Source of the DNA: Diaminobutyricimonas sp. LJ205
GTDB taxonomy: Bacteria > Actinomycetota > Actinomycetes > Actinomycetales > Microbacteriaceae
Assembly (NCBI RefSeq): GCF_009755725.1
Contig: NZ_CP046619.1
Location: forward strand, 1,798,001-1,862,000
Length of the DNA stretch: 64,000 nucleotides
Direction of reading: 5' to 3'
Program-made: the position numbers and the translations under genes
Part shown: piece after piece, positions 1-64,000 of the stretch
Layout: every line of letters begins with the position of its first letter
How positions within the stretch are numbered: the first letter of the stretch is position 1
Notes under the pieces: model-generated
The model's database searches: none
What the model saw: only the letters and a program-made list of their open reading frames with translations
Told to the model about the DNA's origin: nothing

Positions 1-1820
1 TGAGCGCGGTCTTCTTCAACCGCGCCTCGGCCGACTCCAATGACTTCACGCAAGCGGTCGAACAGGAATACGCGCCCAAGCTCGCGGCGCACGCCGACGC
101 CGTCCGGCTGAACGCGGCGCTCTACAACCGGATTGAGACCTTGTACGGCCGCCGTGGACGGATGGGCCTTGAGGCCGAGGCGCAATACCTGGTGGAGCGC
201 TACTACACCGAGTTCACCCTCGCCGGCGCCGGCCTCACCGAATCCGAGAAGGAGACCCTGCGCGAGCTGAACAAGCGGCTCTCGGTCTTGACCACCCGGT
301 TCGAGAAGAACCTGCTCGCCGACATGAACGATCTCGCTGTGGTGATCGAGGATGTCGCGGAACTCGACGGGCTCACGCCGGGCGAGATCTCGGCCGCTGC
401 TGAGGCGGCGAACAGCCGCGGACTGGAGGGCAAGTACCTGGTCACCCTGGTGCTCCCAACGGGACATCCGCACCTGTCCTCGCTCACCTACCGCGACGTC
501 CGTGAGCGCATCATGCTCGCGTCGCGATCCCGCGGCATCCGCGGCGGCGACAACGACAACCGGCAGCTCGTGCTGGAGATCAGCCGGCTGCGCGCCGAAC
601 GCGCGAACTTGCTCGGCTTCCACACCCACGCCGCGTTCGTGACCGCTGACGAGACCGCCGGTTCGCCGGAGGCTGTCGCCGACCTGCTGGGCAAGCTCGC
701 TCCGCCTGCCGCCCGCAATGCGACCGCCGAACAGGCCGACCTGCAGGCGCTGATCGGCGACGACTTCACCCTCTCCAGCCATGACTGGGCGTTCTACAGC
801 GAGCGGGTGCGCAAGCAGAAGTACGACGTCGACAAGGCGGCGATGCGCCCGTACTTCGAAGCCGAGCGAGTGCTGCGCGACGGAGTCTTCTTCGCAGCGA
901 CCAGGCTGTACGGGATCACCTTCACCGAACGCCACGACCTCGAGGGCTACCACCCGGATGTGCGCGTGTTCGAGGTGCACAACGAGGACGGGTCCCCGCT
1001 CGGGCTCTATCTGCTCGACCTGTACACCCGTGACTCCAAGCGCGGCGGCGCCTGGATGAATTCGCTGACCCAGCAGAACGACCTTCTCGGCCAGCCGACC
1101 ATCGTGACGAACAATCTCAATGTGCCGAAGCCCGGCGTCGGCGAGAAGACCCTGCTCACCTACGACGAGGTCAATACCCTGTTCCACGAGTTCGGGCATG
1201 CGCTGCACGGCCTGTTCGCCACAGTGACCTACCCGAAGTTCGCCGGCACCAACGTGTTCCGCGACTTTGTCGAGTTCCCGAGCCAGGTCAACGAGATGTG
1301 GATGCTCTGGCCCGAGGTGCTCGAGAACTACGCGGTCCACGTCGAGACCGGCGAGCCGATGCCGCGCGAACTGGTCGAGAAGATCGAGGCCTCCCGCAGC
1401 TATGGCGAGGGCTTCGCGACCAGCGAGTACCTGGCTGCTGCCCTGCTCGATCAGGCTTGGCACTCGATCTCCGCGGACGCTGAGGTCACGGATGTCGCCG
1501 CGTTCGAAGCCGGTGTGCTGGCGTCGATCGGGCTCGACAACCCCGCGGTGCCGCCGCGGTACTCGAGCACCTACTTCCAGCACGTCTTCTCGAGCGGGTA
1601 TGACGCCGGCTACTACTCCTACATCTGGAGCGAGGTGCTCGACGCCGACACCGTCGCCTGGTTCCATGAGAACGGTGGGCTCACTCGCGAGAACGGCGAC
1701 CGGTTCCGCTCCCTGGTGCTCGGCGTCGGCGGCTCCGTCGACCCGCATGAAGCGTTCCGGCATTTTCGGGGACGCGCGGCGGACATCCAGCCGTTGCTTG
1801 ACCGGCGAGGACTGAACTGA
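1..1820 (+). CDS. dcp: Peptidyl-dipeptidase Dcp, M3 family (5' end missing)
   Basis: The frame is open from the window edge (first full codon at base 3), so the N-terminus lies outside; about 605 codons are visible against roughly 680 for the family. The M3 zinc motif HEFGHALHG begins at base 1185, and the downstream segment FVEFPSQVNEMW carries the expected third zinc ligand Glu. The C-terminus (PPRYSSTYFQH, then GLTRENG, then LLDRRGLN) matches the Dcp type closely. The family is cytoplasmic and removes dipeptides from peptide C-termini in peptide turnover. The stop codon overlaps the start of the next gene by one base (TGATG), which suggests translational coupling to the TerC gene. Family assignment is firm; substrate range is not visible. 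Confidence 0.95.
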   Translation, partial: SAVFFNRASADSNDFTQAVEQEYAPKLAAHADAVRLNAALYNRIETLYGRRGRMGLEAEAQYLVERYYTEFTLAGAGLTESEKETLRELNKRLSVLTTRFEKNLLADMNDLAVVIEDVAELDGLTPGEISAAAEAANSRGLEGKYLVTLVLPTGHPHLSSLTYRDVRERIMLASRSRGIRGGDNDNRQLVLEISRLRAERANLLGFHTHAAFVTADETAGSPEAVADLLGKLAPPAARNATAEQADLQALIGDDFTLSSHDWAFYSERVRKQKYDVDKAAMRPYFEAERVLRDGVFFAATRLYGITFTERHDLEGYHPDVRVFEVHNEDGSPLGLYLLDLYTRDSKRGGAWMNSLTQQNDLLGQPTIVTNNLNVPKPGVGEKTLLTYDEVNTLFHEFGHALHGLFATVTYPKFAGTNVFRDFVEFPSQVNEMWMLWPEVLENYAVHVETGEPMPRELVEKIEASRSYGEGFATSEYLAAALLDQAWHSISADAEVTDVAAFEAGVLASIGLDNPAVPPRYSSTYFQHVFSSGYDAGYYSYIWSEVLDADTVAWFHENGGLTRENGDRFRSLVLGVGGSVDPHEAFRHFRGRAADIQPLLDRRGLN

Positions 1821-2998
1821 TGGTTGACACGTGGGTCTGGACGCTGACGATCGTCTTCATCGTCGCACTGCTCGCCTTCGACTTCTTCTTCCACGTGAGG
1901 GCGGCGCACGTGCCGACGCTGCGGGAATCCGCGATCTGGTCGTCGATCTACATCGGAATCGCGGTGCTCTTCGGCATCGGCGGGTTCATCTTCGGCGGCG
2001 TCGACTTCGGCACCGAGTACTTCGCCGGGTACATCACCGAGAAGGCGCTGTCGGTCGACAACCTGTTCGTGTTCCTGATCATCATGTCGAGCTTCCGGGT
2101 GCCCCGTGAGGACCAACAGAAGGTGTTGCTGTTCGGCATCGTGTTCTCGCTGATCGCCCGGACCGGGTTCATCTTCCTGGGCGCTGCGCTGATCAACAGT
2201 TTCGCCTGGGTGTTCTACATCTTCGGACTCATCCTGTTGCTCACGGCGGGCAATCTGCTGAAGCCGAAACGCGACGACGAAGCCGAGAACTTCGTCATCC
2301 GCCTGGTGCGCAAAGTGTTCCATACGACGGACTACTACGACGGCGACAAGCTGTTCACCATGCACGAGGGCAAGCGCGCGCTCACGCCCATGCTGCTGGT
2401 GATGGTCGCCATCGCCGGAACCGACCTGTTGTTCGCGCTGGACTCGATTCCGGCGATCTTCGGCCTGACCCAGAACGTGTACATCGTGTTCACCGCGACC
2501 GCGTTCTCGCTGCTCGGGCTTCGACAGCTGTACTTCCTCATCGACGGTCTGCTCGACCGGCTGATCTACCTCTCGTACGGGCTCGCCGGGATCCTCGCAT
2601 TCATCGGTGTGAAGTTGGTGCTGCACGCGCTGCACGAGAACAACGTGCCGTTCATCAACAACGGTGAGCCCGTGCCGGTGACCGAGATCAGCACCGGCAC
2701 ATCGTTGACCGTCATCCTCGGCATCCTGGCGATCACGGTGGTGGGTTCGCTGGTCAGCCCGAAGGGCCGGGCGCGCACCGCGGTTGTCAATGTGCGCCGC
2801 TATGCGGACGAGTACCTCGACCTGTCGTACACGACCGATCCCGCGGAGCGGCAACGCGTGTACAACGGAATGCTCGCCGCGGAGAAGGTCGTCGTCGCCC
2901 TGCCGGCCAAGTATCGCGCGATGATCAAGCAGCCCGAACAGCTGCGCGAGAAACTGGGCCGCGCCCACGACGAGCACGAGCAGCACTTCTCGATCTGA
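1820..2998 (+). CDS. TerC family integral membrane protein
   Basis: This 392-residue protein has eight or nine hydrophobic segments and the TerC/Alx hallmarks DNLFVF (about residue 80) and ALDSIPAIFG (about residue 205), with acidic residues inside membrane helices. TerC-family proteins are linked to manganese efflux or metal supply to exported proteins, and historically to tellurite resistance; which applies here cannot be read from sequence. The charged C-terminal tail (about 85 residues) is probably cytoplasmic. The ATG overlaps the dcp stop by one base, so the two genes are co-transcribed. I see no manganese riboswitch in front of this pair, unlike the VIT1 gene near 52 kb. Confidence 0.92.
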   Translation: MVDTWVWTLTIVFIVALLAFDFFFHVRAAHVPTLRESAIWSSIYIGIAVLFGIGGFIFGGVDFGTEYFAGYITEKALSVDNLFVFLIIMSSFRVPREDQQKVLLFGIVFSLIARTGFIFLGAALINSFAWVFYIFGLILLLTAGNLLKPKRDDEAENFVIRLVRKVFHTTDYYDGDKLFTMHEGKRALTPMLLVMVAIAGTDLLFALDSIPAIFGLTQNVYIVFTATAFSLLGLRQLYFLIDGLLDRLIYLSYGLAGILAFIGVKLVLHALHENNVPFINNGEPVPVTEISTGTSLTVILGILAITVVGSLVSPKGRARTAVVNVRRYADEYLDLSYTTDPAERQRVYNGMLAAEKVVVALPAKYRAMIKQPEQLREKLGRAHDEHEQHFSI

Positions 2999-3016
2999 GC
3001 GCCCCGCAAGAAACAG

Positions 3017-4111
3017 TCACGGGCGAAGGGCGTAGAACCGCCAGAAGTCGTGCTCGATGGGCAGTACCTCGACGCTGCCGAATCCCGCCTCGGCGGCCCA
3101 GCGACGCACGGACGGCGCCCGCAGCACGGTGCCGTTCGCGACCGCGGTTGATTCGGCCATGGTCGCCGGCAGGCAGTGCAGCACACTGACGGCGTACTGC
3201 ATCCGGTCGAGCTTGTCGGCAGGGGCGGTGAACTCGTCGGCCACCTTCTCGTCACCGATGAGGACGACTCCGGCATCCGACAGCGTGGAACGGATGCCGC
3301 GCAGCACCGCCACCGGATCACCCATGTCATGCAGCGCTTCGAAGACGCAAGCGAAGTCGTAGCCACCCGCCGGGGTTCCGCCGGGGGTACCGCCTGCCGC
3401 GTTCGCCAGCGTGAACCTCACCCGGTCACCAACACCGGCCGCCTCGGCATTCGCGGTTGCCGTCTCGATCGACGCGGCGTCCAGATCCACCCCGTGAACC
3501 CGAGCCGCGGGAAATGCCTTCGCCAGCGCGATGGTGGACCAGCCCTCGCCACAGCCTGCGTCGAGTACCGTGCCGCCGTGTGCCAGCCATTCGGCCACTC
3601 CGTCGACCGCCGCCACCCAGTGGGCAAGGTCGTGCTCGAAACCTGGACGGTTCATCGCGGCGATCCCCCAGCGCAGGTGCGGCCCATACCGGTCGTAGGG
3701 CACCCCGGCACCGGATCGGAATGCGGCAATGACCGCGGCGAACGGTTCGACTGATCCTGCGAAGAGCGCGGGCATGCCGAGAGTGAAGCTCGGATCGGTT
3801 TCGTGGACGAGCACAGGGATGTGCGCGTCTGGCAGCCGATACTGGCGAGCCGCGGCATCCGTCGCCTCATCATCGACGTCGACGAATCCCGCAGCCGCCT
3901 GCTGCTCGAGCCATTCGCGGGCGTACCGCTCGGCGATACCGGCTGCCTCGGCGAGACCGCGCGGGCTCAGCGGACCACGCTTGTGGAGCGTGCGATACAA
4001 ACCAAGCCGTCGGCCGAGCTCAATCGTGAAGAGTTCCGAGCCGGCGGTGTAGGAGTCGACGATCCGGTCCACGAGAGCGTCGCGGCGGGTTTCGTAGTCT
4101 GCGGCTGTCAT
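3017..4111 (-). CDS. Class I SAM-dependent methyltransferase with N-terminal winged helix
   Basis: 364 residues. The first about 90 residues (starting near FTIELGRRLGLYRTL) look like the winged-helix dimerisation domain seen in O-methyltransferases and in Rv2258c-like actinobacterial proteins. A Rossmann methyltransferase domain follows, with SAM motif I VLDAGCGEGWS near residues 180-195 and an acidic residue ending strand 2 in VHGVDLD. The substrate is unknown; relatives act on small molecules. The gene is convergent with terC (18 bases between stops) and lies 46 bases downstream of the membrane protein gene, so it may be part of a loose minus-strand transcript. Confidence 0.85.
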   Translation of the reverse strand: MTAADYETRRDALVDRIVDSYTAGSELFTIELGRRLGLYRTLHKRGPLSPRGLAEAAGIAERYAREWLEQQAAAGFVDVDDEATDAAARQYRLPDAHIPVLVHETDPSFTLGMPALFAGSVEPFAAVIAAFRSGAGVPYDRYGPHLRWGIAAMNRPGFEHDLAHWVAAVDGVAEWLAHGGTVLDAGCGEGWSTIALAKAFPAARVHGVDLDAASIETATANAEAAGVGDRVRFTLANAAGGTPGGTPAGGYDFACVFEALHDMGDPVAVLRGIRSTLSDAGVVLIGDEKVADEFTAPADKLDRMQYAVSVLHCLPATMAESTAVANGTVLRAPSVRRWAAEAGFGSVEVLPIEHDFWRFYALRP

Positions 4112-4157
4112 GCCGCCGAGTCAACACCGCGCTCTGCCGGGCGACAATCCCCTTTGT

Positions 4158-4937
4158 TCACTCCTCGATCGGAGGCAGGCCCTGTTCGATCAGCTGGCGC
4201 CCGTAGATCTCGGGGTGGATTCGACGGTAGCCGGAGGCGAGGATCAGGCGGGCGGCGAGTTCCGGCGAGAGTTCGATGCTCATGCCCACCGGCTCGGGCT
4301 GCGGTTCGGGCTGCTCATCGCGCAGGAAGAGGCTCAGCACCGGGATGGCGATCGTGCCGAGCACGTCGAGAATGGCGACGACCCCGAATACCCGCCAGTA
4401 CGTCTCGCCCTGCTCGCCCGGCACGTCTCCGTCGGTCAGTATCGGCAGCACAATCATTGCCGCGACGACGGTGATCGCAACGAGCGTGAGCCAGAGTCCC
4501 CAGCGGATCGGGGCTCGACGTCGGGTGCTCAGCAGGAGCAGCAGGTTGGCGTGTGCGAGGCTGACCGCGATCACCCAGGTCACCCCTAGCCAACGCCATA
4601 CCCCGGTCAGGTCGGTGTCGCCGGTGTAAGGCGTCCAGATGAGAATGAGTGCCAGCGCCAGGGCGATCGCGGTGATCGTGATTCCGGTGAATCCGACCAC
4701 ACGCACCGCGCGACCGACGACGGCCAAATGGCAGAGCAGCAGGATGCTGGAGCCTGCAACCAGCGACGTGGTGGCCAGGATGCGCCATTGAGTGTCACCG
4801 AAGTCCCCGGACAGCAGCGCAATGATCCCGATCGCTGCGGTGACGACGAGCGAGGCAATGGTCACAATGATCGCGATCCGGCGTGCCCCGCGCAGAGACG
4901 ACGGCACGGCGGGCGGGGCTAGTGTCGGGTCAGTCAT
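4158..4937 (-). CDS. Hypothetical multi-pass membrane protein
   Basis: 259 residues with about six hydrophobic segments between residues 20 and 215, then a charged C-terminal tail (about 45 residues) ending in a PPIEE-type acidic stretch. The tail contains ELAARLILASGYRRIHPE, which reads like a soluble helical extension. The start is supported by AAGGAG eight bases upstream of the ATG. I do not recognise the family. It follows the BenE-like transporter gene on the same strand with a 33-base gap, so co-transcription is likely, but this gives no direct clue to function. Confidence 0.75.
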   Translation of the reverse strand: MTDPTLAPPAVPSSLRGARRIAIIVTIASLVVTAAIGIIALLSGDFGDTQWRILATTSLVAGSSILLLCHLAVVGRAVRVVGFTGITITAIALALALILIWTPYTGDTDLTGVWRWLGVTWVIAVSLAHANLLLLLSTRRRAPIRWGLWLTLVAITVVAAMIVLPILTDGDVPGEQGETYWRVFGVVAILDVLGTIAIPVLSLFLRDEQPEPQPEPVGMSIELSPELAARLILASGYRRIHPEIYGRQLIEQGLPPIEE

Positions 4938-4970
4938 GGATGCTCCTTCGGGGGTCCTGCAGAGTCAACG

Positions 4971-6161
4971 CTAGCGGTCCTCAGTAATTCCGGAACCACG
5001 AGAAACGCGTCGGCCGGGGCTGTGCAGCCACAGCATGACCGCGCCGCCTGCCACCAGACCCCAGAACGCGCTGCCGATTCCGGCGATCACGACTCCGGAG
5101 GCGACGACGAGGAAAGTGACCGCCGCAACCAAACGGCGATCGGGCTGCTCGAACGCGGTGACAATCCCGGTGATGAACGCACCGAACAGGGCGAGGCCGG
5201 CGACCGCGGTGATCAGCACGGGCGGCGCGGCCGCGACCAGGGCGGTGGAGACGCTCGCGGTGAGACCGAGAAGCACGTAGGTGGCTCCCGCGCTGAACGA
5301 GGCGATCCACCTGCGGCCCGGATCGGCATGCGCATCCGGACCGGCCATCATCGCCGCGGACAGTGCCGCCAGGTTCACGGCGTGGGAGCCGCCGAATGCC
5401 CCGGCAACCGACAGCGCTCCCGTGCCGACGAGAATCGGGACGGCAGGCGGCGGCGGGTATCCGAAGGTGGTGAGGACCGCGAACCCTGGCACATTCTGGC
5501 CGGCCATCGTGACGATGTAGAGCGGAACACCGAGGCTCACGATCACCAGCGGGTCGAAACTCGGCGAGACCCACTCGATGCGCGGCACCTGCGCAGCGGC
5601 ACCGGTGAGCCAGTCGGTGCCGGTCGCGACCCCGACGACAAGCGCCGTCACCAGCATCGCGGCCGGGACCGCCCACCGCGGCGCCAGTCGGTACAGCACC
5701 AGCCAGACGATGACGATCGGCAGCGCGAGCGCCGGAAGTTCGATCGACGCCGTCACCGGAGCGAGGCACATCGGAAAGAGGATGCCGGCGAGCATCGCAC
5801 CGGCGATGGGTTTCGGGATGCCGGTCATCGCTCGCCCGAGCGCAGGCCAGAGACCGGTGAGCACGATCAGCACGCCACAGACGATGAACGCGCCTACCGC
5901 GGCCGAGAAGTCGTCGGTCACCGTGTTCGCGGCGATCAGCAGCGCGGCGCCCGGCGTGGACCAGGCGAAGGACAGAGGCATCCGGAACCGCCACGAGTAG
6001 AGCATCGCGATCACCGCCGACGCCAGGCAGAGGATCAGCAGGCCGCTCGCCGCCTGCTCTTCGGAGGCGCCCACCGCGCGCAGCCCGGCGATCACGATCG
6101 CGAACGAGCTGGCGAACCCGGCAATGGCGCCGATGATCCCAGCGACGATCGGCTGCACCAT
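4971..6161 (-). CDS. BenE-family benzoate/H+ symporter-like transporter
   Basis: 396 residues, almost entirely hydrophobic with about 11-12 membrane spans. The N-terminus (GIIGAIAGFASSFAIV) and the segment MPLSFAWSTPGAALL match the BenE family, which resembles the UraA/SLC26 fold, and the length is typical. BenE proteins import benzoate by proton symport, but no aromatic catabolic genes are visible nearby, so the natural substrate is uncertain. The short C-terminal tail is Arg-rich. The ATG lies at the start of the first transmembrane helix, as expected. Confidence 0.88.
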   Translation of the reverse strand: MVQPIVAGIIGAIAGFASSFAIVIAGLRAVGASEEQAASGLLILCLASAVIAMLYSWRFRMPLSFAWSTPGAALLIAANTVTDDFSAAVGAFIVCGVLIVLTGLWPALGRAMTGIPKPIAGAMLAGILFPMCLAPVTASIELPALALPIVIVWLVLYRLAPRWAVPAAMLVTALVVGVATGTDWLTGAAAQVPRIEWVSPSFDPLVIVSLGVPLYIVTMAGQNVPGFAVLTTFGYPPPPAVPILVGTGALSVAGAFGGSHAVNLAALSAAMMAGPDAHADPGRRWIASFSAGATYVLLGLTASVSTALVAAAPPVLITAVAGLALFGAFITGIVTAFEQPDRRLVAAVTFLVVASGVVIAGIGSAFWGLVAGGAVMLWLHSPGRRVSRGSGITEDR

Positions 6162-6239
6162 CTATGACACCCCCCTGTGCGTGTGCGGAGACTCCAGCGT
6201 AGGGGCGCGACTACCGCGGCGTTGGTCGCCGCCTCAAAG

Positions 6240-6375
6240 GACGCCCGGGACAGCCTCGCTGCGGTCGGACGGCAGCGAACTTCGGATCCTCGAAGGTGCC
6301 GGGCATGGCGTCTCGCTGCAGTTCCCCGAGCTGTTCAATGAACTGCTCGACGACTGGTTGCGGCAGATCGCTTAG
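6240..6375 (+). pseudogene. Remnant of an alpha/beta-hydrolase C-terminus
   Basis: The plus-strand frame ending with TAG at 6373-6375 encodes GSELRILEGAGHGVSLQF, then PELFNELLDDWL. This is the typical C-terminal end of an alpha/beta-hydrolase, with the catalytic His in GAGHG. The preceding roughly 50 bases look hydrolase-like only in another frame (ALVAASKDARDSL), so a frameshift is likely, and no N-terminal domain or nucleophile elbow exists upstream because BenE begins at 6161 on the other strand. Its stop overlaps the clpX stop by three bases. I infer a decayed gene whose 5' part was lost. Confidence 0.6.
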
Positions 6376-7649
6376 GCCGACTTCTCCTGGCGACGCGGCT
6401 TGTGGGGCACGATCGTCGGCGCGGCGTTGTTCTCGACCGCGTCACGCGTGACGACCACACGGGCTACCTCGCTCGAGGACGGCACCTCGAACATGATCGG
6501 GCCGAGCACCTCTTCGAGGATGGCGCGCAGCCCTCGGGCACCGGTCTGACGCAGCACCGCGAGGTCGGCGATCGCTTCAAGCGCGTCGGTCTCGAACTCG
6601 AGTTCGACGCCGTCGAGTTCGAACATGCGCTGGTACTGACGCACCAGGGCGTTCTTCGGCACGGTGAGGATCTGCATGAGCGCGGCCTGGTCGAGTGGGG
6701 TGACCGTGGTGACCACCGGCAGACGACCGATGAATTCCGGGATCAGACCGAACTTGTGCAGGTCTTCCGGAAGCACTTCGCTGAAGTAGTTCACGTTGTC
6801 GCCCTTGCTGTGCAGGGGCGCACCGAAGCCGATGCCCTTCTTGCCTGCACGCGAGGAGATGATGTCCTCAAGTCCCGCGAACGCTCCGGCGACGATGAAC
6901 AGCACGTTCGTGGTGTCGATCTGGATGAATTCCTGGTGCGGATGCTTCCGCCCGCCCTGCGGCGGAACCGAAGCGACCGTGCCCTCGAGGATCTTCAGCA
7001 GCGCCTGCTGTACACCCTCACCCGAGACGTCACGAGTGATCGACGGGTTCTCGGCCTTGCGGGCGATCTTGTCGACCTCATCGATGTAGATGATGCCGGT
7101 CTCGGCGCGCTTGACGTCGTAGTCGGCGGCCTGGATCAGCTTCAGCAGGATGTTCTCGACATCCTCGCCGACGTAGCCGGCCTCGGTGAGCGCGGTGGCG
7201 TCCGCGACGGCGAACGGCACGTTGAGGCGCTTCGCGAGCGTCTGGGCGAGGTAGGTCTTGCCGCATCCGGTCGGGCCGATGAGCAGGATGTTGCTTTTCG
7301 CGATCTCGATGTCGTCGGCATGCACGTCGGCGGGGTGCAGCTGGTTGCCCGCGCGGATGCGCTTGTAGTGGTTGTAGACGGCGACCGAAAGGGCTTTCTT
7401 GGCCGCCACCTGGCCGATGACGTATTCCTCGAGGAAGGAGTAGATCTCTTTCGGCTTCGGCAGGTCGAACTCGCTCTGGGCCTCTTCGCCCGATTCTGCG
7501 AGTCGTTCCTCAATGATCTCGTTGCACAACTCGACGCACTCGTCGCAGATGTACACGCCGGGCCCCGCAATAAGCTGCTGCACCTGCTTCTGGCTCTTTC
7601 CGCAGAAAGAACACTTCAGCAGGTCGGCGCTCTCGCCGATACGTGCCAT
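6372..7649 (-). CDS. clpX: ATP-dependent Clp protease ATP-binding subunit ClpX
   Basis: 425 residues from the preferred ATG ([17 protein letters not shown]). The N-terminal C4 zinc-binding domain (CSFC and CDEC pairs, residues about 13-41) is followed by an AAA+ module with Walker A GPTGCGKT (about 125-132), Walker [10 protein letters not shown] and the Clp/Hsp100 C-terminal domain. ClpX unfolds substrates and feeds them to ClpP. A GTG seven codons upstream is in frame, but GGAGG sits eight bases before this ATG, so I start here. It is separated from clpP2-clpP1 by three plus-strand genes, unlike the contiguous arrangement common in bacteria. Confidence 0.98.
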
Positions 7650-7774
7650 TGCGCGGCCTCCCTCTTTCACCGTGCTCGTTCTTTGAGCCTAACCCGATCC
7701 GGCGACACGCGCGCGCACGTGACGCCGTGCGGCATGTCCGCTGTCGGCGGACATGGCGAAGGTATCGTTGAGGT

Positions 7775-8380
7775 GTGCCAATCTCCGTGTCTCGCTGGTT
7801 GCGGGTTGCGCGCGGTTTCGGTGCAACGGGCGTTTCGACGATCGTCGCCGCGACCGCCCACGGCGTGGCCGGCGGTGGGTTCCCCGCCGCGATCGCGCTC
7901 GGCTTCGCGATCCTGTTCGGAGGCCTCGCCGGCATGCTTCTTGCGGGCCGGCCGCTTGGGCGGGTTCGCCTCGCTGTCACCGTCGTCACGGCACAGCTGA
8001 TCTTCCACGGCCTGTTCACCCTGTTCGGGTCAGCGACCGGAACCGCCCGGATTGTGGAGACTCACGGCAGCCACCACAACTCGTACGCCTTCATCGGCGG
8101 AGCAGCGGATGCCCCGGTGCCAGCCGACATGACGCTCATGCACCTCATGGCGGCGATTGCCAGCTACGCGCTGATCCGTCACGGACTCCAGGTATTCGCG
8201 CGGTTGATCCAGCTCGCTGCGATGCTGATCGATCCCCTCCGCCGAGCCTGCGCATTGTTGGCCCGTCCTGTCAGCGCACTCCCCCGGCTTGTCGTGGCAG
8301 CCCTCAGTTGGCGCCCCACGATCACGCAATTCCTTTCCGGCTCGATCGAACGCGGACCTCCGGTAGCCCTCGGGCACTGA
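7775..8380 (+). CDS. Hypothetical membrane protein upstream of a CopC-like gene
   Basis: 201 residues starting at GTG. Four or five hydrophobic stretches are visible (for example residues 35-60, 68-90 and 118-140). A His-rich loop, ETHGSHHNSYAF, lies near residue 90, and further His occur in HGLFTLFG and TLMHLM. The C-terminal third is amphipathic and basic. I do not recognise the family. It ends 38 bases before a CopC-domain gene on the same strand; the shared operon and the His content suggest a role in copper handling, which is inference only. Confidence 0.7.
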   Translation: MPISVSRWLRVARGFGATGVSTIVAATAHGVAGGGFPAAIALGFAILFGGLAGMLLAGRPLGRVRLAVTVVTAQLIFHGLFTLFGSATGTARIVETHGSHHNSYAFIGGAADAPVPADMTLMHLMAAIASYALIRHGLQVFARLIQLAAMLIDPLRRACALLARPVSALPRLVVAALSWRPTITQFLSGSIERGPPVALGH

Positions 8381-8418
8381 TCAGATTCCGCTTTCGATTA
8401 ACCGTTAAGGACACCACC

Positions 8419-9039
8419 ATGAAACACCGATCCATCCTCGCGGCTGCCGCCGCTGCCGCCCTCATCTTCGCTGCCCCCATGTCGGCCAGCGCCCACAGCT
8501 CGGCGACGCCTGACCCGGCTGACGGAGCCACGGTCACCACCCTCCCTTCAGAGTTCTCAGTGACCGCGAGCGACCCGTTCTTCACCGCCGCCGGCGACGG
8601 CGGATTTGGCCTGCTTGTCCAGGATGCCGCGGGTCTCTACTACGGCGATGGCTGCGTGACCATCGACAGCGCCGACATGTCCACGCCCGTGACCCTCGGT
8701 GCGCCCGGCACCTACACGATCACCTGGCAGTTCATCTCCGCTGACAGCCACCCTACGAGTGGCACGTCCACCTTCGAGTGGGCACCGAGCGCGCCGACCG
8801 AAGAAGCTGTCGGATCGACTGAGGCGCCCGTTTGTGGCGCCGACGGAGGGTCAGCCGCCCCCGGCGCTGATGACGAGCAAACGGCTGCTCCGACGGCTGA
8901 CAGCGACGACGTCGCCAACAGCGGGTCGGATGCCGCGGACTCCGGCGCGCTGCCGTGGGTGATCGGCGGAATAGTCGTCGTCCTGTTGGCTGCCGGGATC
9001 AGCTATGGAGTCGTCCGCCGCCGCGCCGCCAACGACTGA
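8419..9039 (+). CDS. CopC-domain copper-resistance protein, membrane-anchored
   Basis: 206 residues. A signal peptide (about 1-27, cleaved after ASA) leaves His as the mature N-terminal residue, as in CopC/YobA proteins where it binds Cu(II). The beta-sandwich domain follows (ATPDPADGATV, then SADSHPTSGTSTFEW with a second candidate Cu ligand His). An Ala/Asp-rich linker with two Cys leads to one C-terminal transmembrane helix (about 178-198) and an RRR stop-transfer tail. The protein is therefore extracellular and anchored. The start is the ATG opening the signal peptide; the frame is open further upstream but codes nothing plausible. The separate upstream membrane gene does not look like a CopD fusion. 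Confidence 0.88.
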   Translation: MKHRSILAAAAAAALIFAAPMSASAHSSATPDPADGATVTTLPSEFSVTASDPFFTAAGDGGFGLLVQDAAGLYYGDGCVTIDSADMSTPVTLGAPGTYTITWQFISADSHPTSGTSTFEWAPSAPTEEAVGSTEAPVCGADGGSAAPGADDEQTAAPTADSDDVANSGSDAADSGALPWVIGGIVVVLLAAGISYGVVRRRAAND

Positions 9040-9072
9040 CGCGGACTGCCCAGGAGCAGGAATACTGGCGGG

Positions 9073-10038
9073 ATGACCGAGGGAAAGCCCGTCTACCTGC
9101 TCGACTGCGACACCGGCATCGATGACGCGGTCGCCCTGCTCTACCTGCTGGGCGATCGGTCCATCGACCTGGCTGCGGTGACCATCACCTTCGGCAATGT
9201 CACCGCAGCACAGGCCGCCGACAACACCCTCCGCCTGCTGCACCGGGTCGGCCGCGATGACATCCCCGTCGCGGTCGGCTCGGAACTCTCGGTCGCCGGA
9301 GGCGAGCTCGTCGATCGCGGGCAGAACCGGATCCACGGCCGTAACGGCATCGGGGACGTCACGCTGCCACCCTCCCCGAATGCGCCGGTCGACGAGACCG
9401 CGCCCGAGCTCATCGTGCGGCTCGCACACGAGCACGCAGGCAGGCTGCACCTGATCGTCACCGGCGTCTGCACCAACCTGGCACACGCGCTGGAACTCGA
9501 TCCCGAGTTACCCGAGCTGGTGGCATCCGTCACCATCATGGGCGGCGCCGCGATGGTGCCAGGCAATGCGACCGCAGCTGCCGAGGCGAACATCATCCAT
9601 GACCCGGTAGCTGCCGCCCGTGTGCTGCGGGCGCCGTGGCCGGTGACCCTGGTTCCGCTGGATGTCACGATGCTCGATGTCATCGAGCAGCCGGAGTGGC
9701 AGCAACTGCTCGCCGCGACCGGGACAGTCGGCGAACTCGCCGCGCAGATGATGGATGTCTACATGGACTTCTACGCCGACCGGTACGGGCGCCGGGTGGC
9801 TGCCTGCCACGATGTGCTTGCCGCGGCGATCGCCGTTGGCGACATCCGGCCGACGCTTGCGCCGGTGATCGACGTGCTGGTCGACACCACCGACGGTCCG
9901 GGTCGGGGTCAGACGATCTGCGACCTGCGCGACCGGTTTCGTGGCTATGACCGCGACGTGGACGGCGGCTCCCGCGTGGTGCTCGAGCTCGGGGAACGAT
10001 TCGTGCCGCGCCTGCTTGACCGGCTCACCAGCTACTAG
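9073..10038 (+). CDS. Inosine-uridine preferring nucleoside hydrolase family protein
   Basis: 321 residues. The N-terminal calcium-binding aspartate cluster DCDTGIDDAVAL (residues 11-21) is diagnostic, and VTIMGGA plus the later NIIHDPVAA segment fit the family. These enzymes cleave the N-glycosidic bond of ribonucleosides in salvage. The gene is followed by a REP-like hairpin and then a strong bidirectional terminator shared with clpP2. The ATG lies 33 bases after the CopC gene, so transcription from that operon is possible. Confidence 0.92.
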   Translation: MTEGKPVYLLDCDTGIDDAVALLYLLGDRSIDLAAVTITFGNVTAAQAADNTLRLLHRVGRDDIPVAVGSELSVAGGELVDRGQNRIHGRNGIGDVTLPPSPNAPVDETAPELIVRLAHEHAGRLHLIVTGVCTNLAHALELDPELPELVASVTIMGGAAMVPGNATAAAEANIIHDPVAAARVLRAPWPVTLVPLDVTMLDVIEQPEWQQLLAATGTVGELAAQMMDVYMDFYADRYGRRVAACHDVLAAAIAVGDIRPTLAPVIDVLVDTTDGPGRGQTICDLRDRFRGYDRDVDGGSRVVLELGERFVPRLLDRLTSY

Positions 10039-10053
10039 AACGCGACCTCATCC

Positions 10054-10098
10054 GGTGGTCGAGCCTGCCGAGACCCGGTCTAGGCAAGCTCGACCACC
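10054..10098. repeat. REP-like palindrome, copy 1
   Basis: Two 22-base arms, GGTGGTCGAGCCTGCCGAGACC at 10054-10075 and its near-complement at 10077-10098 (two differences), form an intergenic hairpin just after the nucleoside hydrolase gene. The core TCGAGCCTG(C/T)CGAGA recurs at 26611-26652 and, diverged, at 17402-17446. All three copies are intergenic and lie 3' of genes. They are probably members of a dispersed genomic palindrome family. Confidence 0.8.
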
Positions 10099-10110
10099 TG
10101 AGGCAAACGC

Positions 10111-10144
10111 AGTGAGGCCCGCCGGTTTCCCGGCGGGCCTCACT
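10111..10144. terminator. Bidirectional terminator between nucleoside hydrolase and clpP2
   Basis: A perfect 15-bp GC-rich stem (10111-10125 with 10130-10144) closes a TTTC loop. It lies between two convergent genes, so it can stop transcription from both. There is no long T run, which is usual in high-GC actinobacteria. Confidence 0.88.
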
Positions 10145-10154
10145 GATCCGTTCG

Positions 10155-10817
10155 CTACTTGACGAGCGTCGGGAGATTCTTGCGGCTGGTGAGCACCTGG
10201 TCGATGAGCCCGTAGTCGAGCGCCTCGGCGGCGATCAGGATCTTGTCGCGGTCGATGTCCTTCGACACCTGCTCGACGGTGTGGTTCGAGTGCTTCGACA
10301 GCGTCTCCTCGAGCCACTCGCGCAGGCGCTGGATCTCGCGGGCCTGGATCTCGATGTCGGAGGCCTGGCCGCGTCCGGCGTCACCGGTCGAAGGCTGGTG
10401 GATCAGCACGCGGGCGTTCGGCAGGGCGAGACGCTTGCCCGGGGTACCAGCCGCGAGCAGCACGGCGGCCGCGGAGGCAGCCTGGCCGAGCACCACGGTC
10501 TGGATCTCGGGACGGATGTACTGCATGGTGTCGTAGATCGCGGTCATCGCGGTGAACGAGCCACCGGGCGAGTTGATGTACATCACGATGTCGCGGTCGG
10601 GGTCCTGGCTCTCGAGCACGAGCAGCTGGGCCATGACGTCGTCAGCCGAGGCGTCATCCACCTGCACGCCGAGGAACACGATGCGGTCCTCGAACAGCTT
10701 CGCGTAGGGGTCCTGACGCTTGTAGCCGTAGGCGGTGCGCTCTTCGAAGCTCGGCAGGATGTAGCGCGAGCTGGGCATCATCGAGCCATTCAGGGCGCCG
10801 AAGTTGGGGGTTTCCAT
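10155..10817 (-). CDS. clpP2: ATP-dependent Clp protease proteolytic subunit ClpP2
   Basis: 220 residues starting [18 protein letters not shown] stands upstream of this ATG. The serine-protease triad is visible: Ser115 in GQAASAA, His140 in RVLIHQP, and an Asp in DIDRDK. The N-terminal extension ([17 protein letters not shown]) is typical of actinobacterial ClpP2, which assembles with ClpP1 into a mixed tetradecamer driven by ClpX or ClpC. It follows clpP1 by 31 bases and is co-transcribed. Confidence 0.97.
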
Positions 10818-10848
10818 GTCTGTTTCTCTCTCCTGAATTCCAGCGCCG

Positions 10849-11433
10849 CTACTGCTCGGTACCGCCGCCGCCGATGACGTCGGAGGCCGATTCGCGGATG
10901 TGGTCGACAAAGCCGTACTCGAGCGCCTCCTGGGCGCTGAACCAGCGGTCACGGTCACCGTCGAGGTTGATCTGCTCGACGGACTTGCCGGTCTGCGCGG
11001 CAGTGATCTCGGCGAGGCGCTTCTTCATGTCGAGGATGAGCGCGGCCTGGGTCTGAATGTCCGACGAGGTACCGCCGAAGCCACCGTGCGGCTGGTGCAG
11101 CAGCACACGCGCGTTCGGGGTGATGTAACGCTTGCCCTTGGTGCCGGCGGTCAGCAGCAGCTGGCCCATCGACGCGGCCATGCCGATGCCGACCGTGACG
11201 ATGTCGTTCGGCACGAACTGCATGGTGTCGTAGATCGCCATGCCCGCGGTGATCGAACCACCGGGCGAGTTGATGTAGAGGTAGATGTCCTTCTGCGGGT
11301 CCTCGGCGGCGAGCAGCAGCAACTTCGCCGCGATCTCGTTGGCGTTGTCGTCGCGCACCTCAGAGCCGAGCCAGATGATGCGGTCCTTCAGCAGTCGATC
11401 GAAAACACTGTTCGGCGTAGCCGGTTCGGCCAT
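10849..11433 (-). CDS. clpP1: ATP-dependent Clp protease proteolytic subunit ClpP1
   Basis: 194 residues from ATG 11433 ([11 protein letters not shown]). GGGAG lies about nine bases upstream, which favours this start over an in-frame ATG five codons earlier. Catalytic Ser88 (GMAASMG), His113 (RVLLHQP) and an Asp in DRDRW are present. It is the partner of ClpP2 in the essential actinobacterial ClpP1P2 core. It is the first gene of the clpP1-clpP2 operon and is transcribed divergently from the TPR gene. Confidence 0.97.
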
Positions 11434-11695
11434 GGTTCGAGCTCCCATTCAGTTGTCGCTTGATTTCGAATCTAGTGGAACGGGCGCGCGGGATCGGCCG
11501 TGTTCGCCGTCGGCAGACTGTCGGGCCGTCGCCGCGGTGCCGCTTCGGTGCCGCTTCGGCATCTGTGCCCGTTCGGGACATCCGTGCCTGCTCGCGCCGG
11601 CTCAAATGCCCCAACGGGGCACGTTCGCCGGAATGGCCGCCGCGGTGTGCGCGAGAGCGCACTTTCGCGGAGATGCACGCCCATAGGCTGGCCGC
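11434..11695. promoter_or_regulatory. Divergent promoter region of clpP1 and the TPR gene
   Basis: 262 bases without a convincing gene. The stretch holds a two-copy direct repeat GGTGCCGCTTC, several small hairpins, and the palindrome GTGCGC-GAGA-GCGCAC at about 11649-11664. Such symmetric sites could bind regulators of clp transcription, but none matches the ClgR consensus I know (CGC and GCG half-sites five bases apart). Near the plus-strand gene, TAGGCT stands six bases before the ATG, consistent with a leaderless start. Confidence 0.4.
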
Positions 11696-12517
11696 ATGAC
11701 GGATGCCTGGACCGAACAAGTCGCCGCAGTGTGGGCTGCAGCCGACGAACTCGACGATTCCGAGGTGCTGCGAAGGATCGACGCGATCGTGCTGGCCGCG
11801 ATGGGCCTCGACTCCGCCGAGCCGGATGCCGCTGCAGCGCTGGTCACCGACGCCGCCGCCCTGTTCGAGCTGGCGAGCGCCCGAGACTACGCGGACCGCG
11901 AGGCCGACGCCGCGCCCCTGTACGAGTCTGCGCTGGCGGCAGGGCTCGAGGAGCCACTGCGCGGCCAGGCCGTGATCCAACTCGCGAGCACCCTCCGCAA
12001 CCTCGGCCGCGCAGATGCAGCCATCGCGCTGCTGCAAGAGTCGTTCGGCGACGAGCCGGAGCATCCGCTAGCCGACGCCGCGCGCGCATTCCTCGCCCTC
12101 TGCTATGCCAGCCGAGGCGAGACCGCCACGGCCACTGCGATCGCTCTGGATGCCCTGGCGGGGCACCTTCCCCAGTACCAGCGCTCGGTGCGCGCGTACG
12201 CCGCAGAGTTGGCCAGTAGCGAGCAGCCCAAACGGCAGATTCGGCTGATGAACGACTACGGCGCGGAAGTGCCGCTGTGGGATGACGGGGGCCTCGCAGA
12301 CTCGGGCTCGCTGCCACTGAGCGACGAGTTGATCGAGCGGTTGAAGGCGTGGGCCGCCCAGTTCGAGCAGTGCATGGACCCACAGACCGGCTGGCGTGAA
12401 GCCGCGCTGGTGGAGGCCCACCGCGCCGAGGCACATGCCCTACGCGAGGCAGTCGCTCACGCATTGGGCGCTGACTTCCACGTCGTCCTCTTGCTGTGGG
12501 AACTCGACGGGCGGTAA
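11696..12517 (+). CDS. TPR protein fused to a second conserved C-terminal domain
   Basis: 273 residues. Residues 1 to about 165 are helical repeats of the TPR_5 kind (AVIQLASTLRNLGRADAAI, then PLADAARAFLALCYASRG). Residues about 180-273 begin RQIRLMNDYGAEVPLWDDGG and continue LPLSDELIERLKAWAAQFE. That pattern resembles small stand-alone actinobacterial proteins, though I cannot name the family. The two parts form one uninterrupted frame. Function is unknown; TPR parts usually mediate protein contacts. Confidence 0.8.
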   Translation: MTDAWTEQVAAVWAAADELDDSEVLRRIDAIVLAAMGLDSAEPDAAAALVTDAAALFELASARDYADREADAAPLYESALAAGLEEPLRGQAVIQLASTLRNLGRADAAIALLQESFGDEPEHPLADAARAFLALCYASRGETATATAIALDALAGHLPQYQRSVRAYAAELASSEQPKRQIRLMNDYGAEVPLWDDGGLADSGSLPLSDELIERLKAWAAQFEQCMDPQTGWREAALVEAHRAEAHALREAVAHALGADFHVVLLLWELDGR

Positions 12518-12532
12518 TCGGCCGCTCGGGAG

Positions 12533-12568
12533 GACACTTCTGCGGATTGCGTCCTCCCAAGCCGACTA
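12533..12568. terminator. Candidate hairpin between TPR gene and PLP enzyme
   Basis: GGGAGGAC and GTCCTCCC form an 8-bp stem around a loop of about 15 bases between two convergent genes. The long loop makes it a weaker terminator candidate than those at 10111 and 13876. Confidence 0.4.
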
Positions 12569-12608
12569 TCTCCTCCCGAGCCGTGGACGGCCGACCCGCG
12601 AAGGCGAA

Positions 12609-13820
12609 TCATTCAGGGAAAGTGACGTCGAGCGCCGCACGCAGATCCGCGATCAGGTCGCCGGCATCCTCCAGTCCAATCGACAGGCGCAGGTGCCCGA
12701 GGCGCTGCATCGGCTCGGGGTAGTGGGCGACGCGGGGTCCGCTGGTGCCGACATGCACGATCAGCGTCTCGTCGTGCCCCAGCGACACTGCCGAGGTGAT
12801 CACCCGCAGGTTCGCCACAAACCGGTTCTGCAGTCCGGGATCGCCGTCGACCGCGAACGCCATCATCGCCCCTGGCCCATTGGGCAGCAGCCGCCTGGCC
12901 AGGTCATGCTGCGGATGCGACGCCAGCCCCGGGTACAGCACGTACGCGACCCGCGGATCGGCCTCGAGGAACTCGGCGACCTTCTGGGCGGTCTCTACAT
13001 GCTGCCGCAGCCGAAGCGGCAAGGTCACCGAGCCGCGCATGATCAGCCACGCGTTGAAGGGGCTGATCACTCCCCCGACATCCACCATGGCATCGGCTTT
13101 GATGGTGCCGATCAGCTCGGCTGAACCGATCACCGCGCCACCCATCGCGTCGCCGTGGCCGTTGATGTACTTGGTCAGCGAGTGCACAACCAAGTCGGCG
13201 CCCGCATCGAGCGGACGGCTGAGCGGTGGCGGGGTGAACGTCGAGTCGACCGAGAGCCGCGCGCCCGCGTCGTGCGCGATATCCGCGATTGCGGGGATGT
13301 CCGCAAGCCGAGTCGTCGGGTTCGCGATGGTCTCCGTGTGGATCAGCCTGGTCGTCGGGCGAATCGCTGCCCGCACCGCGTCGAGGTCTGACGTGTCGAC
13401 CAGGGTGGCCTCGATGCCGTATTTCTGCGGCAACAATTCGGTGAACAGGCGGAAGGAGGCCTCGTAAGTTTGGTCCGCGAGGACGACATGGTCTCCGGTC
13501 CGCAGCACGCTGAAGAACACCGCATGCAGGGCAGCGACGCCGCTCGCCAGCACGACAGCATCCTCGCCGTTTTCGAGGAGCGCGAGTTTCTGCTGCAGCG
13601 CCTTCTGGTTGACCGCACCGTTCCGGGTATAGATGTTGTGTTCCGACGTCGACCAGCTGATTCCGGAGGGGTCCTCGGGCAGGGCATACGAGTTGGCCAT
13701 CACGATTGGCGTGCGCACCGCCCCGCTGCCGGGATCGATCGCATTGCCGGCATGGACGGCCTGCGAGTTCGGCCCGAGAGTCGACGGGTCGTGCTTGTCT
13801 GGGCGGATGCTGTCGCTCAC
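12609..13820 (-). CDS. Trans-sulfuration (Cys/Met metabolism) family PLP-dependent enzyme
   Basis: 403 residues. Type I PLP fold: LASGVAALHAVF cofactor-binding region, SVDSTFTPPPL (Asp contacting the pyridine nitrogen) and the Schiff-base lysine K217 in HSLTKYINGHGD. This family includes cystathionine gamma-synthase, beta/gamma-lyases and methionine gamma-lyase; residues visible here do not settle the choice. No other sulfur amino acid genes are adjacent. It is the first gene upstream of trigger factor's terminator region and stands alone on its strand. Confidence 0.88.
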   Translation of the reverse strand: MSDSIRPDKHDPSTLGPNSQAVHAGNAIDPGSGAVRTPIVMANSYALPEDPSGISWSTSEHNIYTRNGAVNQKALQQKLALLENGEDAVVLASGVAALHAVFFSVLRTGDHVVLADQTYEASFRLFTELLPQKYGIEATLVDTSDLDAVRAAIRPTTRLIHTETIANPTTRLADIPAIADIAHDAGARLSVDSTFTPPPLSRPLDAGADLVVHSLTKYINGHGDAMGGAVIGSAELIGTIKADAMVDVGGVISPFNAWLIMRGSVTLPLRLRQHVETAQKVAEFLEADPRVAYVLYPGLASHPQHDLARRLLPNGPGAMMAFAVDGDPGLQNRFVANLRVITSAVSLGHDETLIVHVGTSGPRVAHYPEPMQRLGHLRLSIGLEDAGDLIADLRAALDVTFPE

Positions 13821-13875
13821 TCTTGCACCCTAGCGAGCCCGCCCCGGATCCCACTCGTGAAGTTCTTCGGCAACG

Positions 13876-13911
13876 ACGAAGGGCCCGGAGCGGATGCTCC
13901 GGGCCCTTCGT
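13876..13911. terminator. Strong terminator of the tig gene
   Basis: A perfect 16-bp stem (13876-13891 with 13896-13911) encloses a GGAT loop eleven bases beyond the trigger factor stop. It is the best intrinsic terminator in this part of the window. Confidence 0.9.
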
Positions 13912-13921
13912 TCTGGACTAC

Positions 13922-15274
13922 TCAGTGGTTGTGACCGGCGTGCTCGTCGACCTCAGCCTCGTCGTCGGTGTCGATGACGTCGTCGGGGGTCTCTCCCGCG
14001 GTGGCGGTGAAGTCCGAGACATCCACGGCCTGGCCCTTGTCGTCAACGACCTTCGCCTTGCCGAGAACGACCGCGAGCACCTTGGAGCGCGCAACCTCGC
14101 CGACCATGGCCTGGATCTGGCCGTTCTGGTCGAGGATCTGGATGAACTCGCCGGGCTCCATGCCGTACTGCGCAGCGCCCTGGATGAGGTACTGGGTCAG
14201 CTCGTCCTGGCCGACCTTGACCTCTTCCTTCTCGGCGATCGCGTCGAGCAGGATCTGCGAGCGGAAGGTCTTCTCGCTGGACTCAGTGACCTCGGCACGG
14301 TGCTCGTCGTCCTCGAGGCGGTTCTCCTGCTCGAGGTGACGGTGCACCTCGTCCTCAACGAGCTTCGCGGGGACCGGGATCTCGACGAGCTCGAGGAGCT
14401 TGTCGACGATCTGGTCACGCGCCTGCGACACCTGGCCGAAGGTCTTCGACTTGGCGAGCTGCTCCTTGAGGTCGGCCTTCAGCTCGTCGATGGTGTCGAA
14501 CTGGCTGGCGATCTGAGCGAAGTCGTCGTCGGCCTCGGGAAGCTCGCGCTCCTTGACCGAGGTCAGCGTAACTGCGATCTCAGCGGTCTCGCCGGCGTGG
14601 TCGCCACCGACCAGCTTCGACTCGAAGGTGGTGCTCTCACCAGCGGTCAGCGAGTCGAGTGCCTCATCGATGCCGTCGATGAGTTCTCCCGAGCCGATCT
14701 CGTAGCTGATGCCGTTCGCCGTGTCGACCTCGACACCGTTGATGGTGGCGACCAGGTCGAGCTGGGCGAAGTCGCCCGACTTCGCCGGACGGTCGACCGA
14801 GATCAGGGTGCCGAAGCGAGCGCGCAGGTTCTCCAGCTCGCCGTCGATGTCCTCGTCGGACACATCGACCGAGTCGACCTTGAGCTCGAGCTCCTCGTAG
14901 TTGGGCAGCTCGAAATCGGGGCGCACGTCGACCTCGACGGTGATCACGAGGTCGCCGCTGAAGTCGGCGACGCTCGGCCACTCGGCGACATCCGCCTCGG
15001 GACGACCGAGCGTACGGATCTCCTCGGCCTTGACCGCGTCACGGTAGAACTTGTCGAGTCCCTCGCTGACAGCGTGGTTCAGCACCTCTTCGCGCCCAAC
15101 CCGCTGGTCGATGATCGGCGCGGGCACCTTGCCCTTGCGGAAACCGGGAACGGTGACCTGCTCCGCGATGTGCTTGTAGGCGTGGTCGATGCTCGGCTTC
15201 AGCTCGTCAGGCGAGACGGAAATGGTGAGCTTCGCGCGGGTGGGGTTGAGCTTTTCAACCGTGGTGGTTACCAA
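13922..15274 (-). CDS. tig: Trigger factor, ribosome-associated chaperone and PPIase
   Basis: 450 residues. The N-terminal ribosome-binding domain carries the signature GFRKGKVP (about residue 45). An FKBP-type PPIase domain and a long helical C-terminal chaperone domain follow, with an acidic tail ending in HAGHNH. Start: the frame continues upstream into tRNA-Pro, but AGGAG eight bases before a TTG at 15274 gives [18 protein letters not shown], the standard trigger factor N-terminus. It lies 37 bases after tRNA-Pro on the same strand. It assists folding of nascent chains at the exit tunnel. Confidence 0.96.
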
Positions 15275-15308
15275 TGGAGGTTCTCCTGTAGTCCTTTTTT
15301 TGTGGGTG

Positions 15309-15386
15309 TGGTCGGGGCGACAGGATTCGAACCTGCGGCCTCCCGCTCCCAAAGCGGGCGCTCTAGCCAAGCTGAGCTACGCCCCG
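15309..15386 (-). tRNA. tRNA-Pro (anticodon TGG)
   Basis: A complete cloverleaf with acceptor CGGGGCG/CGCCCCG, D arm GCTC...GAGC, anticodon stem CCCGC/GCGGG with loop TTTGGGA (anticodon TGG), T arm GCAGG-TTCGAAT-CCTGT and discriminator A. CCA is encoded (15311-15309). Confidence 0.97.
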
Positions 15387-15538
15387 GCGGTGCGTTCGGT
15401 GACCAACCGAACGAGAGACCTGGGTCACCCGAGAATTGGCCTCGGCAAGTCTAGCCGAGTTCACCAGCGCGTTTGTCAGGGACATCCGTGGGATGTATTA
15501 GGCTTGCTTCGCGCAACCGGCTCAGGCCGGCTGTTTGC

Positions 15539-15612
15539 GGGGATGTAGCTTAATGGTAAAGCCTTAGTCTTCCAAACTAATGACGCGGGTTCGATTCCCG
15601 TCATCCCCTCCA
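15539..15612 (+). tRNA. tRNA-Gly (anticodon TCC)
   Basis: 71-nt cloverleaf plus encoded CCA: acceptor GGGGATG/CATCCCC, D arm GCTT...AAGC, anticodon stem TTAGT/ACTAA with loop CTTCCAA, T loop TTCGATT, discriminator T. It is transcribed divergently from tRNA-Pro. Confidence 0.97.
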
Positions 15613-15669
15613 AGAGGATGTTCTTCAAGAGGCCACGCTGGTCGGCGTCACTCGTTAGGCTGCCGCACG

Positions 15670-16395
15670 ATGGCTGACTACGACCCCAGACTCGTCGAGC
15701 TTTACGACTTCGACAATCCGGATGGTCCGGACCACGACTTCTACCGGGAGCTCGCCGCTCAACTGGATGCACAAAGCATCATCGACATCGGCTGCGGAAC
15801 CGGCCTCCTCACGGTGACCCTCGCAGGGCCAGGTCGCTCGGTGCTCGGCACCGACCCGTCCCGCCGCATGCTGGATTACGCGAGAAGTCGTCCTCAAGCC
15901 GGTCGGGTGCGGTGGCTGGAGGGCGACGCAAGCGCCATTGACATCCGCGACGCCGACTACGCGGTCATGACCGGGAACGTCGCCCAGCACATCGACAACA
16001 ACACCTGGGCTGCCACTCTCGCCAACGTTCACCGCGCGTTGCGAACCGGCGGGGTGCTCGCATTCGAGAGTCGCAATCCCGCCGTTCTGGCGTGGGAGGA
16101 ATGGCGCGCCGAGCCGGTCAGCACTCGCCAGACACCGCTTGGACCTTTGCAGGAGTGGATGGAAGTGTCCGACCTGCACCCAGACGGTGTCGTCAACCTG
16201 ACGGCGCACAACGTGTTCGAAAATACTGGCGAGCATGTGATTGAAGAGCTGGCCCTGGTGTTCCGTGATCGAGCCGCAATCGAGGCCGACCTGGTAATAG
16301 CTGGGTTCATAGTCGAAGCCGTCTGGGGAGGATGGGCGAAGACTCCTCTGAAGCAGTCCGATCCGATCATGGTGTTCCAAGCGCGCAAGGAATAG
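15670..16395 (+). CDS. Class I SAM-dependent methyltransferase
   Basis: 241 residues starting MADYDPRLVELYD. SAM motif I IIDIGCGTGLLTV (about residues 37-49) and a motif II acidic residue in LGTDPSRRML are clear. The remainder fits the methyltransferase type 11/25 group; the substrate is unknown. It lies 57 bases after tRNA-Gly with no strong terminator between them, so read-through from the tRNA promoter is possible. Confidence 0.88.
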   Translation: MADYDPRLVELYDFDNPDGPDHDFYRELAAQLDAQSIIDIGCGTGLLTVTLAGPGRSVLGTDPSRRMLDYARSRPQAGRVRWLEGDASAIDIRDADYAVMTGNVAQHIDNNTWAATLANVHRALRTGGVLAFESRNPAVLAWEEWRAEPVSTRQTPLGPLQEWMEVSDLHPDGVVNLTAHNVFENTGEHVIEELALVFRDRAAIEADLVIAGFIVEAVWGGWAKTPLKQSDPIMVFQARKE

Positions 16396-16547
16396 CCGCG
16401 CGCAGCACCCCGCAAATGCGCCCCTGTTGAGGGCGTGTCGCTATTGCTTCCGAGGGTGATTCGGCTTTACTCTCGCAGTACCCCGCCCGAATACTCCGCC
16501 CTGGGACCCCTAGCCCAACGGAGCCGGCCCTCACCCAGGAGCCAAAG

Positions 16548-16721
16548 ATGACTACTGCAGTGCCCTCTGCCCCCGCCGGCTGGTACCCCGACCCGCTTGG
16601 CACGACACTTCTTCGTTGGTGGAACGGCGACGGTTGGACCGACCGCGTCGAACAGCGCCGGCCGGAGATCCAGCTCGCTCCCGGCGCGATCGACTGGCGC
16701 ACCCGCCGCCGGATCGCCTAG
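16548..16721 (+). CDS. Small DUF2510-domain protein (57 aa)
   Basis: A short frame starting at ATG with AGGAG eight bases upstream encodes 57 residues. The centre, AGWYPDPLG then LRWWNGDGWTDRV, is the DUF2510 signature common in actinobacterial membrane proteins. Here it stands alone with no transmembrane helix and ends in a basic RTRRRIA tail. Function unknown. The 152 bases before it hold no recognisable element. It is convergent with the response regulator gene, which ends two bases further on. Confidence 0.78.
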   Translation: MTTAVPSAPAGWYPDPLGTTLLRWWNGDGWTDRVEQRRPEIQLAPGAIDWRTRRRIA

Positions 16722-16723
16722 AT

Positions 16724-17374
16724 CTAGCGCTGCAGCCAGGCCAGGACGGCCAGCACCCGCCGATGGTCGGTGCCGGAATCCTCAAGGCCAAGCTTCTGAA
16801 AGATCGACGTCACGTTCTTCTCGACCGCCCCGGTACCGATGAACAGGGTCGAGGCGATCGCCGCGTTGGTCCGGCCTTCCGCCATCAGCGTGATCACCTC
16901 ACGCTCGCGAGCGGTGAGATGCTCCAGCGGGTCATGCCGTCGACCGAGCAACTGCGAAACCACTTCCGGGTCCAGCACCGTTCCCCCGGCAGCAATGCGC
17001 TCGATCGCGTCTTTCAACTCGTCGAGGCTCGCCACGCGGTCCTTCAGCAGGTAACCGACTCCCCCGCTGCCCGACGCCAGCAGCTCACTCGCGTAGGCGA
17101 CCTCGACGTACTGCGACAGCAGCAGGATGCCAAGCGTCGGCTGCAGCTCGCGGGCCCGGATCGCGGCACGCACGCCCTCGTCTCGGAAGGTCGGCGGCAT
17201 CCGCACGTCCAGCACGGCGAGGTCCGGTTTCAGGTCAGCCAGGCTGGCCAGCAGCTCCTCGCCGTCGCCGAATGCGCCGACAACATCGAGTTCCGCCTCG
17301 CCGAGCAGCCGGACGAGGCCCTCACGCAACAGGACTGAATCATCGGCAACCACGACACGAAGAGCACTCACCAC
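16724..17374 (-). CDS. LuxR/NarL-family response regulator
   Basis: 216 residues, GTG start. The receiver domain (1 to about 120) has the acidic pocket VVADDS, phosphoacceptor Asp56 in LAVLDVRMP and the conserved Lys in YLLKDRV. The C-terminal LuxR HTH (LTAREREVITLMAEGRTNAAIA, about 150-212) binds DNA. It pairs with the histidine kinase encoded just upstream on the same strand. Target genes cannot be told from the sequence. Confidence 0.93.
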   Translation of the reverse strand: MVSALRVVVADDSVLLREGLVRLLGEAELDVVGAFGDGEELLASLADLKPDLAVLDVRMPPTFRDEGVRAAIRARELQPTLGILLLSQYVEVAYASELLASGSGGVGYLLKDRVASLDELKDAIERIAAGGTVLDPEVVSQLLGRRHDPLEHLTAREREVITLMAEGRTNAAIASTLFIGTGAVEKNVTSIFQKLGLEDSGTDHRRVLAVLAWLQR

Positions 17375-17401
17375 CCAACCCTATTGGTCGAGGAATCCCC
17401 A

Positions 17402-17446
17402 CGCTGATCGAACCTGCGGAGATCTCGGCAAGGTCGATCAGCGGGA
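17402..17446. repeat. REP-like palindrome, copy 2 (diverged)
   Basis: Arms CGCTGATCGAACCTGCGGA... and ...GGCAAGGTCGATCAGCG are inverted copies with about three mismatches. They share the TCGA(G/A)CCTGC core with the palindromes at 10054 and 26611. The palindrome lies between the histidine kinase and response regulator genes and merges into the tandem array that follows. Confidence 0.65.
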
Positions 17447-17515
17447 TCGCTCGATCAGCGGGATCGCTCGATCAGCGGGATCGCTCGATCAGCGGGATGG
17501 CTCGATCAGCGGGGC
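17434..17515. repeat. 17-bp tandem array, nearly five copies
   Basis: The unit TCGATCAGCGGGATCGC repeats at 17434, 17451, 17468, 17485 (one change) and 17502 (partial). The first unit begins with the right arm of the preceding palindrome, so the array seems to have grown from it. It lies immediately 3' of the histidine kinase stop codon (17519-17521). Confidence 0.92.
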
Positions 17516-17518
17516 ACG

Positions 17519-18868
17519 TCAGTACGTGACCGGAAGGTGCGCGGTCACCACGGTCGGGCCGCCCACTGGACTGGTGAACTCGAACGTGCCGCCGAGCCCG
17601 CGCAACCGCTCCTCGATGCCCGCAAGACCGTGACCCGCCTTGGCCACCGCACCGCCACGACCCGAGTCGGCCACCGTCACATCGAGCCACCAGTTGTCGC
17701 CCTCCGGCACCCGACGCAGCGCCAGCTGCAGGCCGATCTCGGATGCCCCGGAGTGCTTCGTCGCGTTCGTCACCAGCTCACTCGCGATGAAGTAGGCGTT
17801 GCGCTCGATCTCCTGCGGCAGCTGCACTCCCTCGTCGATGGCGTTCGCGAACTTCACCGGCACGGCGTTGCGCGCGGCCATCGACTGAAGCGCGGCAGCA
17901 AGCCCTCGGTCCATCAGGATCGGCGGTGCGAACCCGCGCGACAGCGCGCGGAGCTCGTCCAGGGCGGCGCTCGACTGTTCGGTGGCCTCGGCAATCAGTG
18001 TCCGTGCGTTCTCCGGATCCTTCTCGAGCGCACGCTCCGCGGAGGCGAGGTCCATCTGCAGGCGCACCAGCCGCTGCTGCGGACCATCGTGGATGTCTCG
18101 CTCCAAACGACGAAGCGAGTGTCCCTCGGCGGAGATCGCCGCGCCTCGCGACTCGCTGAGGTCGACCACCTGTCGCTCGAGCGCCTCAGAGCGCCAGGCG
18201 CCAAGCATCCCGCGCGCGAAGTGGTGGTGCAGGTTGACCAGCCCGCGCATCACGAATGGCAGGGTGAACGCGAACACGACGCCGATGATCAGGTTCAGAA
18301 CCGCATCACCCGATCGTCCATCGGCAACGTCGACTCCTGGGAAGAGGAACTCGACGACCACCTCGGAGATGTAGATGTCCTGATTGCCCTCCGGAATGAA
18401 TCGGTCCCAGAACCAGAACGTGAGCCCACCGAGCGCTGCAGCAACCCAGGTGACCGTGAGCGACCAGGTCAGGATCGAGATGATGAAGCCGACCACGACC
18501 GTGTGCAGCAGGTAGAGCCAGTAGTGACCGTCAGCCAATGGCACGAACGCCCGGGCAAGCCGGCCTCCCTGCGACGTCTTGAACTGGGGACGGGTGACCT
18601 CAGGCATCCCAGCCGCCCGCAACCTGACCAGTTCGAGCGTGCCGAACGCACGCGCCACATAGAGCGCCGCGGCGAGGACGAAGATCCCGATGAAGGTGAC
18701 GATCAGGCCAGCACCGAGCGCGAACACGGTGATCGTTACCGAGAATGCGACCACCGCGATCGGCAGCAGAGGCAGTAGGAACCCCAGCTCCCGCGGAACC
18801 GCGCGCCAGAGCGCGCCGTACCCGGTTCGGTCGCCGACCGACGTTGCGCTCACAGTCTCGGTGGTCAT
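17519..18868 (-). CDS. Sensor histidine kinase (HisKA_3 type) with membrane sensor domain
   Basis: 449 residues. Residues about 20-215 contain four or more membrane helices resembling the actinobacterial 'putative sensor' domain. The dimerisation/phosphoacceptor segment has His260 in ERDIHDGPQQRLVRL, and the HATPase_c domain shows ELVTNATKHS (N box) and VADSGRGG (G box). The ligand is unknown. This is the cognate kinase for the LuxR-type regulator 144 bases downstream; the intervening gap holds the REP and tandem array. Confidence 0.92.
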   Translation of the reverse strand: MTTETVSATSVGDRTGYGALWRAVPRELGFLLPLLPIAVVAFSVTITVFALGAGLIVTFIGIFVLAAALYVARAFGTLELVRLRAAGMPEVTRPQFKTSQGGRLARAFVPLADGHYWLYLLHTVVVGFIISILTWSLTVTWVAAALGGLTFWFWDRFIPEGNQDIYISEVVVEFLFPGVDVADGRSGDAVLNLIIGVVFAFTLPFVMRGLVNLHHHFARGMLGAWRSEALERQVVDLSESRGAAISAEGHSLRRLERDIHDGPQQRLVRLQMDLASAERALEKDPENARTLIAEATEQSSAALDELRALSRGFAPPILMDRGLAAALQSMAARNAVPVKFANAIDEGVQLPQEIERNAYFIASELVTNATKHSGASEIGLQLALRRVPEGDNWWLDVTVADSGRGGAVAKAGHGLAGIEERLRGLGGTFEFTSPVGGPTVVTAHLPVTY

Positions 18869-18991
18869 GGTTCTCTTCTCTCGGTTGTGCGGGGCTTTCG
18901 CCAGTTGATCTCCAGCATTTCCGATGGCGGGTACCCGAGGGCATCCGGCCCCCTCACGAATGCACCGTGGGGTTAACCCCCGAACGCCACG

Positions 18992-20470
18992 TCAGAGCGT
19001 GTTGAAGGTGAACCGTCCGGCGAGCACCGTGGCTGCCACGGGCATGCTCCGCAACTCGGTCGCTGACACCGTGTGCGGGTCGGCGTCGAGCACGACGAGG
19101 TCGGCTACCTCACCGACAGCGACGGCGGAGCGGACGGATGCCTCGATCGCCTGGTCCACCGTGATGGCCTGTTCCGCATGCCACGGTTCGCGACCGTCAC
19201 GGGTCCGGCCGACAGCGGCCGCGATGGACACCCACGGATCGAGTGGAGCGACCGGGGCATCCGATCCCAGCCGAACCCGCGCGCCCGCGTCGATGAGCGA
19301 ACGCAGCACGAAGGCGCGGTCGGTGCGACCGGCCCAGTAGTGGTCGGCGACATCACGGTCGTCCATGGCGTGCTCCGGCTGCACGCTGGCCTCGACACCG
19401 AGCGCGGCGAACCGGGCGAGGTCCTCGGCCCGCAGCAGCTGGGCGTGTTCGATGCGTCCACCGCAGCCGATCGCCTCGAACGCGTCGAGGGCGAGCCGGT
19501 TGGCTTCGTCGCCGATGGCGTGCACGGCCATCCGCAAACCGGCGTCGGTGGCCCGGGACATGAGCTGCCGCAGTTCGTCGCTCGGCACATTCAGCATGCC
19601 GTGCGGGTGCTCGGTGAGCCCGGGGTACGGGTCGACGCAGAACGCGGTACGGGTGTTCAACGAACCGTCGCTGATGATCTTGTACGGACCGACGGTGAGC
19701 AGGTCGTTCAACCGCTGCCCGGACTTCAGGCCCCGCCCGATGACCTCGTCGAGGTGCTCGGTGTAGAACCCGGCGTCCACGCGCAGGGTGTCGAACCCGG
19801 CCGCCATTCGCCGCTGCCAGTGGTCGAGGTTCAAGCTGAATTCGAGGTCGGTGATGCCGACGATTCCACGGGCGGCGGCTGCGGATGCGGCATCCGTGAG
19901 CCAGGCATCCAGCACGTCGGCCGGCACGTCGTCGAGCGCCTTGAGCACCGCCCAGCAATCGTCCTCGACCAGGACTCCGGTCGGGTGCCCGGCGAAGCCG
20001 TGCACCGACAGGGCCGCCGAGTTCAGCCAGACGCTGTGCACGTCGCCGCTGATCAGCACCACCGGCACATTCGCGGCCACCACGCCGACGATGGCGTCCA
20101 GCACCGCGAAGGTGGGCTGCCGGGACCAGAGCCCGGGCCGGAAGCCGGTTCCCACGACGACGGAGCCCGGCGCCGGGGGGTTTGCCGCGACGGCATCGGC
20201 GACGATGGCCGCTGCGGCTTCGGGCGAGTCGGCGTGCTGCACATCCACGCGCCGCAGCGACATCGCCCACTGGGAGAAGTGCACGTGCTCGTCCCAGAGT
20301 CCGGGGATCACCGGGCGCCCGTCGAGATCAAGCTCCAGGTCCGCCGTGTCCTCGTTACTCCGGTCGCCGATCAGCCGGTCGTCATCCCGCCGGCCGATCT
20401 CGGCGGTCCGGCCGCCCTCGATCCGGATATCGACGGCCCGGTCACCGAGACGGGCGTTTCGAAGCAGCAT
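18992..20470 (-). CDS. Amidohydrolase family 3 (YtcJ-like) metal-dependent hydrolase
   Basis: 492 residues. The metal-binding HxH is in GLWDEHVHFSQW (about residue 62). KIISDGSLNTRTAF (about 225), AVHAIGDEAN, GGRIEHAQLL and RLGSDAPVAPLDPW complete the amidohydrolase 3 set of ligands. Members hydrolyse diverse amides and formamides; this one's substrate is unknown. Its ATG lies 29 bases inside the PaiB gene's end, so the two are translationally coupled and form the end of the rpiB-nei-paiB operon. Confidence 0.9.
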   Translation of the reverse strand: MLLRNARLGDRAVDIRIEGGRTAEIGRRDDDRLIGDRSNEDTADLELDLDGRPVIPGLWDEHVHFSQWAMSLRRVDVQHADSPEAAAAIVADAVAANPPAPGSVVVGTGFRPGLWSRQPTFAVLDAIVGVVAANVPVVLISGDVHSVWLNSAALSVHGFAGHPTGVLVEDDCWAVLKALDDVPADVLDAWLTDAASAAAARGIVGITDLEFSLNLDHWQRRMAAGFDTLRVDAGFYTEHLDEVIGRGLKSGQRLNDLLTVGPYKIISDGSLNTRTAFCVDPYPGLTEHPHGMLNVPSDELRQLMSRATDAGLRMAVHAIGDEANRLALDAFEAIGCGGRIEHAQLLRAEDLARFAALGVEASVQPEHAMDDRDVADHYWAGRTDRAFVLRSLIDAGARVRLGSDAPVAPLDPWVSIAAAVGRTRDGREPWHAEQAITVDQAIEASVRSAVAVGEVADLVVLDADPHTVSATELRSMPVAATVLAGRFTFNTL

Positions 20471-21092
20471 TCGGGTGGACCCTCCGCATCTGGTTCACGA
20501 GTGCCGGATTGGCATAGTGCTCGTCGGATTCGAGGCCGTGGATGATCTCGACAACCGTGTCGGCCGGCTTGTTCTGACTCATCTTGTCCTTGGCGACGAA
20601 GCGCTGAACACGCAGCCGGAAGCCTACTGTTCCTGCGGAGATTTTCTCGGCATAGGCCGCATTCTCTGGCGTGCCATTCATCAGCCGCGGATGCGGCATG
20701 ACGTGCTCGAAGTGCTCGACAAGCCGATCGAGAACCTTCAGGTTCTCCTCGGCGCTGAGGATCTCCGGCGTGCCAGTCAGGTGCGCCGCGCTGAAGTTCC
20801 AGGTCGGCACCGCTGGGCCGTCGCCGTACCAGCCGGGCGAGATATACCCGTGCGAGCCCTGCACGATGACCAGCAATTCGTGCGACCCGAGTTCATGGAT
20901 GAGGTCATCGGGCTTGCCGACGTGGCTGAGCAGCACGATGCCCTCGGCCTCCTCGTCGAGGATCACCGGGTAGTGGGATGCCACCAGCCCGCCCGCGTCG
21001 GTGTTGCTGACGATCGTGGCGAACGGGTTCTCGCGGATCAGACGCTTGATGCCGTCCTCACCGGCGAGGGTGAAGCTGGGGTTCTGTCGCAT
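20442..21092 (-). CDS. PaiB-like FMN-binding negative transcriptional regulator family
   Basis: 216 residues. The segment VASHYPVILDEEAEGIVLLSHV, then GYISPGWYGD and VPTWNFSAAHLTG, defines the PaiB family, whose fold is a split-barrel flavin-binding domain. In Bacillus PaiB acts in control of sporulation and degradative enzymes; a role in flavin-linked redox is equally plausible here. It follows nei by 12 bases and overlaps the amidohydrolase gene. Confidence 0.87.
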   Translation of the reverse strand: MRQNPSFTLAGEDGIKRLIRENPFATIVSNTDAGGLVASHYPVILDEEAEGIVLLSHVGKPDDLIHELGSHELLVIVQGSHGYISPGWYGDGPAVPTWNFSAAHLTGTPEILSAEENLKVLDRLVEHFEHVMPHPRLMNGTPENAAYAEKISAGTVGFRLRVQRFVAKDKMSQNKPADTVVEIIHGLESDEHYANPALVNQMRRVHPNAASKRPSR

Positions 21093-21104
21093 CCGTTTCT
21101 CCCG

Positions 21105-22046
21105 TCAGCGCTGACAGCTCGGGCACCAGTAGAGCTTGCGGCCGGCGGCCATCTCCATGGCGATGTTGGTGCCGCAGACGCGGCAGGGCAAGCCCTCACG
21201 CAGGTAGACCCAGTGGCGGTCGGCCCGGTTCGCCAGCGCGGCACGGTAGGCGTCTTCCTCCAGGTCGTCCATGGTCATCATCTGGCCGACGTGCACGCCG
21301 ATGGTCAGCAAGCGCGTCCAGTCCCGCCACAGTTCGCGGGCGACATCCTGGGGCACGTTGCGGCCGGGAGTGTGCGGGTCGAGGCGGGCACGGAACAGCA
21401 GCTCGGCGCGATAGATGTTGCCGATCCCGCTGACGACCGACTGGTCCATCAGCAGCAGGCCGATCGGCGTCGACTTCTTGCGCACGCTGCTCACGAACCG
21501 TTCCTCGGCGACCTCCGCGTCGTCGACGAGCGGATCCGGGCCGAGTCGTGCGATCACGGCATCCACCTCGGCGGCGTCGAGCACCTCGCACGCGGTCGGG
21601 CCGCGCAGATCGGCGCAGGAGACATCCGTCAGCAGGCGCACCCGCACCTGGCCGACCGGCTCAGGAGGGAACGACTCGATGTCGTCCTGCTGCTTCTCCT
21701 GCTCCGACATCCGCAGCCGGGTGCGCCGCGGCGCACCGATGGAGTGCAACGAGTTCTCACCGTCGGCGTCGACGACGGTGTCAGCCGGCACCGTCGCATC
21801 GACGGTGACGTCCCCTGCGAAGTCCCAGGCGCCGTAGAGGCCGAGGTGCACGCGCAACCAGAGTCCGCCCTCGAACCCGAGGAACATCTGCTTGCCGATC
21901 GCGCGCGCCTCGGTCATCACCCGCCCATCGAGCTGCTTCGCACCGGCTGCGAATCGACCCTGCGGGCTGGATGAGGCGACCGGATGTCCCACGAAATGCA
22001 GCGCGAACTGCCGAGCGATGCGGTGGACGGAGTGACCCTCAGGCAT
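21105..22046 (-). CDS. Fpg/Nei-family DNA glycosylase (endonuclease VIII-like)
   Basis: 313 residues. The processed N-terminus is PEGHS, with catalytic Pro2 and Glu3 as in Nei proteins. The H2TH motif lies around VSGIGNIYRAELLF. The C-terminal zinc finger is C-x2-C-x16-C-x2-C (CRVC to CPSC), ending in QR. It removes oxidised bases and cuts at abasic sites. It begins two bases after rpiB ends, so they form one operon. Confidence 0.92.
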   Translation of the reverse strand: MPEGHSVHRIARQFALHFVGHPVASSSPQGRFAAGAKQLDGRVMTEARAIGKQMFLGFEGGLWLRVHLGLYGAWDFAGDVTVDATVPADTVVDADGENSLHSIGAPRRTRLRMSEQEKQQDDIESFPPEPVGQVRVRLLTDVSCADLRGPTACEVLDAAEVDAVIARLGPDPLVDDAEVAEERFVSSVRKKSTPIGLLLMDQSVVSGIGNIYRAELLFRARLDPHTPGRNVPQDVARELWRDWTRLLTIGVHVGQMMTMDDLEEDAYRAALANRADRHWVYLREGLPCRVCGTNIAMEMAAGRKLYWCPSCQR

Positions 22047-22048
22047 GG

Positions 22049-22534
22049 TCAGACGATACTGCGGCCTGCGATGGCGCCGGTCGTCTCGTACTCGGCGAGC
22101 TGCGCGATCCGTCGCGCGTGACGCTCGTCGCCGGGGAACGGCGTGGCGATGAATGCGTCGATGAACAACACGGCCTCATCGATCGAGTGCTGGCGGGCAC
22201 CGATCGAAATCACGTTGGCGTCATTGTGCTCGCGCGCGAGCTTGGCAGTGTCAAGGTTCCAGACCAGCGCGGCACGGGCACCGTCCACCTTGTTCGCAGC
22301 AATCTGCTCACCGTTGCCGGATCCGCCGAATACGACGCCGAGAGCCTGCACCCCGGCCCGCTGGTCGGCGACGACGGCTCGCGCCGCATTGATGCAGAAC
22401 GACGGGTAGTCATCGAGCGGGTCAAAACTGGTCGGACCGTGGTCGATGACCTCGTGGCCCTCACGGGTCAGGTGCTCCTGCAGATCCCGGCTGAACTCGA
22501 GACCGGCGTGATCGGTGGCGATATGGATGCGCAT
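22049..22534 (-). CDS. rpiB: Ribose-5-phosphate isomerase B
   Basis: 161 residues of the LacA/RpiB fold: N-terminal HIATDHAGLEF, active-site loop GGSGNGEQIAANK and NVISIGARQH. The Glu in GNGEQ is the expected catalytic base in the mycobacterial type, which lacks the E. coli active-site Cys; the Cys is also missing here. It interconverts ribose 5-phosphate and ribulose 5-phosphate in the pentose phosphate pathway and is first in the nei operon. Confidence 0.95.
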   Translation of the reverse strand: MRIHIATDHAGLEFSRDLQEHLTREGHEVIDHGPTSFDPLDDYPSFCINAARAVVADQRAGVQALGVVFGGSGNGEQIAANKVDGARAALVWNLDTAKLAREHNDANVISIGARQHSIDEAVLFIDAFIATPFPGDERHARRIAQLAEYETTGAIAGRSIV

Positions 22535-22623
22535 CGACCCAGTCTAGAAGTCGCTACCCGTTGAGTTTCGCGCCCATCGGGAGGACAGTAGATGTTAGGT
22601 CACGTCGTTCAAGGAGGCACGTC

Positions 22624-23322
22624 ATGGCTGCATCGTCGGCACCGCTGGATATCCTGCCCATCCTGTCACCTGGACGGCATCGGAATCCTAAAAAGGGCGC
22701 CTGCTTCATGGAGTTCGCGTCATATCTTGCTGGCGAGCGCTGGAGCGACCACCCGAAGTGCACGCACCCCGGACTCGCACACTTGGCTCGGATGGTGAAC
22801 GACTGCACCGGCGACGCCGCGCGTGGCCGTCTCGTCACCCTGATCCCGTCCGTCATCGGCCTCACCAGCGATGACCGTCGGCTTGACGTGGTGCTCGCCA
22901 TCCAATCCGCGGCCGCCGCGATCCCGATCGCGTTCGAGGAGCGGCAGCGGTCGCTTGCTGTCGGCGCAATCGTCGCGCAGGCCTCGCTGGAGCGGATGGG
23001 CGGCACCGATGTGATCGACAGCGATGCGCTGCTGAAGGCAGCTTTTGCCGCAGCACCGGCCGCCGAGCGGTGGGCGCGCGCATTCGTCAGCGCAAACCTG
23101 CGGCACATGCCGACGGACATGACCTCACGGCACAGTCACACCATCATTCAGAGTGGTGTCGACGGCGTTGCGACGGCCTGCGTCTCCAACGCCGATGACC
23201 GTTTGGTGACCCTGCTGAATGACGCGATTGAGACTGCGACTCGATTCGTGCGTGCCGAGCACGCCGAGCCGGCCAGCCCGCCGGTCAGTCGAACTGAGGC
23301 CCGCGCGTTCGAGACCGCTTGA
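22624..23322 (+). CDS. Conserved actinobacterial protein of unknown function
   Basis: 232 residues; AAGGAGG six bases before the ATG makes the start secure. The N-terminal part is highly patterned: SPGRHRNPKKGACFMEFAS, then LAGERWSDHPKCTHPGLAHLAR. Two Cys and several His here could bind a metal. The rest is Ala-rich and helical, with no membrane segment. I recall similar proteins in other actinobacteria but no assigned function. Its 3' end overlaps the convergent DsbA-like gene by 38 bases. Confidence 0.82.
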   Translation: MAASSAPLDILPILSPGRHRNPKKGACFMEFASYLAGERWSDHPKCTHPGLAHLARMVNDCTGDAARGRLVTLIPSVIGLTSDDRRLDVVLAIQSAAAAIPIAFEERQRSLAVGAIVAQASLERMGGTDVIDSDALLKAAFAAAPAAERWARAFVSANLRHMPTDMTSRHSHTIIQSGVDGVATACVSNADDRLVTLLNDAIETATRFVRAEHAEPASPPVSRTEARAFETA

Positions 23323-23908
23323 GTTCGAAGAAGCCGTCGTAGCTCGCCGCGGCGACGACACCGTCCCAGAGGGTCAACGCCATCTCGCCGGTCGGCGCAG
23401 GCGAGATGACTGGTCCGAAGAAGGCGACGTCATTCACGGCGATCACCGGCGTCCCGACGTCCTGTCCGACCCGGCTGATGCCGTCAGCGTGACTGGCCCG
23501 CAGGGCAGCGTCGTGCTCGTCGCTGTCGGCGTACCTGGCGAACCCGGCATCCAGCTGGAGATCGGCAAGCGCGCCGGCGATCACCTCGTCGGCGTCCTTC
23601 TGGCCTCCGGGATGGATGCGGCTGCCGAGGGCGTCGTAGAGCGGCTTGATGATTTCGGGGCCGACCACCTCGCCGAGCGACGCGACCAAGCGCGCGTAGC
23701 GCAGGGCGCGGGGCAGGAAGGCGCGATAGTCGTCTGAGACGTCCTTGTCCTCGTTCAGCACCGCGAGGCTCATGATGCGCCAGGTGACGTCGAGGTCGCG
23801 CTTTTCGGAGACCTCGTCCACCCAGCGGCTGGCCATCCACGCCCACGGGCAGGAGGGGTCGAACCAGAAGTCAACGGTGGTCGGTGAGGCAACGGTGGAA
23901 GAGCTCAT
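23285..23908 (-). CDS. DsbA-family protein, Rv2466c-like (mycothiol-linked)
   Basis: 207 residues of a thioredoxin fold with helical insertion. The N-terminal motif is DFWFDPSCPWAWMASRWV, as in mycothiol-dependent nitroreductase Rv2466c, and GTPVIAV supplies the cis-Pro. The active site reads C20-P-W-A rather than CPWC, so only one Cys is present; a monothiol mechanism using mycothiol would be needed. No signal peptide is seen, so it is cytoplasmic. Likely a reductase for disulfides or nitro compounds; substrate unknown. Confidence 0.85.
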   Translation of the reverse strand: MSSSTVASPTTVDFWFDPSCPWAWMASRWVDEVSEKRDLDVTWRIMSLAVLNEDKDVSDDYRAFLPRALRYARLVASLGEVVGPEIIKPLYDALGSRIHPGGQKDADEVIAGALADLQLDAGFARYADSDEHDAALRASHADGISRVGQDVGTPVIAVNDVAFFGPVISPAPTGEMALTLWDGVVAAASYDGFFELKRSRTRGPQFD

Positions 23909-24050
23909 CCAGCCATTACATCTGACTTATCTGAGCGTTTGTAACCTCCGCACGGGTGGTCTACGTGGCTCGCGGGCCTTCGGGCGCTAGGTTTGGTGTC
24001 GGTCGGCGCGCCGAAGCGCCAGCACTGACAACGAACCCCAGGGAGAACCT

Positions 24051-26597
24051 GTGCCAGGAGAGAACCTCACACGCGCCGAGGCCGAAGAGCGCAAGGCGCT
24101 CGTCGACGTCGCCAGCTACGACGTGACCCTCGACCTCACGACCGGTGAGGAGACCTTCCTCTCGACCACCGTGGTCACCTTCACCGCGACACCGGGCGCG
24201 TCCACCTTCATCGACGCCTTCACCCGCACCGTGCACTCGGTCACGCTCAACGGAGAGCAGCTGGACCCGAGCACGGTCGCCGACGGCGTGCGCATCCAAC
24301 TGGACAACCTCCAGGAATCCAACGTCCTCGAGGTGGTCGCCGACGCCGAGTACACGAACTCGGGAGAAGGACTCCACCGCTTCGTCGATCCGGTCGACAA
24401 CGAGGTGTACCTGTACTCGCAGTTCGAGGTCCCCGACTCACGCCGCATGTTCGCTGTCTTCGAACAGCCTGACCTCAAGGCGTCCTTCACCTTCACGGTG
24501 ACCGCACCGGCACGCTGGCAGGTGGTCAGCAACTCGCCCACTCCCGAGCCGCAGCCGATCGACGGAACCGACAACGCCATTTGGCGCTTCTCCCCCACGC
24601 CGCGCATCTCCTCGTACATCACCGCGCTGGTCGCCGGCCCGTACGACGTGGTGCGCAGTGAACTCACCAGCAGCGATGGGCGCACCATTCCGCTCGGCGT
24701 CTTCTGCCGCGCATCCCTCTCGCAGTACATGGATGCCGACTACGTCTTCGAGAAGACCCGTCAGGGCTTCGAGTACTTCGAGCAGAAGTTCGACTACGCG
24801 TACCCGTTCGAGAAGTACGACCAGCTGTTCGTGCCCGAGTTCAACGCCGGTGCGATGGAGAACGCGGGAGCGGTCACCTTCACCGAGACCTATGTGTTCC
24901 GCAGCAAGGTCACCGACGCGATCAAGGAACGCCGCGTCGTCACGATCCTGCATGAGCTCGCGCACATGTGGTTCGGCGACTTGGTCACCATGAAGTGGTG
25001 GAACGACCTGTGGCTGAACGAGTCCTTCGCCGAGTGGGCGTCCACGATCGCGACCGCCGAGGCCACCGAGTGGACCGAAGCGTGGACCACGTTCCAGGCG
25101 ATGGAGAAGAGCTGGGCATACCGGCAGGACCAGCTGCCGTCGACGCACCCCGTGGTCGCGACCATCAACGACCTCGAAGACGTCCAGGTCAACTTCGATG
25201 GCATCACCTATGCCAAGGGCGGATCCGTGCTCAAGCAGCTGGTCGCCTGGGTCGGTGAGGACGCCTTCTTCGCCGGGGTGGCCGCCTACTTCAAGAAGCA
25301 CCAGTTCGGCAACACGACGCTGGCCGACCTGCTCGCCGAGCTCGAGGTCACCAGCGGCCGCGAGCTGAGCGGCTGGTCGAAGGTATGGCTGGAGACCGCC
25401 GGCGTGAACACGCTGCGCCCCGAGCTCGAGGTCAATAGCGAAGGCATCATCGAAAGCTTCGCGGTGCTGCAGTCGGCTGCAGAGGATTACCCCACCATCC
25501 GCCCGCACCGGCTGGCGATCGGCTTCTACAACCTGCGCGACGGCAAGCTGGTGCGCGATGACCGCATCGAATTGGATGTGGACGGCGAGCGGACGGATGT
25601 CCCAGAGCTCGTCGGCCGTCCGCGACCGGCGCTCGTGCTGATCAACGATGACGACCTGGCCTACGCGAAGATCCGCCTCGATCACGCGTCGCTGCAGTCG
25701 GCGATCGCACATCTGCGCGACATCAAGAACCCGCTGGCCAGGGCCCTGGTCTGGGGCTCGGTGTGGGACTCGACGCGCGACGCCGAGACCAGCCCGACCG
25801 ACTACATCCGGCTCGTCCTCGGCAACATCGCAACTGAGACCGAATCGACCACCATCCGCACGACCCTCAGCCAGCTCGCGACGACGGCGCGGCTGTACGT
25901 CGAGCCCTCGGAGCAGGCGGCGGCCATCGAGTTCATCGGATCCACGCTGTGGGATCTCGCGCAACTGGCCGAGCCGGGTTCGGATGCGCAGTTCCAGTTC
26001 GTCAAGTTCTTCGCGAACCTCGCCTCCACCGGCGAACACGTCGCCACCCTGCGCGGTCTGAAGAGCGGCACGATCACGCTCGAAGGACTGGAGATCGACA
26101 CCGACCTCAGCTGGGAACTGCTCGAGGGCCTCGTGCTCAACAATGCGGCCACCGAGGCTGACATCGCGGCGGAACTGCAGAACGACAACACCGCCAACGG
26201 CCAGCAGGCGGCCGCCCGGGCACGGGCGACCTTCCCGACCGCGGAGGCGAAGCTCGCCGCGTTCGCCTCGCTCGTCGATGATGATTCACTGCCGAACGCG
26301 ATCGTGCGGAACACCACACTGGGCTTCCAGCATGTGAACGACCCGAGTCCGCTTACGGCAGTGCTGGACCGGTACTTCGACTCACTCACCACGATCTGGG
26401 AGAACCGCAGCTACCACATCGCCGAGACCGTGATCGTGGGGCTGTACCCGACCGGGCTGGCGAACCTGGAACTGGTCGAGCGCACCCGGGCATGGCTGGC
26501 AGCGAACCCCGACACACCGGCACTCCGCCGACTGGTCGTGGAAAACCTCGCCGGGGTGGAGCGCGCTCTGGCCGCCCAGGCACGCGACGCCCGGTAG
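24051..26597 (+). CDS. pepN: Aminopeptidase N (M1 family)
   Basis: 848 residues, GTG start behind AGGGAGAA. The exopeptidase motif GAMENAG (about residue 269) and the zinc motif H301-E-x-x-H305 with third ligand Glu in NESFAEW are intact, followed by the ERAP1-like helical C-terminal domain. Length matches actinobacterial PepN. It is a cytoplasmic enzyme that trims N-terminal residues from peptides produced by Clp and similar proteases. A REP-like hairpin follows the stop. Confidence 0.96.
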   Translation: MPGENLTRAEAEERKALVDVASYDVTLDLTTGEETFLSTTVVTFTATPGASTFIDAFTRTVHSVTLNGEQLDPSTVADGVRIQLDNLQESNVLEVVADAEYTNSGEGLHRFVDPVDNEVYLYSQFEVPDSRRMFAVFEQPDLKASFTFTVTAPARWQVVSNSPTPEPQPIDGTDNAIWRFSPTPRISSYITALVAGPYDVVRSELTSSDGRTIPLGVFCRASLSQYMDADYVFEKTRQGFEYFEQKFDYAYPFEKYDQLFVPEFNAGAMENAGAVTFTETYVFRSKVTDAIKERRVVTILHELAHMWFGDLVTMKWWNDLWLNESFAEWASTIATAEATEWTEAWTTFQAMEKSWAYRQDQLPSTHPVVATINDLEDVQVNFDGITYAKGGSVLKQLVAWVGEDAFFAGVAAYFKKHQFGNTTLADLLAELEVTSGRELSGWSKVWLETAGVNTLRPELEVNSEGIIESFAVLQSAAEDYPTIRPHRLAIGFYNLRDGKLVRDDRIELDVDGERTDVPELVGRPRPALVLINDDDLAYAKIRLDHASLQSAIAHLRDIKNPLARALVWGSVWDSTRDAETSPTDYIRLVLGNIATETESTTIRTTLSQLATTARLYVEPSEQAAAIEFIGSTLWDLAQLAEPGSDAQFQFVKFFANLASTGEHVATLRGLKSGTITLEGLEIDTDLSWELLEGLVLNNAATEADIAAELQNDNTANGQQAAARARATFPTAEAKLAAFASLVDDDSLPNAIVRNTTLGFQHVNDPSPLTAVLDRYFDSLTTIWENRSYHIAETVIVGLYPTGLANLELVERTRAWLAANPDTPALRRLVVENLAGVERALAAQARDAR

Positions 26598-26610
26598 CAG
26601 TCTCCGCTGA

Positions 26611-26652
26611 TCGAGCCTGTCGAGATCCCCACAGGGGTCTCGGCAGGCTCGA
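26611..26652. repeat. REP-like palindrome, copy 3 (possible pepN terminator)
   Basis: A 19-20 base arm TCGAGCCTGTCGAGATCCCC pairs with its inverted copy across an ACA loop, with one G-U pair and one bulge. It shares its core with the 10054 palindrome. Lying 13 bases after the pepN stop, it could serve as a transcription terminator. Confidence 0.82.
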
Positions 26653-26674
26653 CTAACGGTGAGCGACCGAAACG

Positions 26675-26680
26675 TAGACT
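26675..26680 (+). promoter_or_regulatory. Candidate -10 box of mscS (leaderless)
   Basis: TAGACT stands nine bases before the mscS ATG and there is no Shine-Dalgarno sequence, consistent with transcription starting at the start codon. Confidence 0.5.
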
Positions 26681-26689
26681 GTCCGGGTT

Positions 26690-27697
26690 ATGGATGGATT
26701 CGATTGGGCGGCCTTCTGGGCTGGAGTCAGCGCGTTCTGGCAGACGTGGGAGATCCCGCTGACGGTCATCTTCATCATCGTGGGGGCGATCATCGTCCGC
26801 CGCATCCTGCACTTCGCCATCGATCGGGTCGTGAGCCGCGTGGTCTCCGGCGTGAAGAAGAAGCAGAACGTCGAAGACACTCAGGCGCTGCAGGCCTCGC
26901 CATTGGCGGCGGTGCGCGTCGTGCAACGTACCCGCGCGCTCGGCAGCGTGATGAACAACGTCGCCACGGCGGCCATCGTGATCATCACCGCGCTCGCCCT
27001 GATCTCGATCCTGCTGCCGAACGCCACCGGCGCCTTCGCGGTGATCAGCGCCGCCGTCGGTGCCGGCCTCGGCTTCGGCGCCCAGAACATCGTGAAGGAC
27101 GTGCTGAACGGCCTGTTCATGGTTGCCGAGGACCAGCTCGGCATCGGCGACGTGGTCGACCTCGGACCTGCCACCGGTGTGGTCGAGGCGGTCGGCGTCC
27201 GCATCACCCAGGTGCGCGACGTGAACGGCACGCTCTGGTTCGTCCGGAACGGTGAGATCCTGCGGGTCGGCAACATGTCGCAGGGCTGGGCACGCGTGAT
27301 CATCGACCTCGCGGTGCCCTACGACACCGATGTCGAAGCCGTGCAGGAGCACATCCTCTCCACCGCGGTCGACATGTCCACGTCAACGAAGTGGCGTAGC
27401 CGCATCCTCGAGAAGCCCGAAATCTGGGGTATCGAATCGGTCTCCGCCGAGGCCATCGTGGTTCGCCTGGTCGTCAAGACCCGCACCTCGAGCAAGGACG
27501 ACGTCGCGCGTGAACTGCGCGGCCGGTTGAAGCGCGCCCTGGATGACATCGGCGTGCGGTTGCCCGCGCTCAACAGCATCGTGCTCAGCGGCGCCGAAGG
27601 CGCCGCCAGCGTGCGCGGCTCTCGCCCCCCGAAGACCGCCCCGCTCGAAGTGAGCGGCCCGAAATCAAACCCCAACGAGGCAGGCAGTAATCGATGA
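26690..27697 (+). CDS. Mechanosensitive ion channel, MscS family
   Basis: 335 residues. Membrane helices at about 22-45, 78-100 and 106-130 are followed by the pore-lining helix VISAAVGAGLGFGAQNIVKDVLNGL and the beta domain (GDVVDLGPATGVVEAVGVRITQ). The C-terminal about 55 residues are extended and polar. It opens under membrane tension to release solutes after osmotic downshock. Its stop overlaps the globin start (ATGA). Confidence 0.93.
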   Translation: MDGFDWAAFWAGVSAFWQTWEIPLTVIFIIVGAIIVRRILHFAIDRVVSRVVSGVKKKQNVEDTQALQASPLAAVRVVQRTRALGSVMNNVATAAIVIITALALISILLPNATGAFAVISAAVGAGLGFGAQNIVKDVLNGLFMVAEDQLGIGDVVDLGPATGVVEAVGVRITQVRDVNGTLWFVRNGEILRVGNMSQGWARVIIDLAVPYDTDVEAVQEHILSTAVDMSTSTKWRSRILEKPEIWGIESVSAEAIVVRLVVKTRTSSKDDVARELRGRLKRALDDIGVRLPALNSIVLSGAEGAASVRGSRPPKTAPLEVSGPKSNPNEAGSNR

Positions 27698-28143
27698 CCG
27701 ACGATCAGACCAGCGGGATTCGCTCGAACCTGACCCTGCGCCTGAGCGAGAGCGGGGATGCCGCGCCGGGCAGCTTCTATGAGCAGGTCGGCGGTCGCCC
27801 GGTGTTCGAGAAACTCGTCCGCCGCTTCTACGAGGGCGTCCAGCAGGACGACATCCTCTGGCCGATGTATCCTGCGGACGACCTCGATGGTGCCATCCAT
27901 CGGCTCACCGGATTCCTGGTGCAGTACTGGGGCGGCCCCGCCACCTATAGCGAGGAGCGCGGCCACCCGAGACTGCGGATGCGGCACAACCCGTTCAAGG
28001 TGAATCCGGCCGCGCGCGACCGCTGGCTGCACCACATGCGCGAAGCGGTCGACTCGCTCGGGCTCAGTCCCCTGCACGAGGAAACCCTGTGGGCGTACCT
28101 CGAGCGGGCCGCGGGCGCGATGGTGAACACCTTCGACGAGTGA
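27694..28143 (+). CDS. Truncated haemoglobin, group II (HbO/GlbO type)
   Basis: 149 residues. Globin core from about residue 25: SFYEQVGGRPVFEKLV, Tyr B10 in RRFYEGV, WGGPATY, proximal His in RMRHNPF and Trp G8 in DRWLHHM, all typical of group II. It binds oxygen and other diatomic gases; roles in O2 delivery or peroxide/NO chemistry are proposed. The preceding mscS gene overlaps it by four bases, an arrangement seen in relatives. Confidence 0.94.
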   Translation: MTDDQTSGIRSNLTLRLSESGDAAPGSFYEQVGGRPVFEKLVRRFYEGVQQDDILWPMYPADDLDGAIHRLTGFLVQYWGGPATYSEERGHPRLRMRHNPFKVNPAARDRWLHHMREAVDSLGLSPLHEETLWAYLERAAGAMVNTFDE

Positions 28144-28154
28144 ATCGTGAAGTG

Positions 28155-28169
28155 ACTACGTAATGTAGT
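28155..28169 (+). promoter_or_regulatory. Palindromic operator overlapping the MarR-gene promoter
   Basis: ACTAC-GTAAT-GTAGT is a perfect 5-bp inverted repeat with a 5-base spacer, the size of a MarR-family half-site pair. It overlaps a -10-like TAGTAT (28166-28171) that stands nine bases before the regulator's ATG, so binding would block transcription. Autoregulation is inferred. Confidence 0.6.
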
Positions 28170-28180
28170 ATGCTCGCGAT

Positions 28181-28657
28181 ATGCCTGCCGAAGTGACCGA
28201 CCCGTATATCCGCGCGCTCGACCGCGTCCTTGAACTCACCGTGTTCCTGAGCGAGGACATGACTCGTGGTCTCGCCCAGGACGGGTTGACCGGCTCCCGC
28301 ACGCACCTGCTCTGGGTGCTCCGCCAATTGGGGCCGTCGACTCAGCACGCGCTCGCGTCGGCACTCAAGGTGACGTCACGCAACGTCACCGGTCTGGTGG
28401 ACGGACTCGTCGACACCGGGTTCGTCACCCGCGAACCGCACCCGAGCGACCGGCGGGCGACGCTCGTCACCTTCACCGAACACGGAACGGCTGTCATCGA
28501 GCGCATGGAGGGCGAACAGCGCGAGCTCGCCGACGCCCTGTTTCGGGACCTGCCGGAGTTCAACGCGTTCAGCGCCGGACTCGACGCGGTGCTCGACCGC
28601 CTCAAGACCCTCGCTGCAACAAGCCCGACCGACCAGAACACTGCGGTGCGTCCCTGA
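28181..28657 (+). CDS. MarR-family transcriptional regulator
   Basis: 158 residues. The winged helix spans about 40-110: HALASALKVTSRNVTGLVDGL is the recognition region and EPHPSDRRATLVTFT the wing with the MarR DxR signature. There is no Cys, so thiol-based sensing is unlikely and a ligand sensor is expected. It is followed directly by a membrane protein gene whose ATG overlaps its stop (TGATG), making that gene the probable co-regulated target. A palindromic site lies in its promoter. Confidence 0.9.
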   Translation: MPAEVTDPYIRALDRVLELTVFLSEDMTRGLAQDGLTGSRTHLLWVLRQLGPSTQHALASALKVTSRNVTGLVDGLVDTGFVTREPHPSDRRATLVTFTEHGTAVIERMEGEQRELADALFRDLPEFNAFSAGLDAVLDRLKTLAATSPTDQNTAVRP

Positions 28658-29283
28658 TGCCCGCGCTGCGCTGGCTGGCAAAGATCGCTCGGATCGCGAT
28701 CACCCTGGAGATCGGGGTGTGGCGCAGTCTCTGGCGATTGATCAGCCGCCGGCCGAACATCCCGACGGGTGCGCAGCCGTTCGGCTACACCAAGCCGATC
28801 CTGTCGATCATGATCATCTTCATCGTGCTGTCGGCGATTGAGATCCCGATCGTGGACCTCATCGTGCACCAGTGGCCCACCGTGCGGATCATCGCGCTGA
28901 TCCTCGGCATCTGGGGCGTCACCTTCATGATCGGGTTTCTTGCCGCAATGCTCACGAACCCGCACGCTGTGAGCGAGCAGGCGCTGCATATCCGGCACGG
29001 CGCCGGTCTCGACATCCGAATCGACTGGGACGATATCGAGAGCATCCACTCGGTGCGCAGCGGCCTCGCCGAGTCGAAGACCGTCCAACTGACCGACACC
29101 GCCTCGGGCACCGCGCTGCACGTCGCGATCCAGAGCGAGACGAACGTGGATGTCCGGCTGCGGCACCCGGTGACCGTCACCCTGCCGAAGGGCGAGGCGA
29201 CGATCACCGAGGCGCACTTCCGCGCCGATGACCCGGACACGCTTGTGAGCAGTGCCCGGGCCCGACTGAGCTCGAACGTCTGA
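28657..29283 (+). CDS. Hypothetical membrane protein co-transcribed with MarR regulator
   Basis: 208 residues. A basic amphipathic N-terminus (1-45) is followed by two membrane helices (about 50-70 and 78-103) and a C-terminal soluble part of mostly beta character (IRIDWDDIESIHSVRSG, then LRHPVTVTLPKG), reminiscent of a bacterial PH-like domain. No family recognised. The stop codon falls in a 14-bp triple repeat. Tight coupling to the MarR gene suggests ligand-induced expression. Confidence 0.75.
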   Translation: MPALRWLAKIARIAITLEIGVWRSLWRLISRRPNIPTGAQPFGYTKPILSIMIIFIVLSAIEIPIVDLIVHQWPTVRIIALILGIWGVTFMIGFLAAMLTNPHAVSEQALHIRHGAGLDIRIDWDDIESIHSVRSGLAESKTVQLTDTASGTALHVAIQSETNVDVRLRHPVTVTLPKGEATITEAHFRADDPDTLVSSARARLSSNV

Positions 29284-29308
29284 GCTCGAACGTCTGAGCT
29301 CGAACGTC
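29267..29308. repeat. 14-bp tandem array, three copies, spanning a stop codon
   Basis: The unit TGAGCTCGAACGTC occurs at 29267, 29281 and 29295 without change. The first copy codes the last residues of the membrane protein; the second supplies its TGA stop (29281-29283); the third is in the 3' flank. Confidence 0.95.
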
Positions 29309-29349
29309 TGAGCAGGGCGGCTGAGCAGGGTGCGGCTGAGCCCAGCGCC

Positions 29350-30225
29350 TTAGGCGGCCGCCTCCGTGGAGCGCACCAGCTCGGCCAGACCATCGGCGAG
29401 GGACGTGGTCGGCCGGCCGATCAACCGGGACAGGTCACCGGTCATGACCTCCAGGATGCCCTCCCGGATGTTTCCGTCCAGCGCCGCAAGGAAGCCCGCG
29501 GTGCCCTGGTCCAGGCCGACCTCGACGAGGTGCGCGATGAGTTCCTCGGCGGGTACGTCGCGGAAGACCACGGGTCGACCGATCAGCTCACCGATCGTCG
29601 ATGCGAGCTCGTCGTAGTGCCAGGCAATGTCGCCGGCAAGCTCGTACACGGCGCCCTCGTGGCCGGACTCGGTCAGCACCACGGCGGCTGCCTCGGCGTA
29701 GTCCTTGCGCGAGGCGCTCGCCACGCGGCCGTCGCCGACGCTTGCGACGATTGCGCCGGTCACGCGCGCGGCCTCGATGGTCTGCGCGTAGTTCTCGGTG
29801 TACCAGCCGTTCCGCAGGAAGGTGAACGGGATGCCGGACTGGATGATCAACTGCTCGGTCACCTTGTGCTCGGGGGCGAGCACCAGCGTCGTCTCCTGCG
29901 CATCAGGGGTGCTCGTGTAGGCCACCTGCTTGATCCCTGCTGCCTTGGCCGCCTCGAGCACGTTCGTATGCTGGGCTACGCGCTGGCCGACCTCGCTGCC
30001 CGAGATCATGAGCAGCTTGTCGGCGCCGGCGAAGGCAGCCGTGAGGGATGCCTCGTCGGAGTACTCTGCCTGACGGGTCTGCACGCCGAGAGCACCGAGC
30101 GCCGCCAGTTTGTCGGCCGAACGGCCGACCGCAATCAGGTCGGCGGCTTCGATTCCCCGTTCCAGCAGGGCGTCGATGGCGAGGCGTCCGAGGTGTCCAG
30201 TAGCTCCGGTCACGGCAATTGTCAT
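29350..30225 (-). CDS. NmrA-like NAD(P)H-binding oxidoreductase (QOR2-type)
   Basis: 291 residues. The N-terminal TGATGHLGRLA is a Rossmann dinucleotide loop of atypical short-chain dehydrogenases. The pattern YTSTPD, then LRNGWYTENY and DYAEAAA, is that of the NmrA/quinone oxidoreductase 2 group. Likely reduces quinones or senses NAD(P)H. It is divergent from the FAD dehydrogenase gene with a 107-base gap. Confidence 0.88.
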   Translation of the reverse strand: MTIAVTGATGHLGRLAIDALLERGIEAADLIAVGRSADKLAALGALGVQTRQAEYSDEASLTAAFAGADKLLMISGSEVGQRVAQHTNVLEAAKAAGIKQVAYTSTPDAQETTLVLAPEHKVTEQLIIQSGIPFTFLRNGWYTENYAQTIEAARVTGAIVASVGDGRVASASRKDYAEAAAVVLTESGHEGAVYELAGDIAWHYDELASTIGELIGRPVVFRDVPAEELIAHLVEVGLDQGTAGFLAALDGNIREGILEVMTGDLSRLIGRPTTSLADGLAELVRSTEAAA

Positions 30226-30332
30226 GAGGTTCCTTTCGGTTGGATCCCCGACTGCAACCGGTTGCCGCCGCGGGGCATTCCCCCGGATCGTTAGATTGGG
30301 CAGAATCGTTCACCCCGACGAAGGAGCGACGG

Positions 30333-32006
30333 ATGCCCCGACCCACGCCCGGCATGACCGGAACCTTCGACACGATCATCATCGGCGCGGGGCTGGCCGG
30401 TCTCGTCACCGCGGCTGAGCTCCTCGACGCCGGACGGCGGGTGATCATCCTCGAGCAGGAGCCGGAGGCAAGTCTGGGCGGCCAGGCGTGGTGGTCGTTC
30501 GGCGGCCTGTTTCTCGTGAACTCCCCCGAGCAGCGCCGGATGGGTGTGCGCGACAGCCACGCCCTCGCCCGGCAGGACTGGCACGGCACGGCGGGCTTCG
30601 ACCGCGAGGACGACGACTGGGGGCGCGCCTGGGCGGAGGCCTACGTCGCCTTCGCCGCGAACGAGAAACGCGACTGGCTCGCCGAGATCGGCGTGAAGGT
30701 GTTTCCGATCGTCGGCTGGGCGGAACGCGGTGGCGGAGGGGCGGCCGGCCCCGGCAACTCAGTCCCCCGCTTCCACATCGTCTGGGGCACAGGACCAGCC
30801 CTGCTGGCACCGTTCATCGAGCGGGTCAGGGTCGGCATCCGCCGCGGAATGTGCGACATCCGCTACCGGCACAAGGCCGACGGGCTGGTTGTCTCAAACG
30901 GGGCGGTCGTCGGCGTGCGCGGCACCGTGCTGCGCCCCGACAACGCGGGCCGTGGCTTCGCGAGCAACCGGGAGGTCGTCGATGAGTTCGAACTGCACTC
31001 GCGCACGGTCGTGGTGGCGAGCGGTGGCATCGGCGGCAACCACGACCTGGTGCGTGAATTCTGGCCGAGCCGGATGGGAACCCCACCGGCGTCGATGCTC
31101 TCGGGCGTGCCTGCCCATGTCGACGGCCGCATGCTGGGCATCGCGGAGGCTGCCGGGGCGCGACTGGTGAACCGGGATCGGATGTGGCACTACACCGAGG
31201 GCATCACGAACTGGAATCCGGTGTGGGCAGGCCACGGCATCCGGATCCTGCCAGGGCCGTCCTCGCTCTGGTTTGACGCGCGCGGACGGCGACTGCCAGG
31301 CCCGCTCTACCCCGGCTTCGACACGCTGGGCACACTCGCGCACCTGCGCCGGGTGGGCTACGACCACAGCTGGTTCGTGCTCACCCAGAAGATCATCGAG
31401 AAGGAGTTCGCCCTCTCGGGCAGTGAGCAGAACCCGGATCTCACCGGCCGCAGCATCGCCCGGCTGCTGCGGCGGCTCGGTCCCGGCGCGCCAGGGCCGG
31501 TCGAGGCATTCAAGAAGAACGGGTCCGACTTCGTCGTGGCCGACACCCTCGACGAACTGTTCGGCGGCATGCAGGCACTCTCCCCCGACGTCGAGATCGA
31601 TCTGACCAGCCTGCGCACCGAGATCGAGTCCCATGATCGCGCGCTCGACAACCGATTCGGCAAGGACAGCCAACTGACGGCGGTGCGGGCGGCCAGGAAC
31701 TACCGGGGCGACCGGCTGATCCGGGTAGCCAGCCCGCACCGCATCCTCGACCGGCGTTCAGGCCCGCTGATTGCGGTGAAGCTGCACACCCTGACCAGGA
31801 AGACGCTCGGCGGACTGCAGACCGACCTCAGCGGGCGGGTACTCGGCGTGGACAAGAAACCCATGCGCGGCCTGTACGCGGTCGGAGAAGCGGCCGGCTT
31901 CGGCGGGGGCGGCATGCATGGCTACCGCTCACTCGAAGGCACGTTCCTGGGCGGCTGCCTGTTCACCGGGCGGGTCACCGGACGGGCGATTGCCGCGAGC
32001 CTGTGA
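30333..32006 (+). CDS. FAD-binding dehydrogenase, KstD/fumarate-reductase flavoprotein superfamily
   Basis: 557 residues from ATG with AAGGAGCG just upstream. FAD-binding IIIGAGLAGLVTAAELLDAG (about 15-34), SLGGQAWWSFGGLF, and the C-terminal LYAVGEAAGFGGGGMHG, then EGTFLGGCLFTGR, closely fit the FAD-binding dehydrogenase group related to Rv0785. A role in steroid or lipid dehydrogenation is possible but unproven. A second in-frame ATG seven codons later is an alternative start. Confidence 0.88.
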   Translation: MPRPTPGMTGTFDTIIIGAGLAGLVTAAELLDAGRRVIILEQEPEASLGGQAWWSFGGLFLVNSPEQRRMGVRDSHALARQDWHGTAGFDREDDDWGRAWAEAYVAFAANEKRDWLAEIGVKVFPIVGWAERGGGGAAGPGNSVPRFHIVWGTGPALLAPFIERVRVGIRRGMCDIRYRHKADGLVVSNGAVVGVRGTVLRPDNAGRGFASNREVVDEFELHSRTVVVASGGIGGNHDLVREFWPSRMGTPPASMLSGVPAHVDGRMLGIAEAAGARLVNRDRMWHYTEGITNWNPVWAGHGIRILPGPSSLWFDARGRRLPGPLYPGFDTLGTLAHLRRVGYDHSWFVLTQKIIEKEFALSGSEQNPDLTGRSIARLLRRLGPGAPGPVEAFKKNGSDFVVADTLDELFGGMQALSPDVEIDLTSLRTEIESHDRALDNRFGKDSQLTAVRAARNYRGDRLIRVASPHRILDRRSGPLIAVKLHTLTRKTLGGLQTDLSGRVLGVDKKPMRGLYAVGEAAGFGGGGMHGYRSLEGTFLGGCLFTGRVTGRAIAASL

Positions 32007-32027
32007 CGGGTCCAGCTCAGCGCGCGG

Positions 32028-32702
32028 TCAGGGCGCGATCGACCAGGACCGCCGCTTGACCAGCACGTGGCCGCGGGCGGTGCTGAGACGGGTCCACGGA
32101 CCGGTCTCATGCAGGCTGACCTCATCGTCGGCGAGGAAGCCGAGGCTCACGGCGGCGAACGCCGCACCGGCGGGCACGTGCTCGAGACCGTCGATTCCGC
32201 GTCCCCAGACATCGCTGCGCACCTTGTGCACGATCTGCTCACCGGCGCCGTTCGGCACGGCCCCGGCAACCTGGTCGATGCCGGCACGGGCGGAGGCATC
32301 CAGCACCGAGGCGTCCGCTTGACCGCGACGCTCCCAGCCGCCTCGGGGCGGGGTGATCGCGGTCCAGGTCACAGTGTTCACGCCGAGCGGCAGCGTCATC
32401 TCGACCGGGGCGGCGGGATCGGTGACCTCGCCCTTCTTGCGTTCCAGCCGCTCGATCAGTGAACGCACCGGAACGACCTCGTCAAAGGTCGCCGTCTCAG
32501 CGAGGGCGAACGTGCGCAGGCCGAGCACCGTCGGAGTCTCGTCCATCAGGCCGATCGGGTAGAGCACGGCGACGTAGACGGCGAGCACCGCCGAGTCGGC
32601 GATCAACCGGACGGATCCCTCTTCGACCCGCGCGGCACGGCCGAGAAGGGTGTGAAGGTCGTCGAGGGCGTAGGAATCCACGAGGGTAAATGTGCTGCTC
32701 AT
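32028..32702 (-). CDS. Conserved hypothetical protein
   Basis: 224 residues without membrane helices or recognised motifs. The N-terminus (TFTLVDSYALDDLHTLLGRA) and mixed beta-strand pattern suggest a compact soluble protein. It is divergent from the tesB-like gene with only 21 bases between the two start codons; the TAAGTT box ten bases before its ATG suggests a leaderless message. The 3' end faces the FAD dehydrogenase gene. Function unknown. Confidence 0.72.
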   Translation of the reverse strand: MSSTFTLVDSYALDDLHTLLGRAARVEEGSVRLIADSAVLAVYVAVLYPIGLMDETPTVLGLRTFALAETATFDEVVPVRSLIERLERKKGEVTDPAAPVEMTLPLGVNTVTWTAITPPRGGWERRGQADASVLDASARAGIDQVAGAVPNGAGEQIVHKVRSDVWGRGIDGLEHVPAGAAFAAVSLGFLADDEVSLHETGPWTRLSTARGHVLVKRRSWSIAP

Positions 32703-32709
32703 CTGCTTC

Positions 32710-32718
32710 TAAACTTAC
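32710..32718. promoter_or_regulatory. Overlapping divergent -10 boxes in a 21-bp intergenic region
   Basis: TAAACT (plus, 32710-32715) ends eight bases before the thioesterase ATG, and TAAGTT (minus, 32718-32713) ends ten bases before the hypothetical gene's ATG. The hexamers overlap, so the two promoters exclude each other and both messages should be leaderless. Confidence 0.55.
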
Positions 32719-32723
32719 ATGCG

Positions 32724-33611
32724 ATGACCGACCTGACTCCCACCGCCCTCGGCGGCATGCTGCACACGCTCGATCTCGTCGACACCGGCGCCCGGACCAG
32801 CGAGGACATCTTCACCGGACCAAGCCAGAGGATGCCGCATGGCCGGGTCTTCGGTGGCCAGGTTCTCGCGCAGTCCCTGGTCGCCGCGATGCGCACGGTC
32901 GACGACCGGACGGTGCACTCACTGCACGGCTACTTCCTGCGTGCCGGCGACAGCGACCTGCCGATCACGTTCTCGGTCGACCGCATTCACGACGGTCGCT
33001 CGTTCAGCACCCGGCGGGTGCAGGCTTACCAGCATGGACTGCCAATTCTGTCGATGATCCTGTCGTTCCAGACCGAGGATGTCGGACTGGAACACCAGGT
33101 CGAGATGCCGGATGACATTCCCGAGCCGGACAGCCTGCCAACGATTGAGAACATCCTCGTCGCGGTGGGTGCCGGTGAGACGGCTGCGCAGTTCGCGCAG
33201 GGTCGGGCGTTCGACCTGCGCCACGTCGAGGGTCCGGTGTACTTCAGCGCCGACGGCGAGCGGGTTGCGCATCAGGCCGTCTGGATGCGCGCGATGGGCA
33301 CAATGCCGGATGACCCGAACCTGCACCGTGCCGCGCTCGCCTACGGCAGTGACTACTCGCTCCTCGAGCCGATCTTCCGCCGGCACGGGATCGCGTGGAT
33401 CACACCGGGACTCAAGACCGCGAGCCTCGACCACGCCATGTGGTGGCACCGACCGGCGCGAGTCGACGAGTGGCTGCTGTACGTGCAGGAGTCGCCGAGC
33501 GCCACCGGTGGTCGCGGGCTGTCTCTCGGCCGGTTTTACACGCGTGACGGCGTGCTCGTCGCGAGTGTCGCCCAGGAGGGCATGGTTCGGCTCCCGCAGT
33601 ACAAGAGCTGA
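32724..33611 (+). CDS. Acyl-CoA thioesterase II (TesB-like)
   Basis: 295 residues forming a double hot-dog fold. HGRVFGGQVLAQSL (about 32-45) and SLHGYFLRAGDSDLPI are N-terminal hot-dog signatures; SLDHAMWWHRP and RGLSLGRFYTRDG lie in the second. It hydrolyses acyl-CoA to free acid and CoA. It is divergent from the hypothetical gene. The stop codon lies inside a 17-bp triple repeat. Confidence 0.93.
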   Translation: MTDLTPTALGGMLHTLDLVDTGARTSEDIFTGPSQRMPHGRVFGGQVLAQSLVAAMRTVDDRTVHSLHGYFLRAGDSDLPITFSVDRIHDGRSFSTRRVQAYQHGLPILSMILSFQTEDVGLEHQVEMPDDIPEPDSLPTIENILVAVGAGETAAQFAQGRAFDLRHVEGPVYFSADGERVAHQAVWMRAMGTMPDDPNLHRAALAYGSDYSLLEPIFRRHGIAWITPGLKTASLDHAMWWHRPARVDEWLLYVQESPSATGGRGLSLGRFYTRDGVLVASVAQEGMVRLPQYKS

Positions 33612-33647
33612 GCCAGTACAAGAGCTGAGCCAGTTCGAGAGCTGAGC
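33597..33647. repeat. 17-bp tandem array, three copies, spanning a stop codon
   Basis: The unit CAGTACAAGAGCTGAGC begins at 33597, 33614 and 33631 (third copy with two changes). The first copy carries the final codons and TGA stop (33609-33611) of the thioesterase gene. Confidence 0.95.
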
Positions 33648-33713
33648 CAGGGCAAGAACCGGGCAGGTTTGTTTGGCACTGCGCGCCGGGATTGCCCTGG
33701 TTACGGTTCGCGG

Positions 33714-34202
33714 TCAGCGGGCGTGCTTGAACTTAACCGGCTCGTCGACGTAGGGCAGCCAGGCTTCCCGCTCGTGCGCGCTGATCCGTCGGGGTGTTCC
33801 CTGTCGGGAGTCCACGAGCACAACCGTTGTCGTCGCTCGGGCGTACACCGCGAACGGTTCCGCGCCGAGTGGCGTGCAGACCTCGTAGCAGACGTCGAGG
33901 CTCGCCCCGCCGAGGCGACCGATCCACAGTTGCACATCGAGCGGTTGCCGCAGGTACGGTACTGCCCCGAGATACTCGATCTCCTGCCGGGCGATCAGGG
34001 TCACGGTGTCGGCCTCAGGTCCGGCAGCAATCACCGCAGTGGAAGCTCCGACGGCGTGCTCGCCGCCCACGAGGGACTCGTCGAGCCAGAACGCCTGGAT
34101 GCGCGCCTCCTCCAGGAGGCGCAGCATCGAGGCATTGTTGACGTGACCGTAAGCATCCAGATCCGACCAGCGCACCCGGATCGGGACATGCAACCGTGCC
34201 AT
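33714..34202 (-). CDS. Acyl-CoA thioesterase, 4HBT (YbgC/FadM-like) family
   Basis: 162 residues from ATG 34202 (MARLHVPIRVRWSDLDAYGHVNN). The motif RWSDLDAYGHVNNA is the hot-dog 4HBT active-site region with the catalytic Asp. The frame is open further upstream into ettA but codes nothing sensible there. It starts twelve bases after the ettA stop on the same strand, so they are co-transcribed. Probable small acyl-CoA hydrolase. Confidence 0.9.
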   Translation of the reverse strand: MARLHVPIRVRWSDLDAYGHVNNASMLRLLEEARIQAFWLDESLVGGEHAVGASTAVIAAGPEADTVTLIARQEIEYLGAVPYLRQPLDVQLWIGRLGGASLDVCYEVCTPLGAEPFAVYARATTTVVLVDSRQGTPRRISAHEREAWLPYVDEPVKFKHAR

Positions 34203-34213
34203 CGGTCCGCGGC

Positions 34214-35896
<1,683 letters not shown>

Positions 35897-35973
35897 GCCG
35901 ATCAGTCTAGGCGGGATCAACTGACAACACGCTCCGCAGCCGGGCCACGGCGGGGCCTCAGCGCGGGGCCTGA

Positions 35974-36040
35974 GAACGCTGCCCGGATCGGGGTGTCGAA
36001 CGCTGCCCGGATCGGGGTGTCGAACGCGGCCCGAAACGGC
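35974..36040. repeat. 24-bp tandem array just 3' of ssb
   Basis: The unit GAACGCTGCCCGGATCGGGG plus TGTC (24 bp) starts at 35974 and 35998; a third, diverged partial copy begins at 36022. It fills part of the 171-base gap between the ssb stop (36068) and the ettA start (35896). No other feature is seen in that gap. Confidence 0.9.
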
Positions 36041-36067
36041 ATCGCACACGCTCCGTTGAACCGACTC

Positions 36068-36634
36068 TCAGAACGGGGTCGCGCTGAGCGTGCTCTCGGC
36101 GGCGTGTGCGGCGGCATGCTCGCGCTCGGCGGACGGCTGCCCGTCGGCATCCTGTTCCTCCGCACCTTCACGCTCGTCACCGCCGATGACATCCGACTCA
36201 CGTGCGTCGCCGGTCGGCGCCCCGTCGTAGTGGGAAGGCACGGCAGCCTGGGGATCAGCTTGTTGCTGGTTGCCAGAGACGGCCGACCGCGTGAACATGC
36301 TGGTGCCGAAGGTCAGATCGTGACCGATTGACTCGGCGTCGATCTCGACTGCGGTGCCGTTCTTCTCGCCGGCGGTCCATTCGCGCACCTTGAGCCTTCC
36401 GGTGACGACCACTCGTTCGCCTTTGTGGAGGGACACGAGCGCGTGCAGCGCGAGCGCCCGGAAGGCACTCACGCCGTACCAGTTCGTACCGACGTCGACC
36501 CATTCCTGCTTGCCGCGGTCGTACCGCCGCTGGTTGGAGGCGAGCCGGAAGCTCGTGATCGGGACGGCGGCGCTGGTGACGAACTTCGTCGGCTCCGTGG
36601 CGACGACGCCGGTGACGGTGATCATGTCGGTCAT
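36068..36634 (-). CDS. ssb: Single-stranded DNA-binding protein
   Basis: 188 residues starting MTDMITVTGVVATEPTKF. The OB fold is recognisable by VPITSFRLASNQRRYD, NWYGVSAFRALALHAL and GERVVVTGRLKVREW. The C-terminal tail is Asp/Glu/Ala-rich but ends STLSATPF without the acidic DDDIPF-type tip usual in replicative SSB, so this may be a second, specialised SSB paralogue. The stop is followed by a 24-bp tandem repeat. The 220 bases upstream hold no gene I can support. Confidence 0.9.
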   Translation of the reverse strand: MTDMITVTGVVATEPTKFVTSAAVPITSFRLASNQRRYDRGKQEWVDVGTNWYGVSAFRALALHALVSLHKGERVVVTGRLKVREWTAGEKNGTAVEIDAESIGHDLTFGTSMFTRSAVSGNQQQADPQAAVPSHYDGAPTGDARESDVIGGDEREGAEEQDADGQPSAEREHAAAHAAESTLSATPF

Positions 36635-36854
36635 GGTGGGTCCGTTCTCCGTGGCAGGCCGTAGCCGTGCCGGTGGGTGGGAGGAGGACCCCGACCGCGA
36701 TATTCGTGCCGGGAGTGTCACGCCCGGGGTCCGTGAGCCCAGTGTGCGACCAGAGCCCGGCGCGCTGTCGAACGAACTTCGGGAAGTGGGGATGGCGGTG
36801 GCGGATCGGCCCTGGGGAGGACAAGTGGGCTGATTGTCCCGGTCACCTACCCGT

Positions 36855-37076
36855 TCAATGTTCCCGATACTCGGGCCGCTCAGAACCAACCGGCAGGCTC
36901 GCCTGCAATGCGCTCTTCGCGACTTCCAGCGACGGATACACGCCGCGACTCGCGTCATCCCCGATCAGCCGGAAGGTGTAGCCGTTCTCCATCCGGTGGA
37001 TCGAGCCGATCGCCCCGGCCGGGCCGATCGCCACCCAGGTCTGCAGGAACTCGCGCTGTGCTGCGGTGTCATTCAT
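36855..37076 (-). CDS. Small conserved hypothetical protein (73 aa)
   Basis: 73 residues: an N-terminal helix (REFLQTWVAIGPAGAIGSIH), a short beta region (ENGYTFRLIGDD) and a helix (SLEVAKSALQASL), ending PEYREH. Good coding character and an ATG start. I recall similar small proteins in related actinobacteria but no function. It stands alone between ssb and msrA. Confidence 0.68.
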   Translation of the reverse strand: MNDTAAQREFLQTWVAIGPAGAIGSIHRMENGYTFRLIGDDASRGVYPSLEVAKSALQASLPVGSERPEYREH

Positions 37077-37157
37077 CGTTGAACCTCCGTTGCAAGCGAC
37101 GCTACGCCGGAAGCCGTCACCGGTCGACCCTGCGGGGCGGCTCGGCCAGAGCGCCGG

Positions 37158-37685
37158 TCAGACGGCGCGTGCGTATTGCGAGAAGCTCGACCGGATCTTA
37201 TTGACCTTGGGCAGTGCCACCGCCATGCAGTAGCCCTGGCCGGGGTTCTTGGCGAAGAAGTCCTGGTGGTAGTCCTCGGCGACGAAGAACTCGCCGAGCG
37301 GCGCCAACTCGGTCACGATGCCGCCGTCCCAGTAGCCGGACGCACGCTCGAGAGCCTGCTCGAACAGTTGCTTCTGCGCGTCATCCGTGTAGAACATCGC
37401 CGAGCGGTACTGGGTTCCGATGTCGTTGCCCTGACGATTCAGCTGGCGCGGGTCGTGCAAGGTGAAGAAGACATCGAGGATGACCTCTGCCGGAATCACG
37501 TTCTCGTCGAAGGTGACGGCCACCGCCTCGGCGTGGCCGGTCGTGCCGGTGCACACCAGTTCATAGCTCGGGCGGGGTGTGGCGCCGCCGGTGTATCCCG
37601 ACACCACCTCGGATACCCCGTCCAACGTGCGGTAAACCGCGTCGAGACACCAGAAACAGCCACCGGCGAGCACGAAAGTCTGCAT
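37158..37685 (-). CDS. msrA: Peptide methionine sulfoxide reductase MsrA
   Basis: 175 residues. The catalytic motif GGCFWCLDAVY (Cys at about residue 10) is followed by VVSGYTGG, ILDVFFTLHDPRQLNRQGND and QYRSAMF, all MsrA hallmarks. It reduces methionine-S-sulfoxide in proteins using thioredoxin. It is divergent from the EamA transporter gene. Confidence 0.96.
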   Translation of the reverse strand: MQTFVLAGGCFWCLDAVYRTLDGVSEVVSGYTGGATPRPSYELVCTGTTGHAEAVAVTFDENVIPAEVILDVFFTLHDPRQLNRQGNDIGTQYRSAMFYTDDAQKQLFEQALERASGYWDGGIVTELAPLGEFFVAEDYHQDFFAKNPGQGYCMAVALPKVNKIRSSFSQYARAV

Positions 37686-37735
37686 GGGAGAACCCTATGC
37701 TGTGCTCATGATGAGCGCCCACAGGTCACAGGGTC

Positions 37736-38737
37736 TTGGGAGCACCGGATGTCTCCGGCCGACCCGCACCAACTGCTGACGTGGGCTACCTCTACGCGCT
37801 GCTCGCCGCAGTGCTCTTCGGTCTGAATGGAAGCGCCAGCAAGGTTGTCATGGCGTCCGGGCTTGATCCGGTGCAGTTGACGCAGTTCCGGGTGCTCGGC
37901 ACCGCTTTGCTCGCCGGTGGCGTGCTCCTGGTCATCGATCGTGGCGCGTTCCGGATCAGCGGACGCCAGCTCATCCGACTGGCCCTGCTCGGCGTCTTCG
38001 GGGTTGCCCTGCTGCAGGCGACCTACGCTGTCGCGGTCCAGCTGCTGCCCGTCGGAATCGCGCTGCTGCTCGAATACATGGCCGTGTTGCTGGTCGCGGT
38101 GATCGCCTTCTTCTTCTTCAAGGAGCCGGTCAGGGCACGGCTCTGGGTCGCGATCGGCTGCGTGCTGGTTGGGCTCGCTCTGGTCGCGCGCGTCTGGTCC
38201 AGTGAGCTGAATCCGCTCGGCGTCGTGATGGCGTTGGCTGCCGCGGTCTCCCTGACCATCTACTTCATCGGCGGCGAGAAGCAGGTGTCGACGATCCCTC
38301 CGCTCACCGTCGCGTTCTGGACGATGACGGCCGCCACGGTGTTCTGGGGTGTACTCAGCGGCTGGTGGCGAATCGAGGTCTCCACGTTCACCGCTGAAGT
38401 CTCGCTCGGCGGCGCGCTCTCGGCGATCGAGCTGCCGATGATCCTGGTGCTGCTCTGGGTCATCGTGCTCGGCTCGTTTGCGCCGTTCGTGCTGTCGTTC
38501 CTCGCACTGCGACACCTCACCGCAACTGCCGCGGGCGTCGTCGCCTCGTCCGAAGTGCTGTTCGCGTTCCTGTTCGCCTGGTTGTGGCTTGGCGAGACCC
38601 TCGACGTCGTGCAGCTCATCGGCGCGGGCGTGGTGCTGGCCGGCATTGTGCTGGCCCAGACGGCCAGGGCGGGCAAGGTCGTGGTGGATGCCGACCTCGC
38701 CCTCCCCGAGCCGAAAGCCGCGACATCCGGCCGTTGA
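37736..38737 (+). CDS. EamA/RhaT-family (DMT) transporter
   Basis: 333 residues with ten membrane helices forming two EamA repeats (first from YLYALLAAVLFGLNG, second from LNPLGVVMALAAAVSL). Members export amino acids or metabolites; the substrate is unknown. The start is uncertain: a TTG at 37736 opens the frame, but a GTG at 37781, directly before helix 1, is equally plausible, and neither has a good ribosome binding site. Confidence 0.87.
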   Translation: MGAPDVSGRPAPTADVGYLYALLAAVLFGLNGSASKVVMASGLDPVQLTQFRVLGTALLAGGVLLVIDRGAFRISGRQLIRLALLGVFGVALLQATYAVAVQLLPVGIALLLEYMAVLLVAVIAFFFFKEPVRARLWVAIGCVLVGLALVARVWSSELNPLGVVMALAAAVSLTIYFIGGEKQVSTIPPLTVAFWTMTAATVFWGVLSGWWRIEVSTFTAEVSLGGALSAIELPMILVLLWVIVLGSFAPFVLSFLALRHLTATAAGVVASSEVLFAFLFAWLWLGETLDVVQLIGAGVVLAGIVLAQTARAGKVVVDADLALPEPKAATSGR

Positions 38738-38802
38738 CCGAATCGGGCATCCCCGCCTGTCGTTACGCGAACTGTCCCCACCTTGTGGGTATCGTGCCAA
38801 CC

Positions 38803-39831
38803 ATGCAGTGGTGGAATGACCTCGTTGACTGGCTCACTTCCGAAGATGGCTGGAGCGTTCTCACGACCGCCGTCTTCCCGTTCCTGGCGATCCTCGTCGC
38901 AGGTATCGTCGCCGCCCTGATTGGGCGCGCCTCGACCAAGCGAGTGATCACCTTCCAGGATCGTGAATTGAAGGCGGCCGCCGTGTCGGCCTTGATCGGC
39001 GTTGGCCGCAAGGCGGCGAGCTGGAACACCCTCAGCACGCAGGAGCAGCTGCACTACGACAACCTGATCGGCGAGGCCGACGCCCGCGTGCGTCTGCTGC
39101 CGGTGGCGGGTGCCGCAGCCGCAGCCGACTGGGCAGCGCACCAGCTCGCGGAGATGAAGAAGAACTCCGCAATCTTCAGCTTCCAGGCCGAGCAGACTCT
39201 CGACGAGTTCCGCGACCGGCTGGTCGAGTGGCAGCACAAGCCCGCCCGGGCCCGCAAGCAGTTCAAGTTCGACCTTGAGCAGTGGAAGTACTCGCAGCCG
39301 ACGCCGGAGCAGGAGTTGTCGGTGCAGCAGCAGGAATGGGCCGCTTCCAACCGCGCCGCCCAGGTTGCCGCAGCAGCCCTGCCGGAGCGCACGTCGACGA
39401 CGCCAGCTGCACCGGCCGCGTCGCCCGCGGCACCGACCATCGCCTCGCTCGCCACATCGCGTGCTGCCGATTCAGTCGGTGATTCGACTCAGGCGCCCGC
39501 TCGCGACCAGAAGCCTGTCACCATCCACCGCGACGACGTGTTTGCCGCCCCGCGGTCCGAGTCTGCGCTGCCGACGACCGCCGCTCCCGTGATGCAGCCG
39601 TTCGCGCCGGCATCTCCGTCGAGCGCGGCTGGCGCCACCGCGGCTCCGGCCAGCGCAGCTCCGGCCGGCGCAGCTCCTGCCAGCGCTGCTCCTGCCAACG
39701 CAGCGACGCCGGTCAGCCCGGCCGAGGCGTCGGACTTCGCACGCGAGTCGGCCACTTCTACGGAGGGTTATTCCTCCCCGGTGACCGCGAACACGGTGCG
39801 CCAGCGGATCAACCCGCCCACCGACGACTGA
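38803..39831 (+). CDS. Hypothetical membrane-anchored protein with Ala/Pro-rich C-terminus
   Basis: 342 residues from ATG (MQWWNDLVDWLTSEDG). One N-terminal membrane helix (about 18-42) is followed by a helical region (50-170) with basic and Gln-rich patches, then a low-complexity Ala/Pro/Ser region (about 195-310) containing short repeats such as GAAPASAAPANAA. The end, QRINPPTDD, is polar. No family recognised. The frame continues upstream, but the chosen ATG begins the first hydrophobic segment. It follows the transporter gene by 65 bases. Confidence 0.72.
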   Translation: MQWWNDLVDWLTSEDGWSVLTTAVFPFLAILVAGIVAALIGRASTKRVITFQDRELKAAAVSALIGVGRKAASWNTLSTQEQLHYDNLIGEADARVRLLPVAGAAAAADWAAHQLAEMKKNSAIFSFQAEQTLDEFRDRLVEWQHKPARARKQFKFDLEQWKYSQPTPEQELSVQQQEWAASNRAAQVAAAALPERTSTTPAAPAASPAAPTIASLATSRAADSVGDSTQAPARDQKPVTIHRDDVFAAPRSESALPTTAAPVMQPFAPASPSSAAGATAAPASAAPAGAAPASAAPANAATPVSPAEASDFARESATSTEGYSSPVTANTVRQRINPPTDD

Positions 39832-39842
39832 ACGAAGCCCGC

Positions 39843-40367
39843 TCACTCCCCCGAGTGCAGCGCGGTGATCTCGAGGTAGCGGTCTGCGTTCGCACGCAGG
39901 CCGCTTACTTCTTCGTCGGTGAGTTCGCGGCGTACCTTCGCCGGGACTCCGGCGACCAGCGATCGTGGCGGCACGATCGTGCCCTCGAGCACCACAGCTC
40001 CGGCGGCAACCAGGGTCTCGTCACCGATCACCGCGCCGTTCAGCACCGTTGCGCTCATACCGATCAGCGAGCCGTCGCCAATGGTGCAACCGTGCAGCAC
40101 CGCCCGGTGTCCCACCGAGACGTAGGCGCCGACGGTGGTCGGCTTGCCCGGGTCGCAGTGCACGACGACACTATCCTGCAGGTTCGCGCCCTCGCCCACG
40201 CTGATCCGGTCGCGGTCGCCGCGCAGCACGGCGCCGTACCAGATGCTCGCCTTCCGGCTGATATGCACGTCGCCCAGCAGGGCGGCGTTCGGGGCCACCC
40301 AGGCCTCGGCATCCACTTCAGGGGTGTATCCGGCAATGGTTCGCAGCAGCGGTGCGTGCTCAGTCAT
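39843..40367 (-). CDS. Gamma-carbonic anhydrase family protein
   Basis: 174 residues forming a left-handed beta helix of hexapeptide repeats (ASIWYGAVLRGDRDRI, then NLQDSVVVHCD, then VSVGHRAVLHGCTIGDG). The His residues of the zinc site are in VVHCD and GHRAVLHGC. Members are carbonic anhydrases or acyltransferase-like scaffolds. The ATG is one base away from the 3' end of tRNA-Arg, leaving no room for a ribosome binding site. Confidence 0.9.
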   Translation of the reverse strand: MTEHAPLLRTIAGYTPEVDAEAWVAPNAALLGDVHISRKASIWYGAVLRGDRDRISVGEGANLQDSVVVHCDPGKPTTVGAYVSVGHRAVLHGCTIGDGSLIGMSATVLNGAVIGDETLVAAGAVVLEGTIVPPRSLVAGVPAKVRRELTDEEVSGLRANADRYLEITALHSGE

Positions 40368-40368
40368 G

Positions 40369-40441
40369 CGCCCCCGGCAGGAATCGAACCTGCGACCAAG
40401 AGATTAGAAGGCTCCTGCTCTATCCTCTGAGCTACGGGGGC
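40369..40441 (-). tRNA. tRNA-Arg (anticodon TCT)
   Basis: 73-nt cloverleaf: acceptor GCCCCCG/CGGGGGC, D arm GCTC...GAGC, anticodon loop CTTCTAA (TCT), T arm GCAGG-TTCGATT-CCTGC, discriminator G. CCA is not encoded. The anticodon stem has one C-T mismatch (31-39) and a G-T pair (27-43). The 5' half overlaps the end of the class I amidotransferase gene; the 3' end abuts the gamma-carbonic anhydrase ATG. Confidence 0.95.
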
Positions 40442-41201
40442 CGGGCGATTTATCACGATACCGCCATTCGGCTGCCTGCCTGGTGAACGCGGCCACGAGT
40501 GTCTCGAGTTGTGCCGGGTCGCCGTCGGGATCTTCCGGATGCCACTGCACGCCGACCGCCCAGGAACCGTTCACCGACTCAAGTGCCTCGGTGATCCCGT
40601 CAGCCGCCCAAGCCGTGACCCGCAGGCCGGCACCTAGCCGGTCCACCGCCTGGTGGTGACCGGAACGGATGCGGAGCACCTGCCGGGCGTACAACTGACC
40701 CAACCGCGATTCGGGTTCGACGGCGACGTCATGGTCAACGAGCGGCGCACCCTCCCCCGGGACGTTGTGCATGGTTCCCCGGCCGAGATCCTGCACGAGG
40801 CTCCCGCCCGCGGCGACGTTCATCAACTGCATCCCCCGACAGATGCCGAGCAGCGGGACACCGTCATCAAGCGCACGGCGCGCCAGGTCGATTTCGAACG
40901 CATCGGCAGCCGGGTCCACCGCGTACAGGTTGTCGACCGCCGGTTCCTCGCCGTACGCGGCGGGGTCCACGTCGGCACCGCCGAGGATCAGCACGCCATC
41001 GACATCGCTCACCAATTGCTGCGGGTCCTCAGTGGATCGGCTGGAATCGACCAGCACCACGTCGGCACCCACACCATTCAGAGCATCCAGCGCGCCCCGC
41101 GCCAGCGCGTGCAGTTGTGAGCGGAAAGCGGGCGTCGCCGCATCCGCATCCATCGAGTACGCGACCGCGATCCGCGGTCGAACAGCCTCGTCCCCGGTCA
41201 C
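40404..41201 (-). CDS. Gamma-glutamyl-gamma-aminobutyrate hydrolase-like (PuuD) amidotransferase
   Basis: 265 residues, GTG start. Class I glutamine amidotransferase fold: GVLILGGADVDPAAYGE, nucleophile Cys121 in LLGICRGMQLMN, and His in GVQWHPEDPD near residue 220. Members hydrolyse gamma-glutamyl-GABA or related gamma-glutamyl amides. The last twelve or so codons, ending RSSEDRAGAF, run into the tRNA-Arg gene. It starts six bases after the preceding small gene. Confidence 0.9.
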   Translation of the reverse strand: MTGDEAVRPRIAVAYSMDADAATPAFRSQLHALARGALDALNGVGADVVLVDSSRSTEDPQQLVSDVDGVLILGGADVDPAAYGEEPAVDNLYAVDPAADAFEIDLARRALDDGVPLLGICRGMQLMNVAAGGSLVQDLGRGTMHNVPGEGAPLVDHDVAVEPESRLGQLYARQVLRIRSGHHQAVDRLGAGLRVTAWAADGITEALESVNGSWAVGVQWHPEDPDGDPAQLETLVAAFTRQAAEWRYRDKSPGPRSSEDRAGAF

Positions 41202-41207
41202 GGAGCC

Positions 41208-41483
41208 TCAGTGCTCGTTGCGCTCGTCGAGATCTTCGACCTCGTCGCTGTCGATGGCGTCCCACAGATAGGTCACCTGCACCTGATTGCCGACCTCGCG
41301 AGCGGTCTGCGCCTGGTAGACGAGCATCGTCTCGGTGCCATCGACGGACGCGAGCACGGTGATCTCGTCGTCCCAGCCGCCTTCGCCGGCCACGCGACGT
41401 TCGATCTGACCGTCGAACGCACCGCCCTTGAAGAAGACCACATACTGCTCACCGCGCGGAACCACGGGGGTGTTCTCTGCCAT
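41208..41483 (-). CDS. Small conserved hypothetical protein (91 aa)
   Basis: 91 residues with a predicted all-beta core (EQYVVFFKGGAFDGQIERRV, ETMLVYQAQ, QVQVTYLWDA) and a strongly acidic C-terminus. No transmembrane segment. The frame shows clean actinobacterial codon use. It precedes the amidotransferase gene by six bases and so belongs to the same transcript. Function unknown. Confidence 0.7.
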   Translation of the reverse strand: MAENTPVVPRGEQYVVFFKGGAFDGQIERRVAGEGGWDDEITVLASVDGTETMLVYQAQTAREVGNQVQVTYLWDAIDSDEVEDLDERNEH

Positions 41484-41623
41484 GTGACAGTCCTATCAGA
41501 AGGGAGGCAGGAACGCAGAGGAAACCGCGGCGTGGACAGCTGCTGTGTGTACGGATGCTGAACTTTCTGCGAACCCGTGAGCGGCGACACCCACGGGCCC
41601 CGCCGCGCGGAGACACTGTCATC

Positions 41624-42409
41624 GTGAGTGACACACCCTGGCGGCGATACGTTGCAGTCGGAGACTCGATCACGGAGGGCTTCTGTGACCCGGGCTCCAC
41701 CCCTGGTGAGGCATGGCTCGGCTGGGCGGATCGCCTCGCCCGAATCCTCGACGGCAACGCCCGCATCGGGGGTCGCAGCATCGAGTTCGCCAACCTGGCC
41801 GTGCGCGGCCGCCGCGTGGCCGACGTCGTACAGAACCAGATCCCGGGCGCCATCAATCTGAAAGCCGATCTGGTGTCAGTGATGATCGGTGGAAACGATC
41901 TGATGGGGGCCCGGGCCGACCCGGACAACCTCGCCGCCGAGCTCGAATCCGGCATCACCTCGCTTCGTGCCGCCGGTGCCGATGTGCTGCTGGCCAACTG
42001 CTTCGATCCGCAGTTTGCGATCTTCCTCAAGCCCCTGCGCGGCCGGGCCGCCGTGTTCAACGGGCACCTGTGGTCAATCGCCCGTACCCACGGCACCTTC
42101 ATGCTGGATGTCTGGGGCATCCGGGAGTTCCACAACCGCCTGATGTGGGCCGAGGACCGCGTGCACCTGACCGCAGCGGGACACCGGCTGCTGGCATCCC
42201 GAGCCGCGCATTGCCTGGGCGTGCCGTACTTCGAGCTGGGCGCCACCGACGTCAGCCCCCTCCCCTCGTCGGCCGCACCGCTCGCGACCCTCCCCTGGCT
42301 CCGCCGCTATGCGCTGCCGTGGGTCGGCCGCCGGTTGCGGGGCATCTCGGCAGGCGACGGCCTGTCGCCGAAGCTCCCGTCGCCGGTCAGGGTCAGCGCC
42401 CCGCGATAG
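41624..42409 (+). CDS. SGNH/GDSL-family hydrolase
   Basis: 261 residues from GTG (MSDTPWRRYVAVGDSITEG). Block I VAVGDSITEG holds the catalytic Ser, block III VMIGGNDL the Asn, and block V DRVHLTAAGH the Asp-x-x-His. No signal peptide, so it is likely a cytoplasmic esterase. An open frame extends 23 codons further upstream, but the GDSL box is usually close to the N-terminus. The stop codon forms part of the -10 box of orn. Confidence 0.88.
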   Translation: MSDTPWRRYVAVGDSITEGFCDPGSTPGEAWLGWADRLARILDGNARIGGRSIEFANLAVRGRRVADVVQNQIPGAINLKADLVSVMIGGNDLMGARADPDNLAAELESGITSLRAAGADVLLANCFDPQFAIFLKPLRGRAAVFNGHLWSIARTHGTFMLDVWGIREFHNRLMWAEDRVHLTAAGHRLLASRAAHCLGVPYFELGATDVSPLPSSAAPLATLPWLRRYALPWVGRRLRGISAGDGLSPKLPSPVRVSAPR

Positions 42410-42412
42410 AAT
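42407..42412 (+). promoter_or_regulatory. Candidate -10 box of orn (leaderless)
   Basis: TAGAAT begins with the GDSL gene's stop codon and ends six bases before the orn ATG, which lacks a Shine-Dalgarno sequence. Confidence 0.5.
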
Positions 42413-42418
42413 CGGGGA

Positions 42419-43039
42419 ATGTCAAACGCCTCGGATCGCCTCGTCTGGATCGACTGTGAAATGACCGGACTCGACGTCGAGGTCGATGAACTCGTCGAGG
42501 TCGCCGTGGTGATCACCGACTTCGACCTGGAACCCGTGCACCCCGGATTCGAGATCGTCATCAACCCCGACAAGTCCGCCCTCGACAACATGAGCGAGTT
42601 CGTGCGCAACATGCACACCGAGAGCGGCTTGATCGACCTCATCCCGAACGGGGTGTCGCTCGCAGAGGCGGAGTACGAGGTGCTCGAGTACATCCTGCAG
42701 CACGTGCCCACCGAACAGCAGGCGCCGCTGGCCGGCAACACGATCGGCACCGATCGGGCATTCCTGGCCAGGTACATGCCGCGCGTCGACGGCCACCTGC
42801 ACTACCGCAACATCGACGTGTCCACGATCAAGGAACTCTCCCGCCGCTGGTTCCCCCGCGTGTACTTCAACGCGCCGGTGAAGAACGGCGGGCACCGTGC
42901 GCTTGCCGACATCCTGGAGTCGATCCGAGAGCTCGATTACTACCGTCGGGCGGGCTTCGTCACCGAGCCCGGACCGACCACCGAAGACGTGCAGGCAATA
43001 TCTGCGTCCGTGGTGTCCAAATGGGAGTCGCGGTTGTAA
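42419..43039 (+). CDS. orn: Oligoribonuclease
   Basis: 206 residues of the DEDDh exonuclease family: Asp12-x-Glu14 in WIDCEMTG, Asp in GTDRAFLARYMP, and the HRALADI motif with the final His/Asp. It degrades two- to five-nucleotide RNA and pGpG. tRNA-His follows, a context conserved among actinobacteria. Confidence 0.97.
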   Translation: MSNASDRLVWIDCEMTGLDVEVDELVEVAVVITDFDLEPVHPGFEIVINPDKSALDNMSEFVRNMHTESGLIDLIPNGVSLAEAEYEVLEYILQHVPTEQQAPLAGNTIGTDRAFLARYMPRVDGHLHYRNIDVSTIKELSRRWFPRVYFNAPVKNGGHRALADILESIRELDYYRRAGFVTEPGPTTEDVQAISASVVSKWESRL

Positions 43040-43069
43040 TAGACTCTTCTGGTTGCCAATGGCAAACAT

Positions 43070-43146
43070 GGTGGGCGTAGCTCAGTTGGTAGAGCGCTGG
43101 CTTGTGGTGCCGGATGTCGCGGGTTCGAGTCCCGTCGTTCACCCCA
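43070..43146 (+). tRNA. tRNA-His (anticodon GTG)
   Basis: Acceptor GTGGGCG/CGTTCAC plus an extra 5' G (43070) that pairs with discriminator C, the identity feature of tRNA-His. Anticodon loop TTGTGGT, T loop TTCGAGT, and CCA encoded at 43144-43146. Confidence 0.97.
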
Positions 43147-43153
43147 CTTAGTA

Positions 43154-43181
43154 GAAAGGCCCGACTTCGGTCGGGCCTTTC
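43154..43181 (+). terminator. Terminator after tRNA-His
   Basis: A perfect 12-bp stem GAAAGGCCCGAC / GTCGGGCCTTTC closes a TTCG tetraloop with a C-G closing pair, an exceptionally stable hairpin, eight bases after the tRNA-His CCA end. Confidence 0.93.
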
Positions 43182-43214
43182 GCATGTCCGTTCCAACTCT
43201 GCAAGGCTTGAGGT

Positions 43215-43499
43215 ATGCCCCGCACGCTCGACCGGCCTGACGTTCACGGCCAGCGCACGACGGACCGGCCTTGGATGACCGTGGTCTGGAACGACCCCGT
43301 GAATCTGATGTCCTACGTCACCTTCGTTTTCCGCAGCTACTTCGGCTTCCCTCCGCCCGAAGCCGAACGGCTGATGCTGCAGGTGCACAACGACGGGCGC
43401 GCGGTCGTCGCAAGCGGCGGACGTGAAGAGATGGAACGGCATGTCGAGGCGATGCACGGATACGGGCTATGGGCCACGCTAGAGAAGACCGCGGCATGA
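43215..43499 (+). CDS. clpS: ATP-dependent Clp protease adaptor ClpS
   Basis: 94 residues. The core [20 protein letters not shown] and the metal-site-like HNDGRAVV, then [14 protein letters not shown], are ClpS signatures. It delivers N-degron substrates to ClpC/ClpA with ClpP. The next gene overlaps its stop (ATGA), forming a three-gene operon. Confidence 0.96.
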
Positions 43500-43957
43500 C
43501 CCCGTGGCGTCGGGACGGCGATGACCTGGTCGCCGAGTTCGTCGACATCGAAGTGGCGGTTCTGCAGGATCTGGCCGCGCAGGTCGCCGAACTTCTCGAG
43601 AGCGACGAAGCGACCGATCCGGCGCGTGCGCGATTGCTGCCGGATGCCTACCTGAACGACCCGGATTCCGCTGCCGAGTTCCGCCGGCTCACCGAGAACG
43701 AACTCGCCGCTCGCAAGGCATCCGCGGTGCGCTTCGTGGCCGAGTCCGTCGGCCCGGCGGTGCGACTCGACACCACGCAGTCGCTTGACTGGCTGAGAGC
43801 GCTCACCGACATCCGGCTGGTGATCGCCTCACGACTGGGCATCGAGAACGACGGCGACGAGGGCGACGACTCGAGTGATGAGGCCCGCTTCCTGCGGAAC
43901 GCCTTCGACTGGCTCGGATTCCTTCAGGACTCGATGCTGCAGGTCGTGGACGCTTGA
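43496..43957 (+). CDS. DUF2017 family protein
   Basis: 153 residues from the ATG overlapping clpS ([15 protein letters not shown]). Helical, acidic, without membrane segments; [21 protein letters not shown] is the family's conserved middle, and [15 protein letters not shown] lies near the end. The gene is found next to clpS in actinobacteria, which suggests a role in Clp-dependent proteolysis, but no function is established. Confidence 0.9.
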
Positions 43958-44310
43958 TGGCCCTCGAGCTGGATGCCGAGGAGTTCGAGGCTCTCGTGGT
44001 CGATGAGCTCGACTTGCTGCCCGACGACATGGTCGACGGCCTCGACAATGTCGTCTTCGTCGTCGAAGACCGCCCGGAAGATGGCAGCCTCGACCTGCTC
44101 GGACTGTACGACGGGGTCGCGGTCACCGAACGAGGCCAGTACGGTTTCGGCGAACTGCCCGACCGGATCATCCTGTTCCGGGAACCGTTGCTCGACATCA
44201 GCGCTGACCTGGACGAGCTGCGCGACCAGATCCACGTGACCCTGGTGCACGAGATCGCGCACTACTACGGCATCGACGACCAGCACCTGCACGAGCTCGG
44301 CTGGGCCTGA
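43957..44310 (+). CDS. Zincin-like metallopeptidase family protein (PF06262 type)
   Basis: 117 residues from the ATG that overlaps the DUF2017 stop by one base. HEIAHYYGI near residue 98 is a minimal HExxH zinc site, followed by DDQHLHELGW with a possible third His ligand. N-terminal acidic helix. Small zincins of this group are of unknown physiological role. The gene ends one base before the oppositely oriented kinase gene ends. Confidence 0.9.
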   Translation: MALELDAEEFEALVVDELDLLPDDMVDGLDNVVFVVEDRPEDGSLDLLGLYDGVAVTERGQYGFGELPDRIILFREPLLDISADLDELRDQIHVTLVHEIAHYYGIDDQHLHELGWA

Positions 44311-44781
44311 TCAGCGGTAGAGCACTTCGTCGGCCAGCGCCCGCGGGTTCTCCCGTTCGATGAACAGCAGCTCCTGAGCAGCCCACCGCTCCCAATGCGG
44401 CGCGTAAGCCTCGCCATCCCGGTCCAGCGCCCGCTGCTTGCGGGTCGCATCGTCGAGTTCGACCCAGATCGCCCAGTCCGCGAGCGCCCGGTTCGCCCGT
44501 GACAACGCCCCGCAACCCTCGACGATGATCGGCCGGTCGGCGTCCAACTCGTGCCACTCGGCCGGCCGGCCGGTCACCCAGTCCCAGCGCCGCCAGCGCG
44601 GACGGGCGCTCAGCACATGCTGGGCAACGTGGGCGCTGCCCGCCTCCAGCCCGTCCCAGCCCGGGTAGATGTCATCCAGGCGCACGAGTTGCGCCTCGGG
44701 CCAGCCCGCGGTCATCGCCCGGGCCAGGTCGGACTTCCCGGAGCCTGACCGGCCATCGATGAGGATCCGTTCAGCCGACAA
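44311..44781 (-). CDS. P-loop NTPase, uridine-kinase-like
   Basis: 156 residues. Walker A GRSGSGKSDLAR (residues about 9-20), an Asp-containing VRLDDIYPGWDGL as in uridine kinase-type enzymes, and IIVEGCGAL as Walker B. Start: TTG at 44781, inside the end of ecfT (11-base overlap); the frame is open further upstream but lacks a start that would fit. It is last in the TPP-riboswitch operon, so a link to pyrimidine or vitamin salvage is possible. No family member of exactly known function is recognised. Confidence 0.8.
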   Translation of the reverse strand: MSAERILIDGRSGSGKSDLARAMTAGWPEAQLVRLDDIYPGWDGLEAGSAHVAQHVLSARPRWRRWDWVTGRPAEWHELDADRPIIVEGCGALSRANRALADWAIWVELDDATRKQRALDRDGEAYAPHWERWAAQELLFIERENPRALADEVLYR

Positions 44782-45556
44782 TGAAGTTCCAGTTCCCGGT
44801 CGCCACGGATGTCGCGATCGCCGTCGCCCCGACCACCAGGCCGCTGGCGGCAACCGCCCAGTCGGCGGATCGGAACCTGGACGGCCGCGCCCAGGTGCGC
44901 GTGCGTGACGAGCCGAAACCGCGGGCTTCCATGGCCGTGGCAAGTTTGCTTCCCCGGCGGATCGACAGCACGAGCAGGGCGAAGGCCTGGCCGAGCATCC
45001 TTCGGATCCGTCCTCGGTCAGCGACGCCGCGGGCCCGGCGCGCCAATTCAAGCGATCGCCAGTCGTCGAAGAACAGGCTGATCAGGCGAAGCCCAGCAAG
45101 GGCGCCGAGCACGAAGCGCGCGGGCAACCGGAGGACCTGGGCGAGCCCATCGGCCAGGTCCGTCGGGTCGATGGTGACGAACAAGACGACCGCGGGAAGG
45201 GCGATCGCCAGCACCCGCAACATCGTGGCCAGCGCGAGTTCCAGCGAGCCGTCACTGACCCTGGCCAGCAGGAACTCCCAGTGCACCTGGCCTGAACTCT
45301 GTCCGTACAACGCGATCGTCACGCCCGTCAGCGGCGCCGCGACCCACACCGGCGAGGTGCGCAGCCAGAACTGCCGCCAGCTGAGTCCCGCGAAGGGCAG
45401 CAGCAGCGCTTCAAGCAGCAGGGCGACCGAGGCGGACACCCAGTCGACGCTGAGCACCAGGCAGAAGCTGAGCAGGAAGGCGGCGGCAAGCTTCGCCACC
45501 GGATTGATCCGGTCGATCGCGCGAGTGCTGCGCACGGTGGGCGCGGTCAAGGTCAT
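44771..45556 (-). CDS. ECF transporter transmembrane component (EcfT)
   Basis: 261 residues with about five membrane helices. The coupling region contains LARRARGVADRGRIRR and METRGF-like AMEARGFGS, the Ala-Arg-Gly motifs by which EcfT contacts the ATPases. It is the energising membrane partner of the S component encoded two genes upstream. The start overlaps the ATPase gene by four bases. Confidence 0.92.
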   Translation of the reverse strand: MTLTAPTVRSTRAIDRINPVAKLAAAFLLSFCLVLSVDWVSASVALLLEALLLPFAGLSWRQFWLRTSPVWVAAPLTGVTIALYGQSSGQVHWEFLLARVSDGSLELALATMLRVLAIALPAVVLFVTIDPTDLADGLAQVLRLPARFVLGALAGLRLISLFFDDWRSLELARRARGVADRGRIRRMLGQAFALLVLSIRRGSKLATAMEARGFGSSRTRTWARPSRFRSADWAVAASGLVVGATAIATSVATGNWNFIVG

Positions 45557-46962
45557 GCGGTCACCGCCTCGCCGAGCACGAGCTCCACATCGGCCAGCGC
45601 GGCCACGAAGTCGGCGTCGTGGGTGATTGCCACGACGGCACTGCCGCCATCCATCAATTCGGCGAGCAGAGCCACCAGCTCGGCCCAGGTTTTCGCATCC
45701 TGGCCGAAGGTCGGCTCATCCAGCACGAGCACGCGCGGACGGGTGGCAAGCACGGTCGCCACGCTCAATCGTCGCTTCTCCCCGCCGGACAGGGTGAACG
45801 GGTTCGCCGCGGCGAGGTGAGTCAGCCGCAACCGGTCGAGCAGCCCGTCCACCCGTTCGGAGATTTCTGCCTCGGGCAATCCGAGCGCACGCGGTCCGAC
45901 CTCGAGTTCGGCGCGCACCGAGCCGGCGAGGAACTGGTGCTCGGGATCCTGGAAGACCGTGCCGATGCGGGTGAGCAGGTCACGACTGCGCCAGCGCACC
46001 GGCGTCCGGTCGAGCCCGGCGCTCAGCTCGGCAGCCGCCTCGAGTGTTCCGTCAGCGGGAGCAAGGAGCCCGGCGAGCGTGAGTCCGAGTGTGGACTTGC
46101 CCGCGCCGTTTCGTCCCGTGATCGCAAGGCAGCCTGCCGCGACCACGTCAGCGTCGATCCCTTCACGCACAATCTGGCCGCGCACCCGGGCGACGGCAAG
46201 CTGCCGCGCCCGAACCAGCGGCGCCCCGGCGGGAAGCCGCGAACGCTGGGGCAGCGGCGGCGGGAACTCGGGGACCCAGACGCCCATCCCGGCAAGCTCC
46301 TCACCCCGTCCCGCCAAGACCGCATCCGGTGTGCCGTCGGCGAGCACTCCCCCGTCACCGAGCACGACAACCCGTGTGACCAGGTCACGCCAGACGGCGA
46401 CCCGATGTTCGATCACGACGAGCGTGGCACCAGAACTGTCGAGCACCCGACCGACGGCATCGCGCACCTCAGCGATCCCGACGGGGTCGAGATTCGCAGT
46501 GGGCTCATCCAGCAGCAACAGCCCAGGACGCATCGCCAGCACGCCCGCGAGCGCGAGGCGCTGCTTCTGCCCGCCGGAGAGCGCGCTGGTGGGCGCATCG
46601 AGCGGCAGGTCCAGGCCGACGGCGTCGAGCGCCTGACGCACGCGTGGCCAAATCTGCTCTGGCGGAACACCGAGGTTCTCGCATCCGAATGCCACGTCGT
46701 CACCGACGCGCGCGAGCACGACCTGGCTGTCCGGGTCCTGCAGCACCAGCCCCGGAACACCGTCGACCTCAAGACTTCCGACCTGCTCACCTTCGTCGGC
46801 ACCGCCGAGCACCCCGGCGAGCGCATGGATCAGCGTGGACTTGCCTGCCCCGGACGCTCCGAGCAGCAGCACGCGCTCCCCCGGTTCGATGACCAGGTCG
46901 AGGTCACGGACGGCCCACTCGGTGCGCCCGGCATGACGCCAGCCCCAGCCGCGAGCGCGCAC
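45553..46962 (-). CDS. ECF transporter ATPase, two fused ABC domains
   Basis: 469 residues, GTG start. Domain 1: Walker A GASGAGKST, signature LSGGQKQRLAL, Walker B GLLLLDEPTANLD. Domain 2: Walker A GRNGAGKST, signature LSGGEKRRLSV, Walker B VLVLDEPTFGQD. The fusion supplies both nucleotide-binding subunits in one chain, as in YkoD. It follows the S component by 29 bases and overlaps ecfT. Confidence 0.95.
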   Translation of the reverse strand: MRARGWGWRHAGRTEWAVRDLDLVIEPGERVLLLGASGAGKSTLIHALAGVLGGADEGEQVGSLEVDGVPGLVLQDPDSQVVLARVGDDVAFGCENLGVPPEQIWPRVRQALDAVGLDLPLDAPTSALSGGQKQRLALAGVLAMRPGLLLLDEPTANLDPVGIAEVRDAVGRVLDSSGATLVVIEHRVAVWRDLVTRVVVLGDGGVLADGTPDAVLAGRGEELAGMGVWVPEFPPPLPQRSRLPAGAPLVRARQLAVARVRGQIVREGIDADVVAAGCLAITGRNGAGKSTLGLTLAGLLAPADGTLEAAAELSAGLDRTPVRWRSRDLLTRIGTVFQDPEHQFLAGSVRAELEVGPRALGLPEAEISERVDGLLDRLRLTHLAAANPFTLSGGEKRRLSVATVLATRPRVLVLDEPTFGQDAKTWAELVALLAELMDGGSAVVAITHDADFVAALADVELVLGEAVTA

Positions 46963-46991
46963 GCCCGCAGCGGTGCCGGTATCGGTGACGG

Positions 46992-47585
46992 TCAGACCGC
47001 TGCCCTCGCTTCACGGCCGGCGGCGAACCGGTTCAGCGCCCCGGTTCTCGCGAGCCCGCGCGCGGCCAGCCATGGCAGCACTCCCGCGAGCAGCGCGCCG
47101 GAGATGATCGAGCTGGCCACGTACATCGTGGCAAACGGCACGTCGGCGCCCGCGAACCAGAGGACCAGGTCGTTCAGCGCGCCGGTGAGCCCGGATGCCG
47201 CGCCGGCAAGGACCGCGACGAAGACCCGCCAGTTGGCGTACAGGAACGCGGCGAACACGAGTTCGGCGCCGAGGCCCTGAATCAGGCCGGAAACCAGGGT
47301 GAGCGCCCCCCACTGGTTGCCGATCAGCGCGGACACCGCGGCGGCGAGCAGTTCGCCGTACAGCGCCGCTCCGGGCTTGCGGATGATCAGCCCGGTCAGC
47401 ACTCCCGCGAACAGCCATCCGCCGTTCATGAAGCCCTGCAGCCCGGGCAGCAGTGTCTCCAGCAGGCCGCCGGGCACCTGGTAGGCGATGTTCCAGACGA
47501 GGAAGATCACCCCACTGGCCACGCCGATCACGCTGGCGACGACGATGTCGACGACGCGCCATCGGTAAGAAATCTGCTTGGTCAA
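46992..47585 (-). CDS. YkoE-type ECF transporter S component (thiamine precursor uptake)
   Basis: 197 residues from TTG 47585 (MTKQISYRWRVVDIVVASVIG), with AAAGG seven bases upstream. Six membrane helices; WRVVDIVVASVIGVASGVIF, then NGGWLFAGVL, is the YkoE pattern, assigned to hydroxymethylpyrimidine or thiamine uptake. An ATG at 47648 is in frame but lies inside the conserved 3' part of the TPP riboswitch (its codons read GCCAGCG of the aptamer), so it cannot be the real start. Confidence 0.92.
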   Translation of the reverse strand: MTKQISYRWRVVDIVVASVIGVASGVIFLVWNIAYQVPGGLLETLLPGLQGFMNGGWLFAGVLTGLIIRKPGAALYGELLAAAVSALIGNQWGALTLVSGLIQGLGAELVFAAFLYANWRVFVAVLAGAASGLTGALNDLVLWFAGADVPFATMYVASSIISGALLAGVLPWLAARGLARTGALNRFAAGREARAAV

Positions 47586-47624
47586 GGTCGTGCCTTTCGG
47601 TAGAAACGGCACGGGTTTAAGAGA

Positions 47625-47722
47625 TTCAGTCACTCCCTGCGCTGGCATGATCCAGATCAGGTTCGACGGTCGAAGCTTGGAGAAGCTTCCTCTCAGCCCG
47701 GCTCACCGGACTCCCGTGTTCG
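47625..47722 (-). promoter_or_regulatory. TPP riboswitch (THI element)
   Basis: On the minus strand the conserved aptamer parts appear in order: GCCGGGCTGAGAGG, the variable P3 hairpin (AAGCTTCTCCAAGCTT), GAACCTGATCTGGATCATGC, and CAGCGCAGGGAGTG. This is the pyrimidine- and pyrophosphate-sensing core of the TPP riboswitch. It lies about 40 bases before the S-component start and should switch off the ECF operon when thiamine pyrophosphate is plentiful. Whether it acts on transcription or translation is not evident. Confidence 0.95.
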
Positions 47723-47749
47723 TGCTCATTCTATCGCCATGCCGACCAG

Positions 47750-47755
47750 TACGCT
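47750..47755 (+). promoter_or_regulatory. Candidate -10 box of the LLM gene (leaderless)
   Basis: TACGCT ends six bases before the ATG of the LLM oxidoreductase and no ribosome binding site is seen. It lies just beyond the 5' end of the divergent TPP riboswitch. Confidence 0.4.
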
Positions 47756-47761
47756 CCGCGT

Positions 47762-48679
47762 ATGGACTTCCGGATCTTCACCGAACCGCAGCAGGGTGCC
47801 AGCTACTCCGACCTGCTCGCCGTCGCCCAGGCGACCGAGCAACTCGGCTTCGACGGCTTCTTCCGCAGCGACCACTACTTGGGCATGGGACTCGACGGCT
47901 TGCCCGGGCCCACCGACGCCTGGACCACGCTCGCCGGCCTCGCCCGGGAGACCAGCCGGATCCGGCTGGGCACCCTGGTCTCCAGTGTCACCTTCCGTCA
48001 TCCCGGCATCCTCGCCATCCAGGTGGCCCAGGTCGACGAGATGTCCTGCGGTCGCATCGAGCTGGGGCTCGGCACCGGCTGGTTCGAGGCAGAACACAAG
48101 GCCCTCGGCATCCCCTTCCCGCACAAACGCTTCGGGCATCTGGAGGAACAGCTCGAGATCGTCTCCGGGCTCTGGTCCACGCCCGTCGGCGAGACGTTCA
48201 ATTTCGAGGGCAGGCACTACCGGTTGCAGGATGCCCCTGGCCTGCCGAAGCCCGTGCAGTCACCGCTGCCGATCATCGTCGGCGGCACCGGCCCCACCCG
48301 GACGCCCGCGCTCGCAGCCCGGTTCGCCGCCGAGTTCAACATCGCCTTCAAGGACGAGACAACGATCGGCGCCCGATTCAGCGCTGTGCGGGAGGCAGCA
48401 GAATCCATCGGGCGTGACCCGGCCAGCATCACCTATTCGGCTGCGCTGACGTGCGCGGTCGGCCGGACCGAAGCCGACTACCGGCGCCGGGCGGAAGCGA
48501 TCCGCCGCGACCCGGACACCTTCCGGCACGGCAACATCGCCGGCACCGCGACCGAGGCCGCTGACACGATCGGCCGGCTGCGTGAACTCGGCGCCGACCG
48601 GGTCTACCTGCAGATCCTGGATCTGCACGATCTGGACCACCTGGCGTTCATCGCCGCCGACGTCATCCCCGTCGTTTGA
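47762..48679 (+). CDS. LLM-class flavin/F420-dependent oxidoreductase
   Basis: 305 residues of the bacterial luciferase-like TIM barrel: N-terminal DFRIFTEPQQGASYSDLLA, then LGFDGFFRSDHYLGMG, GRIELGLGTGWFEAEH and LPIIVGGTGPTRT. This is the subgroup often F420-dependent in actinobacteria. Substrate unknown. It is divergent from the riboswitch-led vitamin transporter operon with about 40 bases between them. Confidence 0.9.
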   Translation: MDFRIFTEPQQGASYSDLLAVAQATEQLGFDGFFRSDHYLGMGLDGLPGPTDAWTTLAGLARETSRIRLGTLVSSVTFRHPGILAIQVAQVDEMSCGRIELGLGTGWFEAEHKALGIPFPHKRFGHLEEQLEIVSGLWSTPVGETFNFEGRHYRLQDAPGLPKPVQSPLPIIVGGTGPTRTPALAARFAAEFNIAFKDETTIGARFSAVREAAESIGRDPASITYSAALTCAVGRTEADYRRRAEAIRRDPDTFRHGNIAGTATEAADTIGRLRELGADRVYLQILDLHDLDHLAFIAADVIPVV

Positions 48680-48768
48680 CGCCGGATTACCGGTTCGCCT
48701 TCTCGGATCGCACCGTTGGTGCTGTAATGATTCCACCCCCTTAGTGGGTAGACCCGACGGAGGGAGCA

Positions 48769-48990
48769 ATGGTGATCTTCCCCGAAAAACGAAGCAGTAA
48801 GTCGACCGCCGATCTCAGCCTCATCAGTGACGACACGTGGGCAGTTCTCTCTGAGAACGACACGCTGGGGTTCGTGGTCCGCGCCGGCGAAATCTATGTG
48901 GCGCTCAGCGGATCCGATCTTCATCATGCCGTGGAGATCAGCCAGAAGCACCGGTTCGACGAGGCCGTCGCGAGCGTGCGCCGGCACTGA
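48769..48990 (+). CDS. Small hypothetical protein (73 aa)
   Basis: 73 residues; GGAGGGAG five bases before the ATG gives a secure start. Polar N-terminus, central beta-rich segment (TLGFVVRAGEIYVALSG) and a helical end (LHHAVEISQKHRFDEAVASVRR). No family recognised. It stands between the LLM gene and a convergent acetyltransferase gene. Confidence 0.72.
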   Translation: MVIFPEKRSSKSTADLSLISDDTWAVLSENDTLGFVVRAGEIYVALSGSDLHHAVEISQKHRFDEAVASVRRH

Positions 48991-49002
48991 GTTCGACCGA
49001 AT

Positions 49003-49506
49003 TCAGTCGCTGGATTCGGTGACCGGAGCGGCCAGCAGAGCAACGGTCACCGCGCCACCTTTCGTCGCCTGCCTGCCCACCTCGCGGAACCCGAGCCGCT
49101 CGTGGAACGCCATCGAACCGGGGTTCGGCGGGTCGACGTTGACCTCGCAGGTCACCTCCTCACGGCCCTCTGCGCGGGCGGCTTGGAAGACCGCCTGGTA
49201 GAGCACCGCGCCGAGGCCCTGCGACCGAGCCGATTCGGCGATCACGATGCGATCCACGTACAGGCTGTCGGTGCCGCGTTGCTCGAAGAACCGATAGTTC
49301 TCGCTGTCGTACGGTGAGCCCGGGTGGAACGCGAGCACGAAGCCGAGCAGGTCGCCGTCATCGTCGACGACCATCGCCACATCGGCGAGCCGGGTCAGTT
49401 CAGCCATCTCGGCGAGCGGCGTGATGGGAACGGCAGGATAGGCATGGTTGTTCAGTTGCACTACCACGGGCAAGTCGTCGATGGTCATCATCCGCAGCAC
49501 AGTCAC
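49003..49506 (-). CDS. GNAT-family N-acetyltransferase
   Basis: 167 residues, GTG start. The acetyl-CoA-binding motif A is SLYVDRIVIAESARSQGLGAVLY (Gln/Arg-x-x-Gly-x-Gly/Ala), motif B FHERLGFREVGR. Acceptor substrate unknown. It is divergent from the 73-residue gene at 49570. Confidence 0.9.
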   Translation of the reverse strand: MTVLRMMTIDDLPVVVQLNNHAYPAVPITPLAEMAELTRLADVAMVVDDDGDLLGFVLAFHPGSPYDSENYRFFEQRGTDSLYVDRIVIAESARSQGLGAVLYQAVFQAARAEGREEVTCEVNVDPPNPGSMAFHERLGFREVGRQATKGGAVTVALLAAPVTESSD

Positions 49507-49569
49507 CCTCTGAGCGTAATCGCCGCGGCATCCCTACCCCGCCGAAACTCAAAGTGCGAGCATGGAGCC

Positions 49570-49791
49570 ATGAGCAACCAGAACGCCCTCCCTCCCGCGG
49601 AGCAGTGGTGGCCGAATCTTGATGTCGACGCAAAGCACTGGATTCTCGCCAACCTCGATGAAGACCTTCCGTCCGATGTCGCGCAGGCGATCGCCGATGA
49701 GGCCGGAGTCCAGCTTCCGGAGGCCGGTCCGTGGCGACTGAGCGACGATGACGTTCAGTTCATTGAAACGCAGGGCGAAGCCGTCGACTGA
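49570..49791 (+). CDS. Small conserved hypothetical protein (73 aa)
   Basis: 73 residues with GGAGCC just before the ATG. WWPNLDVDAKHWILANLDED, then DVAQAIADEAGV, then PWRLSDDDVQFIETQGEAVD: acidic, helical, no membrane segment. I recall similar small actinobacterial proteins without an assigned function. It precedes the acyl-CoA ligase gene by 42 bases. Confidence 0.72.
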   Translation: MSNQNALPPAEQWWPNLDVDAKHWILANLDEDLPSDVAQAIADEAGVQLPEAGPWRLSDDDVQFIETQGEAVD

Positions 49792-49833
49792 GGATCGATC
49801 AGCCGACAGCTCGGATGACGGCAGAATAGACGA

Positions 49834-51519
49834 GTGACTATCGACACTCCCCGTCCCTGGCTGTCCAGCTATGCCCCCGGTGTTCCCCACGACATCGAAC
49901 TGCCCGAGGGCAGCCTGTTCGACATCGTCGAGGAGTCAGCACAGCGTTACCCGAGCCAGGTCGCGCTCGAGTTCTTCGGGGCGGAGACCACCTACGCCAG
50001 CCTTTCCGACCAGATCGCCCGTGCCGCCGAAGGCCTGCGCCGCATCGGCGTGCAGAAGGGTGACCCGGTCGCCATCGTGCTGCCGAATGCTCCGCAGCAC
50101 ATCGTCGCGTTCTACGCGGTCGAGCGACTCGGGGCCATCGTGGTCGAGCACAACCCGCTGTACACGCCACGGGAACTGCGGCACCAGTTCGAGGACCACC
50201 GCGCGAAGGTGGTGATCGCGTGGGACAAGGTCGTCGAATCCATCCAGGGATTCCCCGAGGACGTCGCCGTGCGCACCATCGTCTCGGTCGACATCACCAA
50301 GGCGATGCCACCGGTGATGCGCGCGATGCTTAGGCTGCCGGTGAAGAAGGCGCGCACCTCGCGTGAAGCGCTCACCACCAGGGTTTCCGGAACGGTGCCC
50401 TGGGAGAAGCTGGTCGCGAACGAGCCGCTGCGGGCGGACGCGCCGCGGCCGCAGGCGTCGGATGTCGCGCTGATCCAGTACACCAGCGGGACGACCGGCA
50501 GCCCCAAGGGCGCCACCCTCACCCACCTGAACCTGACCTCGAACGCCGCCCAGTCGCGTGCGTGGGTGCCGACGATCAAGCGTGGCTCGGCGGTCGTGTA
50601 CGCGGTGCTGCCGATGTTCCACGCGTACGGCCTGACGCTGTGCCTCACCTTTGCGATGAGCATGGGCGCCCGCCTGGTGCTGTTCCCGAAGTTCGACCCG
50701 GATCTGACATTGAAGGCGATGCGCAAGCACCCCCCGACATTCCTGCCCGCGGTTCCGCCGATCTACGAGCGGCTGACCACGGCTGCCGCCGAACAGGGGG
50801 TATCGCTCGAGGGCATCCAGATCGCCATCTCCGGTGCCATGCCGCTGTCCGAGAAGGTCGTCGCACCATGGGAAGCAGCCACCGGCGGTTACCTCGTCGA
50901 GGGCTACGGGCTGTCGGAATGCTCGCCCGTGCTGATGGCGAACCCCGTCGCGGAGAACCGGGTCGCCGGCACCGTCGGGCTGCCGCTGCCGAACACCGAG
51001 TGCCGGGTCGTCGATCCGGAGAACCCCACCGTCGATGTCCCGGCCGGATCCGAGGGGGAACTGGTGGTGCGCGGGCCGCAGGTGTTCAGCGGCTACTGGG
51101 GCAAGTCCGAAGCGACCGCGGAAGCGTTCGCCGATGGCTGGTTCCGCACCGGCGACATCGTCACGATCGATGAGGCAGGATTCGTGCGCATCGTCGACCG
51201 GATCAAGGAACTGATCATTACCGGCGGATTCAATGTCGCGCCCTCCGAGGTCGAGGACGCCCTCCGTAGCGCCCCGGGCGTGGCCGACGTCGCGGTGATC
51301 GGGCTGCCGAGCGAGCACAGCGGCGAGGACGTCGTCGCCGCGGTGGTCATGAAGCCGGGAGCAGTGCTTGATGAGGACGCCATCCGCGATTATGCCCGCG
51401 GGCTGCTGACCCCGTACAAGGTTCCGCGCCGCGTTCTGGAGGTCGAGGAACTGCCGAAGTCGATCATCGGCAAGGTGCTGCGGCGCAAGGTGCGCGCACA
51501 GCTGATCGGCGCTGACTAA
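49834..51519 (+). CDS. Long-chain-fatty-acid-CoA ligase (AMP-forming)
   Basis: 561 residues, GTG start. P-loop YTSGTTGSPKGATLTH (about 216-231), VEGYGLSECSPV, the adenylation hinge GWFRTGDIVTIDEAGFVRIVDR, and the C-terminal catalytic Lys in IIGKVLRRKV. It activates fatty acids to acyl-AMP and then acyl-CoA. It could supply the thioesterases and other lipid enzymes but shares no operon with them. Confidence 0.94.
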   Translation: MTIDTPRPWLSSYAPGVPHDIELPEGSLFDIVEESAQRYPSQVALEFFGAETTYASLSDQIARAAEGLRRIGVQKGDPVAIVLPNAPQHIVAFYAVERLGAIVVEHNPLYTPRELRHQFEDHRAKVVIAWDKVVESIQGFPEDVAVRTIVSVDITKAMPPVMRAMLRLPVKKARTSREALTTRVSGTVPWEKLVANEPLRADAPRPQASDVALIQYTSGTTGSPKGATLTHLNLTSNAAQSRAWVPTIKRGSAVVYAVLPMFHAYGLTLCLTFAMSMGARLVLFPKFDPDLTLKAMRKHPPTFLPAVPPIYERLTTAAAEQGVSLEGIQIAISGAMPLSEKVVAPWEAATGGYLVEGYGLSECSPVLMANPVAENRVAGTVGLPLPNTECRVVDPENPTVDVPAGSEGELVVRGPQVFSGYWGKSEATAEAFADGWFRTGDIVTIDEAGFVRIVDRIKELIITGGFNVAPSEVEDALRSAPGVADVAVIGLPSEHSGEDVVAAVVMKPGAVLDEDAIRDYARGLLTPYKVPRRVLEVEELPKSIIGKVLRRKVRAQLIGAD

Positions 51520-51524
51520 CCGCT

Positions 51525-51560
51525 CGGCTGACCGGCTCGGTTGGCGAACTCGATCAGCCG
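51525..51560. terminator. Weak hairpin between acyl-CoA ligase and VIT1 genes
   Basis: CGGCTGACC (51525-51533) pairs with GATCAGCCG (51552-51560), nine base pairs with one G-T, between two convergent genes. It may terminate both transcripts or be a decayed REP copy (the GATCAG ends resemble those at 17402). Confidence 0.4.
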
Positions 51561-51569
51561 ACCGCGGGA

Positions 51570-52655
51570 TCAGGCGAGGTTGGCGCCGAACGCGAGTCCG
51601 AGCAGGTAGGTGACGGCTGCCGCGCCGTAACCGATCAGCAGCTGCCGGATCGCGCGTGCGAGCGGGGATGCTCCCGAGAGCAAGCCGACGACCGCGCCGG
51701 TGATCAGCAACGCTATGCCGACAAGGATCGAAGCAACGATGATCGCCACCATCCCCTGGAGGCCGAACAGATACGGCAGTACCGGAATGATCGCGCCCGA
51801 GGCGAAGAACAGGAAGCTTGAGGTGGCCGCGCCCCACGCTGATCCGTGGGTCTCGTGCTCGGCGCCGACAACACGGACCGGTCCGGTTGCGTCAGCGCGC
51901 CAGTTGGCGATCACGTCGGCCGCGTGCCTGGCAGCCTCGGAGGCTTCCATCCCGCGAGCCCGATAGACCAGGGTCAGTTCGTTCGCATCGACGTCGAGTT
52001 TGGGCACCGCGCGCGTGGCATCCGGATCGGGAGTGCTCGCGTCAAGCAGTTCGCGTTGCGATCGCACCGAGACGTACTCGCCGGCACCCATCGACAGTGC
52101 TCCCGCGAGGAGACCGGCAACTCCGGTGAACAGCACGGTCTGGTTGGAGACGCCGGTGGCACCGATACCGAGCACGAGGGCCAGGTTCGAGACCAGTCCG
52201 TCGTTCATCCCGAAGACCGCGGCCCGGAAGGTGCCCGCCAGCCGGTTTCGGCCTCGCGCGGCGAGGGCTCGCACGACCTCGCCGTGGATGCGCTCGTCGG
52301 CGGCCATCGCGTCGGTCGCGTCGACATCCATGTCGTACGGCGACCGTGCCTCGGCGCGTTGCGCGAGCGCGAGCACGAACACCGATCCGAAGCGACGGGC
52401 CAGCCAGCCCAGGGCGCGAGTGCGCGGGGCTCCCTTGCGCGGTTTGCCGACCTGATCGCCGAGCAGCGCCAGCCAGTGCGTCTCGTGCCTGCGCTCCGCC
52501 TCGGCCAGCTCGAGCAGGATTTCTCGTTCTTCGCCCTCGCGTCGACCGGCCAGGTCGCGGTAGACGGCGGCTTCGGCGCGCTCGTCGGCGAGGTAGCGGC
52601 GCCACCGGCGGATGTCGGCCGGGCTTGGGTCGTGAGATACGCGTCGTTCGGTCAT
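51570..52655 (-). CDS. Ferritin-like/VIT1-CCC1 fusion transporter under Mn riboswitch
   Basis: 361 residues from ATG with GAGGAG five bases upstream. Residues about 14-125 form a ferritin/rubrerythrin-like helical domain with ligand-type residues Glu28 and E54-R-R-H57. Residues about 140-361 are a VIT1/CCC1 domain (FGMNDGLVSNLALVLG, then SMGAGEYVSVRSQREL) with five membrane helices. The layout is that of membrane-bound ferritin MbfA-type exporters of iron or manganese. The manganese riboswitch directly upstream points to manganese export. Iron cannot be excluded. Confidence 0.92.
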   Translation of the reverse strand: MTERRVSHDPSPADIRRWRRYLADERAEAAVYRDLAGRREGEEREILLELAEAERRHETHWLALLGDQVGKPRKGAPRTRALGWLARRFGSVFVLALAQRAEARSPYDMDVDATDAMAADERIHGEVVRALAARGRNRLAGTFRAAVFGMNDGLVSNLALVLGIGATGVSNQTVLFTGVAGLLAGALSMGAGEYVSVRSQRELLDASTPDPDATRAVPKLDVDANELTLVYRARGMEASEAARHAADVIANWRADATGPVRVVGAEHETHGSAWGAATSSFLFFASGAIIPVLPYLFGLQGMVAIIVASILVGIALLITGAVVGLLSGASPLARAIRQLLIGYGAAAVTYLLGLAFGANLA

Positions 52656-52850
52656 GCGGACTCCTCGGTCTGCCGACCGAAGGGCTGCGCGCGCCTTCGG
52701 CCGGAATCGGTCGCGCGAGAGCGCGGTCTGGCCGAAGGTCTCGCTCGCCCGCAACGCGGGTGGCACACCGGGCTTATCGCCAGTATGTCGATGTACCGTC
52801 ACCGTTTCTGTTATACCGAACCGGCGGGAGCTACTCCCCTTCGCCAGCCA
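52656..52850 (-). promoter_or_regulatory. yybP-ykoY manganese riboswitch with translational expression platform
   Basis: On the minus strand the aptamer hallmarks occur in order: GGCGAAGGGGAGTAGC (from 52845), ACATACTGGCG, and GCGAGCGAGACCTTCGGCC (ending 52730). P1 forms between GGCGAAGG (52845-52838) and CCTTCGGCC (52738-52730). Downstream, GGCCGAAGG (52702-52694) can pair with that same P1 3' strand or with CCTTCGGTC (52683-52675), which in turn can pair with ACCGAGG (52669-52663), masking the GAGGAG ribosome binding site. Mn binding stabilises P1 and should free the site, so expression rises with Mn. The whole 286-base gap to the next gene is otherwise empty. Confidence 0.92.
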
Positions 52851-52941
52851 GTCTAGCCAATCCCCTCCGCCATCCTTCGCAGCCCGTTCACGGCCACCCG
52901 GCCTAACCTGAGCACAACCCGTTTAGTCAAGGAGAACTCAC

Positions 52942-53550
52942 ATGGGCTTTTTGGACCGACTGCTTGGCCGCGAGAACAGTGACGAACCCCGCGCTCCGCG
53001 CCAGAACACTCCGGCTCCCGCCGCTCAAAGCGACGACCAGCGAGCCGTTGAACGTTACCGCTACCTGCTGCGGACGGCTCCGCCGGAGACGATCGAGCAG
53101 GTTCACGAAGAAGCCTTCACCAAGCTCACCCCGGAACAGCGGCGGATGCTGTTCGATGAACTGACCCGCAACGCTCCGGCGGGCGAACAGCCGCGAGGCG
53201 ACGACGCCCACTCGCTGGCCCAGTCCGCCACGCGCTCCGAACTCCGCCGACCAGGCACGATGGAGCGCTCCATGGGCGGACCGAGCTTCGGCTCGATGCT
53301 CGGCGCATCGCTGCTCGGAACCGTGGCCGGCTATGTGGTCGGCTCGGCACTGGTCGGTGCGTTCCTGCCCGGACCGGAAGCGGATGCCGCGGCCGGCGAT
53401 TCTGGCGCAGAATCAGCTGACGCCGGCGGCGGCGACACCGGTGGTGCCGACACCGCCGGCGCTGAAGGCGGCGACTTCGGTGGTGATTTCGGCGGCGGAT
53501 TCGGCGATTTCGGCGGCGGCGACTTTGGCGGCGGCGACTTCGGAATCTAA
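52942..53550 (+). CDS. Conserved hypothetical protein with Gly/Asp/Phe-rich tail
   Basis: 202 residues; AAGGAG upstream of the ATG. N-terminal GFLDRLLGR, then a soluble helical core DDQRAVERYRYLLRTAPPETIEQVHEEAF, LTPEQRRMLFDELTRN, then one hydrophobic segment (about 113-137, SMLGASLLGTVAGYVVGSAL) and a low-complexity tail of GGDFGG repeats. It is not an ATPase, although similar proteins are sometimes mislabelled so. Function unknown; the tail resembles flexible, phase-separating sequences. Confidence 0.78.
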   Translation: MGFLDRLLGRENSDEPRAPRQNTPAPAAQSDDQRAVERYRYLLRTAPPETIEQVHEEAFTKLTPEQRRMLFDELTRNAPAGEQPRGDDAHSLAQSATRSELRRPGTMERSMGGPSFGSMLGASLLGTVAGYVVGSALVGAFLPGPEADAAAGDSGAESADAGGGDTGGADTAGAEGGDFGGDFGGGFGDFGGGDFGGGDFGI

Positions 53551-53560
53551 GCCGAGGGGA

Positions 53561-54226
53561 TCAGACGTTCGCGCGGGCGGAAAGCCAGGCGTACGGGTCA
53601 ACGGCGTTGCCGCCGGCATCCCGGATCTCGAAGTGCAGGTGAGCGCCGGTGCTTGCACCGGTGTTGCCGACCTGACCGACCTGCTGACCCATCTTGACGG
53701 TGTCACCCTCGCTCAGGGTGCGCGACCCTGAGATCATGTGGCCGTAGACGCTGGTCCAGGTCTGGCCGTCGATGGTGTGCTGGATCTTGATGTGCGTTCC
53801 GAGGCCGCCGGACGAATCTCCAGTGGAGACAACCACGCCGTCGGCGATGGAGTTGATCGGGGTGCCCGAGCCCGGGGTCCAGTCGATGCCCTGGTGGTTG
53901 CTCGAGCAGCCGGCGCACGGCGCGTTGCGCGGACCGAAGTCGGCACTCATCTGGACGCCGGCACCCAGCGGCCAGGTGATGACGGTGAAGAAGCTCATCG
54001 AGAAGCCGTCGCGGATGGTGGGCTGGGCGGAGACTTCAGCGGGCACGGTGAGCGACTGCAGCGGGGCGTTCAACTGTGCCTCGGCAGTCAGCGGGGCAGC
54101 ATCGGCGGGCGCAGTGTTGACCAGGGCCATGGCGCCGGCAAAAAGCGTGGCGGTGAAGGCAAGCTGGCGACGGCTGACGTGCAGCAGTCCACCGTAACGG
54201 GCAGGGGTAGCGAGGTGACGGGGCAA
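53561..54226 (-). CDS. Secreted M23-family metallopeptidase
   Basis: 221 residues, TTG start (GGAG eleven bases upstream). A signal peptide or anchor (about 20-43, cleaved near ADA-AP) leads to a short linker and an M23 domain: His111-x3-Asp115 in HQGIDW, His163 region YGHMI and HLHFE with His196/His198. The zinc ligand set is complete, so it is probably an active peptidoglycan endopeptidase acting in wall growth or daughter-cell separation. A 250-base leader precedes it. Confidence 0.92.
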   Translation of the reverse strand: MPRHLATPARYGGLLHVSRRQLAFTATLFAGAMALVNTAPADAAPLTAEAQLNAPLQSLTVPAEVSAQPTIRDGFSMSFFTVITWPLGAGVQMSADFGPRNAPCAGCSSNHQGIDWTPGSGTPINSIADGVVVSTGDSSGGLGTHIKIQHTIDGQTWTSVYGHMISGSRTLSEGDTVKMGQQVGQVGNTGASTGAHLHFEIRDAGGNAVDPYAWLSARANV

Positions 54227-54482
54227 AGGGGTAATTCTCCGGGTTGTTGACGGCGCAAAGGCCTAGGACGCGCGGGGGCTACGCGCGTCGTCGAGCACGG
54301 ACAGACACCGACGGGAACGGTGTCGGGGACGTCTTCGTTTCGCGGCGGGCGGTCGAATAGTCACACCCTGGAAACTCAGTCCCGGCGCGTTAGCGCCTCA
54401 TAAAGTGTGACTTATGACCCTCCGTGTTTCCTGAATGATCACAAATCGTTATCTAAAGATCACTCAAGAGACGAAATAGGTG
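54227..54482 (-). promoter_or_regulatory. Long structured leader of the M23 peptidase gene
   Basis: About 250 bases without coding potential between this gene and the next minus-strand gene. On the minus strand GTCACAC (54410-54404) and GTGTGAC (54365-54359) can close a helix around GGCGC-TAAC-GCGCC and GGGACTGAG; further on there are stems GACACCG/CGGTGTC and GACGCGCG/CGCGCGTC. An AT-rich stretch at 54425-54480 is the likely promoter. Actinobacterial wall hydrolases often carry c-di-AMP riboswitches here, but I do not see that consensus. Confidence 0.5.
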
Positions 54483-55133
54483 CTATAGCGGCGCATCCAG
54501 CGAGCGGGTGAGCTCCGCCAGCATCGCCTCGATCTGCGGCTCAACCAGCCGCTCGAGCGCCGCTGCGATGCGCTCGCGATGTTCGGTGAGCGACAGGCAA
54601 ACGGCCATCCCGGTGCGCGTCGCGTGGTCGTCTGCGAGATCCACCTCGTGTCGCAGTGCCGCCTTGGCGGCATCCGTCAGCGGCTCCGGCTCGGGAAGCG
54701 GAACGGTCTCGGCTGACGCGGCGAGTTCCGCGATGGTGAACAGGAACGGCTGCCCGGGATCGGGTTCGGGATCCAGGTCCAGGCCCTGGTACTCCGGCGC
54801 GAGTCCCTCCCCCGGCCGGTATGACCTGGCCTGTTTGCGCGCCTCCGAGTCGCGCAGTTCGCGCGCGAGCAGCGGGAGGTTGCGCTGGGTGTACTCGTCG
54901 ACCTCGGCGTCGATCAAATGGGTGAGCCGCATGACCAGGGCGTGCTTCACCGCGTGCGGGACATACCCGTCGAATCCGGCCGCGGCCACCAGAGGCGATC
55001 CGACGCAGCGCCGACAGACGCGAGTGCGCGACCGGTGCGTCGGTGGCTCCCAGCGGGGAAGCCACCGCATCCAGGCATCGACCGCGGCACGAACACGACC
55101 GTCGATGCTGTCCCCAGCGCCTTGCTGCCCCAT
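54483..55133 (-). CDS. Conserved hypothetical protein
   Basis: 216 residues, ATG start. Soluble and helical. RVCRRCVGSP near residue 40 gives a CxxC pair that could be half of a zinc site; TRTGMAVCLSL contains one further Cys. The middle (HALVMRLTHLIDAEVDEYTQRNLPLLARELRDSE) is helical. No family recognised. It begins 33 bases beyond the end of the FUSC gene on the same strand, so co-transcription is likely. Confidence 0.68.
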   Translation of the reverse strand: MGQQGAGDSIDGRVRAAVDAWMRWLPRWEPPTHRSRTRVCRRCVGSPLVAAAGFDGYVPHAVKHALVMRLTHLIDAEVDEYTQRNLPLLARELRDSEARKQARSYRPGEGLAPEYQGLDLDPEPDPGQPFLFTIAELAASAETVPLPEPEPLTDAAKAALRHEVDLADDHATRTGMAVCLSLTEHRERIAAALERLVEPQIEAMLAELTRSLDAPL

Positions 55134-55166
55134 GTCATGTCACGCTACTCGGTGCAAGAGCGCGGA

Positions 55167-56222
55167 TCACGCCGGCTCGGCGGGTTTCTCCCGACTGACC
55201 ACGCGCCGGGCGATGACGATGATCACGAACGCCACCGCTGCTCCGATCCCGGTTTCGATGACCCGGTCGACCAGCAGTGGCCCCCACGGGTCCTGTGGGC
55301 CGAGGTTGCTTGCGCCGAGGGCCAGTGGGGTGATGAAGAGCAGCGCGATCCCGTAGTGCAGTCCGACGAACAGTTCGGCACCGAACTGGCAGAGAACGAT
55401 GATGAGGATCAGCGCCAGCGGACTCGGATTCCAGAGGAACAAGCCCGCTGCGACGACGACACCGGCCGCGGTGCCGAAGAATCGGTGCCACATCCGGCGG
55501 TAGACGGTGAGCGAGGCCAGCGTCGGCATGATCGCCGCCACCGCTACCGCCGCCCAGTACGGGTGTCCGATACCCGCCGCAAGGGCCAATGCCCACGCGC
55601 CGACGACTCCGACGATATTGACGCCGGCCAAGTACCAGTAGGTGCGGGTCTTCACCGGGGACAGCTTGCGCACCGGTCGGTTGTGCAGCGAACGGAATCT
55701 CGCCTTCGCCCGACGTGGCGCGATCTTGCGCAGCAGCCAGCCGCTCATGCCGATGAGGACGGAGAAAGCCGTGACCGCGGCAGTGACCGCGAGCGCCTCC
55801 CCCATCGCTGCCGGCTCGATCGGCACATTCGAGATGACGAGCATGGAGAAGACGAAGAAGATCGAGCCGCGCGGGATCCAGCCCATGACCTCGCTGGACG
55901 CGATCCCGTAGGCGACCGCCAGGGCGAGCGCAATCGCCAGCAGCCACAGCGGGGCGTCGTACGCGGACAACAGGATGGCCACCCCGATCGTTGCGATGAA
56001 CGACAGCGCAGAGACGATCAGGGTCTGCGCGCGCAGCCGGTATGGCTCGCTGCGGCCATAGAGCGAGGTGAACGCACCGAAGGCGGCGTAGACCGCGAGG
56101 TCGAGCCGGTCCAGGCCGAAAAGAATGAGCAGCGGCACGAGCAGGGAGATGGATGCCCGGACTCCGGCTTCGACATCGAGGGCTCCGATTCCGTTCAACC
56201 ATCGGGGCCTTCGTGTCGTCAT
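55167..56222 (-). CDS. FUSC-family (aromatic acid exporter-like) membrane protein
   Basis: 351 residues with two sets of membrane helices (about 20-165 and 195-345) separated by a basic loop (RKIAPRRAKARFRSLHNRPVRK). VYAAFGAFTSLYGR and the second-half PYWAAVAVAAIM, then RMWHRFFGTAAGVVVA, define the FUSC/ArAE pattern. Probable exporter of aromatic or amphipathic compounds. Confidence 0.9.
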   Translation of the reverse strand: MTTRRPRWLNGIGALDVEAGVRASISLLVPLLILFGLDRLDLAVYAAFGAFTSLYGRSEPYRLRAQTLIVSALSFIATIGVAILLSAYDAPLWLLAIALALAVAYGIASSEVMGWIPRGSIFFVFSMLVISNVPIEPAAMGEALAVTAAVTAFSVLIGMSGWLLRKIAPRRAKARFRSLHNRPVRKLSPVKTRTYWYLAGVNIVGVVGAWALALAAGIGHPYWAAVAVAAIMPTLASLTVYRRMWHRFFGTAAGVVVAAGLFLWNPSPLALILIIVLCQFGAELFVGLHYGIALLFITPLALGASNLGPQDPWGPLLVDRVIETGIGAAVAFVIIVIARRVVSREKPAEPA

Positions 56223-56244
56223 TCCCGCAATTCTATCCAGTGGA

Positions 56245-57102
56245 TCATGTGCGTTCCTCGGGAACGGCGGTGACGAAGTCGATCAGTTCCTCGACCCGAC
56301 CGAGCAATACCGGCTCCAGGTCGGCGTAACTGCCCACCGTGCCGAGGATGCGTTTCCAGGCCCTGGCGATGTCCGCCTGGTCATCGTGGGGCCAGCCGAG
56401 CGCTTCGCAGATGCCGTGCTTCCATTCCGTGCCTCGTGGGATGACCGGCCAGGCGGACAGGTTCAGCCTGGCTGGTTTGACCGCCTGCCAGATGTCGATG
56501 AAGGGATGCCCCACCACGAGCACGTTCTGGCCGTGCGGGCCGCGGCGCACGGCATCCGCGATCCGGGACTCCTTGGAGCCCGGGACGAGGTGGTCGACGA
56601 GCACGCCGATGCGCTTGCCTGGCCCCGGTTCGTAATCGCGGATGAGGAAGTCGAGGTCATCGATACCGGCCAGGTACTCGACCACGACCCCCTCGATGCG
56701 CAGGTCGTCTCCCCAGACACGTTCGACCAGTTCAGCGTCGTGTCGGCCCTCGACGAGGATCCGGCTGGCTCGCGCCACGCGGGCTTTTGCGCCGTCGACG
56801 GCGAACGAGCCGGATGCCGTGCGCGCGGTCGTCGACTTGGCCGGTGCAGACTGGCGCACCAGCACAACCGCTTCGCCGTCGATCAAAAAGCCCGGCCCGA
56901 GCGGGAACGCGCGCACTTTGCCGAAGCGGTCCTCGAGCTGCACGGCGCCCGCTTCGATGCCGACTACCGCGCCGCAGAATCCGGACATCACCTCCTCGAC
57001 GACGAGACCCTTCTCGGCGGCGGCCTGCCGGGCGGGCGGCTTTGCCGACCGCTTCTTCCAGTCGCCGGCGAGCACATCGGTTCCGTATTGGTCGTAGTCC
57101 AC
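56245..57102 (-). CDS. DUF3097 family protein with TOPRIM-like motifs
   Basis: 285 residues. ILVEGRHDAELVERVWGDDL (about 114-133) looks like a TOPRIM Glu motif, and IGVLVDHLVPGSKESRIAD (about 165-183) like the DxD-type second motif; GQNVLVVGHPFIDIWQAVKP follows. The N-terminal about 100 residues form a beta-rich domain. The family is widespread in actinobacteria and of unknown function; nucleic-acid cleavage or binding is an inference from the motifs. It is divergent from the alcohol dehydrogenase gene. Confidence 0.9.
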   Translation of the reverse strand: MDYDQYGTDVLAGDWKKRSAKPPARQAAAEKGLVVEEVMSGFCGAVVGIEAGAVQLEDRFGKVRAFPLGPGFLIDGEAVVLVRQSAPAKSTTARTASGSFAVDGAKARVARASRILVEGRHDAELVERVWGDDLRIEGVVVEYLAGIDDLDFLIRDYEPGPGKRIGVLVDHLVPGSKESRIADAVRRGPHGQNVLVVGHPFIDIWQAVKPARLNLSAWPVIPRGTEWKHGICEALGWPHDDQADIARAWKRILGTVGSYADLEPVLLGRVEELIDFVTAVPEERT

Positions 57103-57169
57103 CGAACGAGGGTAACGGCGGGCGGCCGTGGTGCCGGGTGATGGCTCCGGCGTGGGAGAGAATGTGCGG

Positions 57170-58216
57170 ATGCGGGCAACGATGATCTATGGCGAACGCG
57201 ACATCCGATTGGAAGAGCGGCCGGAGCCGCAGGTACACCTGGCCACGGATGCGGTCGTGCGGGTGGTCGCTGCGTGTGTCTGCGGGTCGGACCTGTGGCC
57301 TTATCGGGGTGTGTCAGCGACGCGCAAGCCACGGGCGATCGGTCATGAGTTCGTCGGAATCGTAGAACAGATCGGCGCCGAGGTGCGATCGCTGTCGGTG
57401 GGCGATTTCGTGATCTCACCGTTCACGGTGAGCTGCGGAGTGTGCGTGCCGTGCCGAAACGGCGTCACCTCGGCGTGTGAGCGCCTCGGCTCGTTCGGCG
57501 GTGTCGATCGGGAGGGGTTCCCGATCGATGCCGGGCAGGGCGAGCGGGTGCGCGTGCCTCTCGCCGACGGCACGTTGGTGGCGGTGCCCGGGCCGGTGGA
57601 CGACTCCCTCGTTCCCCACCTGCTGACCCTGTCCGACGTCTTCTCGACCGGTCACCACGCCGCGGTGTCGGCTGGGGTCGGACCGGGCTCGACCGTGGTC
57701 GTCGTCGGTGACGGTGCGGTCGGATTGAGCGCCGTGCTCGCGTCGGCGAGACTCGGCGCCGAACGGATCGTGGTCATGAGCCGGCATGCCGACCGCCAGG
57801 CGCTGGCCAGGGAGTTCGGTGCGACGGATGTAGTCGCCGAGCGCGGTGCTGAGGGGATCTCGGCGGTGCGCTCCGTGCTCGGCGGTCTTGCCGACTGCGG
57901 GCTGGAGGCGGTCGGGACCAAGGATTCAATGGTCCAGGCGCTTGGAGTCACCCGTCCGGGCGGGCGGGTGGGCTTCGTCGGCGTGCCCTCGGGCGGTGCG
58001 GAGTTGCCGATTCGCCAACTGTTCGACAGCAACATCATCGTCGGTGGCGGGATGGCGCCGGCTCGCGCCTATATCCCCGAACTGCTGCCCGATGTGCTCG
58101 CCGGACGGGTGCAGCCCGGCCGGGTCTTCGATCTCGAGTTGCCGCTCGCCGAGGTCGCCGAGGCGTACGCCGCGATGGACGAGCGTCGTGCGATCAAGGT
58201 GCTGCTTCGACCGTGA
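57170..58216 (+). CDS. Zinc-dependent alcohol dehydrogenase family oxidoreductase
   Basis: 348 residues from ATG (MRATMIYGERDIRLEE). Catalytic zinc ligands Cys (CVCGSDLWPY) and His-Glu (IGHEFVG); structural zinc Cys in CGVCVPCRNGVTSAC; Rossmann VVVVGDGAVGLSAVL. MDR superfamily; the substrate is not identified, perhaps aldehydes or quinone-like compounds. It stands alone between DUF3097 and pcm. Confidence 0.92.
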   Translation: MRATMIYGERDIRLEERPEPQVHLATDAVVRVVAACVCGSDLWPYRGVSATRKPRAIGHEFVGIVEQIGAEVRSLSVGDFVISPFTVSCGVCVPCRNGVTSACERLGSFGGVDREGFPIDAGQGERVRVPLADGTLVAVPGPVDDSLVPHLLTLSDVFSTGHHAAVSAGVGPGSTVVVVGDGAVGLSAVLASARLGAERIVVMSRHADRQALAREFGATDVVAERGAEGISAVRSVLGGLADCGLEAVGTKDSMVQALGVTRPGGRVGFVGVPSGGAELPIRQLFDSNIIVGGGMAPARAYIPELLPDVLAGRVQPGRVFDLELPLAEVAEAYAAMDERRAIKVLLRP

Positions 58217-58228
58217 CCGCCGTCGCCG

Positions 58229-58873
58229 TCAGCGCTGCACGCCGTGCTCGCCGATCAGCGGGACAAAGGTGACCGGGATAAGGATCTCCTGTTCCCACTC
58301 GCTGTCGGCGGTGCGGGTGAGGCGCACCAATCGCTGACCGCCGTTCGGGATGTCGCGCGGCAGCACCAGCCGCCCGCCGATGGCCAGCTGCTCGCGCAGC
58401 GGTGGCGGAATCTCCGGGCCGGCCGCGGTGACCAGAATCGCGTCAAACGGCGCCTCCTCCGGCAGTCCGAGCGTGCCGTCGCCGGTGATCACCGTCACGT
58501 TCGGGTACGCCTGAAGCCGAGCGGTCGCGGTCTCGGCAAGCGCCGGAATCCGCTCCATCGTGAACACCCTGGCGGCGAGCATGGCGAGCACGGCGGCCGC
58601 GTATCCGGAGCCGGTCCCGACCTCCAGCACCCGGTCGTCGGGCAGGATACGGGCCGCCTCGGTCATGACCGCGACGATGTACGGCTGCGAGATGGTCTGC
58701 CGTTCCGGGATGTGCAGCGGGAAGTCGGAGTAGGCGCTGTCGGCGGAACCGGGGGCGACGAACTCGTGCCGCGGGACCGTCCGCATCGCCTCCAGCACCC
58801 GCTGGTCACGCACGCCGCGACGCGCGATCTGCTCATCGACCATGCGTTCGCGGTCGCGCTGGTAGTCGCGCAT
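58229..58873 (-). CDS. pcm: Protein-L-isoaspartate O-methyltransferase
   Basis: 214 residues. RMVDEQIARRGVRD, VPRHEFV, QTISQPYIVAVMTEAA, SAM motif VLEVGTGSGYAAAVLA and DAILVTAAGPEIPPPL are the PCMT signatures. It starts repair of isoaspartyl damage in ageing proteins. It is 60 bases downstream of the VOC gene on the same strand. Confidence 0.95.
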   Translation of the reverse strand: MRDYQRDRERMVDEQIARRGVRDQRVLEAMRTVPRHEFVAPGSADSAYSDFPLHIPERQTISQPYIVAVMTEAARILPDDRVLEVGTGSGYAAAVLAMLAARVFTMERIPALAETATARLQAYPNVTVITGDGTLGLPEEAPFDAILVTAAGPEIPPPLREQLAIGGRLVLPRDIPNGGQRLVRLTRTADSEWEQEILIPVTFVPLIGEHGVQR

Positions 58874-58933
58874 ATCCCCAGTGTCGTCCCTGTGGACACG
58901 CCGCGCATCAACGGCAGGCGGCCGACGGTCTTG

Positions 58934-59311
58934 CTAGGCGCTGCGCACCAGGCAGAACGGATGTCCGGCGGGGTCGAGGTAGACCGCCCACGGGGCCGTA
59001 CTGAGGTCGACGTCCTCCTGCGCAGGCACCGCCCCGAGCGCGAGCACCTGAGCGTGCGCATCGTGCAGGTCGGCGACATTCACGTCGAGATGCAGCTGCT
59101 GCGGAACGTCCTGTCCTGGCCACTGCGGCGCGCGATATCCGTCCACCTGCTGGAACAGGAGGCCGTATCCCTCACCGGTCACGCTCGGCCACGCCGGGTC
59201 GCTCGAGTCGACCGGCAGGCCGAGCACGCGGCCGTAGAAGGCGGCAAGGCCCGTGGCATCCGGGCAGTCAATGACGATATGGCCGAGGCGGCCGACGGCG
59301 GTGTCAGTCAT
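58934..59311 (-). CDS. VOC-family (glyoxalase/bleomycin resistance-like) protein
   Basis: 125 residues from ATG 59311, which overlaps the DUF3054 stop (ATGA). Two beta-alpha-beta-beta-beta modules: LGHIVIDCPDATGLAAFYG, then QQLHLDVNVADLHDAHAQ and AVYLDPAGHPFCLV. Metal ligands likely include His of LGHIV and QLHLDV and the C-terminal acidic site. Substrate unknown. Confidence 0.9.
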   Translation of the reverse strand: MTDTAVGRLGHIVIDCPDATGLAAFYGRVLGLPVDSSDPAWPSVTGEGYGLLFQQVDGYRAPQWPGQDVPQQLHLDVNVADLHDAHAQVLALGAVPAQEDVDLSTAPWAVYLDPAGHPFCLVRSA

Positions 59312-59685
59312 GACCGCGACCGTACACGAGAGCGGTGAATTCCGGTGACGGCGAGGCGCCACCCGATCAGGAATGCGCCGAGTACCAGCGCGGTGACCAG
59401 GATGAAGCTCCAGGCGGTCCCCTGACCGGAGACTGCCCGCAGGACCATCCCGACCACGACCACGATCGGCCAGAGCAGCACGCCGGTCAGCGGCGCGGTC
59501 GGCCGGCGCCATGCCCTGGTCACCAGCCAGCCGACGCCGAGGGCGGCGAGGAACGGCCAGAGGGTGGTCAGAAACCCGATGAAGGCTCCGGCAGAGTCAT
59601 GCTCGCGGCGGCCGATCGCAACGAACACGACGATCAGCGCCACGTCCGCGAGCAGCGCGACGATCACGAGTCGTCGGTCAGTCAT
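59308..59685 (-). CDS. DUF3054 family membrane protein
   Basis: 125 residues from ATG 59685 (MTDRRLVIVALLADVALIV) with four membrane helices and a basic C-terminus. LWPFLAALGVGWLVTRAW and the following PTAPLTGVLLWP are the family pattern. Function unknown. It overlaps the upstream methyltransferase gene by eight bases and the VOC gene by four, so the three are tightly coupled. Confidence 0.9.
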   Translation of the reverse strand: MTDRRLVIVALLADVALIVVFVAIGRREHDSAGAFIGFLTTLWPFLAALGVGWLVTRAWRRPTAPLTGVLLWPIVVVVGMVLRAVSGQGTAWSFILVTALVLGAFLIGWRLAVTGIHRSRVRSRS

Positions 59686-61240
59686 TGTCGTGTCCGTCCA
59701 GGTCAGTCCCATCGAGCCGGAGGATTCCGTTGTCGATGAGATCGCGCACCCGGGGCAGCACGTCGCGCAGCACGTCGCCGCCGTCGACGTCGAGCAGCTG
59801 GCCGATGGCCGCGCAGATTGCCGCGATGCTCAGGGTGCCGTCGCAGGCGCCGACCACCGCGGCGAGTGCCGTGTCCAGGCTGATGGTGCGCGCGAATCCG
59901 CCGCCCTGGCGGAGCAGCATCACTGTCGGATCGTCGTCGCCCGGCCAGTAGTGGCGTTCCTCGGTCGCATCGGTGGCGACGGTGAGTGCGGATGCCGCCA
60001 GCTCGGCGTCGCTCAGCCGAGTTTGCGCGTCCCACGCGGCGATGCAGTCGGCGAGGTGCCTGCCGAGGCCTGCGGGGTTGTCGCCGAGCGGCCCGTGCTG
60101 CCGTTCCAGCCGGCGCAGCGAGGGCGCGCCTGGCTGCGGGCGGCGCAGGGTGACGTAGCCGAAGCCGACCTGGGCGACCCCGCGGGCTTCGAAGTCGGCG
60201 AGCCACGCCGCATACAGAGTGTCGAACTCGGCGCCCGGAAGGGTTCCGCCATCCCTGATCCAGGTTTCGGCGTAGAGCGGAGCATCCTGCAACTCACGCT
60301 CGATCACCCAGCCGTCGAGGCCGGCCGTGTCGAGCCAGCCGCGCACGCGGTCGAAGGCGTGCACCGAGCCGCGATACTCCCAGTTGCCGAGCAGCTGCGC
60401 GATGCCCCCGTCGGCGAGGTGATCGGCGGCGCCGACGATCACCGCCTCGACGATGCCGTCGCCGATGAGCCCGCCGTCCCTGTATTCGTATTCCGGGACG
60501 CCCTCGCCGCGCGGCGTGATCACGAACGGCGGGTTGGACACGATGGCATCAAACCGCTCCCCGGCAACCGGTTCGTACAGGCTGCCCAGCCGGAACTCGA
60601 TGTTCTCGATCCGGTTCAGCCGCGCGTTCAGTGCGGCAAGCTGAAGGGCCCGCTCAGAGATGTCGGTCGCGACCACCTGCTCGGCGTGCCTGGATGCATG
60701 CATGGCCTGGATGCCGCACCCGGTGCCGAGGTCGAGCACCCGCTGAACCGGGGTCTGGATCATCAGGCCGCTGAGTGTCATCGACGCCCCACCAACACCG
60801 AGCACGTGCCCCTCGGGCAGCTCCGCACCGAGGGCGAGCTCGCCGAGGTCGGAGACGATCCACCACGACCCGGAGCCGAGTGCGTCCGTGAAGCTGTACG
60901 GACGCAGGTCGAGCAGGGGCCGCACCGATCGTTCATCGAGAGCGGCGAGATCTCCGCCGGCCCGATCCGCGGAGGTGAGTCCGAGTTCACTCGCTCCGGC
61001 TACGCCCACGGTGGGCAACGCCCGGGCGAGCGCTTCCTGATCGACCGGCAGCCCGAGCACGAACAACCTCGCCAGGGTGGCCGCTGCCGAGTGCTGCGAT
61101 TCCAGCGCGCGCAAGGCCGGCACCCGGTGCCCGCGTAAGAGGGCAGCCTCGGCTTGGCCTCCCCACAGCGCCTGCAGAGACTCGACGGTGAAATCGGCTG
61201 CGGTCAGGTCGGCACGGAGGCGATCGATGAGGGTGTCCAC
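59678..61240 (-). CDS. HemK-like class I methyltransferase (N5-type)
   Basis: 520 residues from GTG 61240 (MDTLIDRLRADLTAADF). A long N-terminal region (1 to about 150, with wHTH-like features) is followed by the methyltransferase core: VLDLGTGCGIQAMHASRHA and the active-site IVSNPPFVITPRG (Asn-Pro-Pro-Phe), typical of enzymes methylating an amide or exocyclic nitrogen. About 130 further C-terminal residues end DLDGHDND. An in-frame TTG at 61303 would add 21 residues; no ribosome binding site supports it. First gene of an operon with DUF3054 and VOC. Confidence 0.87.
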   Translation of the reverse strand: MDTLIDRLRADLTAADFTVESLQALWGGQAEAALLRGHRVPALRALESQHSAAATLARLFVLGLPVDQEALARALPTVGVAGASELGLTSADRAGGDLAALDERSVRPLLDLRPYSFTDALGSGSWWIVSDLGELALGAELPEGHVLGVGGASMTLSGLMIQTPVQRVLDLGTGCGIQAMHASRHAEQVVATDISERALQLAALNARLNRIENIEFRLGSLYEPVAGERFDAIVSNPPFVITPRGEGVPEYEYRDGGLIGDGIVEAVIVGAADHLADGGIAQLLGNWEYRGSVHAFDRVRGWLDTAGLDGWVIERELQDAPLYAETWIRDGGTLPGAEFDTLYAAWLADFEARGVAQVGFGYVTLRRPQPGAPSLRRLERQHGPLGDNPAGLGRHLADCIAAWDAQTRLSDAELAASALTVATDATEERHYWPGDDDPTVMLLRQGGGFARTISLDTALAAVVGACDGTLSIAAICAAIGQLLDVDGGDVLRDVLPRVRDLIDNGILRLDGTDLDGHDND

Positions 61241-61323
61241 CCGACCATTCAATCGTGTTGGGATCCCGGCAAGCTCGATCAGCCGGGGCGCAGGTGAGCG
61301 CAACGCGAGTTTGCATGAATTGC

Positions 61324-61340
61324 TTAGGTAAGGCTAACCT
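61324..61340. promoter_or_regulatory. DtxR/IdeR-type iron box
   Basis: TTAGGTAAGGCTAACCT matches the DtxR/IdeR/DmdR operator consensus (TTAGGTTAGGCTAACCTAA) almost perfectly and is itself nearly palindromic. It lies 74 bases before the siderophore lipoprotein gene and should silence the operon when iron is sufficient. It also lies within 85 bases of the divergent methyltransferase start. Confidence 0.92.
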
Positions 61341-61413
61341 CAGCGGATAAAGCATATTTGGGGATGGCCTTACATGCTTGCCCTGCCGCCAGACAGTACG
61401 GAGTTTCACCCCG

Positions 61414-62382
61414 ATGTTCGATCTCAAACGTCCCCGGCTCGCTGTCGGTGTTCTGGCCGCTGGCCTCGCTCTGGCTCTGACCGGTTGCGCGGCTTCGGCT
61501 GCCCCGGCCGAAGAGTCCGCGGCATCCGTCACCATCGAGACGAACAACGGTCCCATGGAGGTGCCGGTCGAGCCGCTGCGCGTCGCCGCCCTCGACAACA
61601 CGTCGTTCGCGACGCTGGAGGCGTTCGGTGTCGAACCGGTTGCGCTGCCGAAGCCGCTGCTGCCGCGCGAGGGATTCAACGAGTGGGCGTCGGATGACGA
61701 GATCCTCGACGCCGGCACCCACCGCGAGCCGGATCTGGAGGCGATCAGCGAAGCAGCGCCCGACCTGATCATCGGCGGCTACCGGTTCGCCGACTTCACC
61801 GACGAACTCGAGAAGATCGCCCCGGTCGTCGACGTGTCGCCGTCGGACGAGTCCGAGGACGGTTTCGTCGAGGGTCTGAAGACCCAGACCACCGCGCTCG
61901 GCGCCATCTTCAACAAGGCGGACGAGGCCGAGTCCCTGATCGCCGGCCTGGATGAAGCCATCGAGGCTGCGGCAACCGCGACCGACGGTGAGAGCGTCTT
62001 CCTTGCCAACGTCTCGGCCGGAAAGATCGACAACGGCGCCGGCCGTATCGGCCGCCTGCTGGAGCCGCTCACGCTCAAGGATGTCTTCGCATCCGAGGAT
62101 CTCGACAGCGACTCCGTGCACGTCGACTCCGGAATCGCCCCCGAGACCATCGCCCAGGCGAACCCCGACTGGATGATCGTGCTCGATCGCGACGCTGCCA
62201 CCGCAGATGGTGAGGTCACCCCTGCGAAGCAGGTCGTCGCCGCCCAGGAGGCGTTCACGAAAACCACCTTCGTGACCAAGGACCAGATCATCTACCTCGA
62301 CTCGTACTTCTACGTGACCGAGGGGATCCAGGCCTATACCGACGCCTTCGAGAGCATCGCCTCGGCCTTCAACGCCGCCTGA
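61414..62382 (+). CDS. Siderophore ABC transporter substrate-binding lipoprotein
   Basis: 322 residues. A lipoprotein signal peptide ends in the lipobox LALTGC (Cys25 or so). The periplasmic-binding-protein fold of the FatB/CeuA type follows (VPVEPLRVAALDNTSFATLEAFG, then LEAISEAAPDLIIGG). It captures ferric siderophores outside the membrane for the permeases encoded next. The iron box upstream indicates induction under iron starvation. Confidence 0.93.
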   Translation: MFDLKRPRLAVGVLAAGLALALTGCAASAAPAEESAASVTIETNNGPMEVPVEPLRVAALDNTSFATLEAFGVEPVALPKPLLPREGFNEWASDDEILDAGTHREPDLEAISEAAPDLIIGGYRFADFTDELEKIAPVVDVSPSDESEDGFVEGLKTQTTALGAIFNKADEAESLIAGLDEAIEAAATATDGESVFLANVSAGKIDNGAGRIGRLLEPLTLKDVFASEDLDSDSVHVDSGIAPETIAQANPDWMIVLDRDAATADGEVTPAKQVVAAQEAFTKTTFVTKDQIIYLDSYFYVTEGIQAYTDAFESIASAFNAA

Positions 62383-62444
62383 CCATCAGCCACCAGGGGC
62401 GCCGGTTGCCCGCATCCGGCGCCCCTCACCCGTGAGATCCACCA

Positions 62445-63413
62445 GTGCCCTCTCGAACCATCATCCAGACGACCAGTGTCGTGGTCGTCATCGCGCTGGT
62501 CGCCGCCTCGCTGTTCGTCGGCGGGTACAACATCTCGCTCGGCAACCTGTTCACCGATCCTGCCGCGGCCGAGATGTTCTTAATCTCCCGGGTGCCGCGC
62601 ACCCTCGCGCTGATCTTCGCGGCACTGGCGATGAGCATCTCCGGCGTGATCATGCAGCTCATCACCCAGAACCGTTTCGTTGAGCCGACCACCGCAGGCA
62701 CCAGCCAGTGGGCCGGGCTCGGACTGCTGGTGATGCTGATCGTGTTCCCTGAGGCACCACCGATGCTGCGCATGGTCGCTGCGACGGCGTTCGCCTTCGC
62801 CGGCACGGCCGTCTTCCTTGCCGTGCTGCGCCGGGTCGCGGTGCGCTCCTCGATCATCGTCCCGCTGGTCGGCATCATGCTGGGCGCGGTGGTGGGCGCC
62901 ATCACCACCTACCTGGCCGGCACCTTCAACCTGCTGCAGGCCATGGCGGCCTGGCGCTCTGGCGGATTCAGCGGCATCGTGCGCGGTTTCTACGAGCCGC
63001 TCTGGATCGTTGCGATCGTCGCCGTGGTCGCCTTCATCGTGGCGAACCGGTTCACCGTGGTCGGCCTCGGTCGAGACCTGGCCACGAACGTCGGGCTGAA
63101 CTACGACAAGGTGGTGCTGCTCGGCGTCACCATGGTGGCGCTGTCGACCGGCGTCTCCACGGTCGTGGTCGGGTTCATCCCCTTCCTCGGGTTGATCGTG
63201 CCCAATATCGTCTCGATGGTCCGCGGCGACGACATGCGCTCGAACCTGCCCTGGGTGGCCATGATCGGAGTCGGACTGCTGCTGGCCTGCGACCTGATCG
63301 GCCGCACGATCGTGGCGCCGATGGAGATCCCGGCCTCGGTGGTGCTCGGCGCCCTCGGCGCCGCCGTGTTCATCGTGCTCGTGCTCAAGCAACGGAGGAC
63401 AGTCAGTGCTTGA
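62445..63413 (+). CDS. Iron-siderophore ABC transporter permease (FecCD/FatD type)
   Basis: 322 residues, GTG start 62 bases after the lipoprotein gene. About nine membrane helices; RVPRTLALIFAALAMSISG and the cytoplasmic coupling helix near LGRDLATNVGLNY, then GFIPFLGLIVPNI, fit the FecCD family. Its end overlaps the next permease gene by eight bases. Confidence 0.94.
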   Translation: MPSRTIIQTTSVVVVIALVAASLFVGGYNISLGNLFTDPAAAEMFLISRVPRTLALIFAALAMSISGVIMQLITQNRFVEPTTAGTSQWAGLGLLVMLIVFPEAPPMLRMVAATAFAFAGTAVFLAVLRRVAVRSSIIVPLVGIMLGAVVGAITTYLAGTFNLLQAMAAWRSGGFSGIVRGFYEPLWIVAIVAVVAFIVANRFTVVGLGRDLATNVGLNYDKVVLLGVTMVALSTGVSTVVVGFIPFLGLIVPNIVSMVRGDDMRSNLPWVAMIGVGLLLACDLIGRTIVAPMEIPASVVLGALGAAVFIVLVLKQRRTVSA

Positions 63414-64000
63414 GACTGTGGCCGTGGCATCCGCCAGCCGGATGAAGCGCCTGACACCGGGCATGCGACTCGTGATCGTCGGCGTGCTGGTCGCGATCGC
63501 CATCGCATGCTTTTTGCTGCTGTTCATTCGCGGCGGGTTCTGGTTCAGCTTCGAACGCCGGGCAACCATGCTCGGCGCGATGACAATCGCCGCGTTCACG
63601 CAGGGTGTCGGCACGGTGGTATTCCACACCATCACGAACAACCGCATCCTCACCCCGTCGATCATGGGCTTCGACTCGCTGTACGCGCTCATGCAGACCG
63701 TGACCGTGTTCATCTTCGGCGGCGCGGTACTCGCTGAGACCGAGGGGCTGCCGAAGCTGATCACCCAGACGGTGCTCATGGTGATCTTCGCAACGCTGCT
63801 GTACCGCTGGCTGTTCTCCGGCCGCTTCGGCAGCCTGTACCTGCTGCTGCTGGTCGGCGTCGTCTTCGGACTCGCATTCGACAGCGTGTCCGTGTTCCTG
63901 CAGCGGTTGCTCAACCCGACCGACTACGACCTGCTGTCGACGCGGCTGTTCGGACGGATGAGCAACGTGGACGACAGCTACCTGCCGCTCGCGTTCGGGG
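63406..64000 (+). CDS. Second FecCD-type permease, FatC-like (cut by window end)
   Basis: GTG start with GGAGGAC upstream, eight bases inside the first permease gene; about 198 codons are visible before the window edge, with no stop. N-terminal VLETVAVASASRM, helix RLVIVGVLVAIAIACFLLL, then RATMLGAMTIAAFTQG and NNRILTPSIMGFDSLY, typical of FatC/FecCD proteins. Together with the previous gene it forms the heterodimeric channel. The ATPase gene is expected just outside the window. Confidence 0.92.
   Translation, partial: MLETVAVASASRMKRLTPGMRLVIVGVLVAIAIACFLLLFIRGGFWFSFERRATMLGAMTIAAFTQGVGTVVFHTITNNRILTPSIMGFDSLYALMQTVTVFIFGGAVLAETEGLPKLITQTVLMVIFATLLYRWLFSGRFGSLYLLLLVGVVFGLAFDSVSVFLQRLLNPTDYDLLSTRLFGRMSNVDDSYLPLAFG

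Follow-up and report, generated by a model that had tools for sequence, protein, structure and literature searches.

A yybP-ykoY-type Mn2+ riboswitch that probably controls translation of a rubrerythrin-like/VIT1 transporter, a putative Mn2+ exporter, in Diaminobutyricimonas sp. LJ205

In the stretch of 64,000 nucleotides analysed here (the window; Diaminobutyricimonas sp. LJ205, contig NZ_CP046619.1, positions 1,798,001 to 1,862,000), the minus-strand gene of a 361-residue transporter is preceded by a structured leader, which raises the questions of what this RNA senses, how it acts on the gene and which metal the encoded protein removes. By computation, we found an aptamer in the leader, its homology to validated Mn2+ riboswitches, four alternating segments and a conserved target gene. 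We consider it probable that, as a yybP-ykoY Mn2+ riboswitch, this RNA governs the translation of a rubrerythrin-like/VIT1 transporter, and that this transporter is a Mn2+ exporter.

The minus-strand leader, 52855-52656, contains a yybP-ykoY-type aptamer directly upstream of the gene (Table 1). Its hallmark motifs, GGGGAGTAGC (52839-52830), CGACATACTGG (52790-52780) and GCGAGCGAGACCTTC (52748-52734), were found exactly where an earlier reading made from the letters alone (the sequence-only reading) had placed them on this strand. In the predicted fold, P1 closes three hairpins (z -3.0 versus shuffles). An alignment of 43 non-redundant leaders, every one from actinobacterial records, yielded the consensus architecture P1.1-L1-P1.2, P3.1-L3-P3.2 and P4, in which 8 of 24 pairs had both partners substituted in a subset of the sequences; P2 was seen in single-sequence folds only. 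At P3.1, columns 67-69 (alignment A1) carried two-sided changes in 20, 22 and 8 of the 43 sequences, while GAAGGGGAGUAG and UCGACAUACUGG were kept without exception. A52786 in L3 is the counterpart of the Mn2+-sensing A48 of the X. oryzae riboswitch, which contacts Mn2+ via N7 in the crystal structure (PMC6754395). A search of 396 genomes from this order for the three motifs in sequence returned only 4, against none for the reversed pattern used as a control; in all four genomes they precede an orthologue of the VIT1 fusion gene, and a fifth case was found at locus L030. A partial-motif scan of named genomes returned at least 116 stretches, nearly all from Actinomycetota. Locus L104, on an archaeal contig, was rejected as a chance pattern match in which L1 is absent.

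Table 1. Features of the leader and of the regulated gene, in window coordinates and in the order of transcription
Feature	Position	Strand	Evidence or role
Probable -10 hexamer TAGACT (TANNNT)	52850..52855	(-)	Position-biased recurrence in leaders
P1.1 5' strand CGAAGG, with L1 loop GGGGAGUAGC	52843-52838; L1 52839-52830	(-)	GAAGGGGAGUAG invariant in 43 aligned leaders
P3.1 5' strand GGUACAUCG	52789..52797	(-)	Pairs with 52770-52762
L3 metal-binding loop ACAUACU	52782..52788	(-)	Invariant in 43 leaders; equals X. oryzae ACA48UACU (PMC6754395)
P3.2 hairpin GGC-GAUAA-GCC	52771..52781	(-)	Covarying pairs
P3.1 3' strand CGGUGUGCC	52762..52770	(-)	Partner of 52789..52797
P4 hairpin CCCGC-GUU-GCGGG	52748..52760	(-)	Covarying pairs
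Switch segment 1 (B) CCUUCGGCC, including CCUUCG as P1.1 3' strand	52730..52738	(-)	Pairs with CGAAGG or segment 2
Switch segment 2 (C, anti-P1) GGCCGAAGG	52694..52702	(-)	Pairing with B and with D conserved
Switch segment 3 (D, anti-Shine-Dalgarno) CCUUCGGUC	52675..52683	(-)	Pairs with C or segment 4
Switch segment 4 (E) GACCGAGGAG	52661..52670	(-)	Contains RBS GAGGAG 52666-52661, 5 nt before ATG
Rubrerythrin-like/VIT1 fusion, 361 aa, regulated gene	51570..52655	(-)	Pfam VIT1 E 7e-57 over 143-353

With the Rfam model RF00080, which the sequence-only reading had named as a check, a missing hit counting against it, the window leader scored 19.8 bits, formally short of the gathering cut-off of 45. 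In Rfam release 15, the validated E. coli mntP riboswitch scores 41.6 bits (L250, 962-1074), likewise under this cut-off, and alx is unlisted. The cut-off loses true members, and because a validated riboswitch falls below it, a score under the cut-off is no evidence against membership; we therefore dropped it as an insensitive membership test. A covariance model, R1, was built from 43 actinobacterial leaders, its training set being free of any E. coli sequence. In the leaders of the two validated E. coli genes, R1 recovered mntP at 38.7 bits (E 3e-9) and alx at 26.7 bits (E 5e-6), linking them to the actinobacterial leaders, and it gave 90.9 bits for the window leader, itself a part of the training set. 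From these sequence comparisons, it is close to certain that the leader is a yybP-ykoY aptamer, and its actinobacterial subgroup, in which UCGACAUACUGG and GCGAGCGAGACCUUCG never vary, is missed by the Rfam cut-off.

A search of 200 Microbacteriaceae genomes with R1 gave 68 matches, which precede 36 VIT1 fusion, 10 CaCA, 9 MntP and 13 TerC-like genes, the last being mostly lower-scoring and assigned by reading protein sequences; the VIT1 fusion is the commonest target of the aptamer in this family (36/68). The 200 genomes were taken as Microbacteriaceae from the match of genome G280 with the Okibacterium record L144. In the class, R1 matched 106 of 247 genomes, and 29 of the best new loci stand before GDT1 (26), MntP (2) and CaCA (1) genes. 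Mycetocola manganoxydans is among the carriers (locus L146). In Leifsonia, Microbacterium and Mycobacterium, CaCA (Na_Ca_ex) genes often stand behind this aptamer (L035, L060, L069 and 20 further loci), which suggests, by analogy, that this family may also export Mn2+. A contig filed as Vibrio cholerae 35D (L103) holds a fusion and leader that are Arthrobacter-like in the tree, probably through contamination of the record. The aptamer was found at 0 of 28 orthologous fusion loci from other families of the order (taken as best protein matches with the leader disregarded), and thus the fusion protein is not tied to the riboswitch; many of these 28 genes have no long leader, their start lying just after the preceding sequence. 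Mapping the riboswitch on the protein tree takes 5 changes, of which well supported branches force at least 2, so that the pairing is patchy but clustered. Among the papers searched, which lay outside the founding papers of the riboswitch, none connects yybP-ykoY to VIT1. This class of riboswitch is an established one; in those papers, the target gene and the subgroup appear undescribed, and the association with the gene may be new.

The protein had been read as a ferritin-like/VIT1 fusion. Its VIT1 part was firmly recovered with Pfam (193 bits, cut-off 28), and the structure model of residues 143-353 matches EgVIT1 (PDB 6iu4 and 6iu3; Foldseek E 1e-5 to 6iu4). For the ferritin-like part, the evidence consists of weak rubrerythrin matches and an invariant ligand set: the rubrerythrin profile gave 19.0 bits on the window protein, below its cut-off of 22.8, rubrerythrin matches were found within the first 140 residues in 17 of 25 orthologues, and E25, E54-x2-H57, E102 and E121-x2-H124, together an E/ExxH/E/ExxH set, are invariant. 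The N-terminal model is four-helix, with weak matches to the ferritin superfamily (best ferritin E ~0.4). Judged by these matches, an N-terminal rubrerythrin-like domain is likely, not proven.

As to the exported metal, the riboswitch could sense Mn2+ while the fusion exports iron, either as Mn-induced iron removal or as a shared detoxification that keeps the Mn/Fe balance. Alpha-proteobacterial MbfA fusions are reported iron exporters with ferroxidase domains (review, PMC7762939), and the invariance of the E/ExxH/E/ExxH set in the window fusion and its orthologues would fit such a role. However, GDT1, MntP and TerC genes of relatives are under this same aptamer, and upstream of 29 fusion orthologues the best-scoring DtxR/IdeR (iron) boxes were no better than shuffles. 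We therefore regard iron export alone as unlikely, though it is the strongest of the alternatives; a dual Fe/Mn substrate is possible. In the window, CAGGTTAGGC (52910-52901, minus strand), upstream of the promoter, resembles half a DtxR/IdeR box and does not exceed background.

Set against the iron-exporting MbfA precedent, the shared regulon is best read as pointing to Mn2+ export by the fusion, because in relatives the same aptamer precedes GDT1, MntP, TerC and CaCA genes, established manganese exporters among them, and because, in the window's genome, no GDT1, MntP or CaCA was found and the fusion is the sole VIT1 protein. The census of targets (GDT1, MntP, TerC, CaCA and the VIT1 fusion) makes a stronger case for a Mn exporter than did the sequence-only reading, which had proposed Mn in place of, or along with, iron. 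Other exporters may act beside the fusion, since three CDF proteins and two TerC proteins are also encoded in the genome. One TerC gene lies outside the window (G000:C1:2006000-2007100; L249, ~880-760, minus strand), and its leader, with GGGGAGUAUCCC, GUCAAUACGG and GGGAGAGACUUUCGG, looks by its motifs like a further, TerC-type Mn2+ riboswitch. Another TerC gene, in the window from 1821 onward on the plus strand, stands directly behind the preceding gene, without a riboswitch. The window also holds a TPP riboswitch at 47727-47617 on the minus strand, above the gathering score. For Microbacteriaceae and Micrococcaceae as a whole, we see an even chance that the fusion has replaced MntP/GDT1 as the main Mn2+ exporter, such that a family known for iron would hold a large Mn-export branch and the rubrerythrin-like domain may handle manganese.

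Ahead of the start codon (ATG, 52655-52653), the four segments that had been described as mutually complementary indeed read as such, with 9 bp for B:C, 9 bp with one G-U for C:D and 8 bp with one G-U for D:E. The B:C complementarity of the window leader was matched by 0 of 200 shuffles and is strong in 73 of 79 distinct leaders of the fusion gene. Furthermore, when segments were exchanged between leaders of the same gene (50-52 non-redundant leaders; statistics ignoring relatedness), own segments outscored swapped ones for B:C (23.3 vs 20.8) and C:D (21.1 vs 18.1; both p<0.0002) as well as for D:E, which includes the RBS (14.7 vs 13.7, p 0.005), and all three pairings exceeded shuffled controls. 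Leaders of the gene thus keep these pairings while the letters change together on both sides, as in CUUCGGUCAG/CUGACCGGAG with CUCCGGUC at locus L085, with U-G intermediates at L084 and L107 (e.g. CUUCGGUCAG/CUGGCCGGAG); a genome of the same genus (G400, locus L181) has the same layout in different letters. These comparisons argue that the four mutually exclusive segments are real. A duplicated switch, considered from the similarity of B to D and of C to E, was dropped, as this likeness follows from common complementarity and proves nothing.

In 78 of 102 leaders, the distance from the start of a TANNNT hexamer to GAAGG is 14-16 nt, compared with ~0.7 leaders expected per position; in the window it is 13 nt. 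Transcription would therefore start at or near P1.1, which would then be about six pairs long; in the window, the start is probably near 52844-52842. The outer bases (52845-52844) of the P1 5' strand proposed earlier (52845-52838) may therefore be untranscribed. In folds of transcripts ending at the start codon, loss of P1.1 made the RBS less accessible in 59 of 78 leaders and more accessible in 6, and in the window its unpaired fraction was 0.52 with P1.1 and 0.30 without. When the transcript of the window leader is extended, D pairs with the first codons as well, and RBS accessibility then hardly differs with and without P1.1; in such a fold, D would still cover the start codon.

We propose that, at low Mn2+, P1.1 would be unstable and B would pair with C, leaving D free to pair with the RBS and translation OFF. 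At high Mn2+, the ion, bound between L1 and L3, would stabilise P1.1, which would hold B; C would then pair with D, the RBS would be free, and translation would be ON, whereupon the fusion protein would remove Mn2+ from the cytoplasm. In relatives with a simpler layout (L191, L197, L202), B pairs directly with the RBS, and both layouts predict ON with Mn2+, the sign of regulation that we infer for the window. We regard it as likely that strand exchange turns translation ON.

Alternatively, the switch might act on transcription, either with the C:D hairpin as a terminator, so that Mn2+ would turn the gene OFF, or through Rho acting on the leader. Many leaders have a strong, G+C-rich C:D hairpin, and Rho is reported to act on the E. 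coli mntP leader (PMC11647493). However, no terminator-like site was found in 52500-53100, the fourth segment overlaps the RBS and pairs with D above both swapped and shuffled controls, and the simpler relatives pair B with the RBS itself. Control of transcription is thus quite improbable, and we retain translational control as the preferred reading.

Regarding the ligand, yybP-ykoY variants tuned to another divalent metal are suspected (PMC7266159), and the aptamer might belong to such a subgroup; however, L1 and L3 are invariant across the leaders of VIT1, GDT1, MntP, CaCA and CDF genes, and L3 is the Mn2+ loop of X. oryzae, so that we consider this very unlikely and infer Mn2+ as the ligand of the window RNA. 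A chance resemblance to the motif, which the RF00080 score below the cut-off might suggest, is refuted by recurrence before orthologous genes, and also by covariation and homology to mntP, and is barely conceivable.

Together, these data provide a regulatory argument, spanning dozens of species and directly testable, that a transporter branch annotated for iron may work on manganese, by which the Mn2+ riboswitch regulon would gain a widespread target gene. They also describe an actinobacterial aptamer subgroup missed by the standard Rfam cut-off, and a four-segment translational platform whose pairings are open to compensatory changes.

The yybP-ykoY Mn2+ riboswitches of E. coli (mntP/alx), X. 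oryzae and L. lactis (yoaB) have in common with the window leader the L1 sequence GGGGAGUAGC, the P1.1 switch helix, P1.2, P3.1, P3.2 and P4, and the L3 of X. oryzae, ACAUACU, is identical to that of the window. Different from these known members, the window leader belongs to an actinobacterial subgroup, carries a four-segment translational platform and precedes a new target gene. GDT1/UPF0016, MntP, TerC and CaCA genes under Mn2+ riboswitches share the aptamer subgroup and encode unrelated transporter families. With EgVIT1, the window protein shares the VIT1 fold over residues 143-353 at ~26% identity, and it probably has an extra ferritin-like domain in front. In MbfA of Agrobacterium and Bradyrhizobium, the VIT1 domain is preceded by a ferritin-like domain bearing diiron-type ligands, an arrangement that the window fusion probably shares; whereas MbfA is under Irr (iron) control and is a reported iron exporter (PMC7762939), the window fusion probably stands under a Mn2+ riboswitch instead.
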